Assembly (NCBI GenBank): GCA_949297645.1
Contig: CASFUJ010000003.1
Coordinates: 1-40,925 of the forward strand
Direction: 5' to 3'
DNA: 40,925 nt
From: an uncultured Desulfovibrionaceae bacterium
Lineage (GTDB): Bacteria > Desulfobacterota > Desulfovibrionia > Desulfovibrionales > Desulfovibrionaceae
The position numbers were made by a program, and so were the translations under genes. Below the pieces are notes generated by a model that did not search any database, had not been told where the DNA came from, and saw only the letters and a program-made list of their open reading frames with translations. Below, one piece after another: positions 1 through 40,925 of this stretch. Numbering within the stretch: the first letter of the stretch is position 1; each line of letters begins with the position of its first letter.

Positions 1-1662
1 GTCATGACCCTTTTCGGCCAGATGGATGGAGAGTTCGCAGCCGATGTCGCCGCCGCCGATGATGACGACCTTCTTGCCCACCTTGTCCTCGTTGCCGAAC
101 ACGTCGAAGGCCATGGTGGCCTTTTCGATGCCGGGGATGGGAGGCACGATCTGCTTTGCGCCCACGGCCACGATGGTGGCGTCAGGGTTGATGTCGGACA
201 CCATTTCAGGCGTGGCTTCGGTGTTGAGCACCACGAAGATGTTGCCGTTCTTGCGCACCTGGCGTTCCAGCCATTCGTGGTAGGCCTTCATTTCCTTCTT
301 GAACCACATGCCGTCGGAAAGCAGGGCCTGACCGCCGAGTCTGTCGGCCTTTTCATAAAGGGTGACTTCGTGTCCGCGTTCGGCGGCGCTCAGGGCCGCG
401 TTCATGCCGGCCACGCCGCCGCCGACCACCACGACCTTCTTTTTGCGCGTGGGAGCGGGGAACATCTTCTTCGTGGCGCCCTGCATGGAGAGCGGGTTCA
501 CGGCGCAGCGGCGGTCGAAGCTCACCTCGGAGGCCATGACCAGTTCCTTGCCCTTGATCTTGGACTTTCTGCGGCCGTGGTCGAGGCACATGTTGCAGCG
601 CAGGCAGGGGCGGATGTCCTCTTCTCTGCCTTCCTTGATTTTCTTCACCCATTCGTTGTCGGCGATGGCCGCACGGGCGATGAGCACATAGTCGGCCTTG
701 CCCTCTTCAAGCAGCTTTTCGGTACGGACCGGGTCGCCGATGGCGCCGACGGTGCCGATGGGAATACGCACGCCGGGAGTGTTCTTCACGATGGCGCTCG
801 CATAGGCGTTGTGCTCGGTGGGGAAGAAGCTCGTGGGCGTCATGCGCGGACGGCTGGTCACGTCGATACGGGTGCCGCAGCTTATGTGAATCATGTCCAC
901 ATAGTCCTGGAAGATGAGGACCTGCTGAGCCGCGTCTTCGGGTTCGATGCCGCCTTCCATTTCATCGTTGCCGGTCAGGCGCAGTTCGATGAGAAGGTCG
1001 TCGCCGATGACTTCGCGCACGGCCTTGAGCACCATGAGCGGGAAGCGGCAGCGGTTTTCCACGCTTCCGCCGAACTCGTCGGTACGCTTGTTGGTGAGCG
1101 GGGAGAGGAAGTCATGGAACAGCCAGCCGTGGGCGAAGTGAATCATGATGCCGTCAAAGCCCGCGCGTCTGGCCTGATGGGCGAATTCCACGCACATGTC
1201 GATGATGTCCTGCATGTCCTTGGCATCCATGCCCTTCACATGACGGCCCTGGTATTCGGAGTCGCTCGCGCCGATAAGCGGAATGTCGGGACGGGTCATG
1301 CAGCGGCCGCCGTGGATGAGCTCGGCGAAGGTCTTGCCGTTGTAGGCGTGAACGGAGCGCTGCAGCAGGTGCATGTTCATGTAGTTGCACTTTGAGGGGT
1401 TCAGGTCGAACACGCCTTCATGGCTGCCGTTGGAGGGGATTTCCATGGGCAGACACACGGAGGAGAATCCGCCGCGGATGATGCCGGTCCAGTAGTCCAC
1501 GCCGAAGATGTTGATACGGCCGTTGTCCGCGCCGCCGCCCGTGGCGCAGATGCCCACGGGGGACATCATGACGCGGTTGTTGAATACGAATTCGTTTCTT
1601 CCGCGACGGATGGTCAGCGGCTCGAACATTTTGGGATATTTTTTTGCGTATTCGGGTATCAT
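1..1662 (-). CDS. Old-Yellow-Enzyme/2-enoate reductase-like NADH:flavin oxidoreductase (3' end cut by window)
   Basis: Partial gene; 554 codons are visible and the C-terminus lies beyond position 1. The protein has an N-terminal FMN-binding TIM barrel (about residues 10-345, with HGGR at 117-120 and HFAHGWL at 175-181). A cysteine cluster follows at C353, C356, C359 and C386. Then come two dinucleotide-binding glycine motifs, GGGVAG at 414-419 and GGGDIG near 540. This is the architecture of 2,4-dienoyl-CoA reductase, 2-enoate reductase and bile-acid BaiCD/BaiH enzymes (FMN, 4Fe-4S, FAD), which reduce activated C=C bonds with NAD(P)H. The cysteine spacing (2, 2, 26) differs from the 2, 3, 11 of DCR enzymes, so the cluster loop is enlarged. 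The start ATG at 1662 is the first in frame. It lies downstream of an anion permease gene and probably shares its transcript. The substrate cannot be told from sequence; an alpha,beta-unsaturated carboxylate is an inference from the neighbour. Confidence 0.85.
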   Translation of the reverse strand, partial: MIPEYAKKYPKMFEPLTIRRGRNEFVFNNRVMMSPVGICATGGGADNGRINIFGVDYWTGIIRGGFSSVCLPMEIPSNGSHEGVFDLNPSKCNYMNMHLLQRSVHAYNGKTFAELIHGGRCMTRPDIPLIGASDSEYQGRHVKGMDAKDMQDIIDMCVEFAHQARRAGFDGIMIHFAHGWLFHDFLSPLTNKRTDEFGGSVENRCRFPLMVLKAVREVIGDDLLIELRLTGNDEMEGGIEPEDAAQQVLIFQDYVDMIHISCGTRIDVTSRPRMTPTSFFPTEHNAYASAIVKNTPGVRIPIGTVGAIGDPVRTEKLLEEGKADYVLIARAAIADNEWVKKIKEGREEDIRPCLRCNMCLDHGRRKSKIKGKELVMASEVSFDRRCAVNPLSMQGATKKMFPAPTRKKKVVVVGGGVAGMNAALSAAERGHEVTLYEKADRLGGQALLSDGMWFKKEMKAYHEWLERQVRKNGNIFVVLNTEATPEMVSDINPDATIVAVGAKQIVPPIPGIEKATMAFDVFGNEDKVGKKVVIIGGGDIGCELSIHLAEKGHD

Positions 1663-1722
1663 GGTGGGAATCCTTCGTTTTAAGGGGGTGGCTATTTTCA
1701 ATCGTTGCCCTGAAATGCCGTG

Positions 1723-1744
1723 GAAACCTTTGAAGAAAGGTTTC
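1723..1744. other. Perfect 9-bp hairpin upstream of the flavoenzyme gene
   Basis: GAAACCTTT (1723-1731) and AAAGGTTTC (1736-1744) pair perfectly around a GAAG loop. It lies 60 bases upstream of the start at 1662. There is no T-run on either side, so it may be an mRNA processing or attenuation structure rather than a terminator. Confidence 0.4.
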
Positions 1745-1786
1745 GCCTTCGAAAGAGCCGCGCGGTTGCGGCGGGAGCGGAAGCTT

Positions 1787-1822
1787 CGGACGGACGGGCA
1801 TGAGTGTCATGCCTGCCGTCCG
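1787..1822 (-). terminator. Terminator-like hairpin after the anion permease
   Basis: CGGACGG (1787-1793) pairs with CCGTCCG (1816-1822). An inner stem 1795-1803/1807-1815 has one G-T wobble and a 3-base loop, and A1794 is bulged. The hairpin starts 18 bases after the permease stop at 1840. No U-tract follows on the minus strand, so it may only attenuate or protect the 3' end, and the flavoenzyme downstream may still be co-transcribed. Confidence 0.45.
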
Positions 1823-1839
1823 GAAGGTCAGCTGCAAGG

Positions 1840-3294
1840 TTAGAACAGGATGGAGCCGAGGCCGTAACCGAGGACCATGACGACCACCCAGTTGATGAGA
1901 CTGTACAGAATACCGTAGGTCATAACACAGTTGCCCGGCAGCCATTCCTTTTCACCGTACAGGTATGCGGTGAGCGTGGAAGCGGGAGGCGTGATGATGC
2001 CGAGGGAGCCGATCATGAGGATGCTGAAGAGAATGGCGGGCATCTGGACGTCGCCGCCGAGGGTCAGACCGATGGTGCAGGCCAGCGGCGAGAACATGGC
2101 GAGGCATGCGAGGTTGTTGGCCACGTTGGTGACGATCATGCACAGGAAGGTGATGATGGCCACGAACACGAGGGCGCTCTTGCCGGCCATGAAGGGTTCC
2201 ATGCCTTCCTTGATCCAGGTCATGATGCCGGTGGCGTCGGACTGGAAGACGGCGGCCATGGTCAGGGAGGTCATGGTCACATACAGGGCGGGCCAGGACA
2301 TTTCCCTGCAGAGGATATCCTTGAAGCCGATGCCGTCGCGGAAGTGGATGAAGACATACACGCCGATGTAGGCCATGAGGATACCGTTGGTGGTCATCTT
2401 ATTCAAGAACTGCGTGATGAACCAGTCCTTGGGAGCCACGTTGGGCCAGAGCAGCAGCACGAGCAGAACGAGGAAGGAGAAGAGCACATACTTCTGATGA
2501 CCGGTCAGTTCGACGTCCGCGCCGGAAAGGGATGCGGAACCGTTGAGGATGGGGGTGACGTCGGGCTTGAACACAAAGCGGCACAGGAACATGACGATGC
2601 CTATGCTGGCGGCCAGGATGACGAAGGCGCAGGCCATGTGGGCGGCGTAGTTGATGTCGTTGACGCCGAAGAACTGGGTGTAGGAGCCGTACACCACGGC
2701 GGGGCCGGACTTGAAGGGCAGAAGCTGATAGGCGCGGCAGCCGATGTAAGAGCCGGAAAGAATGACGAATATGGGCCACTTGTCGCCGGCCTTGAAACCG
2801 AACTGCTTGCTCACTTCCTTGACCAGCGGATAGAACATCATGATGGCGGCGGTGGCGCTTACCAGCAGGTTGAAGGCCACCATGACCAGCATGAGCATGA
2901 ACGTCAGCATGTAAGGACGCCCGCGTACTATTTTCAGGCCGACCATTTTTGCGGAGATGTATTCCGCGATGCCGGCGGAGCTCAGGATGGCCGTCACGGC
3001 GCAGAACAGCACCAGCATGATGACGGTGCTGTTGCCCATGGCGCTGGCGAACACCTTGGTTATGCTGTCATAGCCGCACATGCCGAGCATGATGAGGCCC
3101 ATGAGGCTGGGCCAGACCACGTCGCAGAATACCCAGCCGTACAGCACGGCGATGAAGATGCCCAGAACCCTGATGCCCACGGGCGTCAGCGGTGCAACCG
3201 CAGGAACGAACTGAAAAAAGCAGACGATAATAAGCAGTGCGATGAGCGTGTGAAGGTAATACCATGGGCTGTTCTTGCTCAGTTGTTTCAGCAT
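1840..3294 (-). CDS. SLC13/DASS-type (ion transporter superfamily) anion permease
   Basis: A 484-residue, highly hydrophobic inner-membrane protein with about 11-13 predicted transmembrane segments. It resembles DASS carriers for di- and tricarboxylates or sulfate: paired re-entrant regions appear around SATAAIMMFYPLV in the first half and TNVANNLACLAMFSPLA in the second half, and a late GIITPPAS motif is present. Both signature SNT triplets that bind sodium in SLC13 carriers look altered (about LVS and TNV), so ion coupling may differ. The start ATG at 3294 was chosen over one 16 codons upstream because AGGGGAGG lies about 6 bases before it. The gene is divergent from a LysR regulator and upstream of a flavin-dependent reductase, suggesting uptake of the substrate that enzyme uses. 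The substrate is unknown. Confidence 0.8.
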   Translation of the reverse strand: MLKQLSKNSPWYYLHTLIALLIIVCFFQFVPAVAPLTPVGIRVLGIFIAVLYGWVFCDVVWPSLMGLIMLGMCGYDSITKVFASAMGNSTVIMLVLFCAVTAILSSAGIAEYISAKMVGLKIVRGRPYMLTFMLMLVMVAFNLLVSATAAIMMFYPLVKEVSKQFGFKAGDKWPIFVILSGSYIGCRAYQLLPFKSGPAVVYGSYTQFFGVNDINYAAHMACAFVILAASIGIVMFLCRFVFKPDVTPILNGSASLSGADVELTGHQKYVLFSFLVLLVLLLWPNVAPKDWFITQFLNKMTTNGILMAYIGVYVFIHFRDGIGFKDILCREMSWPALYVTMTSLTMAAVFQSDATGIMTWIKEGMEPFMAGKSALVFVAIITFLCMIVTNVANNLACLAMFSPLACTIGLTLGGDVQMPAILFSILMIGSLGIITPPASTLTAYLYGEKEWLPGNCVMTYGILYSLINWVVVMVLGYGLGSILF

Positions 3295-3675
3295 GCCCGG
3301 CCTCCCCTGGAGTTGAAGGTTAGGTGTCCTGCCCGGGAACATTCCGCGGCGACGTTCTCAGACGGGACAGCAGATGTTTCTATGCGTTGTTTTTGTTCGC
3401 AGCGGCACATGACCGCTGTTTTTCTGCTTTTTGAATCTATCTTGAGTTTTTTGGATAAAGACGGAAAATCACAAAACGAACGGGATGTACGAAGCCCCTT
3501 GTTGCATGGATATACAGTTGATATCCAGAATTATTTTATGCGAAAGAGAAAGGAAAAAGTGAAATATTAATTTTCGATGGCCATCTGGATGATTTTGTTT
3601 ACGGGAAAAAAAGAGCAAACTTCGGTTGCCCGAATCCGCCATCCGTAGTAAGAGAAACTTCGAAAGGAATGTGCT
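3295..3675. other. Divergent regulatory region between permease and LysR genes
   Basis: This 381-base region is AT-rich toward the LysR side (about 3420-3660), unlike the flanking genes. It contains the inverted repeat at 3507-3527 and must hold the promoters of both divergent units. No clear -35/-10 pair was assigned and no credible gene was seen. Confidence 0.6.
3507..3527. promoter_or_regulatory. Putative LysR-type operator (T-N11-A dyad)
   Basis: TGGATAT (3507-3513) and ATATCCA (3521-3527) form a perfect 7-bp inverted repeat with a 7-base spacer. Its core, TAT-N7-ATA at 3511-3523, fits the T-N11-A box of LysR-type regulators. It lies about 150 bases upstream of the LysR start and 210 bases upstream of the permease start, as expected for a shared operator. 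Binding by the adjacent regulator is inferred. Confidence 0.6.
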
Positions 3676-4566
3676 ATGCGTTTGGAATGGCTTGAGTATT
3701 TTATCACAACTGCAAATGTGGGTTCCATCAGCGCGGCGGCGGAACGGCACAGGGTCACCCGTCCGGCGGTTTCGACGGCGCTCAGAAAGCTGGAGCAGGA
3801 GGTGGGGCGCGAGCTTTTTCTCAAAGGCCGGGCCGGAGTGACGCTCACCGCGGAAGGCGTGCAGGTGCTCGAGCAGGCAAAGCAGGTCATGGCAATTATA
3901 GAGGATATGCGCGCCGGAAGCGCGGCGGGGCCTGTCGATATCGTTGTCGATTCCCAGAGCTCTCTGGTCCAGTATCTGAATGAGAACATCGTTGCGCCTT
4001 TCAGAACGCTGCATCCGAATATTCATGTCAGACTGCGTCCCGTCCACATCGGAGACGCTGCGGAAGAGTTCCGGAACGGCAGCAGAATGTCCGTAGTGCT
4101 GGACGGGAAGGAAGCCAGAGTACTGGAACGCGTACGCCATTTCGGCTGTGAAACCGTACTTCTGGGGACGGTCAGGAGAAAAATCTTTCTCGGCTCCGGA
4201 CATCGCCTTGCAGGCAAGAGCACGCTTGAGCCGGAGGATCTGAAAAGCGAGTATATTGCCTACTACTCCGGCGGGCTGAATCATATTTCCGGTCGCTATG
4301 CTCCTTATTTTGCAGGGGAATACCGCCTTGCGGACATGGAGGACGTGCTTTCCCTCGCGGTCCGCAACGAGGCAGTGGTCATACTGCCGGAACTCACGGT
4401 GCGCTGTGCCCGCCTTGTGCGGAAGGGTGCGCTGGTGGAAAAGGACATTCCCCTTACCGGCATAGAGAAAAATCCGCCCATACATGCCGTGCGGATACCG
4501 CGCCTCTCGTCAGCCGAAGAGCTGTTCTGGGAATACCTTATTGCGAATTTTCCCGGAAGGCCGTGA
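3676..4566 (+). CDS. LysR-family transcriptional regulator
   Basis: A 296-residue protein of standard family length. Residues 1-60 form the winged helix-turn-helix (SISAAAERHRVTRPAVSTAL and the following LEQEVGRELF). From about residue 85 onward is a periplasmic-binding-like effector domain. It is likely a cytoplasmic DNA-binding activator that senses a small molecule, presumably the substrate or product of the divergent permease and flavoenzyme. The start ATG at 3676 is preceded by GAAAGGA. The perfect T-N11-A dyad at 3507-3527 in the shared intergenic region is the obvious operator. The effector is not predictable from sequence. Confidence 0.9.
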   Translation: MRLEWLEYFITTANVGSISAAAERHRVTRPAVSTALRKLEQEVGRELFLKGRAGVTLTAEGVQVLEQAKQVMAIIEDMRAGSAAGPVDIVVDSQSSLVQYLNENIVAPFRTLHPNIHVRLRPVHIGDAAEEFRNGSRMSVVLDGKEARVLERVRHFGCETVLLGTVRRKIFLGSGHRLAGKSTLEPEDLKSEYIAYYSGGLNHISGRYAPYFAGEYRLADMEDVLSLAVRNEAVVILPELTVRCARLVRKGALVEKDIPLTGIEKNPPIHAVRIPRLSSAEELFWEYLIANFPGRP

Positions 4567-4594
4567 CGCGTCTGCCACCTCTGCCGCTAATGTT

Positions 4595-4623
4595 TTGACA
4601 ATGAGGAGAAAAGGCCCTATCCT
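4595..4623 (+). promoter_or_regulatory. Sigma70-type promoter of hisS
   Basis: A perfect TTGACA (4595-4600), a 17-base spacer, and TATCCT (4618-4623, 4 of 6 matches to consensus). It lies 33 bases upstream of the hisS start and just after the LysR stop, so it should drive hisS-aspS-def. Confidence 0.75.
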
Positions 4624-4655
4624 CATGCGTTATTTCTATTTGCTGGAGTCCGTTC

Positions 4656-5912
4656 ATGGCACAGATTCAGGCTATCAAGGGCTTTGCCGACCAGTTTCCG
4701 GCGCAGAGCCGCCTTTTTGAGATGATGGAAGCCACCGCGCGCGAGGTCTTTCCGCGCTACGGTTTCGGCGAGCTTCGTACCCCCCTCATGGAGTACACCG
4801 ACCTTTTCTGCCGCGGCATCGGCACGGAAACCGACGTGGTACAGAAGGAAATGTACTGCATTCCCGACAGCAAGGGCCGTTCCATGTCTCTGCGTCCCGA
4901 AGCCACGGCCGGCGTCATGCGCGCCTACATTGAAAGCGGCGTCCATGCCCGCGAAGCCGTGAGCAGGTTTTTCACCATCGGCCCCATGTTCCGGCATGAA
5001 CGTCCCCAGAAGGGCCGCATGCGCCAGTTCCATCAGATAAACTGCGAATGTCTCGGACCGCGGGAACCTGAGGCTGATGCGGAAATCATCTGCATGATGA
5101 TGGAGTTTCTCGGCAAACTCGGACTGAAGAACCTGACGCTTCAGATAAATTCCCTGGGGTGCTCCTCCTGCCGTCCCGTCTATCGCAAGAATCTCCATGA
5201 CTGGCTCGCTTCCCTCGACCAGTCGCAGCTTTGCGAGGACTGTCGCCGCCGCATGGAGACCAATCCTCTGCGCGTTCTGGACTGCAAGGTGCCTGCGTGC
5301 AAGGAACTGACCGCGGACGCTCCCGTGATACTGGAGAACGAGTGCCCCGACTGCCGCGCGCATTTCGACGCCGTACTGCGTCATCTTGATGCGGAAAAGA
5401 TTCCCTACCAGATCAATCATCGCCTGGTGCGCGGACTCGACTACTACACCCGCACCACATGGGAAGTGGTTTCCAATGAAATCGGCTCCCAGGGATCCGT
5501 GGCCGGCGGCGGCCGCTATGACGGTCTTGTGGAGCAGCTCGGCGGGCCTGCCGTGCCCGGCATAGGCTTCGCCTGCGGCATGGAGCGTCTGGCCCTGCTG
5601 CTGGAAGGCCGCGAACTGCCCGAAATTCGTCCCGATTTTTACATGGCCGTGCTTGACGACTCCTGCCGTGACGCGGCCTTTGCTCTCGCGCAGAGCCTGC
5701 GCCGGGAAGGTTTTTCCGGCACCATGGGCTATGAGAGCCGCAGCATGAAGGCCACCATGCGTCAGGCCGGAAAATCCGGCGCGCGCTATACCCTCATCAT
5801 GGGCACGGACGAACTCGCCTCCGGCAGCGTCATCATCAAGAACATGGAATCCGGCGAGCAGCGGGAAGTGCCCTGCGCCGACGTCGCTGCCGGTCTGAAC
5901 GCCGAACAATAA
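4656..5912 (+). CDS. hisS: Histidine--tRNA ligase
   Basis: A 418-residue class II aminoacyl-tRNA synthetase that charges tRNA-His with histidine in the cytoplasm. Visible motifs are LRPEATAG (79-86), motif 2 FRHERPQKGR (112-121), the histidine-binding LVRGLDYYTRTTWE (257-270) and motif 3 GIGFACGMERL (302-312), followed by an anticodon-binding domain. The insertion between motifs 2 and 3 carries four cysteine pairs (C169/C172, C193/C196, C210/C215, C230/C233), which could bind a metal. The start ATG at 4656 follows GGAG at 4644-4647. It is the first gene of a hisS-aspS-def transcript behind the promoter at 4595-4623. Length and motifs are normal. Confidence 0.97.
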   Translation: MAQIQAIKGFADQFPAQSRLFEMMEATAREVFPRYGFGELRTPLMEYTDLFCRGIGTETDVVQKEMYCIPDSKGRSMSLRPEATAGVMRAYIESGVHAREAVSRFFTIGPMFRHERPQKGRMRQFHQINCECLGPREPEADAEIICMMMEFLGKLGLKNLTLQINSLGCSSCRPVYRKNLHDWLASLDQSQLCEDCRRRMETNPLRVLDCKVPACKELTADAPVILENECPDCRAHFDAVLRHLDAEKIPYQINHRLVRGLDYYTRTTWEVVSNEIGSQGSVAGGGRYDGLVEQLGGPAVPGIGFACGMERLALLLEGRELPEIRPDFYMAVLDDSCRDAAFALAQSLRREGFSGTMGYESRSMKATMRQAGKSGARYTLIMGTDELASGSVIIKNMESGEQREVPCADVAAGLNAEQ

Positions 5913-5925
5913 AGAAGGAATGGTC

Positions 5926-7785
5926 ATGAGCCAGTTCGAAGAAAATGAGAAGAACGTCGTTGACGTTCAGAAGGAACACGCCCGCTACATCAAGCCGCTG
6001 GGCGACTGGAAGCGCAGCCATCACTGCAACGACCTGACCATTGCCAATGACGGCGAGACCGTATGTCTCATGGGCTGGGTGCAGTACCGCCGCGACCACG
6101 GCGGCCTCATCTTCGTGGATTTGCGCGACCGTGACGGGCTTACGCAGGTGGTGTTCAGCCCCGAGGTGGCCCCCGATGCGCACAGGGACGCGCATATTCT
6201 GCGCAGCGAATACGTCATCGCCATCAAGGGGCGCGTCCGTCCCCGTCCCGAAGGCATGACCAACCCCAACCTGCACACCGGCGAAATCGAAGTCGTTGTG
6301 CTGGACTGGAAGCTGCTCAACACCGCCAAGACGCCCCCCTTCCTTGTGGAGGACCGCACCGACTGCTCCGAGTCCGTGCGTCTGCAGTACCGCTATCTCG
6401 ATCTGCGCCGTCCTTCCATGGCGCATAACCTGCGCGTGCGTCACAATATTGTGAAGGCATGCCGCAACTATCTGAACGAACTCGACTTCCTTGAAGTCGA
6501 AACGCCCTATCTCACCAAGTCCACCCCCGAGGGCGCGCGCGACTTCCTCGTGCCCAGCCGCATGGCTCCGGGCGAATTCTATGCGCTGCCGCAGTCTCCC
6601 CAGCAGTTCAAGCAGATGCTCATGATGAGCGGCGTGGACCGCTACTACCAGGTGGCGCGCTGCTTCCGCGACGAGGACCTGCGCGCCGACCGTCAGCCCG
6701 AGTTCACGCAGGTGGACATTGAAATGAGCTTCGTGAACGAAGATCAGGTCATGAGCATGGCAGAAGGGCTCATCGCCCGCGTGTTCAAGGAGGCCCTCGG
6801 CGTGGACATCGCGCTTCCGCTTCCCCGCATGCCCTATGAGGAAGCCATGCGCGATTACGGCTCCGACAAGCCCGATACCCGCTTCGATCTCAAGCTCAAG
6901 GACGTGACGGCCATCGTGCACGGGTCCGCTTTCAAGCTCTTTGCCGGCGCGAAGCTGGTGAAGGCTCTGCGCGTGCCCGGCGGCGCCACCATGACCCGCA
7001 AGGAAATCGACGAACTCACCGATTTCGTGAAGGGCTTCGGCGCTCAGGGCCTCGCCTGGATTAAGATTCACGAAAACGAATGGCAGTCTCCCATCGCCAA
7101 GTTCCTTTCCGATGCGGAAAGGGCCGGACTTACGGAAGCCTGCGGTCTTGAAGTGGGCGACATCGTGTTCTTCCAGGCCGGAGAACCCGGTCTTGTGAAC
7201 AACGCCCTCGGCAGCCTGCGCGTGAAGCTCGGAAACAAGCTCGGCCTCATTCCCGAAAATACCTGGAACCTGCTCTGGGTGACTGATTTTCCGCTCTTCG
7301 AATACAGCGAGGAGGAAAAGCGCTGGGTGGCCTGCCATCATCCCTTCACCGCCGCGCAGGACGAAAGCTACGACATCATGCTTTCCGACCCGGCCCGCGC
7401 CAAGGCCCGCGCCTATGATATGGTGCTCAACGGCAATGAAATCGGCGGCGGTTCCATCCGTATCCACAATCCCGCCGACCAGACCCGCATGTTTGAAGGC
7501 CTCGGCTTTACCGAAGAATCCGCCAAGGCGCAGTTCGGCTACTTCATTCAGGCCCTTGACTACGGTACCCCGCCCCACGGCGGTATCGCCTTCGGTCTGG
7601 ACCGCGTGGCCATGCTGCTCACGGGCGCTTCCTCCATCCGTGACGTCATCGCCTTCCCCAAGAACCAGAAGGCCGCCTGCCTTTTGACCGAAGCTCCGTC
7701 CCCCGTGGACAACAAGCAGTTGCGTGAACTGGGCATTCGACTGCGTGAAAAGGCGGCTCCCGCTCCCAGCGCTACCGCGGAGTAA
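5926..7785 (+). CDS. aspS: Aspartate--tRNA ligase
   Basis: A 619-residue bacterial-type class II synthetase. It has an N-terminal OB-fold anticodon domain (MGWVQYRRDHGGLIFVDLRDR, about residues 48-68), motif 2 RCFRDEDLRADRQPEFTQ, a GAD insertion domain, and motif 3 GIAFGLDRVAML near the end. Relative to E. coli AspRS there is an N-terminal extension of about 25 residues. I cannot tell whether it also charges tRNA-Asn. Two ATGs occur at 5920 and 5926; 5926 is preferred because AAGGA sits about 6 bases before it, whereas it abuts 5920. The gene starts 13 bases after hisS, so the two are co-transcribed. Confidence 0.97.
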   Translation: MSQFEENEKNVVDVQKEHARYIKPLGDWKRSHHCNDLTIANDGETVCLMGWVQYRRDHGGLIFVDLRDRDGLTQVVFSPEVAPDAHRDAHILRSEYVIAIKGRVRPRPEGMTNPNLHTGEIEVVVLDWKLLNTAKTPPFLVEDRTDCSESVRLQYRYLDLRRPSMAHNLRVRHNIVKACRNYLNELDFLEVETPYLTKSTPEGARDFLVPSRMAPGEFYALPQSPQQFKQMLMMSGVDRYYQVARCFRDEDLRADRQPEFTQVDIEMSFVNEDQVMSMAEGLIARVFKEALGVDIALPLPRMPYEEAMRDYGSDKPDTRFDLKLKDVTAIVHGSAFKLFAGAKLVKALRVPGGATMTRKEIDELTDFVKGFGAQGLAWIKIHENEWQSPIAKFLSDAERAGLTEACGLEVGDIVFFQAGEPGLVNNALGSLRVKLGNKLGLIPENTWNLLWVTDFPLFEYSEEEKRWVACHHPFTAAQDESYDIMLSDPARAKARAYDMVLNGNEIGGGSIRIHNPADQTRMFEGLGFTEESAKAQFGYFIQALDYGTPPHGGIAFGLDRVAMLLTGASSIRDVIAFPKNQKAACLLTEAPSPVDNKQLRELGIRLREKAAPAPSATAE

Positions 7786-7788
7786 ATC

Positions 7789-8301
7789 ATGCTTCGTCCC
7801 GTTCTTCAGTATCCCGACCCGCTTCTGGCCAAGGTCAGCGAACCGGTTGCCGAGATAAACGACGAAATACGCGCTCTTGCCAAGGATATGCTCGACACCC
7901 TCACCACCGTGGGCGGCGTGGGCATCGCCGCGCCGCAGATAGGCGTGCTGAAGCGCGTGGTCATCATCGACGTGTCGCAGGAAAAGAACGACCCCGATCT
8001 GCCTCAGGATTTCCGGGTGTTCGTGAATCCCGTGGTCACCGTGCTTGACCCCAAAGGGCATGAGGAAAACGAAGGCTGCCTTTCCGTGCCGGAGCTTCGC
8101 GCCAAGGTGAAGCGTCCCCGCCGCGTGGCTCTCGATGCTACCGACCTTGACGGCAATCCCGTGCACATCGAAGGCGAAGGTTATTACGGCGCCTGCATGC
8201 AGCACGAAACCGACCATCTGGACGGCAAGCTGTTCATCGACCACATCAGCTATCTCAAGCGCTCCCTCTACGACAAGAAGATGAGGAAGGGCAGAAAATA
8301 G
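7789..8301 (+). CDS. def: Peptide deformylase
   Basis: A 170-residue metalloenzyme that removes the formyl group from nascent N-terminal methionine. All three signatures are present: GVGIAAPQIG (43-52), EGCLSVP (95-101, metal ligand C97) and QHETDHLDG (138-146, ligands H139 and H143, catalytic E140). It starts 3 bases after aspS, with its ribosome site inside the aspS end, and closes the hisS operon ahead of a strong terminator. Its functional partner fmt follows, but beyond that terminator. Confidence 0.97.
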   Translation: MLRPVLQYPDPLLAKVSEPVAEINDEIRALAKDMLDTLTTVGGVGIAAPQIGVLKRVVIIDVSQEKNDPDLPQDFRVFVNPVVTVLDPKGHEENEGCLSVPELRAKVKRPRRVALDATDLDGNPVHIEGEGYYGACMQHETDHLDGKLFIDHISYLKRSLYDKKMRKGRK

Positions 8302-8333
8302 CCTGAACGTACCGTCCTTTGATGGACAGGAAG

Positions 8334-8363
8334 AAAAAGCCCGGACCTGCGTCCGGGCTTTTT
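8334..8363 (+). terminator. Rho-independent terminator of hisS-aspS-def
   Basis: A perfect 13-bp stem, AAAAAGCCCGGAC (8334-8346) with its complement at 8351-8363, around a 4-base loop and ending in TTTTT. It begins 33 bases after the def stop. Confidence 0.92.
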
Positions 8364-8547
8364 CATGGTCTTCGCCGCGGCGCGGGAGGAGAGGACGGGA
8401 GTCTGGACGCGGGCAGGGATAGGCCGTACAGTGGGCAGACCGTCTGCCGTCGGGAAGACATGGAACCGGAGCGACGGGAATGAACCTTTTAATGAAGGAC
8501 GAAGGAAGGCGCACAAAGGCGTTTTCCGTTTGTGTCATGGAGCTGTC

Positions 8548-9525
8548 ATGTCGAAACTGCGCATCGTATTCATGGGCACGCCGGATTTTGCGGCGGTCAT
8601 TCTGAAGGCCGTGGCCGCATGGGAAGGCGGCGAGGTGGTGGCCGTCTATACGCAGCCGGACCGTCCGGCGGGCAGGGGAAGAAAGCTGAAGGCTTCCGCC
8701 ACCAAGGAGCTGGCGCTGGAGATGGGACTGCCCGTGTATCAGCCGCGCAACTTCCGGGACGACGCCGATGTGGAGGCGCTTGCCGCCCTCAGGCCGGACG
8801 TGCTGGTGGTGGCGGCCTACGGTCTGCTTCTGCCGCAGCGTGTGCTCGATATTCCCGTCATGGGACCGTATAACGTGCACGGTTCCCTGCTTCCGCAGTA
8901 TCGCGGCGCCGCGCCCATTCAGCGCGCCGTGATGAACGGCGACACCATTTCCGGCGTGACCATCATGAAGATGGAGGCCGGACTCGATTCCGGTCCCATG
9001 CTTCTGCAGCAGGCCGTGAGCATCGAGCCCGGGGATACGGCGGGAAGTCTCTTCGATACGCTGGCCGAACACGGTGCAAAGCTCATGGTCGGCGCGCTCG
9101 GCATGATTGCCGAGGGCAGGGCGGCCTTCGTGCGCCAGAACGAGGAACTGGTTACCCACGCGGCCAAGATCACGGCCGATGAGGAATATATCGACTGGAC
9201 CATGGACGCCGGGGTCATCCACAATATCATACGCGGTCTTACGCCCGCTCCGGGCGCGAAGGCCGTGCTTTCCATTGAAGGCCGGGAGCCGCTCTCGCTC
9301 CGGCTTGAACCCGGGCAGCCCGTGGAGACCACGCCGGATGCCGAGCCCGGCACGCTTCTCGGCATGGACGGCGACGCGCTTCTTGTGGCCTGCGGGTCGG
9401 GTGCGTACCGCATTACCCGTCTGCGTCCGGCAGGTAAGCCCACCATGAGCGCGCAGGACTTTTACAACGGTCGCCTGAAGGGGCTGAGCGCCCCCTACGG
9501 CAGACTGAGCGGAAAATCTGCCTGA
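8548..9525 (+). CDS. fmt: Methionyl-tRNA formyltransferase
   Basis: A 325-residue enzyme that formylates initiator Met-tRNA with 10-formyl-tetrahydrofolate. The N-terminal hydrolase domain has MGTPDFA (9-15), the catalytic N109 and H111 in YNVHGSLLPQYRG, and D147 in GLDSGPM. THAAKIT marks the junction to the C-terminal tRNA-binding domain. The start ATG at 8548 was chosen because the family motif begins right after it and GGAG lies 5 bases upstream; the longer in-frame extension back to 8365 runs through the terminator and has no family similarity. It has its own transcript, separate from def. Confidence 0.96.
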   Translation: MSKLRIVFMGTPDFAAVILKAVAAWEGGEVVAVYTQPDRPAGRGRKLKASATKELALEMGLPVYQPRNFRDDADVEALAALRPDVLVVAAYGLLLPQRVLDIPVMGPYNVHGSLLPQYRGAAPIQRAVMNGDTISGVTIMKMEAGLDSGPMLLQQAVSIEPGDTAGSLFDTLAEHGAKLMVGALGMIAEGRAAFVRQNEELVTHAAKITADEEYIDWTMDAGVIHNIIRGLTPAPGAKAVLSIEGREPLSLRLEPGQPVETTPDAEPGTLLGMDGDALLVACGSGAYRITRLRPAGKPTMSAQDFYNGRLKGLSAPYGRLSGKSA

Positions 9526-9854
9526 TATTCCGACGGGCCGCGTCGGCTTTCACGGAAGGGTGAGGCCGGAGCGGGACGTCCTGTGCGTAAGCGGAGGCGC
9601 AGAACTTCCGGAAAGCGTGATCGGCGGAGAGCATGGCTTCTTTTGGGTGAAGCAGAGGAGAGCGTACCGGGAGCCGGACGTTTTTCCTCAAGCGCAAAAG
9701 ACTCCGGCGCTTTTCTTTCCGTATCGGGTGGCGCGTCACATGCACGGGCGTGAAAGACGGGCAAGGAGGTGCGTTTTTTCTGCGAACATGCGTCTGAAAA
9801 CCGGAAAACGCGCCAGAATCCTTTTTAAGACGCAAAACATGGAATCGTGAGTCC
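9526..9854 (+). other. Intergenic region fmt-rsmB
   Basis: A 329-base region with no recognisable gene. A weak terminator-like element lies at 9690-9718: AAGCGC (9690-9695) pairs with GCGCTT (9707-9712) around an 11-base loop, followed by a T-rich tail. It could end fmt transcripts. The rest shows no supported feature. Confidence 0.4.
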
Positions 9855-11222
9855 ATGGTCGAAAAAATAAAAAAAACGCCTCAGAATCCGTCCGTTTCCG
9901 GCGCCCGGAAGGGGGCGCTGGAAGTGCTCCATCAGCTTTTCCGCCATCCAGAGGACACGACGCCGCTTCCTGTGCTGCTGACCCGGCAGGCTGCCGGACT
10001 GGAAGCGCGGGACGCCTCGCTCTGCGCCGAGCTGACGTACGGCGTGCTGCGCAGGCATGCGCTGCTCGACACCGCGCTTGCGGGCTTTCTGAAAAAGCCG
10101 GAGGCGCTGTCCGCGCAGGTGCGCATGCTGCTTCGTCTCGGGACGTACGAGATTCTGTTCATGGACGGCATTCCGGCCCGCGCCACGGTGAACGAGCTGG
10201 TCAACCTCGCAAGGCGTCGCTTCGGTCAGGGGCTCGGCGGTCTGGTCAACGGCGTGCTGCGCTCCGTGGACAGGCAGGCGGAGGCGCTGCGTGCCGGGGC
10301 GGACAGGACTCTGCTTGCGCTGGAGAGCGGAAATCTTGATGCGGCGGGCATGGCGGAGGCGACCTCGCTTCCGCTGTGGCTCACGAAGATGTGGGCAGAG
10401 CAGTACGGCGAGAGAGAAGCCTGCTTCATGGCGGCGAATACGTTGAAGCATCCGGCTCCCTGCTGGCGCGCGAACCTGAAGAAGGCGTGGGGAGAGATGC
10501 TTGTCCGGCACTGGCTGGAGCGGGGGTACGCTCCTGTGGGGCAGGGCGGCTTTTCCGCGCAGGGACTGGAAAAGGGCAGAGCGGAGGAGGGAGAGCTGCT
10601 GGCTTCTTTTGAAGCGCGGGGCGACCTGACAAGACAGGGAGCTTCTTCCCAGCTCGTCACCGAGTATCTGGCTTCATGGATGGCGGAGGCTGGGCTGACC
10701 GACACGCCGTTGTGGGACGCGTGCTGCGGCCGCGGCGGCAAGACGACGGCGCTTCTGGAAAAGGGCGTGCGCGTGGAGCTTGCCAGCGAGCCTGCCGCCT
10801 TCAGGCTGGAGGAACTCAAGGCCGCGCTTTTACGTCTCCGTCTGCCGTGGCCGCAGCTCCGCTGCGCGCAGGCGCAACGGATAGAAGAATCTTTCCCATT
10901 GATATTATTGGATGTTCCATGCAGTGGAACGGGCACGCTGGCCAGAAATGCGGAATTGCGTCTGCGTCTTTCTCCGGCAAGGATTGCCGACATCGCGCGC
11001 GTCCAGGCGGATATCCTTGTCCACGCATGGCGCAACCTGCAACCCGGCGGAGCGCTTTTTTATGTGACCTGCGCGTTGAACCGCGACGAAAACGAAGGCC
11101 GCATTGAGGCGTTTCTTCGGGAACAGGGGCGGGATGGACGCCTTGTGGAACAGCGCCTGTTCGCGCCGCTTTTTCCGGGGCAGGACGCGTTGTTTCTGGC
11201 CATTTTGCGTAAAAAGTCGTAA
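9855..11222 (+). CDS. rsmB: 16S rRNA m5C967 methyltransferase RsmB
   Basis: A 455-residue protein with an N-terminal NusB-like RNA-binding domain (about 15-145, containing TVNELVNLARRRF). The C-terminal SAM-dependent RNA cytosine-5 methyltransferase domain has motif I WDACCGRGGKTT near 280. Both catalytic cysteines are present: PCSGTG at about 355-360 and TC at about 405-406. The fused NusB domain separates RsmB from other NOL1/NOP2/Sun proteins. The Ser usually following the motif VI Cys is Ala (TCALN), which is not expected to abolish activity. The ribosome site before 9855 is weak (GGAATCGTGAG). Its position after fmt is a common bacterial arrangement. Confidence 0.93.
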   Translation: MVEKIKKTPQNPSVSGARKGALEVLHQLFRHPEDTTPLPVLLTRQAAGLEARDASLCAELTYGVLRRHALLDTALAGFLKKPEALSAQVRMLLRLGTYEILFMDGIPARATVNELVNLARRRFGQGLGGLVNGVLRSVDRQAEALRAGADRTLLALESGNLDAAGMAEATSLPLWLTKMWAEQYGEREACFMAANTLKHPAPCWRANLKKAWGEMLVRHWLERGYAPVGQGGFSAQGLEKGRAEEGELLASFEARGDLTRQGASSQLVTEYLASWMAEAGLTDTPLWDACCGRGGKTTALLEKGVRVELASEPAAFRLEELKAALLRLRLPWPQLRCAQAQRIEESFPLILLDVPCSGTGTLARNAELRLRLSPARIADIARVQADILVHAWRNLQPGGALFYVTCALNRDENEGRIEAFLREQGRDGRLVEQRLFAPLFPGQDALFLAILRKKS

Positions 11223-11347
11223 GGTTCCCCGTGAAAGACCGGCTGCCTGTGTCTCTTTTTTCTGCGTGGCATCGGAAAAGAGGCGAAGAACCTGCGGGAT
11301 GCGGTGAGACGTTTTGCAGGCTGCCCGTCTGAGGGGGAGGAAGGAAG

Positions 11348-11389
11348 ATGAAACTCGGACTTATCTCTGCTCCGGCTTCTCTACGATGA
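11348..11389 (+). pseudogene. 13-codon ORF with strong ribosome site: leader peptide or stub of a phosphoesterase gene
   Basis: An ATG at 11348 is preceded by GGAGGAAGGAAG, one of the best ribosome sites in the window. It encodes only MKLGLISAPASLR before TGA. MKLGLIS is how YfcE/MJ0936-type metallophosphoesterases usually begin (MKLGLISDTHG). A shifted frame just downstream reads LLRLLYDEALTGAKHFF, which loosely resembles the next segment of that family. The alternative is a leader peptide regulating the MATE gene. Neither is proven. Confidence 0.3.
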
Positions 11390-11429
11390 GGCGCTGACCG
11401 GGGCGAAACATTTTTTTTCATCGAGCAGG

Positions 11430-11461
11430 GACCTGCCCGCAGAGCAGGTCTGTCGCTCTGC
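11430..11461 (+). promoter_or_regulatory. Two competing hairpins in the MATE leader
   Basis: GACCTGC (11430-11436) pairs perfectly with GCAGGTC (11444-11450). Alternatively GCAGAGC (11439-11445) pairs perfectly with GCTCTGC (11455-11461). The two share bases 11444-11445 and interleave, so they exclude each other. They lie immediately upstream of the terminator-like hairpin at 11468-11496, a layout typical of attenuators. Confidence 0.4.
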
Positions 11462-11467
11462 CTGCAT

Positions 11468-11496
11468 GGCCGCGCCTTATCCCGCGGCCGTTTTTT
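11468..11496 (+). terminator. Terminator-like hairpin ahead of the MATE gene
   Basis: GGCCGCG (11468-11474) and CGCGGCC (11483-11489) form a perfect 7-bp GC stem with an 8-base loop, followed by G and six Ts. It reads toward the MATE gene. It could end rsmB transcription or act as the off-switch of a leader. Confidence 0.6.
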
Positions 11497-11566
11497 CCGC
11501 TTGTCGGAACTTGTTTCATGGAAGGCCGCGTTATGCGCCTTCCCTTTTTTTATGCAGGCAGATGAT

Positions 11567-12934
11567 ATGAATATTCCCTGTGATATGACAAAAGGCCCTG
11601 TTGTCCGTCAGATGTTGTCCGTCAGCCTTCCGCTGATAGGAATGCATGTGCTTCAACTTTGTTACGGCGTGGCGGATATGCTGATAGTCAGCCGGGTCAC
11701 GGGGGAAGAGGGGGCTGCCGTGGTCGGTAACGGCAGTATGGTGGCCTTTTTCGTGGCGTCTCTCGGCATGGGGTTCGGCACGGGCGGAGCGGTGCTTATC
11801 GGCGGACATGCTGCCCGTGGTGAGGTTTTCGAGCAGAGTGAAGCCGTATTTACTCTGATATGGCTTACCGTCCTGTTTTCGACTCTCGTCTCCGTGGTGA
11901 GCTGCGTACTGACCGAACCTGTGCTGTCCCTGCTCGGTGTTCCCGGCAGGATACTGCCCGAAACACTGGCCTATACGCGGATTCTCTGTTCAGGAACGGT
12001 GTTCGTGTTCGGTCTGCACACGGTATGTGCCGTTCTTCGGGCTCTCGGCAATGCCGCGCTTCCTCTGGTGCTCACGACGCTGTCGGCGGCAGCGAATATC
12101 CTTCTGGATATCGTAATCGTGGTTTTCCTTCATAAAGGTACGGCAGGGGCGGCGGTGGCGACGCTTCTTGCACAGGCGGCAGCGCTGATTCCGGCGTTTT
12201 GGCTTCTACGGGCGGGAAACGTATTTCCGGAGCGTTCCTTCCCTCGCTTTTTTCCGTCCCGACGGAGCGTCTCCACCATGCTGAGCGTCGCCCTGCCTGC
12301 TTCGGCGCAGATGGCCGTGGTCAATCTGTCCTTTCTCATTGTGACGGGAATGCTGAATGCCTATGGCATTGCCGTGGTTGCGGCCACGGGCATAGGGCTG
12401 AAAATCAACACGCTGGCGGGCATGCCCTGCTGGGGCATAGGGCAGGCCGTCACGGCCATGACGGCGCAGACTCTCGCCGTCGGCGACGTCAAAAGAGTAC
12501 GGTATATCGTGCGTGCCGCGTTTTGGCTGAACGTGGGGATAACGTCGCTCCTTGTTCTTGTCGTACAGGCTTCGGCAGAGGTCGTCATGGCGTGTTTTCT
12601 GCCTTCCTCTTCGGCTGCCGGAATCGGTGTGCGGTATCTTCGTTTGTGCTGCTCCGTCAACAGCCTTTTCTATGTGACCATGTATGTACTTGATTCGTTC
12701 GCCATCGGTGCCGGTCATGCGGAGTTTGCGTTTTTCAATGCCGTGATTGAGGCGCTTGTCATACGGGTGCTGTTGTCGTGGCTGCTCGCGGAATCTTTCG
12801 GTATGGGGTACATGGGCCTGTATGTCGGACAGGCATTGTCTCCGCTTCTGCCTGCCGTTTTCGGAGCGCTTTTCTATGCCCGGGGGCGATGGTGGGAAAG
12901 ACGCGGAGCCGGGGACAGACACGTTTCCGTATGA
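11567..12934 (+). CDS. MATE-family multidrug/solute exporter
   Basis: A 455-residue inner-membrane protein with about 12 hydrophobic segments in two homologous halves. It opens with the MATE-typical pattern TKGPVVRQMLSVSLPLIG, followed by LQLCYGVADMLIVSRV. MATE carriers export cationic drugs or metabolites using Na+ or H+ gradients; the substrate here is unknown. The start ATG at 11567 is chosen because family similarity begins there. In-frame starts at 11552 (ATG) and 11501 (TTG) exist, and none has a strong Shine-Dalgarno. The gene stands alone, preceded by the leader at 11348-11496 and convergent with parB. Confidence 0.88.
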   Translation: MNIPCDMTKGPVVRQMLSVSLPLIGMHVLQLCYGVADMLIVSRVTGEEGAAVVGNGSMVAFFVASLGMGFGTGGAVLIGGHAARGEVFEQSEAVFTLIWLTVLFSTLVSVVSCVLTEPVLSLLGVPGRILPETLAYTRILCSGTVFVFGLHTVCAVLRALGNAALPLVLTTLSAAANILLDIVIVVFLHKGTAGAAVATLLAQAAALIPAFWLLRAGNVFPERSFPRFFPSRRSVSTMLSVALPASAQMAVVNLSFLIVTGMLNAYGIAVVAATGIGLKINTLAGMPCWGIGQAVTAMTAQTLAVGDVKRVRYIVRAAFWLNVGITSLLVLVVQASAEVVMACFLPSSSAAGIGVRYLRLCCSVNSLFYVTMYVLDSFAIGAGHAEFAFFNAVIEALVIRVLLSWLLAESFGMGYMGLYVGQALSPLLPAVFGALFYARGRWWERRGAGDRHVSV

Positions 12935-13387
12935 CCGCGCGTTTCCGGAAGACTGCGGACAACTCCGGCAGTTCCTCGACAGTTACGGCTGACGAGAGGC
13001 GGGAGAGTCCTGGGAGAACCATCACCGCGGATACATGTTTTTCTGTCATGGCGCTGTTTCTGAAAGGAAATGCCGTATCCGGTCCGCTATGCCCGTTGCC
13101 GGGGACAGGTCGTTTCCAACGGAATAAAGAAGGAGGGCCGGAACAGCATGGCGGGGCAGGTTCTACAGAATGCAAGGGGCAACTTTGAAGCATGGCGGGC
13201 AGTGTACGGTATTCGACCATGGGCGGAGTGTGCTGCGGTAGCCCGTTTTTGCGGAGGAGAGGCTGTCGTTTCCGGGGAAAGAGATACGGAGCAGGAGCAG
13301 CGTTGAAAGTGCTGAGCAGCCCGGACGACAGGGGCAGGCGCCGGTTCTGTTCCGGGCCTGCCCCTGAGTGTGGTCGGCTGAAGCGGC
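12935..13387. other. Intergenic region between convergent MATE and parB genes
   Basis: A 453-base region. The only firm structure is the GC hairpin at 13331-13364. A 52-codon ORF starts at 13148 with AGGAGG about 12 bases upstream, but it matches no family I know and is not supported further. Confidence 0.5.
13331..13364. terminator. GC hairpin between convergent MATE and parB
   Basis: GGGGCAGGC (13331-13339) pairs perfectly with GCCTGCCCC (13356-13364). CCGG/CCGG (13341-13344/13352-13355) extends the stem inside, with one bulged G. It lies 24 bases past the parB stop. There is no U-tract on either strand, so efficiency is uncertain. Confidence 0.5.
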
Positions 13388-14290
13388 TTACTGTTCTCTG
13401 GGCAGGCCGAGACGTTCCAGAATGACGGCCAGTTCTTCCGGGCTGGAATAGGGAAGCTGGATGCGGCCCTTATGCTCGTTGCCGCTGATGGTGACTCTTG
13501 TGCCGCAGCTCTGCCGCAGAAGGGCCTGAAGGTCCTTTATCATCTGCGGTTTCGGAGTCCGGGCCGGACGGGGGGCTTCGCCGCCCCTGGGCAGCAGCTT
13601 TTCCGGCAGGGCGCCGGTGCGTTTGCAGGTGTCGGCCGCGGCTTCGGCCTCGCGCACGGAAAGGTGATATTCCAGAATGGCGGCATAGAGCTGACCGCGT
13701 ACTTCGACATCGCCGACGGAGAGCAGCGCACGAGCATGTCCGGCGGTGATGTCGCCTCTGGCCAGACCGTCCTGCATGGCGGGGGAGAGCTGAAGCAGAC
13801 GCAGGGAATTGGCCACGGCGGAGCGGCTTTTGCCGAGCTGCTCGGCCAGTTCCTCCTGACTGAGTCTGTGGGCTTCACGCAGAGCCTGAAGCGCTTCTGC
13901 CTCTTCCATGGGGTTGAGGTCTTCGCGCTGGAGATTTTCCACCAGCGCCACGGTCATGGCTTCCTTGTCCGTGTATTCCGTGACGATGACGGGCACTTCG
14001 GTCAGTCCCGCCATACGCGCGGCGCGCCAGCGGCGTTCTCCGGCCACGATTTCATAGCGCTGCGGCATGCCGGGCAGCAGACGCACCAGAAGAGGCTGAA
14101 TGACGCCCTGATTCTTGATGGAGACGGCCAGCTCTCCCAGAGCGTTGTTGTCAAAGACCTTGCGGGGCTGATGCTTGCCGGGAACGAGCTGGGTGAGGGC
14201 AAGTTTTTTCGGCTCGTCGCTCCCGCTTTCCGTGGCGGAGCTGAGCAGGGAACTGAGTCCGCGTCCGAGACCGCGTTCGGGAATATTCAT
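13388..14290 (-). CDS. parB: Chromosome-partitioning protein ParB
   Basis: A 300-residue CTP-dependent DNA clamp that loads at parS sites and helps segregate replication origins with ParA. It has the [11 protein letters not shown]-terminus that contacts ParA, the CTP-binding motifs GERRWRA (84-90) and [14 protein letters not shown] (118-131), a helix-turn-helix (about 143-166, [20 protein letters not shown]) and a C-terminal dimerisation region. The start ATG at 14290 has GGAGG about 5 bases upstream; an in-frame extension to 14374 has no family similarity. It lies downstream of parA in the same direction, 327 bases away. Its expected binding sites are the two parS copies upstream of parA. 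Confidence 0.95.
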
Positions 14291-14617
14291 GATTGCCTCC
14301 ATGGAGGTTTTGTCGGCATGTTCAAGGAAAACGGCCCCTGCGGGGCGGCACGGGGCGTGTTCGACAGATATCAATGTCAGGCGCGCTGCCTGAAAGGCGG
14401 GGGCAGCATGGCGGCGTCAAGGTCGTGATGGCTGCCGCCTCGGACATCTGCCGGTTTCCTCTGACTACTATGGGGCAACATCTGCCGGCGACGCGCCGGA
14501 GGCCGCCGGTGTTCCGGTGTCGGCAGGCTTCGGCATCTGTAGGGTCTTTTTCTTCAGCACTGCCATGAAGGGCGTCAAGGAAACCGATGTCTGCCCTGTT
14601 GTTCGTATCCCATCAGG
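14291..14617 (-). other. Intergenic region parA-parB
   Basis: A 327-base gap between parA and parB, which are usually nearly contiguous. I see no gene, hairpin with a T-run, or parS copy here. It may hold a separate parB promoter. Confidence 0.4.
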
Positions 14618-15388
14618 CTAGGGCTGGGCCGTTTTGTGTACGACCTCGCGGGCCAGTTGCAGATAGGCTTCCGCACCTTTGGATTTGATATCGTAGTGCA
14701 GAATGGATTTTCCGTGGCTCGGCGCTTCGGAAAGGCGGACGTTGCGGGGAATGATGGTTTCGAACATGTGCTTGGGAAAACAGCGTTCCGCCTCGGCTTT
14801 GACCTGCCGGGCCAGTTTGTTGCGGGAGTCGTACATGGTGAGCAGCACGCCCAGAATCTGCAGCTCCCGGTTCAGACGCTTGCGCACCTGTTCGTAGGTG
14901 TGCAGAAGTTTTACGATGCCTTCCAGAGCGAAGAATTCACATTGCAGGGGAATGAGAATTTCGTGGGCGGCGCACAGCGTATTGATGGTGATGAGCCCGA
15001 GAGACGGCGGACAATCGATGATGATGTAGTCGTAGTCGTCGGCCACATGTCCGAGCAGGTCGGCCAGATAGAATTCCCTCGCCATCTTGTCCACCAGCTC
15101 GATTTCTATGCCCACGAGGTCGGTGGAGGAAGGGAGTAGGGTAAGGAAAGGTGTGGCTGTGGGCAGCAGCGTTTCTTCCAGCGTGGATGTGCCGCAGAGC
15201 GCGGTATAGAGATTGCGGGGAAGATTCTGCTGGTCGAAGCCCAGAGAGCTGGTGGAATTGGCCTGCGGGTCGCAATCCACCAGAAGCACGCGATTTTCCA
15301 TGATTGCCAGTGATGCGGAAAGGTTGACCGACGTGGTGGTTTTGCCCACGCCGCCTTTCTGGTTGGCAATGGCAATGATTCTGGCCAA
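14618..15388 (-). CDS. parA: Chromosome-partitioning ATPase ParA (Soj type)
   Basis: A 256-residue deviant Walker-type ATPase that binds the nucleoid and drives ParB-parS segregation. The deviant P-loop KGGVGKTT is at residues 11-18, a [14 protein letters not shown] segment follows, and the Walker B-like [12 protein letters not shown] lies near residue 120. It has no N-terminal HTH, as in chromosomal rather than P1-type ParA. The start is TTG at 15388; no in-frame ATG exists near the conserved N-terminus, and AAAGGAG lies 8 bases upstream. A UUG start would lower expression. Two parS sites lie 64-114 bases upstream, so ParB may control its promoter. Confidence 0.95.
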
Positions 15389-15451
15389 AGTATTAACTCC
15401 TTTCCCGATGTCTTTTCTTACATAATCGCAGGAATGGGGAAAAGCAAGGAG

Positions 15452-15467
15452 TGTTTCACGTGAAACA
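15452..15467. promoter_or_regulatory. parS: parS site 1
   Basis: TGTTTCACGTGAAACA, a perfect 16-bp palindrome that matches the universal chromosomal parS consensus. It lies 64 bases upstream of the parA start codon. ParB encoded next door should nucleate here; the position near the parA promoter also allows feedback control. Confidence 0.95.
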
Positions 15468-15486
15468 GCGACGACCGAAACGTGGA

Positions 15487-15502
15487 TGTTTCACGTGAAA
15501 CA
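15487..15502. promoter_or_regulatory. parS: parS site 2
   Basis: A second perfect TGTTTCACGTGAAACA, 35 bases centre to centre from site 1. Two consensus copies this close mark a centromere and suggest that the region lies near the replication origin, as parS clusters usually do. Confidence 0.95.
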
Positions 15503-16011
15503 GAGAGGCTGATGCCGGAACCTCCAGAATTCTTTGATGAAAATATTGAATCCGACATGACGCGGGGGCGTTGTTCCCTGACGCCTTCTCCAATGGAAAA
15601 CCGCAAGATAAACCGTAATGATGACGGACGGGGAAGAAAGGCGCTTATTGTTCCGGGAGACAGAGAAGACGGAATGAGCCGCGCCGCCGAAATGGCGGCC
15701 GTCGTTTTTCTATCTGTTTCCGGTCCGGTAACGTTTCAGGAAAACATGGAGGACGTCGGCAACGAAGAGTTGCTGCGACAACGTTTTCGACGGTATTTCT
15801 GACGAAGAGACTCCCGTCAGCAGCAGGGGACATCGGGCCCCGGGAATCGGCTGAGGGAGAGGCGCAGAGGAAGGAGAGACATCCCGCTTCAGTTTCGTCC
15901 GACAGGCTGCTGCGACGGCGCAAAGAAGAGTGAGTGTCCTTTTCGGCAGAGTATGTCTTTCGCAAAAAGCCTGCGCTGTCCCGTATCAGGTCTCAGGCGA
16001 AATCGCTGCCG

Positions 16012-16035
16012 AAAAAAAAGGGCGCCGAAGCGCCC
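16012..16035 (-). terminator. Rho-independent terminator of the kinase/regulator operon
   Basis: On the minus strand GGGCGC-TTCG-GCGCCC is followed by eight Ts (16019 to 16012). This is a perfect 6-bp GC stem with a stable UUCG tetraloop, 21 bases past the regulator stop at 16057. Confidence 0.93.
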
Positions 16036-16056
16036 GTTATGGATTTCTGCACGATA

Positions 16057-17436
16057 TCAGTGCCCTGTGATGTTGTACTTCTTCAGCTTGTACTGCATGA
16101 GACTGCGGGATATGCCGAGAAGCTCCGCGGCATGGGCCTGCACGAAGTCGGCGCGCACAAGGGCGCGCTTGATGAGGGCGGCCTCGATTCTGTCCAGCGT
16201 ATCGGCAAGGTTGAGCTCCACGGGCAGCAGGTCCACGGCGCTTTTGAACTGAGATTCCTCGCCCCGGATCTCCGGCGGCAGGTCGTCCACCCCGATGACC
16301 GGGCCGGGAACCATGACCATGCAGCCTTCGAGCACGTTCTGAAGCTGGCGTATGTTGCCGGGCCATTCGTAGCCGGTAAGATAGTTCTGGGCCTCCGTGC
16401 TGAAGCTTTTGGCGGGAATACCGTTGTCTTCGGCGATTTTTTCCGTGAAATGGGCGATGAGCAGGGGAATGTCCTCGCGGCGTTCGCGAAGAGGCGGAAT
16501 GGGAATCTGCACCACGTTGAGGCGGTAGAAGAGGTCTTCGCGGAAGGTGCCTTCCTCCACCATTTTGGACAGGTCGCGGTTGGTGGCGGCCACCACGCGG
16601 ATATCCACGCTGATGGGCTCTGTGCCGCCCACGCGCTCGAACACCCGCTCCTGCAGCACGCGCAGAAGCTTGACCTGAAGATCCATGCTGAGCTCGCCCA
16701 CTTCGTCGAGGAACAGCGTGCCGTGGTCCGCCTGCTCGAAGCGGCCCCGGCGCGTGGCTACGGCTCCGGTAAAGGAGCCTTTTTCATGCCCGAACAGCTC
16801 GCTTTCCAGAACGCCGGCGTTGAAGGCCATGCAGTTGACGGAAACAAAGGGACCTTCCTTGCGCGGAGAGCTGAAATGGATGGCGCGGGCCACAAGCTCC
16901 TTGCCCGTACCCGATTCACCGGTGATGAGTACGGTGGAGCGGCTGACGGCCACGCGGTCCACGATGGAGAGCGTGTTTCTGATGGCCTTTGATTTGCCGA
17001 TGATGTGATGGGTGCGGTAGCGCTCCTCCAGGGATTCCTGCAGCAGCTTGTACTGACGATGCGCCTTGGAGAGCTCCACGGCGTTGTGCACGGAGAGAAG
17101 AAGCTCATCGTTGGCGAAGGGCTTGGTGATGTAGTCGAAGGCTCCGTAGCGCATGGCTTCCACTGCGCTCTCGATGCTGCCGAAGGCCGTCATGATGAGC
17201 ACGGGCAGGTCCGGCCACGACTTCTTGATGCGCTGCAGCACTTCCTTGCCGGAAAGCTTGGGCATCTTCATGTCGGTGATGACCACGTCGATTTCGGACT
17301 CGTCCAGAAAGTGCAGCGCCATTTCCGGGTCGTTGAGGGCCGTCACCTCGTAGCCTGCGTCCTTGAGCAGCGCCTCCATGACTATAAGATAATTCTTTTC
17401 ATCGTCGATGACGAGAATATGGGAGATATCACTCAT
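16057..17436 (-). CDS. Sigma54-dependent response regulator (NtrC family)
   Basis: A 459-residue protein with three domains. The receiver (1-120) has acidic residues D11/D12, phosphoacceptor D55 and K105. The AAA+ domain has Walker A GESGTGKE (173-180), the sigma54-contact loop GSFTGA (220-225; the usual GAFTGA with Ser, a known variant) and Walker B LFLDEVGEL (241-249). A Fis-type helix-turn-helix ends the protein (AAELLGISRSLMQYKLKKY). It should activate sigma54 promoters when phosphorylated by the kinase encoded just upstream. The start ATG at 17436 has AAGGAAA about 7 bases before it and overlaps the kinase stop by 8 bases, so translation is coupled. Target genes are not evident nearby. 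Confidence 0.94.
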   Translation of the reverse strand: MSDISHILVIDDEKNYLIVMEALLKDAGYEVTALNDPEMALHFLDESEIDVVITDMKMPKLSGKEVLQRIKKSWPDLPVLIMTAFGSIESAVEAMRYGAFDYITKPFANDELLLSVHNAVELSKAHRQYKLLQESLEERYRTHHIIGKSKAIRNTLSIVDRVAVSRSTVLITGESGTGKELVARAIHFSSPRKEGPFVSVNCMAFNAGVLESELFGHEKGSFTGAVATRRGRFEQADHGTLFLDEVGELSMDLQVKLLRVLQERVFERVGGTEPISVDIRVVAATNRDLSKMVEEGTFREDLFYRLNVVQIPIPPLRERREDIPLLIAHFTEKIAEDNGIPAKSFSTEAQNYLTGYEWPGNIRQLQNVLEGCMVMVPGPVIGVDDLPPEIRGEESQFKSAVDLLPVELNLADTLDRIEAALIKRALVRADFVQAHAAELLGISRSLMQYKLKKYNITGH

Positions 17437-18910
17437 GAGAGTTTCCTTGTTCGGTTGCGGGCTTCCCGGTAGGGAAGCTGATGGTGATGAGGGCGCCGCC
17501 CTGTTGCGCATTGGCAAGCTTCATGCTGCCGCCGTGGGAATCGATGATGGCCTGCACGATGGGCAGTCCGAGGCCGGTTCCGTTGTCCTTTGTGGTGAAG
17601 AACGGGTCCATGGCCTTGGCCAGAGTGTCTTCGGAAAAGCCCGGCCCCGTGTCGCGGAACGTGAGCGTTATCTTTCCGTCGGCGGGCAGGGCGCTTTCGA
17701 TGAAAATCTGTCCCGGACCGTCTATGGCCTGCTGCGCATTGGCAAGAATGTTGTAGAAGGCGCGGTAGAGCAGGTCCGCATCTCCGGGAACCGTAAGGTC
17801 CGGAGAAATGTCGGCATGAACTTCTACGCCCAGTCGCTGAAATTCGCCGCCGAGGAAGGCCAGAGCCTTGTTGAGAACGTCCTGAAGGTTCACCGTATCC
17901 TGCCGCGGCTGGCGCGGGCGGGCGTAGTCGAGAAAGTCGTTGACCGTGGTACCGAGGCGACAGGATTCGTCGTAAATGGCGGAAAGCATGGCCTGCGTCG
18001 TCGTGTCTTCCGTCTTGTGGCGGCGGATGAGAAATTCGGAGCTGGAACGGATGATACCCAGAGGATTGCGTATCTCGTGGGCGATGGAGGCAACCATGCG
18101 GCCCATGCTGGCCAGTTTTTCCGCCTGGTGAAGCTGTGCCTCGAGCTGGCGGTTGCGTGCCATGCGGCGACCCAGCGTGTATTCGGCCTTGCGGGCCACG
18201 AAATGCAGCAGGAAGAACAGGATGAGCGTGGAGACGAGAAAGCCGCCGATGATGAGCCATTGCGAGCGTATGGTTCCCCTGTACTGCGGCGTCATGTCCT
18301 GCACGATTTCCAGCACGCCCAGCACGGGTACGGGCTGACCGTGCAGACGAAGTTCCTGAAAGTCGGCATCCACGGTCAGCGGAAAGACGGTGCGCAGAAG
18401 AAAGGTGCCGTTTGGCAGGTTCGGAGTCAGCAGCGCCTGCGTGTAAGGAATGGAGGAAAGCACGTCGAAATGATGGGGCTTGCCCTCGAAGACCAGCGGA
18501 ATGCCGGCGGTGTACATGTCGGTACGGCGCACTTCCTTCGGGTTCGTGGAATAGAGAATGGTGTAGTGGTCGTCGAAAAGACGCACGCTTTCCAGTTGAA
18601 GGCCGTGCAGCTGCGACTGTATGACCTCGTCGAGCAGCTTGTACTGCGCCGGATTGGAAAGGGCGACCCGGCCGGAGGCGTAGGCCACGGGCAGGGTGAA
18701 CTTGCGGAATATCTGACGGTTGATGTTGTCCGCCAGCAGCAGGGCGTATTCCTGCTGGCTTTCCAGCACCGAGGCGTTCATGGTGCGGCCGATGAAGAGC
18801 GTAAGGATGACGCTGGAAATGAGAATCAGTACCAGCGAGATGTAGGAGAAGAACTTTGCCAGGTTGAACGGCAGTTTGTTGTCCGCGTTGTTCTGACTTG
18901 CGTCATCCAT
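17429..18910 (-). CDS. Membrane sensor histidine kinase
   Basis: A 493-residue inner-membrane kinase. One transmembrane helix lies at about 20-43. A periplasmic sensor of about 170 residues follows, without a motif I recognise. A second helix lies at about 218-239. The HisKA domain has phosphoacceptor H278 (SIAHEIRNPLG), and the ATPase domain has the N box near N391 (NILANAQQAI), DTGPGF (420-425) and GTGLGLP (444-450). The kinase core resembles NtrB/ZraS-type kinases that pair with NtrC regulators, and the overlapping regulator gene is its partner. The start at 18910 has AAAGG about 8 bases upstream. The signal sensed is unknown. Confidence 0.92.
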   Translation of the reverse strand: MDDASQNNADNKLPFNLAKFFSYISLVLILISSVILTLFIGRTMNASVLESQQEYALLLADNINRQIFRKFTLPVAYASGRVALSNPAQYKLLDEVIQSQLHGLQLESVRLFDDHYTILYSTNPKEVRRTDMYTAGIPLVFEGKPHHFDVLSSIPYTQALLTPNLPNGTFLLRTVFPLTVDADFQELRLHGQPVPVLGVLEIVQDMTPQYRGTIRSQWLIIGGFLVSTLILFFLLHFVARKAEYTLGRRMARNRQLEAQLHQAEKLASMGRMVASIAHEIRNPLGIIRSSSEFLIRRHKTEDTTTQAMLSAIYDESCRLGTTVNDFLDYARPRQPRQDTVNLQDVLNKALAFLGGEFQRLGVEVHADISPDLTVPGDADLLYRAFYNILANAQQAIDGPGQIFIESALPADGKITLTFRDTGPGFSEDTLAKAMDPFFTTKDNGTGLGLPIVQAIIDSHGGSMKLANAQQGGALITISFPTGKPATEQGNSHE

Positions 18911-19325
18911 GAAGACACCTTTCCCATATGAAGGGACGAAACATTCGAACGGGGAGGCGCGTCGTGTTCCGGGACGGACGCCTGCCTTCGATTCAGGCCG
19001 TGAAAATATTGCCTCTGATCAGCGGCGAAGGGAGGCATGCGTGCCGGAACTGATTCCCTGTTTTTGCCGGGAACTCCGGTCCTGCCCGGAACGTGCCGTC
19101 GCCTTCATGCGCACGGCGCAATGGCCGTGCCCCGGAAGCTTCTGAAGGAACGCGCCATGCGAGCTTTCCGACAGGACGCGTACGGGGCATGCTGAATAAA
19201 GAGGGGGAGGCTCTGCCTCCCCCCCCCATTGCTTCACCGGAGCGGCCGCGCTCCGAAGGCTGCGGAACAAAGGCGTGTTCCGTTTTCATGCGACGTCATT
19301 TCAGACGCGCACGTTGCCGCTGTGC
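18911..19325. other. Intergenic region pgi-histidine kinase
   Basis: A 415-base region. It contains the pgi terminator hairpin (19203-19223) and must hold the kinase promoter near 18911-19000. No gene, convincing promoter pair or other structure is supported. Confidence 0.45.
19203..19223 (-). terminator. Terminator of the aminotransferase-pgi operon
   Basis: GGGGGAGGC (19203-19211) pairs perfectly with GCCTCCCCC (19215-19223) around a TCT loop. On the minus strand it is followed by CTCTTTATT, a partial U-tract. It lies about 100 bases past the pgi stop, and a C9 run covers one arm. Confidence 0.7.
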
Positions 19326-20648
19326 CTAGAATTCCATGTTTTCGGAAGGAATAGCCGTGAACAGCGCCAGACGCGAAGCGTCTTCCTCGGAGCCGGGCAT
19401 GCCGAGACGGGCCCGGGCCAGCTTCTTGCCGTTTTCCACCGCGGGCTGATCCACGGGGTTGATGCCCATGAGCCAGCCCGTGAAGATGGTGGCGGCTTCA
19501 AGCAGCATCATCATCTTGCCGGCGGAGACGGCGCTTTCATCGGGCATGTCGAGATGCACCACGGGCACGTCCTTCTGCGCCAGCGTGGCGCGCGTGGCAA
19601 GGGTCTCGGCTTCAAGAATGTCGCCGAAGGTGTGTCCCTTGAGGTACTGCCACTGCTCGGGAAGCTTGGCGGGCATGGGCAGAATGTCCTTGTTCGCGGG
19701 GGAGCTGACGAAGAGGCAGATCTTGTCCTTGGGACCGTCGAGGAACATCTGCAGCAGGGAGTGCTGGTCGGTCACACCGGTGGCGGGAAGGGGCATGGTG
19801 CCCTTGCCGTCCTTGCCGAGGCTTTCGGCCCAGAGCTGGCCGAACCAGGGGCCGAAGGTGGACCATGCCGGGATATAGCAGAAGTAGATGATCTGGCTCT
19901 TGCCCGCTTCGGACATCTGATACGCCCAGCGCGCCAGCTTCCAGGAAGGATGGTCGAGCAGGGTGTCGGGATTTTCGGCCAGAGGACGGCCTACGGAAAG
20001 AGCGCCCTGAAGGAGTCCCTTCCAGTCCATGCCGAGGAACACGGCGGGGACCAGACCCACGGCGGAGAGCACGGAGTAGCGGCCGCCGAGATTGTCCGGC
20101 ACGGGCAGGGAGCGCAGGGCGTACTTATCGACTTCATCGCGCAGGAAGCCCTTGTTGGCGTCGGTCACCATGAAGAGGTGTTCCTGCCAGGTTCCGGGCA
20201 GCTTGGTCTGAAGCCAGGGCAGAACGATGAGGTACTGGGCGATGGTTTCGATGGTGCCGCCGGATTTGCTGATGACCACCACCAGCGTGTCTTCGGGAAC
20301 GAGGCTGTCGAGGTGTTCCTGCAGCCATTCGGGATGGACGTTGTCGGCAATCCACAGGCTGGGGCCGTCATAGTTGGGACGGTCCTGGCCGGGAGCGAAG
20401 GCTCTTTGCAGCGCGCGGGGACCGAGGGCCGAACCGCCGATGCCAAGAAGCAGCATGTGCTTGAAACTGCGCAGAAATTCTTCATGAATTTCAAGCTGAT
20501 GAATGAGGTCTTCCGCAAAGGGAAGCGCGAGGAAAGGCAGAACCGGCAGCTGTTCCTTCAGCTTGTCGATAAAGGAGGAGTCGTCGGAGGGACGGTCGGC
20601 AACGCCGCCCAGCCAGGCATGGGCCCAATCAAGTTTTGCCTGAGTCAT
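19326..20648 (-). CDS. pgi: Glucose-6-phosphate isomerase
   Basis: A 440-residue cytoplasmic enzyme interconverting glucose-6-phosphate and fructose-6-phosphate. Sugar-phosphate-binding SIS motifs are visible: GIGGSALGPRAL (69-80) and SKSGGTIET (127-135). Downstream are VLSAVGLVPAVF and the C-terminal INPVDQPAVENGK. At about 440 residues it belongs to the short bacterial PGI class (E. coli is about 550). The start ATG at 20648 was chosen because similarity begins there; its Shine-Dalgarno is weak (GGTG). It lies 23 bases after the aminotransferase gene and is probably translated from the same mRNA. Confidence 0.95.
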   Translation of the reverse strand: MTQAKLDWAHAWLGGVADRPSDDSSFIDKLKEQLPVLPFLALPFAEDLIHQLEIHEEFLRSFKHMLLLGIGGSALGPRALQRAFAPGQDRPNYDGPSLWIADNVHPEWLQEHLDSLVPEDTLVVVISKSGGTIETIAQYLIVLPWLQTKLPGTWQEHLFMVTDANKGFLRDEVDKYALRSLPVPDNLGGRYSVLSAVGLVPAVFLGMDWKGLLQGALSVGRPLAENPDTLLDHPSWKLARWAYQMSEAGKSQIIYFCYIPAWSTFGPWFGQLWAESLGKDGKGTMPLPATGVTDQHSLLQMFLDGPKDKICLFVSSPANKDILPMPAKLPEQWQYLKGHTFGDILEAETLATRATLAQKDVPVVHLDMPDESAVSAGKMMMLLEAATIFTGWLMGINPVDQPAVENGKKLARARLGMPGSEEDASRLALFTAIPSENMEF

Positions 20649-20671
20649 AAGCGCACCATCGGGATTGAGGG

Positions 20672-21841
20672 TTAATGATAGAGGGCTTCCTTCATGCGAT
20701 GCAGCGCATCCATGAGGGTTTCGTCGGAAACGGAGTAGGAAAGACGGATGCAGTTCGGCGCGCCGAAGGCCTCGCCGGGCACGCAGACCACGCGGGCCTT
20801 TTCCAGCAGGTAGGTGCACACGGCCGTCCCGTCGGGCATTTCCGGAGTGAGCAGGGCGCTCATGTCCGGGAAGAGGTAGAAGGCGCCGCCCGGTCTGGGG
20901 CAGATAACGCCGGGCCAGGTGGAGATTTCCGCCATGGCGAGGTCGCGGCGGCGCAGGAAGGAGAGACGCATTTCTTCCACGCAGTCATAGGAGCCGTCCA
21001 GCGCGGCCACGGCGGCCTTCTGGGCGATGGAGCACATGTGCGAGGTCATCTGGCCCTGCAGCTTGGAACTCTGCTTGATGAGGTCCTCGTGGGCGAGCGT
21101 ATAGCCCACTCTCCAGCCCGGCATGGAAAAGGCCTTGGACAGGCCGTTGACGATGGCTATCTTGTCGGGATGCTTTTCCCACCAGCAGGAAGCGCTGACC
21201 GGAGAGCCGTCATAGACGAGCTGGTCGTAGATCTCATCGGCCAGTACGAAGATGTCGTGCTCGAAGCACCATTTGACCATGGCGTCCACTTCTTCCTGCG
21301 TGTAGGCCACGCCCGTGGGGTTGGAGGGCGTGTTCAGGATGATCATGCGGGTTTTGGGCGTGACGGCCTTTTCAAGGTCGGATACGTCGATGCGGAAGCC
21401 CTTGGCGGAACTGGCCGGAACAAGCACGGGATTGCCCCCGGCCAGACGGATGAGGTCGGGGTAACTGGTCCAGTACGGGCTGGGAAGCAGCACGTCGTCG
21501 CCGTCATTGAGCATCACGAAGAGAGTGTTGGCAAGGGACTGCTTGCCGCCGGTGGTGAGAATGACGTTTTCCGGTCTGGCGCTGACATGGTACTGGCGCT
21601 GGAAATAGTGGCAGACCGCCTGCCGGAGCTCCATGGTCCCGGGCACGGCCGTATATTTGGTGAAATTCTCGTCAATGGCTTTCTTGGCTGCCTCGCAGAT
21701 ATGAAGCGGGGTAGGAGCATCGGGCTCGCCCACGGCCAGACTGGTGACGTCTACGCCCGCAGCCTTGAGCTCAAGAGCCTTGGCGTTGAAGGCAAGTGTG
21801 GCGGAGGGCTTGATCTTTTTCATTCTCTCGGCAAAGTTCAT
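20672..21841 (-). CDS. Class I/II pyridoxal-phosphate aminotransferase (aspartate aminotransferase type)
   Basis: A 389-residue fold-type I PLP enzyme of the aspartate aminotransferase subgroup 1-beta. It has GEPDAPTP (38-45), NPTG (174-177) and the PLP lysine K236 in SKAFSMPGWRVGY. Enzymes of this group transfer the amino group of aspartate to 2-oxoglutarate, and some also accept prephenate. Substrate choice cannot be fixed from sequence. The start is ATG 21841 with AGGA about 11 bases upstream. It is the first gene of a two-gene operon with pgi and is divergent from sfsA across an 89-base promoter region. Confidence 0.9.
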   Translation of the reverse strand: MNFAERMKKIKPSATLAFNAKALELKAAGVDVTSLAVGEPDAPTPLHICEAAKKAIDENFTKYTAVPGTMELRQAVCHYFQRQYHVSARPENVILTTGGKQSLANTLFVMLNDGDDVLLPSPYWTSYPDLIRLAGGNPVLVPASSAKGFRIDVSDLEKAVTPKTRMIILNTPSNPTGVAYTQEEVDAMVKWCFEHDIFVLADEIYDQLVYDGSPVSASCWWEKHPDKIAIVNGLSKAFSMPGWRVGYTLAHEDLIKQSSKLQGQMTSHMCSIAQKAAVAALDGSYDCVEEMRLSFLRRRDLAMAEISTWPGVICPRPGGAFYLFPDMSALLTPEMPDGTAVCTYLLEKARVVCVPGEAFGAPNCIRLSYSVSDETLMDALHRMKEALYH

Positions 21842-21930
21842 GGATATGTTCTTCCTGTTGGCGGTGAAAGGCGCGCAAGGTTTCCCAAGATGGTTAAACG
21901 TTTATCAGCTTCACAGAGGTCTGTAAATTG

Positions 21931-22653
21931 ATGAGTGAACCTCTTCTGCGATATCCCGCGGGCTGTCGGGTGGGCCGTCTGCTGCGCCGGGAGAAGCGTT
22001 TTTTCCTGTATGCCGAACTCGACGGACAGGAGGTCGCGGCACATACCAACAATACCGGTACCATGCTCGGACTGCTGCGCAGAGGCTCCCCCGTGCTGCT
22101 GTCCCCGGCGACGACGCCGGGCCGCCGTCTGGCCTGGACCGTGGAGGCGCTGGGTTTGCCCTGTGCGTCGGGATTTTTCTGGGTGGGGGTGAACACTTCC
22201 GTGCCCAACCGTCTGCTTTCCGCGCTGTTCGAGGCAGGGCTTCTGTCCTGGGCCGAGGGATATGACGCGCTCAAGCGTGAGGCCGTATGTGGGGAAAGTC
22301 GTCTGGACGGCCTTCTGACGGGAGAGAACAGACCCCGGTTATGGGTGGAGTGCAAGAACGTCACCCTGGTGGAAGACGATGTGGCTGCCTTTCCCGATGC
22401 CGTGACCGCGAGAGGCGTCAAACATCTGCAGACGCTCATGGATATCAGGTCTTCCGGGGAGCGCGCAGCCATGCTCTACATCATACAGCGGCCGGACGGG
22501 CGCTGCTTTTCCGCCGCCGACTATGTGGACGCCGCCTATGCCGATGCGCTGCGGCGGGCCGTACGCGCCGGGGTGGAGGTCTATCCTGTGCTGGCGCATG
22601 TGCGCAGGGACGGTATCCATTACGGGGGCATGCTGGAGTACAGGGAGAATTGA
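21931..22653 (+). CDS. sfsA: Sugar fermentation stimulation protein homolog SfsA
   Basis: A 240-residue protein of the SfsA family: an N-terminal OB-like part with HTNNTGTM (E. coli-type HCPNTGSM), GESRLDGLL in the middle, and VECKNVTLVEDDVAAFPDAVTARG, which carries the E-x-K residues of a restriction-endonuclease-like fold. Its role is poorly defined; SfsA was named for an effect on maltose genes in E. coli and is thought to bind DNA or act as a nuclease. A TTG lies in frame immediately before ATG 21931; the ATG is preferred, with AGAGG about 12 bases upstream. It is divergent from the aminotransferase. Confidence 0.9.
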   Translation: MSEPLLRYPAGCRVGRLLRREKRFFLYAELDGQEVAAHTNNTGTMLGLLRRGSPVLLSPATTPGRRLAWTVEALGLPCASGFFWVGVNTSVPNRLLSALFEAGLLSWAEGYDALKREAVCGESRLDGLLTGENRPRLWVECKNVTLVEDDVAAFPDAVTARGVKHLQTLMDIRSSGERAAMLYIIQRPDGRCFSAADYVDAAYADALRRAVRAGVEVYPVLAHVRRDGIHYGGMLEYREN

Positions 22654-22773
22654 GCGTTTTCTCAGGCGGAGGAACTTGCCATTTTTTGTTCTTTCAGGGA
22701 AAAAGGAAGCTGAACGGCCGCCGGATATGACGGTCGTCAAGACGAAGGCGGCCCGCCGCCGGAGGAGAAGCGT

Positions 22774-23232
22774 ATGCTCAAAAACGTGATTATCGCCGTG
22801 CTGGCGTCGGGAGTGTTGTTTTTTGCGGTGGAAGGCTACGCGGAGCAGCCGGTCTGGGGCGATGAGGAAATCAGTGTTGCGGAATACGGCGGCCTTCTGG
22901 CTCTGCGGGATCTTTTCCCTTCCGACGAATACCGCACCAGGGTGCTGCCGCTTCTGCGTGAAGCCTTTGTGGACGGCAAGGTGACCAGAAGTCGTCTGCA
23001 TACGCTGAGCAGAAAGCTGGACGATGTCGGAGCGCGTACGCTGAAGGCGCTGGAGGAAGAGCGCACCCGCGACAAGATGTCCCGGGCATGGGACAGCGCC
23101 AAAGACGGCGCGGCGGCGCTCGGAGAGAGCTTCGGGGAGGCCATGCGCGATTTCGGCGACGCCGTGGATGGACTGAAGCCGCGGCGCGCACCTGAGCCGC
23201 AGGCCAGAAACGACGGCAGCGTGGAGCTGTAG
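22774..23232 (+). CDS. Small secreted protein of unknown function
   Basis: A 152-residue protein I do not recognise. It begins with a classic Sec signal peptide (MLKNVIIAVLASGVLFFAVEGYA, likely cleaved after GYA at residue 23). The mature part is charged and probably largely helical: LLALRDLFPSDEYRTRVLPLLREAF, then a stretch rich in Arg, Asp and Glu, then a Pro/Arg-rich tail. No cysteine or catalytic motif stands out. GGAGGAG lies about 6 bases before ATG 22774, so translation should be strong. It lies 120 bases after sfsA and is followed by a strong terminator, so it is a real expressed unit. Likely periplasmic. Confidence 0.75.
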   Translation: MLKNVIIAVLASGVLFFAVEGYAEQPVWGDEEISVAEYGGLLALRDLFPSDEYRTRVLPLLREAFVDGKVTRSRLHTLSRKLDDVGARTLKALEEERTRDKMSRAWDSAKDGAAALGESFGEAMRDFGDAVDGLKPRRAPEPQARNDGSVEL

Positions 23233-23651
23233 CGCCGGTTTCTGTCGTGCCGTTGCGTGAGGCAAAGCGATGAAGGGCGCGTCCTTCGTCGGTATGGAGG
23301 CAGAAAGCGCACGACCCGGCAGACGGATGTTGTTATCGATACGAAGGGGGACGGCTTTTCCCATGGGAAAAGCCGTCCCTTTTGTTGTCAGAAGCGTAGC
23401 CGCCTCGTCGCGCAGTGTAAAGGCCGTGTTGCCGGAGCCATGGAGAAGCGGGGGAGATGCAGCGGTTTGTCCGGTACGGGTCCTTTCAAGGGGCAGGCAG
23501 GTCCGGCGGTACGGAAACACATGACTTTTTTCTGCGGTATGGTTCAGCGGTCGTCCCCGTGTTGTCCGCGTGGGCTGCTCTGGCAGGCAGGGCGCCGTCC
23601 GTCTCCTTCAACGTCGTGTTCCGGCCCGGACGGCTCTGTTCTTTCCTGTCG
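23233..23651. other. Intergenic region between secreted protein and ggt
   Basis: A 419-base region between convergent genes. The strong plus-strand terminator at 23348-23388 is the only clear element. No terminator for the minus-strand ggt gene and no gene are supported in 23389-23651. Confidence 0.55.
23348..23388 (+). terminator. Strong rho-independent terminator
   Basis: A 15-base arm at 23348-23362 (GGGACGGCTTTTCCC) is perfectly complementary to 23365-23379, with CCCATGGG at the apex. It is followed by TTTTGTTGT. It ends the transcript of the small secreted protein. Confidence 0.9.
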
Positions 23652-25310
23652 TTAATATCCCGCGGCGAGGCCGTCGCCCCGGGGATCGGTCGCGCCCTGA
23701 AGCACGCCGTTTTCATGGATGAGAATGGCCCCGGCATGGCCCATGGTATCGGTAAAGTCTTCCACGACCTTCACGGGATGACCGCGTCCGGCAAGCTCCT
23801 CAACCACGGATACGGGAATACGGCCCTCAAGTTTCACGTCGTTGGAGGACGCGCCCCAGGTGCGTCCGTAGAGCCAGCGGGGGGCGGTAACGGCTTCCTG
23901 CGGCGTCATGCAAAAATCCACCACGCGCGTCACGATGGCGGCCTGCGTCTGCGGCTGTCCTTCGCCGCCCATGGTGCCGTACACGAGGAAGGGCCTGCCG
24001 TTTTTGAGAAGCATGGCCGGATTCAGGGTGTGCATGGTACGCTTGCCGGGCTCAAGACGGTTCACATGCTCAGGGTCGAGGGAGAAAAAGCTGCCCCGGT
24101 TCTGGAGCAGTACGCCCGTGCCTTCCGCCACGATGCCGGAGCCGAAATCGTGGTAGATGCTCTGGATGAGGGAGACCGCGTTGCCCCTGTCGTCCACCAC
24201 GCCTAGCCAGACGGTATCGCCCTTGGGGTCGAGGGGCGTTCCAGAGCATGCCGCCCTGTCCATGCGGATGCGTGCGGCCTGCTCTTGGCCGTGTTCTTCG
24301 GAGAGAAGTCTGTCCAGCGGAATGGAGACGAAGGCCGGGTCGGAGAGGCAGGCGTCGCGGTCGGCAAAGGCTTCCTTTGTGGCTTCGATGACGGCATGAT
24401 AGTAGTCCGCGCTGCCCTCGCCCATGTCTTTTATGTTGAACTTGTTGAGAATATTGAGAATCTCAAGGGATGCCATACCCTGCGTGTTGGGCGGCAGGTT
24501 GCAGGCCTCAAGCTCCCGGTAAGGGACGCGCAGGGGCGTTACCCAGTCGGCTCTGTGCTTTGCGAAATCTTCTTCCGTGAGCAGGCCGCCGTGGGCTTTC
24601 ATGTCCGCCGCAATCTTTTTTGCGATGCTGCCGGTATAGAATTCGGAGGCGCCTTTTTCGGCGAGGAGTCTGAGCGTTGCGGCAAGGTCCGGCTGACGGA
24701 ACAGGTCGCCGCAGGCAAGGGGAGCGCCGTTTTTCATGAATACGCGGGCGAATTCCGGAAATCTCTGCAGGTCGCGGAACTCCTTGTCCGAGGTATCGGC
24801 GTTGACGGCGCTCCAGCGCGCAAGGGAGGTACTTACGGGGAAACCCTTTTCCGCATAGGCGATGGCCGAGGTGAAAAGCTCCTTCCACGGCAGGGAGCCG
24901 TGCAGGGACGAGCGGCTGTATGCATAAGCCTCGCCCCAGCCGGAGACCGCGCCGGGCACGGTATTGGCCGCAGGATAGCCGCGGGAGGGAATGTTTTTCA
25001 GGCCTTTTTCGCGGTAGTATTCGATGGTGGCCTTTTTCCCCGCGCGGCCGCTGGCGTTGAGGCCGCGAAGTTCACCCGTTCCGGCATTGTAGATGAGCCA
25101 GAAGTTGTCGCCGCCGGGCGTGCACATCTGAGGATAGACAACAGCCAGCGTGACGGCGGTGGCGATGGCGGCGTCCACGGCGTTGCCGCCGCGTCGCAGA
25201 ACGTCGAGTCCGGCCTGCGTGGCCAGATGGTTGGGAGAGGTGACCATGCCCTGCGTGGCCAGAGGGTTGACGCTCTGGGACGGGGTGGCACAGTAGGAAG
25301 GCGTTTCCAT
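23652..25310 (-). CDS. ggt: Gamma-glutamyltransferase (YwrD-like), enzyme frame
   Basis: An Ntn-hydrolase that transfers or hydrolyses gamma-glutamyl groups such as that of glutathione and self-cleaves at a catalytic Thr. From the internal ATG at 25310 it is 552 residues. GMVTSPNHLAT (21-31) and RRGGNAVDAAIAT (39-51) open the large subunit. T366 in GDTVWLGVVD is the likely processing Thr, followed by GNAVSLIQSIYHDFGSG, MHTLNPAM and GTMGGEGQPQTQ. The frame stays open upstream to about 25370 without family similarity. The natural ATG with a ribosome site and signal peptide is at 25399 in another frame; the two frames are separated by a C8 tract (25328-25335). GGAG lies 8 bases before the 25310 ATG, so a cytosolic form may be made even when the signal is out of frame. 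Confidence 0.88.
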   Translation of the reverse strand: METPSYCATPSQSVNPLATQGMVTSPNHLATQAGLDVLRRGGNAVDAAIATAVTLAVVYPQMCTPGGDNFWLIYNAGTGELRGLNASGRAGKKATIEYYREKGLKNIPSRGYPAANTVPGAVSGWGEAYAYSRSSLHGSLPWKELFTSAIAYAEKGFPVSTSLARWSAVNADTSDKEFRDLQRFPEFARVFMKNGAPLACGDLFRQPDLAATLRLLAEKGASEFYTGSIAKKIAADMKAHGGLLTEEDFAKHRADWVTPLRVPYRELEACNLPPNTQGMASLEILNILNKFNIKDMGEGSADYYHAVIEATKEAFADRDACLSDPAFVSIPLDRLLSEEHGQEQAARIRMDRAACSGTPLDPKGDTVWLGVVDDRGNAVSLIQSIYHDFGSGIVAEGTGVLLQNRGSFFSLDPEHVNRLEPGKRTMHTLNPAMLLKNGRPFLVYGTMGGEGQPQTQAAIVTRVVDFCMTPQEAVTAPRWLYGRTWGASSNDVKLEGRIPVSVVEELAGRGHPVKVVEDFTDTMGHAGAILIHENGVLQGATDPRGDGLAAGY

Positions 25311-25399
25311 GGCTGCGGCTCCGTTGAGGGGGGGGAGGCGAGCAGGGCGCACAGCGCCGCGGCTCCGCACACTGCCGCCCGTTTGAAGAAAAGATGCAT
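25311..25399 (-). pseudogene. ggt signal-peptide start, out of frame with the enzyme
   Basis: An ATG at 25399 has GGGAG 5 bases upstream and encodes MHLFFKRAAVCGAAALCALL followed by ASPP, a textbook Sec signal peptide. In the sequence as given, the reading then runs into SerThrGluPro in the wrong frame. One extra C in the C8 tract (C9), or two fewer (C6), would join it exactly to the enzyme frame, giving ASPPLNGAAA just before METPSY with a good AAA cleavage site. The frame break is therefore confined to the homopolymer. Confidence 0.8.
25328..25335 (-). repeat. C8 homopolymer tract at the ggt signal-peptide junction
   Basis: Eight Gs on the plus strand, read as C8 by ggt. Poly-C/poly-G tracts of this length are classic sites of slipped-strand mispairing. 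Here the tract length decides whether the signal peptide is fused to the enzyme. Confidence 0.85.
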
Positions 25400-25588
25400 G
25401 CGTGCTCCCAGAGTAGAGTGTTATGGGATTTTGTCCATTCCCGTTCGGCGCATGATGCTCTGCATGTTTTGTGCCGGAGCATGTTCTTGAGTTTTGACAA
25501 CAGGTTGAATAACAATGTTTTTTTGAAGAACCGCGGCATGGATTTTTTTTGTTTCAACCGGCGTTGCAGAACACGACCGGGCGAAACG

Positions 25589-25625
25589 GAAAAAGCCTGC
25601 CGGGGGAGCTTCCGGAGGCTTTTTC
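25589..25625. terminator. Bidirectional terminator-like hairpin upstream of ggt
   Basis: GAAAAAGCCT (25589-25598) pairs with AGGCTTTTTC (25616-25625). CCGG/CCGG (25600-25603/25612-25615) extends the stem inside, with one bulged G and an 8-base loop. T-runs occur on both strands. It lies 190 bases upstream of the ggt start and past the topA terminator, so it may be a second barrier to topA read-through. Confidence 0.7.
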
Positions 25626-25751
25626 ACGCCACGGCATGAGACGCCGGAAACGGTTGTCCCGTCCGGACCGGGAGAAAGGCGGTGGAAAGAGGATGGCGGC
25701 AGATGAAAGCCGTGCGGGGCCTAAAAGATGGAGAAGGCGATGATGAGCGAC

Positions 25752-25779
25752 AAAAAAGCCCGGAGCATGGTCTCCGGGC
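25752..25779 (-). terminator. Rho-independent terminator of topA
   Basis: On the minus strand GCCCGGAG and CTCCGGGC form a perfect 8-bp stem (25772-25779 with 25758-25765) around a 6-base loop, followed by six Ts (25757-25752). It lies 16 bases past the topA stop. Confidence 0.93.
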
Positions 25780-25794
25780 CTTTGTCAAAACGTT

Positions 25795-28107
25795 TCAGCT
25801 CTGCTGCTCATCCAGTTCCCTGGTGTACCGGCATTTGGGATTGGGGCAGGCTATGTGACGGCCGCGCGCCCGGGTGGTCTTGATGACCAGAATGGGAGAC
25901 TGGCATTCGGGGCAGGTTTCGGCCACGGGCCAGTCCCACACGGCGTAGTCGCACTGGGGGTACTGGTCGCAGGAGTAGAACAGCTTGCCCTTGCGGGAGC
26001 TTTTTTCCACCAGCGTTCCCTTGCCGCACTTGGGGCAGGCCACGCCCGTGGAGAAGGGGGCGGCGTAGTCGCATTCGGGATATCTGGAGCAGCTCAGAAA
26101 ACGGCTGCCCGTACGCGCCTGCTTGAGGATGACGTCTCCGCCGCACTTGGGGCAGGTGCCTACTTTTTTGTGTTCCTCCTTCGGCCGTTCCTGCGGGATG
26201 ATCTGTCCCTTTTCATCGCGGGTGAAGTTGGTGGTGTAGCGGCACTCGGGATAGCCTGTGCAGGCCAGAAATTCTCCGCTCTTGCCGAACTTCACCACCA
26301 GAGGCTTGCCGCATTCCGGACATGGCACGTTTGTGGTGAGTCCGCCCTTGACGGGAGCCATGTTCTTGGCCGCGGCTTCCAGCGTGGGATTGAACTCTCT
26401 GGAAAAGTCCTTCATGAGTTCCACCCAGCCGAGCTTGCCTTCGGCCACCTTGTCGAGGTTGTCCTCCATACCGGCGGTGAAGCCTACGTCCATGAGACGG
26501 ACGAAATGGTCGCGCAGCTGGGAGCACACCACCTTGCCGAGGTCGGTGGGAATGAAGTGCTTGTCTTCCAGACGTACATATTCCCTGTCCTGAATGGTGG
26601 AGATGATGGTGGCATAGGTGGAGGGGCGGCCTATGCCTTTCTCTTCCAGCTCCCGCACCAGCGACGCTTCGGTGTAGCGCGGCGCGGGCTGCGTGAACTT
26701 CTGCTCCTTTTCCAGCTTCTGCAGCGTGACGACCTCGCCTTCATGAAGGGGCGGAAGCGTGCTTTCCTCTTCGTCCACCGAGCGGGGCATGACGGCGAGA
26801 AAGCCCGGGAAAAGCAGCCTTTCCCCCTTGGCCTTCCACTGGCCGGGGCCGCAGGTCAGGGTGACGGACGTGTCGTGATAGGTGGCGGCCGCCATCTGTG
26901 AGGCGACGAAACGGCACCAGATGAGATTGTAGAGACGGTATTGGTCGGGCGTGAGAAAATCCTTCACATCCTGCGGCGTCAGGGTGACGTCCACGGGGCG
27001 TATGGCTTCGTGGGCGTCCTGTGCGGAAGTCTTGCCCTTGAAGGAGCGGCCCTTGCCGCCGGGGGCCATGTAATCCCTGCCGAAACGCTGCTCCACATAG
27101 TCTGCCGCGCTTTTCTTTGCCTCGTCGGCAATACGCACGGAGTCGGTACGCATGTAGGTGATGAGAGCCGTGGTGCCCTTTTCGCCGAGTTCAATGCCTT
27201 CGTACAGGCGCTGGGCCGTGGCCATGGTACGCTTGGAGGTGAAGCCTATCCGCTGGTTGGCCGTCTGCTGCAGTGTGGAGGTGGTGAAGGGCGGCAGCGG
27301 GCTGCGCGAGCGTTCCTTCTCTTCCACCTGCGAGACTACGAAGGGCTGTCCCGCCATGGCCTGTTCCATGGCGTCGGCAGCGGCTTTGCTGGCGATGAGT
27401 ATCTTGCGGCTGCTCTTGCCTTCCGCATCCTCACCGGAAAGTTCCCGCAATTTTTTGGCGAACCCCGTTTCTATTTTTGCCAGTTCCGCCTTGAAGGGCG
27501 GGGGAGTGGCTCCGGCAAGCAGTGCGCGGAAGGTCCAGAATTCCTCGGGCACGAAGGCGAGGCGTTCCTCCTCGCGCTCCACGATGAGCCTGAGCGCCAC
27601 CGACTGCACGCGTCCGGCGGAAATGCCGCGCTTCACGGTTTTCCAGAGAAGGGGGGAAATTTTGTAGCCCACAAGGCGGTCGAGCACGCGGCGGGCCTGC
27701 TGTGCGTCGAAGAGGTCGGGATTGATGTCGTGAGGGTTGTCCAGCGCGTTCTTCACGGCCCGGGCCGTGATTTCGTTGAACTGGATGCGCTTGATGTTCT
27801 TCGCCTTGTTCTTGATGACTTCGGCGATGTGCCAGGCTATGGCCTCGCCCTCACGGTCGGGGTCGGGCGCGAGATACACGGTATCGGCCTTGGATGCGGC
27901 GTCCTGCAGATCGCGGACCACCTTTTCCTTGCCTTTGATGATTTCATAGTGGGGGGCAAAGTCGTGGGCTTCATCCACGCCGATTTCCCGGGTGGGCAGG
28001 TCGCGGATGTGGCCGACGCTGGCCTGCACCATGTATTTGCTGCCCAGAAATTTCTTGATGGTTTTCACCTTGGCCGGCGATTCCACAATAATGAGGTCTT
28101 TGCCCAT
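25795..28107 (-). CDS. topA: DNA topoisomerase I
   Basis: A 770-residue type IA topoisomerase that relaxes negative supercoils. The Toprim domain starts with DLIIVESPAKVKTIKKFLG (4-22) and has the acidic DPDREGEA (82-89). The catalytic tyrosine is Y318 in ITYMRTDSVRI (E. coli Tyr319). The C-terminal 180 residues carry four zinc ribbons of the C-P-x-C ... C-x(4-5)-C type (from CPECGKPLV near 590 to CPECQSPIL ... CPNPKC at the end). Length and domain order are normal. The start ATG at 28107 is where similarity begins; its Shine-Dalgarno is weak (GAGCG). It lies 233 bases after the radical SAM gene on the same strand. Confidence 0.96.
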   Translation of the reverse strand: MGKDLIIVESPAKVKTIKKFLGSKYMVQASVGHIRDLPTREIGVDEAHDFAPHYEIIKGKEKVVRDLQDAASKADTVYLAPDPDREGEAIAWHIAEVIKNKAKNIKRIQFNEITARAVKNALDNPHDINPDLFDAQQARRVLDRLVGYKISPLLWKTVKRGISAGRVQSVALRLIVEREEERLAFVPEEFWTFRALLAGATPPPFKAELAKIETGFAKKLRELSGEDAEGKSSRKILIASKAAADAMEQAMAGQPFVVSQVEEKERSRSPLPPFTTSTLQQTANQRIGFTSKRTMATAQRLYEGIELGEKGTTALITYMRTDSVRIADEAKKSAADYVEQRFGRDYMAPGGKGRSFKGKTSAQDAHEAIRPVDVTLTPQDVKDFLTPDQYRLYNLIWCRFVASQMAAATYHDTSVTLTCGPGQWKAKGERLLFPGFLAVMPRSVDEEESTLPPLHEGEVVTLQKLEKEQKFTQPAPRYTEASLVRELEEKGIGRPSTYATIISTIQDREYVRLEDKHFIPTDLGKVVCSQLRDHFVRLMDVGFTAGMEDNLDKVAEGKLGWVELMKDFSREFNPTLEAAAKNMAPVKGGLTTNVPCPECGKPLVVKFGKSGEFLACTGYPECRYTTNFTRDEKGQIIPQERPKEEHKKVGTCPKCGGDVILKQARTGSRFLSCSRYPECDYAAPFSTGVACPKCGKGTLVEKSSRKGKLFYSCDQYPQCDYAVWDWPVAETCPECQSPILVIKTTRARGRHIACPNPKCRYTRELDEQQS

Positions 28108-28340
28108 ATATCGCTCGCAAATAGGAATTTGGTAGGGAGGCGGCGCCTTCCCGTCGTCAAGGAACATACGTCAAAAGGGGGGAGCGTCAAGCCCCGGAAG
28201 GATAAAATACGCCATTTGCCGGGCAAAGACGTTCATTCCGGCATGCGGAAGACGGACGGATGCGTCGGTGCGGAGGAAAAGACGCTTCTTCATGCGCTTC
28301 GCCGGGGGAAGCGTGCACCGGCATGCCGTTCCCCGTGCGC

Positions 28341-29411
28341 TCAGCAAAGCTCCGCTTCGGCCGCGTGTTTGTCGAAGTGCAGGCGCTCTGGTCCCAGACG
28401 AAGCGCAAGCCAGCGTTCTTTCAGCGCTCCACGGTCGCCGTACAGAAATCCCTGGCAGAAGGCGGGAAGCGTCAGGCGTTCCGGTTCCCTTCCGAGCTTG
28501 TTCAGGGCGTCTTCTGCGGCAAGAAGCAGCGCCTCCGCCTGTATGAGGGCGCCGAGCGCCGGATGACGCGGCCCGGCGAGCAGCGCAGCATCGAAGGCGG
28601 GCTCCGGAGCCACGGCCAGCCGTATGACGGGCACGCGGGCCTGCCAGGCCAGCTTGAGCGCCTGCCCCAGCGTGCGGACGGTTTCTTCCAGCGTCCACGG
28701 CCGGAAGGCGCCTTCCCGGAACCAGCGGGCGAGCACCGTGCCTTCGGGGACGAGACAGGGGTAGAAGCGCAGGCAGGAAGGTCTGAGCGCAAGGGCCCTG
28801 CGCACGTCGGAGAGAAAGACGTCGGGAGTACTTCCCGGCATGCCGGGAAGTAGCTGTATGCCGAGTTCAAGCCCGACTTCAAGCACGGCCCGGCAGCCGT
28901 TCTCGGCCGTCCGACCTGAGTAGCCGCGCCGGGAAAGGACGAGCGCGTTGTCGTCAAAGCTCTGGATACCGAGTTCCACGAGACTTACGTCGGCGCAGAG
29001 GAGCTGTCTCAGTACGTCCGGCCCGAGCGCGTCGGGTCTGGTGGAGCATCGGGCATGGGTGATGCGCCCTTCCTCGCGCAGACGCGACAGCAGTTCAAGA
29101 CAGGCGGAACGCTCCTTTGCGGGCAGGGCCGTGAAGGTTCCGCCGTAGAAGGCCAGTTCCCTCGAGTCGTCCGGCCCGCATGCGGACAGGTTTTTCAGCC
29201 GTTTTTGCGTTCCGGCGAGGATGGTATGTATGTCCGGCGAGGCACAAGTGCCGGTCTGCTTATCCTGCGCGCAATAGACACACTGTCCGGGGCATCCAAG
29301 AAAAGGAAGAAAAACCGGATAGATGTGTTTCGCTCTGCGTTCTTTTGTTCCAACGGGGAAACACACGTTCCCGGGAACGTCGGGGAAGGTGGAATCGTGA
29401 GAATACGGCAT
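28341..29411 (-). CDS. Elp3-like radical SAM protein
   Basis: A 356-residue radical S-adenosylmethionine protein. KHIYPVFLPFLGC leads into the 4Fe-4S motif C40-x3-C44-x2-C47 (CPGQCVYC). ELAFYGGTFTALP then matches the GGT(F/P)T SAM-contact segment, and VELGIQSFDDNAL and QLLPGMPGSTPD match the later barrel strands of the Elp3/MiaB-like (B12-independent) branch. There is no acetyltransferase domain, so it is not a full Elp3. Its substrate is unknown; uncharacterised stand-alone members are common in anaerobes. The start ATG at 29411 has GAGG 7 bases upstream. It precedes topA and is divergent from the HIT gene. Confidence 0.85.
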   Translation of the reverse strand: MPYSHDSTFPDVPGNVCFPVGTKERRAKHIYPVFLPFLGCPGQCVYCAQDKQTGTCASPDIHTILAGTQKRLKNLSACGPDDSRELAFYGGTFTALPAKERSACLELLSRLREEGRITHARCSTRPDALGPDVLRQLLCADVSLVELGIQSFDDNALVLSRRGYSGRTAENGCRAVLEVGLELGIQLLPGMPGSTPDVFLSDVRRALALRPSCLRFYPCLVPEGTVLARWFREGAFRPWTLEETVRTLGQALKLAWQARVPVIRLAVAPEPAFDAALLAGPRHPALGALIQAEALLLAAEDALNKLGREPERLTLPAFCQGFLYGDRGALKERWLALRLGPERLHFDKHAAEAELC

Positions 29412-29435
29412 TTTTGCGCCTCTGGAGAAAAGCTC

Positions 29436-29464
29436 TTGATGTTCTAATCGCTTGCGCTTAGGAT
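29436..29464 (+). promoter_or_regulatory. Candidate sigma70 promoter of HIT-HU genes
   Basis: TTGATG (29436-29441), a 17-base spacer and TAGGAT (29459-29464). Each hexamer matches 4 of 6 consensus bases. It lies 56 bases upstream of the HIT start in the divergent intergenic region. Confidence 0.4.
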
Positions 29465-29519
29465 GACAAGGTATCCCCCGCGTTTAAAAAACACGGGAGG
29501 CTCTGGAGGTCGTACTGTT

Positions 29520-29942
29520 ATGGCTGAAGAAAAATGTATTTTCTGTCTCATCGCCGGCGGAGACATCCCCTGCGCGAAGGTATATGAGGACGAAGAAGTT
29601 CTTGCATTCCTTGACCTTTCTCCCGCCCGTCCCGGTCACACGCTGGTCATTCCCAAGGCGCATTACAAGGATATGCTGGAAGTTCCGGTGTCCCTTGCGC
29701 CTGCGGTGTTTTCCGCGCTGAAGAAGGTGGGAGCGGCCGTTGTGAAGGCTACCGGAGCGAGCGGATTCAATATTATGCAGAATAACGGTCTGTCTGCCGG
29801 ACAGACCATGTTTCATATACACTGGCATATCATCCCCCGCGAAGAAGGGGACGGCCTCGGCGCCTGGGAGCAGGGGAAGTATCCCGACGCAGCGGCCATG
29901 CAGGAGATGGCTGCCAGGGTGGCCTCGTATCTGGAAAAGTAA
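29520..29942 (+). CDS. HIT-family (histidine triad) hydrolase
   Basis: A 140-residue protein of the Hint/HinT branch, which hydrolyses nucleoside phosphoramidates and aminoacyl-adenylates. The triad H99-x-H101-x-H103 (HIHWHIIP) is complete. The N-terminal CIFC (6-9) suggests zinc binding, as in many bacterial members. The start ATG at 29520 follows GGAGG by about 10 bases and fits family length; an upstream in-frame start at 29463 adds unrelated residues. It is co-oriented with the HU-like gene 31 bases downstream. Confidence 0.93.
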   Translation: MAEEKCIFCLIAGGDIPCAKVYEDEEVLAFLDLSPARPGHTLVIPKAHYKDMLEVPVSLAPAVFSALKKVGAAVVKATGASGFNIMQNNGLSAGQTMFHIHWHIIPREEGDGLGAWEQGKYPDAAAMQEMAARVASYLEK

Positions 29943-29973
29943 TCCGTCTCAGGAAAGAGTGGCAGGAGGAAAG

Positions 29974-30279
29974 ATGAATAAGGCTCTTACCAAGGCAGAC
30001 ATTGTGGAAGCGGTGTACAATGACAAGAATCTTGGGCGTAACCGTGCAGAAGTAAAGAATATCGTTGAAAATTTGCTGCTTCTCATGAAGCAGGCCATTA
30101 AAAAGGACGATGCGCTTCTCATCAGCGGTTTCGGCAAGTTCGAAGCCTATGACAAGAATGCCCGCAAGGGGCGCAATCCCCAGACCGACGAGTCCATCAC
30201 CCTGCCTCCGCGCAAGGTCGTGGTGTTCCGCCTCTCCCGCAAGTTCCGTATGGAGCTCAACGGCGGCGAAGAAGCCTAG
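29974..30279 (+). CDS. HU/IHF-family DNA-binding protein
   Basis: A 101-residue nucleoid protein. LLISGFGKFEAYDKNARKGRNPQT is the family signature covering the beta-arm, and RKVVVFRLSRKFRMELN the C-terminal segment. It is somewhat longer than HU (90) and closer to IHF-alpha length, but nothing decides between HU and IHF. ATG 29974 has GGAGGA about 5 bases upstream. It probably shares a transcript with the HIT gene and ends at the very strong hairpin at 30293-30337. Confidence 0.93.
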   Translation: MNKALTKADIVEAVYNDKNLGRNRAEVKNIVENLLLLMKQAIKKDDALLISGFGKFEAYDKNARKGRNPQTDESITLPPRKVVVFRLSRKFRMELNGGEEA

Positions 30280-30292
30280 ACAAGCAGGTTTT

Positions 30293-30337
30293 GCAGACAA
30301 AGAAAAAGGGCCCATGAGGCCCTTTTTCTTTGTCTGC
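30293..30337. terminator. 20-bp perfect-stem terminator after the HU-like gene
   Basis: Arms 30293-30312 and 30318-30337 are perfectly complementary over 20 bases with a 5-base loop (CATGA). The centre is GGGCC/GGCCC flanked by AAAAA/TTTTT and CTTTGTCT. It starts 13 bases past the stop and is unusually long for a terminator. Confidence 0.93.
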
Positions 30338-30474
30338 CTGTGTTCCGGAAGGGGGGAGGTATGCCGCCCGTCTTCTGTACTCCCCCTTTTTTTTGCGTTA
30401 TAGAGGGGCGTGTCCGCCGGTTTTTTGCCGCGTCGGCAAATCCTGGCCCTGCCGCCAGACTGTGAGAGGATAGC

Positions 30475-31425
30475 ATGTCAGTTCCCGTTCTCGACGCCGC
30501 CGCATGGTCGGCAAAGCTTCTGGAGCTGCCGCGCCCGGGCGCGGCGAATGTCACGGCCTTCTACGAGCATCGCATGGGAGCCATCTGCAGGGATGCGAGA
30601 TTTCTTCTGGTCCCGCTGGATGACCACATGGTGCACAGGGGGGACGCCATTTTCGAAAGTCTTTCCTTCATGGACGGGCGCATCGTGCAGCTTGACGCCC
30701 ATCTGGAGCGCATGAAGCATTCCGCCTCCGTGCTGTCGCTGGAGCCGCCATGCCCGTGGGAGGAACTGCGCGCCGTCGCGATTGAGGTGGCGAGGGCCGG
30801 GGGCTCCCGCTGGGGCGGACTCAAGGTGCTGCTCGGCCGCGGCTGCGGCGGTCTCGGCGTGGACCCCGGGGAATGCAGGGAAAGCAGTCTGTACATGGTG
30901 GCCACGAAGGGACATCCGCTGCCTGAAGCCTTCTGGCAGAAGGGGCTTACCGCGGCCAGAAGCGATATTCCCGCAAAACAGCCCTGGCTTGCGCAGATCA
31001 AGTCCACCAACTATCTTGCCAATGCGCTCATGGCCAGAGAGGCCCGCGAGAAAGGGGTGAACGTCACTTTTTCCTTCGACGAGCAGGGGTTCCTCGCCGA
31101 AGCGGCCATCGCCAACGTGGCCATGGTGGACAGGGCCGGGCGCATGCTCATGCCCGAGTTCCGTCACGCGCTTCCGGGTACCACGTCCATCCGGGCCATG
31201 GAGCTGGCAAAAGCCTTCATGCCCGTAGTTCTCACTGATATCACAGAAGAAATACTGGAACAGGCTTCCGAGATTCTGGTACTTGGTACTACATGCGAGT
31301 GCGTGGCGGTCACGCACTACAACGGCAAGCCTGTAGGCGACGGCCGTCCCGGTCCCATGGCGGACAGGCTGCGCCATCTGCTGCATGACGCTCTTGTGAC
31401 CGGAGGCGTGCCGTTCCTCGAATGA
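30475..31425 (+). CDS. Class IV PLP-dependent aminotransferase/lyase
   Basis: A 316-residue fold-type IV PLP enzyme (family of branched-chain aminotransferase, D-amino-acid aminotransferase and 4-amino-4-deoxychorismate lyase). It has DDHMVHRGDAIFES (49-62), the PLP lysine K176 in IKSTNYLANAL, EAAIANV (209-215) and LPGTTSIR (233-240). Substrate specificity within the family cannot be told; it lacks an obvious ilvE or pabC neighbour. The start ATG at 30475 has GAGAGGA about 5 bases before it. A small secreted protein gene follows 18 bases later, so the two are co-transcribed. Confidence 0.88.
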   Translation: MSVPVLDAAAWSAKLLELPRPGAANVTAFYEHRMGAICRDARFLLVPLDDHMVHRGDAIFESLSFMDGRIVQLDAHLERMKHSASVLSLEPPCPWEELRAVAIEVARAGGSRWGGLKVLLGRGCGGLGVDPGECRESSLYMVATKGHPLPEAFWQKGLTAARSDIPAKQPWLAQIKSTNYLANALMAREAREKGVNVTFSFDEQGFLAEAAIANVAMVDRAGRMLMPEFRHALPGTTSIRAMELAKAFMPVVLTDITEEILEQASEILVLGTTCECVAVTHYNGKPVGDGRPGPMADRLRHLLHDALVTGGVPFLE

Positions 31426-31443
31426 TCAACAAGTGAGGAACTC

Positions 31444-31866
31444 ATGCGCATCAAAACTCTGTTCACCGGTTTCTGCTGTGGTATTCTCCTGGCTCCCGCG
31501 CTGGCTTTTGCCGCCGACACCGCGCCCAAGGCGAAACAGACCGTGGCCGATACCCCCTTCGTCATCGTGGCTCCCAGCGAGGAAATCGTGGTCACCTTCC
31601 CCCTGTTTCTGGTGGAACGCGGCGTGGTGGACACGGTGGATATGAAGAACGGCACCTTTACCCTCAAGGACAAGGAAGGCGAAGTTTCCACCATCAAGGT
31701 GACGGACAACACGCTGATTGAAAACGTGTATGTCGATATCTTCACCTGGGAAACCAAGAAGGGCATCGCCGACCTGAAGAAGGGCGACAAGGTCCGCGCC
31801 CGCGTCTTCCCCGGAGATGAAGGCGAACCTTCCACGGCCATTTCTCTGGATGTGTACAAGTTCTAG
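31444..31866 (+). CDS. Small periplasmic protein of unknown function
   Basis: A 140-residue protein I do not recognise. Residues 1-23 form a Sec signal peptide (cleavage after AFA). The mature part looks beta-rich with alternating hydrophobic residues: VDTVDMKNGTFTLKDKEGEV, TIKVTDNTLIENVYVD, and LKKGDKVRARVFPGDEG. The pattern NGTFTLKDKEG ... D.T....... LKKGDKV.. resembles small OB/DUF5666-like beta-barrel proteins, but this is only an impression. GAGGAAC lies before ATG 31444. It follows the class IV aminotransferase by 18 bases. Confidence 0.8.
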   Translation: MRIKTLFTGFCCGILLAPALAFAADTAPKAKQTVADTPFVIVAPSEEIVVTFPLFLVERGVVDTVDMKNGTFTLKDKEGEVSTIKVTDNTLIENVYVDIFTWETKKGIADLKKGDKVRARVFPGDEGEPSTAISLDVYKF

Positions 31867-32266
31867 CTCCTGACAGGGCGTTTTCGCCACACGTCACGAG
31901 GCCGGTACCGTTCCGTTTCCGCGGGCGGCCCGGCCTTTTTTCGGAGGAAAAACGGAGCCGGGAACCGTCGAAAGCGCGTTTCGACCACGCGTAGTGGCCG
32001 CGCGTCCGGAAAGGTTGCGCGGCGGCTCGCAGTGCGCGGGGCGACCGTCTTTGTAAGCGGATTCATTCGCGGAGCAGAAAAGGCGTGGCGTATGTCGTGC
32101 TTTCGGATGCGTCTTTTTTCGCCGCAAACAGGCCAGGCTCCGCGTTGGTCCGTTTTCCTGCATCTCTGCGGCCGCGAACGGTCAGGATGCGCGTGGCGCG
32201 CTGTGTCCTCAAGGAAATTTTTCCGGGCGTCTTCCGTTCTGCGCGAAGGCGCATTTGACGGCTGTT
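31867..32266. other. Intergenic region between secreted protein and priA
   Basis: A 400-base region between convergent genes. The element at 31900-31941 is the likely plus-strand terminator. A further hairpin, GCCGCGC (31997-32003) with GCGCGGC (32017-32023), has no T-run. No gene is supported. Confidence 0.5.
31900..31941 (+). terminator. Probable terminator after the small periplasmic protein gene
   Basis: GGCCGG (31900-31905) pairs with CCGGCC (31930-31935) and is followed by six Ts. The enclosed loop is long (24 bases) but can fold further (CCG 31908-31910 with CGG 31922-31924). Confidence 0.5.
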
Positions 32267-34720
32267 TCAGAGCATGTTTACCGGATCGAGGTCCAGGGAA
32301 ATCCTGAGTTCATGCGGCAGGGCGCCCACGTCGCGCAGGGCCAGCGCATAGGCCTGACGCACATGCTGCCAGGTGTCGGCCTTGATGAGACACTGGAAGC
32401 GGGCGCGGCCCTGAATGCGGGCCAGAGGCGCGGGAGCCGGGCCGAGCACGGAGAGTCCGAGGGAACGGCCGTGGGCTCTCAGGGAGGCGGCAAAGACGTT
32501 GACGCGACCCTGTCCGTCCTTCCAGTCCCAGGGATAGGAGAGACGGATGAGCGCGAGCTTGACGAAGGGCGGATATCGGCGCTGCCGTCTCAGGGCTATC
32601 TCGTGTTCGTAAAAGCCCTCGTAGTCGCCTGTTTCCACGAATTTCCAGCAGTAGTGATGAATGTCTCTGGTCTGGATGAGCACTTTTCCCGGCTTTTCTC
32701 CGCGTCCGGCGCGGCCTGAGGACTGCACCAGAAGCTGGAAGGTGCGCTCCGCCGAGCGGTAATCGGGCATGTTCAGGCCCATGTCGCCGTCGGCCACCAC
32801 GGCGAGGGTGACGTTGGGGAAATGGTGGCCTTTGGAGAGCATCTGCGTGCCCACCAGCACCTGCGCCTCCTGCCGGGCAAAGGCGGAGAGTATTTCCTCC
32901 ATACGGCCGGGTCTTGCGGTACTGTCGCGGTCGAGCCGGAGCACGCGGCCGCCGGGAGGCAGGGCTCCGGCGAGTTCTTCGCCCGCAAGGCTTTCCTCCA
33001 GCTTTTCCGTGCCTTCCCCCATGGGCAGAAAGTTCATGCCGCCGCATTTTTCGCAGGGCGAGGGGAAGGGGCGCGTGTGCCCGCAGTAGTGGCAGACGAG
33101 CTGTTCGCGCTTCTTATGGTAGGTCAGAGAGATGTCGCAGCTGGGGCATTTGGCCACGGCGCCGCAGTCGAGGCAGTACATGAGCGGCGCGTAGCCGCGG
33201 CGGTTGAGCAGCACCACGGCCTGTTCGCCGCGCTGAACGGTTTCCCGCAGGGCCTCCACGGCGCGGGGGGACAGCAGGCGGGAAGCGGGCTGCTCCTTGA
33301 TGTCCACAAGCTCTATGGCGGGCAGCGTGCCGCCTCCGGCGCGCTGCGTCAGCTTTGCCAGCGGAAAGGCGCCTTCCCGGGCGGCATGGAAGGTCTTGAT
33401 GTCCGGCGTGGCCGAGCCCAGAATGAGCAGGGCGTTGTGCCGCCGGGCCCGTTCCCACGCCACTTCCTTGGCCTGATAGGGCAGGCGGTCCTCCTGCTTG
33501 AAGGAGCCGTCGTGCTCTTCGTCCAGTACGATGGCGCCGAGCGGCGGCATGGGCAGAAACAGGGCCGAGCGCGTGCCGATGACAAGGCACGGCTCTCTGC
33601 GTGCGGCAAGGCGGCGGAAGGTGCGCTCCCTCTGCTGCTGGCTCTGGTAGCCGTGGTAGAAGAAAACGGGCGTACCGGGGAAACGCTGTTCGGCGTCCCT
33701 GCGCAGTTTGAGCGCGATGGCCACTTCCGGGGCGAGGATGAGGGCGGAACGGCCCCGGAGAAGGCATGCGTGGGCCAGTTCCAGATAGACGGCGGTTTTG
33801 CCGCTTCCGGTAATGCCGAAAAGAAGGTGCGCAAACGGCCGTTTTTCGCCCTGCATGAGCGCGTCCATCTCCCGGCAGTAACCGTCGAGCGCCGTCTGCT
33901 GTTCCGGCGTCAGGGTGAAGGGCGCTTCCGGCGGAGGCAGCAGCGCCTCGCCCGGTTCGGCTTCCTCTTCCCCGGTTTCAGCCGGACGCAGTTCCACGAG
34001 CTTGTTGCGTACCAGCCCGGTCAGAGCGTTCATGCTGTCGGGCAGAGCGTCCCGCAGCGCTTTGCGGGACACCGTGCCGTGCTGCAGCAGCCAGTCCAGC
34101 ACTTCGCGCTGTTTGACGGCATGAGGGCGCACCGGCCACGGCGGGTCGCAGGTAAGGGAGCACAGTTCTCCCGAGGCCGCGTCTTCGGCCAGCATGAGAA
34201 GTTCCGCCCGGCCGCGCACGAAGTCTTCCGCCAGCATGCGGCGCTCGTCAGCGGACAGTGTCGGAATGTCGCGCAGGGCGAAAAGTCTCGGCTTGCGGCC
34301 CCTGCCGTCCCTGTCCGGCAGAAACTGGCGCACCCTGATTCGTGCGGTCACGCGCAGGCCCTGAGGCAGAAGGTTGCCCAGAATCCGGCCCGGCGAGGAA
34401 TACTGACGCGCGGCAAGCTGCGCCACGGTGTCCATGTAGTCGCGCGGCAGCAGGGGGAAAAGCTCCAGCGGCCAGGTCAGAGACCGCAGGGTGATGTCCC
34501 CGTGTTTTTTCATGCTGTGCTGCCCGGCCCCCGTGTTCTCGAGGGCCTTTTCATCGTCCTCGGAAAACACCGCCGTGATGACGCCCGCCCGTATGGCGCC
34601 GTTGCCCAGAGGCACGGCCACGCGCAGGCCGCTCTGCCAGGAAAAGCCGGGAAATTCTTCCGGCGTCAGATAGCTCAGCGTGGCGTAGGGAGGGGAACAG
34701 AGGGCGACGTGGCAGATCAT
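32267..34720 (-). CDS. priA: Primosomal replication-restart helicase PriA
   Basis: An 817-residue 3'-5' superfamily 2 helicase that restarts stalled forks and loads the replisome. The N-terminal 3'-end-binding domain begins VALCSPPYATLSYL. The helicase core has Walker A GITGSGKT (302-309) and DEEH (400-403). A zinc domain follows with paired cysteines (CLDCGAVAKCPSC ... CHYCGH ... CEKCGG), then VGTQMLSKGHHFPNV and the arginine-finger SSGRAGRGEKPG. Length is slightly above the E. coli protein (732). The start ATG at 34720 was chosen because similarity begins there, with AGGA about 10 bases upstream; the frame stays open to 35278 by chance. Confidence 0.95.
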   Translation of the reverse strand: MICHVALCSPPYATLSYLTPEEFPGFSWQSGLRVAVPLGNGAIRAGVITAVFSEDDEKALENTGAGQHSMKKHGDITLRSLTWPLELFPLLPRDYMDTVAQLAARQYSSPGRILGNLLPQGLRVTARIRVRQFLPDRDGRGRKPRLFALRDIPTLSADERRMLAEDFVRGRAELLMLAEDAASGELCSLTCDPPWPVRPHAVKQREVLDWLLQHGTVSRKALRDALPDSMNALTGLVRNKLVELRPAETGEEEAEPGEALLPPPEAPFTLTPEQQTALDGYCREMDALMQGEKRPFAHLLFGITGSGKTAVYLELAHACLLRGRSALILAPEVAIALKLRRDAEQRFPGTPVFFYHGYQSQQQRERTFRRLAARREPCLVIGTRSALFLPMPPLGAIVLDEEHDGSFKQEDRLPYQAKEVAWERARRHNALLILGSATPDIKTFHAAREGAFPLAKLTQRAGGGTLPAIELVDIKEQPASRLLSPRAVEALRETVQRGEQAVVLLNRRGYAPLMYCLDCGAVAKCPSCDISLTYHKKREQLVCHYCGHTRPFPSPCEKCGGMNFLPMGEGTEKLEESLAGEELAGALPPGGRVLRLDRDSTARPGRMEEILSAFARQEAQVLVGTQMLSKGHHFPNVTLAVVADGDMGLNMPDYRSAERTFQLLVQSSGRAGRGEKPGKVLIQTRDIHHYCWKFVETGDYEGFYEHEIALRRQRRYPPFVKLALIRLSYPWDWKDGQGRVNVFAASLRAHGRSLGLSVLGPAPAPLARIQGRARFQCLIKADTWQHVRQAYALALRDVGALPHELRISLDLDPVNML

Positions 34721-34872
34721 GGCGTAGTTGTCCTGTCGAAGCCGGGAAGTCGGGCCTGTTTTCCGGAACCTTCCGGGAAGAACATGTTCCGGCATGAGGC
34801 CGCCTTTGGCCTGCGTTTTTGCGGCGGACCCTTGGTGTCCGGAAGGAGCGGACGAGTCGTTCCCGGGGGGCG

Positions 34873-35223
34873 CTAGCCCTTGAACACGAAGAAGGCTCCG
34901 GCCACGATGAGGGCGAAGCCGATGGCATGGTTCCACGTCAGGCTTTCGCCCAGATAGAGCGTGGAGAAGATGCCGAAGATGGTGAGGGAGATGACTTCCT
35001 GTATGGTCTTGAGCTCTGCGGCGGAGAAGTAGCCGTACCCTACGCGGTTGGCGGGCACCTGAAGGCAGTACTCGAAGAAGGCTATGCCCCAGCTGAGGAG
35101 GATGGCGCCCACGAAGGTGAGGGAGTGGTGGCGCAGATGGCCGTACCATGCGTAGGTCATGAAAATGTTGGAGCCGATGAGCAGGACGACGGTGATGAGG
35201 GGAATGGGAAGATGAAGCGTCAT
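34873..35223 (-). CDS. DUF486/DMT-family small membrane protein
   Basis: A 116-residue protein with four hydrophobic helices. It begins with LPIPLITVVLLIGSNIFMTYAWYGHL and continues with SWGIAFFEYCLQVPANRVGY and FSAAELKTIQEVISLTIFGIFS, all characteristic of DUF486. This family belongs to the drug/metabolite transporter superfamily but has no established function. ATG 35223 has a poor Shine-Dalgarno. It sits between the lysC terminator and priA on the same strand. Confidence 0.9.
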   Translation of the reverse strand: MTLHLPIPLITVVLLIGSNIFMTYAWYGHLRHHSLTFVGAILLSWGIAFFEYCLQVPANRVGYGYFSAAELKTIQEVISLTIFGIFSTLYLGESLTWNHAIGFALIVAGAFFVFKG

Positions 35224-35260
35224 GGCGGGCTCTTTTGCGCGCCCTTTCGGCGCGGGGTCG

Positions 35261-35288
35261 AAAAAGAAAGGGGAGCATGCTCCCCTTT
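35261..35288 (-). terminator. Rho-independent terminator of lysC
   Basis: A perfect 22-bp palindrome at 35267-35288 (AAAGGGGAGC and its complement) is followed on the minus strand by CTTTTTC (35266-35260). It lies 33 bases past the lysC stop and 38 bases before the next gene. Confidence 0.88.
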
Positions 35289-35321
35289 GAGATACGGCAT
35301 CTCCGGCTGTGGCCGAAGAAA

Positions 35322-35789
35322 CTACAGGTCGAATTCCTTGTGCAGCACGTTCACCGCAAGTTCCAGATCGGCTTCATCCACCAGGCAGGAGATCTTCACT
35401 TCCGAGGTGCTGATCATGATGAGGTTGATGCCGGCCTTGTACAGGGCGTCGAAGGCACGGCTGGCCGCGCCGCTGTGATTGCGCATGCCCACGCCCACCA
35501 CGGAGACCTTGGCCATGTTGGAGGAGTGTTCGATGCTGCTGCAGATGGGGGAGGCTTTTTCCAGCACTTCCAGCGTGCGTTTCAGATCCTTGCGGGATAC
35601 GGTGAAGGCCATGTCGGTCACACCGTCGCGGCTGGCGGTCTGAATGATCATGTCCACCACGATGCCCGCCTTGCCCAGCGGACTGAAGATGCTGGCCGCG
35701 GAGCCCGGGCGGTCCTGCACGTCGCGGAGCGTGACTCTTGCCTGATCCTTGTCAAAAGCGATGCCCGAAACGAGCACGGACTCCATCAT
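35322..35789 (-). CDS. Possible internal in-frame beta subunit of aspartate kinase
   Basis: Within lysC, AAGGAGG (35801 to 35795) lies 5 bases before two consecutive in-frame ATGs (35789, codons 247-248, MMESVLVSGI). Translation from here gives a 155-residue polypeptide consisting only of the two ACT domains. Internal starts producing a separate regulatory subunit are established for aspartokinases of Bacillus and Corynebacterium. The Shine-Dalgarno here is among the best in the window, although it also encodes ordinary residues (TKED), so chance cannot be excluded. Confidence 0.55.
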   Translation of the reverse strand: MMESVLVSGIAFDKDQARVTLRDVQDRPGSAASIFSPLGKAGIVVDMIIQTASRDGVTDMAFTVSRKDLKRTLEVLEKASPICSSIEHSSNMAKVSVVGVGMRNHSGAASRAFDALYKAGINLIMISTSEVKISCLVDEADLELAVNVLHKEFDL

Positions 35790-36527
35790 ACTGTCCTCCT
35801 TGGTGACCAGCGTGCCCGGGTCGTTCGAGAAGGTGGAACGTACCCGGACGGGAACATTATATTTTTCGGCGATTTCTACGGAGCGGATTTGCAGAACCTT
35901 GGCGCCCATGGAGGCCATTTCCAGCATCTCGTCGTAGCTGATGCGCTCCATCTTGTGCGCGTCCTTGCACATGCGCGGGTCGGTGGTATAGACGCCGTCC
36001 ACGTCGGTATAGATATCGCAGATGGTGTCGTTGCCGAGGGCGGCGGCCACGGCGACGGCGGAGGTGTCGGAGCCTCCGCGGCCCAGCGTGGTGAGACGCA
36101 TGTCCGGCGTGCGGCCCTGGAAACCGGCCATGACCACCACGTCGTAGGTCTGGAAGGCTTCCCTGATGGTATCGGCGCTGATGGTGTCGATACGGGCACT
36201 GCCGAAGGCGTCGTCGGTAATGATGGGCAGCTGGAAGCCCAGGAAGGAGCGGGCCTTCACGCCCGAGTCACGCAGGAGCATGGAAAAAAGCGCCACGGAT
36301 TCCTGCTCGCCGGTGGTGAGCAGAACGTCGAGTTCCGCAGGGTCGGGTTCGTCCGACCACTGATAGGCCCTTTCCAGCAGGCTGTTGGTCTGGCCGTAAC
36401 GGGCGGAGAGCACCACCACGACCTTGTTGCCTTCCTCAAGGGCGGCGAGCACCTTGCCGCGCACCTTTTTCATGCACTCCAGGTCGGCGACGGAGGACCC
36501 TCCGAATTTCTGCACAAGAATACGCAT
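35322..36527 (-). CDS. lysC: Aspartate kinase
   Basis: A 401-residue kinase catalysing ATP-dependent phosphorylation of aspartate, the first step toward lysine, threonine and methionine. The catalytic domain has KFGGSS (7-12), LTTGEQES (about 70-77) and TTLGRGGSDTSAV (about 145-157). Two ACT domains for allosteric control occupy about residues 265-401. The single-domain length suits the lysine/threonine-sensitive alpha2-beta2 class, and a strong internal start at codon 247 supports that. ATG 36527 has AGGA about 8 bases upstream. It lies 32 bases after tsaE and ends the acpS-nnr-tsaE-lysC group. Confidence 0.95.
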   Translation of the reverse strand: MRILVQKFGGSSVADLECMKKVRGKVLAALEEGNKVVVVLSARYGQTNSLLERAYQWSDEPDPAELDVLLTTGEQESVALFSMLLRDSGVKARSFLGFQLPIITDDAFGSARIDTISADTIREAFQTYDVVVMAGFQGRTPDMRLTTLGRGGSDTSAVAVAAALGNDTICDIYTDVDGVYTTDPRMCKDAHKMERISYDEMLEMASMGAKVLQIRSVEIAEKYNVPVRVRSTFSNDPGTLVTKEDSMMESVLVSGIAFDKDQARVTLRDVQDRPGSAASIFSPLGKAGIVVDMIIQTASRDGVTDMAFTVSRKDLKRTLEVLEKASPICSSIEHSSNMAKVSVVGVGMRNHSGAASRAFDALYKAGINLIMISTSEVKISCLVDEADLELAVNVLHKEFDL

Positions 36528-36559
36528 AGGACATCCTGAAAAAAGGAGATAAGGAACGG

Positions 36560-37105
36560 TTAAGCCTCATCAGCAGGCAAAAAACGCAACAGGAGCCCGG
36601 GCTCCATGCTGCGAAGCAGCGCCTGCGCAGTTTCACCGCAGGCGTCAATGGTTGCCAGCCGGAAAGCTTTGCATGATTTGTCAGCGTTGTCCAGATGTTT
36701 TGCCGACGCTTCTCCTGCAGTCCGGAGCGAGACGTCGAGTCTTTCCTGCGCATAACGTTCCCGGGCGAGATATTGCGGCCATTCCAGTACGAGGAACGGG
36801 TCGCCCTCCTCCAGCATTTCTTCCATCTCCTCGGGCAGAGAGGCCCCTTCCGACAGGCGGTACAGATCCGCGTGGAGCACTTCCGGGCGCGTGGGGTACA
36901 CGTTGCAGAGCGTAAAGCTCGGGCTGGCTACTTCGGCGTTCTCCCCGCCGGGCAGTGCGGCGACGAAACCGCGCGTCAGCGTGGTCTTTCCTCCGCCGAG
37001 TTCGGCGAACAGGTACAGGGTACGCACGGACGAGGCGCTCATGGCCTGTGCCAGCATGCGTCCGAGTTCCATGGTGTCGTCCGGGTCTTTCAAGAGAAAC
37101 TGCAT
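36560..37105 (-). CDS. tsaE: tRNA t6A biosynthesis ATPase TsaE
   Basis: A 181-residue P-loop protein needed with TsaB and TsaD to make N6-threonylcarbamoyl-adenosine at tRNA position 37. It has Walker A ELGGGKTT (35-42; the more usual form is DLGAGKT), SPSFTLCNVY (61-70), HADLYRL (78-84) and EW (108-109). The C-terminal 30-40 residues extend beyond the usual family end. GGAGG lies 5 bases before ATG 37105. The start overlaps the ancestral end of nnr by 16 bases. With nnr now frameshifted, ribosomes in the nnr frame stop about 215 bases earlier, so tsaE must rely on its own ribosome site. Confidence 0.92.
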   Translation of the reverse strand: MQFLLKDPDDTMELGRMLAQAMSASSVRTLYLFAELGGGKTTLTRGFVAALPGGENAEVASPSFTLCNVYPTRPEVLHADLYRLSEGASLPEEMEEMLEEGDPFLVLEWPQYLARERYAQERLDVSLRTAGEASAKHLDNADKSCKAFRLATIDACGETAQALLRSMEPGLLLRFLPADEA

Positions 37106-37395
37106 GTATCCTCCGTGCAGGGGGCGCCTGCAAGATGCATCACAAGGGGAAGGGCGTCGGCAATGTCCTGCGGACCGTTGCCGCGCAGGGGAAAGGTCTC
37201 GGCAAGGCGCATGCCTGCGAGGGCGTGGAGCCATACGCCGAGGGTGGCGGCAAGACCGGCCCCGTATCCTCGAGCCAGCAGCGCGCCGACAAGTCCTGCC
37301 AATACGTCGCCGGAACCGGCTACGGCCAGCTGCGGCACCTGCCAGGGAGAAACGACGGCGGGTTCTTCAGGGACGGAAATAAGCGTTCCCTGGCC
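37090..37395 (-). pseudogene. Detached C-terminal end of the Nnr dehydratase domain
   Basis: In the frame ending at 37090 the translation GTLISVPEEP ... VAGSGDVLAGLVGALLARG is the nucleotide/metal-binding end of NAD(P)HX dehydratase (family motif G-G-x-G-D-V-L-A-G). It has no start of its own and is offset in frame from the rest of nnr, which stops at 37320. The remnant ends inside tsaE. Confidence 0.85.
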
Positions 37396-38654
37396 GCTTC
37401 TCCGGGATGTGGGGTGAGCACGTCGCAGGGGCGCAGCCGGGGAAGAAGTTCCGGCCTTCCGGCCAGAGCAAAGAGAGCGTCGGCGTCCAGCACCATGGGA
37501 GGACGCCTTTCCGCGGAAAGAAGGGCTGCGAGGGCGTCGGATGCACCTTTGTTCCTGCCGAGTCCCGGACCGAAGACCAGCGCGCCGTATCCGGTTGCGG
37601 CTTTTGCCAGAGAAAGGGCGTCGGCCTCCTGCCATTCTCCGGCGTCGTTTCCTTCCAGGGAAAGCATGGTGAGCGCGGGCTGGCAGAGGCGCGCGACCTC
37701 AAGCACCGGTTTCGGCCCGGCCACGGTCACAAGCCCGGCTCCGGCACGAAGCGCCGCCCATGCGGAAAGCGTCGGCGCGCCCGTGTAGGCGGCGCAGCCT
37801 CCCGCCACGAGCACGCGTCCGGCGTCGCCTTTGTGGGCCGGTCCGTCCGTACAGGGAATGCGCTTTTGCCTGAAACACTCCGGAAGATGCGCGGAAACGC
37901 CGTGGGGAACGACGTAGGGCGCTCCGGCGTCTTCTCTCTGCCCCGGCACGAGCCAGGTGCGGAAGGAGGGCGGGTTCGTCTGCGCGACGGCGCGGGGCAT
38001 ACCTATGGGCCGCACATGAAGTTCCCCTGTGAAGAGGGCGGCCTGCGGCAGCAGAAGGCCCGGCTTGGCGGCCTGAAAGGTGACGGTGACATGGGCGCGT
38101 ACGGCCGAGGGCGAGGGAAGGCCCGTGCGGGCGTCGAGCCCGGAAGGAACGTCTATGGAAAAGAGCAGGCGCGGGGAAAGGGCGTTTATTTTCTCTACGA
38201 GGCGGGCTTCCTTTTCCCGCAAAGTTCCGCGGAAGCCCGTGCCGAGAAGTCCGTCCACCACGATGTCCGGCGAGGCGGGAACCGGCGCTTTTCCCTGTTG
38301 CCATGCTTCGGAAGAAAAGACGGGCACGCCGAGAGTCATGGCCACATGGAGCCAGTGGGAGGCCGCGCCGCGGTACTGTTCGGGCGCGCGGGTGCAGACG
38401 AGCACGGGTCCGGCCCCCGCATCCAGAAGATGACGCGCCATGCAGAAGGCGTCTCCGCCGTTGTTGCCGGAACCGGCCACGAGAAGAACGGAAGCGCCCG
38501 GCAGGCAGAGGCCTCTTGCCCGGGCCCTGTCGCGCAGGCAGTCCATGGCGGCGCGCGCGGCGCTCTCCATAAGGGTTTCCTCGGATATGCCCGCGGCGAC
38601 GGCTCCGGCATCCCAGAGCGCCATTTCCTCCGGTGTGGGAACGGGAACGAACAT
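37320..38654 (-). CDS. nnr: Bifunctional NAD(P)H-hydrate repair enzyme Nnr, dehydratase half broken
   Basis: 444 codons are readable. Residues 1 to about 215 form an intact NAD(P)HX epimerase (VAGSGNNGGDAFCMARHLL, DIVVDGLLGTGFRG, SIDVPSGLDARTG). Residues from about 225 form the dehydratase (KGDAGRVLVAGG ... GAGLVTV, FGPGLGRNKG, VLDADALFAL, VLTPHPGEAAR at about 412-422). After TPHPGEAAR the frame changes and about 30 residues normally present before KGAGT are missing; the reading ends in 22 unrelated residues at 37320. The end of the domain survives in another frame (37090-37395). This points to a deletion of about 90-100 bases, not a multiple of three. Epimerase activity may persist; dehydratase activity should be lost. 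AAGGAG lies 7 bases before ATG 38654. Confidence 0.87.
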   Translation of the reverse strand: MFVPVPTPEEMALWDAGAVAAGISEETLMESAARAAMDCLRDRARARGLCLPGASVLLVAGSGNNGGDAFCMARHLLDAGAGPVLVCTRAPEQYRGAASHWLHVAMTLGVPVFSSEAWQQGKAPVPASPDIVVDGLLGTGFRGTLREKEARLVEKINALSPRLLFSIDVPSGLDARTGLPSPSAVRAHVTVTFQAAKPGLLLPQAALFTGELHVRPIGMPRAVAQTNPPSFRTWLVPGQREDAGAPYVVPHGVSAHLPECFRQKRIPCTDGPAHKGDAGRVLVAGGCAAYTGAPTLSAWAALRAGAGLVTVAGPKPVLEVARLCQPALTMLSLEGNDAGEWQEADALSLAKAATGYGALVFGPGLGRNKGASDALAALLSAERRPPMVLDADALFALAGRPELLPRLRPCDVLTPHPGEAARERLFPSLKNPPSFLPGRCRSWP

Positions 38655-38744
38655 TGCCTGTCTCCTTGTTACGGACTTTTCCGGAAGAACCGGACCTGCA
38701 CCCCTTTCTGAAAAGGCGCGGGGGCAGAGTAACGCGAAAGGCCC

Positions 38745-39125
38745 CTACGCTTCAAGAATGACCACGGCTCCGGCCACGTCGCGCTCGTGGGAAATGGAGA
38801 CGTGAAGGGCGTGCACGCCCATGCTTTCGGCTCTGGCCGCGGCCGCGCCGTGCAGAAACAGCTCTGGCCTGCCTGAGGCGAGGGTAAGAATCTCCACGTC
38901 GTGCATGCCTATGCCTTCGGCAAAACCGGTGCCGAGCGCCTTGACCGCGGCCTCCTTGGCGGCGAAGCGTCCGGCCACATAGGCCGTGCGGGCCGCGGAA
39001 GCCGCGGGAAGGGCCGCGCGTTCCTTTTCCGTGAGGACGCGGGCGAGAAAGCGTTCGCCGTAGCGCTCCAGCATCGTCCGTATGCGCGGCAGGGCCGCGA
39101 GGTCAAAACCCGTGCCTTGTATCAT
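38745..39125 (-). CDS. acpS: Holo-[acyl-carrier-protein] synthase
   Basis: A 126-residue enzyme, exactly the family length, that transfers 4'-phosphopantetheine from CoA to acyl carrier protein. GTGFDLA holds the metal ligand D8, RFAAKEAAVKALGTG holds E58, and VSISHE lies near the end. The start ATG at 39125 is chosen because the conserved N-terminus begins there; an extension of 12 codons would run into the upstream gene. It begins 7 bases after the TauE/SafE gene stop, with nnr 90 bases downstream, so it belongs to the same operon. Confidence 0.96.
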   Translation of the reverse strand: MIQGTGFDLAALPRIRTMLERYGERFLARVLTEKERAALPAASAARTAYVAGRFAAKEAAVKALGTGFAEGIGMHDVEILTLASGRPELFLHGAAAARAESMGVHALHVSISHERDVAGAVVILEA

Positions 39126-39132
39126 GATTGTC

Positions 39133-39933
39133 TCAGTGCAGGATGTTCCAGAGCATTTCACCGGCCGTCACATAAAGAAACACGGCAAAGAAGCGCCGCA
39201 GGACGGGGACGGGCAGCGTATGGGCGAGTTTTGCGCCGAGAGGCGCGAAAAAGACGCTGGAACAGGCGATGCCGAGCGTGGCGGGCAGACTCACATAGCC
39301 GAGACTCCATGCCGGAAGCAGGGGGTCGGCCCAGCCGACGACGATGAAGCCGAGAGTTCCGGAAATGGCGATGGGCCAGCTTATGGCCGCGGAGGTGCCC
39401 ACGGCCTGCCGCATCTCCACGCCGCACCAGCGCAGAAACGGCACGGACATGCTGCCGCCGCCGAGTCCCACGAGGCTGGACACGCCGCCGATGGTGAAGC
39501 CTGCGGCCGCAAGAGCGCCCTTGCCGGGCATGGTTTTTCTCGGATGGGGGTAGAAGTCGAGAAGCATCTGCGTGGCGATGCAGATGAGAAAGACCACGAA
39601 GAAACCGCGCAGTCCGGCGGTGGACATACGCGACGCCAGATAGGCCGCACAGAGAGTGCCGAGCACGATGGCCGGGGCAAGCCCCATGACGTATTTCCAC
39701 AGCACGCCGCCCATGCGGGCATGGGAACGAGTGCTCGAGATGGCCGTGAAAAGAATGCTGGAGAGCGAGGTGCCTACGGCAAGATGCATGATAAGTTCCG
39801 GCGGAATGTTGCCCTGAAGGCGGAAAATCATGTTCAGAAGCGGCACGACCACGAGGCCGCCGCCTATGCCGATGAGGCCGGAGAGAAAACCGGCGATGGC
39901 GCCGCAGAGAAGGTAGAGAAGGATGATGGTCAT
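39133..39933 (-). CDS. TauE/SafE-family membrane permease
   Basis: A 266-residue inner-membrane protein with about eight transmembrane helices in two repeats. Each repeat starts with the family pattern: GAIAGFLSGLIGIGGGLVVVPLL in the first half and GGVSSLVGLGGGSMSVPFL in the second. Family members are thought to move sulfite, sulfonates or sulfur-containing organic anions; no substrate can be assigned here, though sulfur compounds would suit the inferred organism. The start is ATG 39933 with a weak ribosome site. It is the first gene of the group ending with lysC. Confidence 0.92.
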   Translation of the reverse strand: MTIILLYLLCGAIAGFLSGLIGIGGGLVVVPLLNMIFRLQGNIPPELIMHLAVGTSLSSILFTAISSTRSHARMGGVLWKYVMGLAPAIVLGTLCAAYLASRMSTAGLRGFFVVFLICIATQMLLDFYPHPRKTMPGKGALAAAGFTIGGVSSLVGLGGGSMSVPFLRWCGVEMRQAVGTSAAISWPIAISGTLGFIVVGWADPLLPAWSLGYVSLPATLGIACSSVFFAPLGAKLAHTLPVPVLRRFFAVFLYVTAGEMLWNILH

Positions 39934-40062
39934 AGCAGGAGCCTGAGCAGTACGGAAGCAGGTACGGCGACCGGACCTCCGAGTCCGGGGATGAGCAGGA
40001 AAAGGAGCGTAATCATGCCGCAGGAAAAGTGTTCCGGAGTCGCATGCTCGGAAGGGGCGTGA

Positions 40063-40088
40063 GGCCGGTCCGGTTTTCTGGACCGGCC
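40063..40088 (-). terminator. Hairpin after the alpha-hydroxy-acid dehydrogenase gene
   Basis: GGCCGGTCC (40063-40071) and GGACCGGCC (40080-40088) form a perfect 9-bp GC stem with an 8-base loop, 7 bases past the stop at 40095. No U-tract follows on the minus strand. Confidence 0.55.
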
Positions 40089-40094
40089 GGGAAA

Positions 40095-40925
40095 CTAGGC
40101 CAGAATGTCGGAGCTTATGGACGCGATGTCCGCGCAGCCGGTGAGGGCCATGGCCGAGGTGAGCTGGCCCTTGATGTCGGCCACATAGGCGGCCACGCCG
40201 TCGGTCTGTCCGCCGATGGCGGCCACGGAGAAGGGACGGCCGATAAGTACGGCCTTCGCGCCGAGAGCCAGGAGCTTGAGCACATCCGTACCGGAGCGCA
40301 CGCCGCCGTCGGCAAGCACGGGAATCCTGTCGCCTACGGCCGCGGCGATGCCGGGCAGTACTTCCGCGCCGCCGGGAGTGCCGTCGAGCACGCGGCCGCC
40401 GTGGTTGGAGACCACGATGGCGTCCACACCGGCGTCGATGGCCACGCGGGCGTCGGCCACGGTCATGACGCCTTTAATCATGAACTTCGCGCCGCGTTCG
40501 TGCACGAAGCGGGCGATTTCGGCAAGCTCTTCCGCGCTCTTCGGGGCCACGGGGCGGCCCTGCAGACGCAGGGTCACAAGACCCGCGGCGTCCACGTCCA
40601 TGCCTACCACGGGGCAGTTTGTGGCCGTGGCGGCTTCGAGTCTGTTCCACAGAAAATCGCCTTCCCATGGCTTGATGAAGGGAATGCCCCAGCCTTCGGC
40701 CTTGCGGATGGCGGCAAAAGCGCAGTCGGGAATGAGGGAGCCCACGCCGTCGCCGCCGCAGCCGATGATGCCGGCCTTTTTGGAGCCGCAGATGACGGCT
40801 TCGGCATAGGCGGCTTCATCCACGGGGTTCTGCGAGGCGTCGCCCATGTTGAAGGCCACGCCGCCGATGGGGGCGGCAAGAAGAGGCAGCGCCAGTTTGA
40901 GGCCGAGAATTTCGGTGGAGGTATC
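40095..40925 (-). CDS. FMN-dependent alpha-hydroxy-acid dehydrogenase (5' end cut by window)
   Basis: The C-terminal 276 codons of a TIM-barrel flavoenzyme related to L-lactate dehydrogenase/oxidase and glycolate oxidase; the frame is open to the right edge, so the N-terminus is outside. Visible are LALPLLAAPIGG near the cut, FMIKGVMT with the FMN-contacting lysine, VSNHGGRVLDGTPGG with the catalytic His and Arg, and VLADGGVRSGTDVLKLLALGA with the FMN phosphate-binding segment. A 2-hydroxy acid such as lactate is the likely substrate, which suits a lactate-oxidising anaerobe. Substrate identity is inferred from the family only. Confidence 0.9.
   Translation of the reverse strand, partial: DTSTEILGLKLALPLLAAPIGGVAFNMGDASQNPVDEAAYAEAVICGSKKAGIIGCGGDGVGSLIPDCAFAAIRKAEGWGIPFIKPWEGDFLWNRLEAATATNCPVVGMDVDAAGLVTLRLQGRPVAPKSAEELAEIARFVHERGAKFMIKGVMTVADARVAIDAGVDAIVVSNHGGRVLDGTPGGAEVLPGIAAAVGDRIPVLADGGVRSGTDVLKLLALGAKAVLIGRPFSVAAIGGQTDGVAAYVADIKGQLTSAMALTGCADIASISSDILA

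Follow-up and report, generated by a model that had tools for sequence, protein, structure and literature searches.

Whether a run of eight cytosines lying between a signal peptide and the enzyme behind it marks a switch, a sequencing error or a lasting change in the location of that enzyme is the question raised by a hydrolase gene found on the minus strand of the analysed DNA, a stretch of 40,925 nucleotides referred to hereafter as the window. It corresponds to contig 3 in the metagenome-assembled genome of a gut Mailhella (372 contigs, 88.6% complete), and its closest matches are genomes of uncultured Mailhella (Desulfovibrionaceae), also assembled from metagenomes, with 83-85% protein identity. 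Synteny is largely kept with the homologous regions of three of them, G017 (a complete genome in one contig), G014 and G013. The neighbours of the hydrolase gene are topA on one side and, on the other, a small ORF together with an SfsA-type gene. As a hairpin followed by a T run, a putative terminator read directly on the minus strand (25752-25779), separates it from topA, the gene probably has its own transcription.

Read on the minus strand, a Shine-Dalgarno-like GGGAG (25405-25409), for which the sister species show (A)GGAG at the same place, precedes the ATG at 25399. The first 21 codons from this ATG (25337-25399) encode MHLFFKRAAVCGAAALCALLA, a Sec-type signal peptide with a KR n-region and a hydrophobic core whose mean hydropathy is 2.43 over 12 residues. 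The C8 tract (25328-25335), preceded by a T (25336), is the point where the signal-peptide and enzyme frames part: with eight cytosines, the ATG at 25399 opens a 133-codon non-enzyme ORF (24998-25399) that reads junk past the tract, and the enzyme frame is open from upstream of the tract down to its stop at 23652. The two frames are joined by one tract length in three, C8 not being among those. The same C8 was returned once by a search of the window's own genome, and a frameshift scan that took the complete genome G017 as reference flagged the break independently. Because six sister species carry in frame either the same signal peptide (G011, G012, G016 and G017, e.g. MNLFFKRAAVFGAAALCAVLCAPRNGAAA-MESPSY) or an equivalent one (G002 and G015), we consider it a displaced signal peptide and not a chance reading. 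The anatomy proposed in the preliminary description (an ATG at 25399 behind GGGAG, a Sec signal peptide, and a C8 tract at which the enzyme frame is left) was thus exact, both by direct reading and in view of the sister species. Since the signal peptide is still pristine, the C8 lesion should be recent, reversible or an error.

Export varies among the relatives. A signal peptide of this kind is in frame in six of the nine closest Mailhella orthologs, with C4 to C6 at the tract site, and the three others are left without a usable one: the window species through the C8 frameshift, G014 through another frameshift and G013 through erosion. The hydrophobic core of G014, TLFQKAGVLGVAALCAALSVPRDGAA-MEKTSY, reads in the enzyme frame, but the sole upstream ATG does not and is overlapped by a TGA of the enzyme frame; this break (L007/L035, at the ortholog start) is start-proximal and outside any long homopolymer, the core of the signal peptide being otherwise well preserved. 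As for G013, the signal peptide is absent in every frame. In a tree of 67 orthologs, the nine close species form one clade comprising the six exported and the three non-exported forms, and the window species groups with G013 with moderate support (91/84). The signal peptide is also absent from the more distant Mailhella G004, G005, G006 and G018 and from a separate cytosolic branch (about 60% identity), and it is present in many Desulfovibrio-like species, Oxalobacter, Pandoraea and others, export state having been set by a hydropathy rule and not by SignalP, so that the exported flags on two rows of the cytosolic branch (L216 and L221) are probably false. This distribution across branches indicates that the location of the enzyme changes repeatedly within the family, and the G014 frameshift and G013 erosion point to recurrent export loss rather than tract switching.

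The enzyme itself is intact. It is a GGT-family hydrolase (Ntn, MEROPS T3-type) of 552 amino acids (23652-25310, minus strand), which scores 451 bits against TIGR00066 (gamma-glutamyltransferase; curated cut-off of 357.85) and 518 bits against Pfam G_glu_transpept. The codon of the presumed autocatalytic nucleophile, the Thr of TVWLG and first residue of the small subunit, was located at 24213-24215 (minus strand) by alignment with chain B of 5hft. The dN/dS ratio (NG86) is 0.15-0.20 between the window species and its sisters, compared to 0.11-0.16 for pairs of exported sisters, and lower still (0.07) for pairs of signal-less species (G004-G006). Counted against an outgroup, amino-acid changes on the window lineage were in no large excess (19 vs. 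13, 19 vs. 15 and 22 vs. 18). The hydrolase is under purifying selection, and the whole reading frame and low dN/dS in both the window and the signal-less species indicate that the enzyme is useful without export in this genus.

A possible source of such a non-exported enzyme is the ATG located at the mature N-terminus (25308-25310, minus strand), 8 nt downstream of an internal GGAG (25319-25322). Inside the ORF of all nine close species, an in-frame start codon occurs at this place (ATG in seven species and GTG in two), 5-8 nt downstream of a GGAG. The signal-peptide Gly concerned is encoded by GGA in the nine species, whereas in the rest of the gene not one of the 42 invariant Gly columns uses GGA throughout (the most being 4 of 9), and none of the 196 invariant fourfold columns has a third-position A in every species. 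This conservation is nevertheless less striking than the raw count, because GGA also predominates at the other signal-peptide Gly, among the species in which that residue could be aligned, and because the first 40 codons of genes contain about twice the usual share of A-ending codons (12% vs. 6%). As a control, 28 syntenic genes (9,119 aligned codons) of four species were screened for a conserved GGAG followed 5-9 nt later by an in-frame start codon, a pattern that proved to be limited to one true gene start and to the interior of the aspartokinase gene. The latter (35322-36527, minus strand) has an internal GGAG and ATG (TKEDIMMESV) conserved in four Mailhella species; a second, in-phase internal start is known in the aspartokinases of other bacteria.

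Further comparisons concern species in which this start stands alone. The signal-less G004, G005 and G006 start at GGAG-6-ATGGAA, directly comparable to the GGAG-8-ATGGAA of the window, and G018 starts at GGAG-8-ATG; in these four species, the GGAG-ATG is the only start, at a comparable place. In another Desulfovibrionaceae clade (G070, G071, G114 and G115, near-identical and counted as one case), the signal peptide is followed by GGGAG-7-ATGACACC, which matches the start of cytosolic relatives. Folding of a 90-nt RNA piece revealed no stable structure over the GGAG or the ATG. The cytosolic form that had been proposed from the ATG at 25310 is thus supported, at the sequence level, by a ribosome-binding motif and start codon conserved in nine of nine species and serving as sole start in signal-less ones. 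Alternatively, the Met at the mature N-terminus could simply be inherited, and ribosomes reading the junk ORF through 25310 might impede initiation at this ATG.

Taken together, these data favour, with a probability of roughly 0.5, an export-defective allele whose intact hydrolase would be made in the cytosol from the conserved internal start. The C8 allele would cut the Sec signal peptide off from the GGT-family hydrolase, translation would then begin at the ATG at 25310, which has its own GGAG and occupies what used to be the signal-peptidase site, and the product would remain cytoplasmic. Besides the presumed use of this start in the window species, the exported species would also use theirs, so that the sisters may make both periplasmic and cytosolic forms, and the upstream form would have been lost repeatedly in Mailhella because the internal start preserves the enzyme. 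More tentatively, and as a possibility somewhat on the doubtful side, the Mailhella gene might normally serve two compartments, the first ATG giving the exported form and the Shine-Dalgarno motif and start codon at the signal-peptidase site the cytosolic one; individual lineages would then have given up export through independent lesions (the C8 tract in the window, another frameshift in G014 and erosion in G013), with a functional enzyme kept at every stage.

The rival that survives best, although it seems unlikely, is a consensus or assembly error, or a strain mixture, at the homopolymer, the true gene being in frame and its product exported as in the sisters. The assembly is indeed fragmented, the signal peptide shows no decay, and 17 G were observed at the end of a contig (G000 contig C120, bases 1-17), probably a two-colour sequencing artefact, which suggests that short-read artefacts of this kind are present. 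However, when 47 of the approximately 60 C/G tracts of at least 8 nt were examined, using a window-trained codon-bias model and, for the informative ones, inspection by eye, the six clear coding C8/G8 tracts of the same assembly (L144, L149, L160, L161, L162 and plsX in L179) were all found to keep frame, and none of the 47 was a tract of at least 9 nt between two clear same-strand coding flanks. As the clear coding tracts keep frame and none of those of 9 nt or more has two such flanks, there is no sign of a systematic homopolymer error or of a set of contingency genes. Also, apart from the C8 tract and a 100-bp deletion, the 22-27 genes (about 10,000 amino acids) compared to three sisters show no frame break, and a comparable break exists in a second species, G014, outside any long homopolymer.

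The deletion concerns an nnrD/nnrE-like gene for a bifunctional NAD(P)H-hydrate epimerase/dehydratase (37102-38654, minus strand), in which about 100 bp are missing vs. G017, G014 and G013, leaving it out of frame. Read base by base, the break is real in this assembly, and it reflects either real decay or an assembly fault; it is therefore conceivable that general decay or assembly faults lie behind the C8 lesion as well. The other frameshifts returned by the scan (around 4641-8433, 29481-31386 and 32270-35278) were rejected as probable antisense shadow ORFs or gene-boundary artefacts in this high-G+C DNA.

Reversible phase variation, in which slipped-strand mispairing at the C tract would switch the enzyme between periplasm and cytosol as the preliminary description had suggested, appears quite unlikely. 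The tract is a coding repeat whose length sets the frame, it is lengthened in the window species only, and the signal peptide has remained intact despite being out of frame; eight residues correspond to the lower edge of the lengths that vary in known phase-variable genes, which was counted in favour of this explanation. On the other hand, no second tract length was found in the window's own genome or in the viral contigs scanned with a variable gap, no other frame-setting tract was identified among the 47 C/G tracts, those of at least 9 nt lying outside clear coding sequence, and export was lost in sister species through other lesions. Neither the tract nor the switching is kept in the related species: in the comparison of relatives, which had been proposed as a check, six sisters have C4 to C6 with the signal peptide in frame. 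With these coding tracts elsewhere in frame as well, the proposed phase variation is left unsupported. The presence of mutL also argues against it; a full-length mutS was not found in this assembly, but the contig ends before the region equivalent to G017:C1:425188-427863, and mutS is also at a contig end in several other assemblies. In itself, a tract of this kind is nothing exceptional: at the genome level, 95 C8 matches (overlapping) were counted, which is within the range of the genus, and the window holds five C7 matches, fewer than the mean of 13.7 obtained in dinucleotide shuffles. Of note, a C9 tract (19219-19227) was seen within an inverted repeat rich in G+C (GGGGGAGGCTCTGCCTCCCCC), away from clear coding sequence.

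Early pseudogenisation, according to which export was essential, the enzyme is now useless and decay has just begun, is less plausible again: the broken nnrD of the same window and a genome smaller than some of the sister genomes would fit it, but the enzyme is fully open and conserved with a low dN/dS, and it has stayed intact across long divergence in at least three lineages lacking the signal peptide. Least probable of all is programmed slippage at the C run, whether ribosomal or transcriptional, by which the exported form would still be made from the C8 allele, since despite the intact signal peptide and a homopolymeric C-CCC-CCC site where a -1 slip would join it to the enzyme frame, no stimulatory structure was found downstream (z = 0.4) and the tract is not conserved, the short tracts of the sisters being in frame.

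Concerning the function of the enzyme, the closest solved relatives are 5hft, which we take to be the Klebsiella HpxW, and 2nlz, a Bacillus cephalosporin acylase, both ahead of the E. coli GGT. Identity to 5hft reaches 58% for the small subunit and 42% for the large one (B and A chains, respectively). The residue aligned with Arg114 of the E. coli GGT, which binds the gamma-glutamyl carboxylate, is a Ser, i.e. the Arg expected of a gamma-glutamyltransferase is missing. With 5hft and 2nlz as closest relatives and Ser at this position, the role in gamma-glutamyl or glutathione scavenging that had been attributed to the gene is doubtful. From its sequence, the enzyme resembles HpxW and the cephalosporin acylase more than a classical GGT, its substrate being uncertain. 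HpxW is cited as an oxamate amidohydrolase in PMC5270733. An oxalate pathway was considered as context and found unsupported, as no oxalyl-CoA decarboxylase of the genus scored above the curated cut-off.

Provided that the internal start is real, the locus would illustrate, by comparison of species, how a bacterial enzyme can move stepwise from one compartment to another: with a second start built in, the signal peptide can be broken and the enzyme still be kept. A homopolymer frameshift that resembles phase variation can then be a relocation event, and annotated out-of-frame signal peptides could be screened for a Shine-Dalgarno motif and start codon at the cleavage site.

As regards known systems, the enzyme shares with HpxW (Klebsiella, 5hft) and the Bacillus cephalosporin acylase (2nlz) the TVW nucleophile motif, GxMGGxxQPQ and RTWG, so that both its closest solved relatives and its active-site motifs are those expected of an HpxW-type oxamate amidohydrolase. 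It differs from HpxW in that the genus has no oxalyl-CoA decarboxylase over the cut-off and in that the related Mailhella enzymes are often exported. With the classical periplasmic gamma-glutamyltranspeptidase (E. coli GGT, 2e0w), it has in common the family, a TIGR00066 score over the cut-off and the Ntn/Thr architecture, although similarity is lower (253 bits), Ser occupies the Arg114 position and GTMGG replaces GSPGG. Like the phase-variable homopolymer genes of Neisseria, Campylobacter and Helicobacter, the locus has an out-of-frame poly-C/G tract within the 5' end of a gene encoding an exported protein; unlike them, no length variation was found, and its tract, of only eight residues, is unique to the window species, the other coding tracts being in frame. 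The literature search found no direct bacterial precedent for compartment switching by internal starts. The likeness extends to alternative in-frame starts, such as those of aspartokinase alpha/beta and of the eukaryotic dual-targeted invertase and fumarase, through a conserved internal Shine-Dalgarno motif and start codon within a longer ORF. Contrary to these systems, the upstream form has been lost in three of the nine close species, and the start in the window coincides with the signal-peptide cleavage site, so that the predicted isoforms would differ in compartment.
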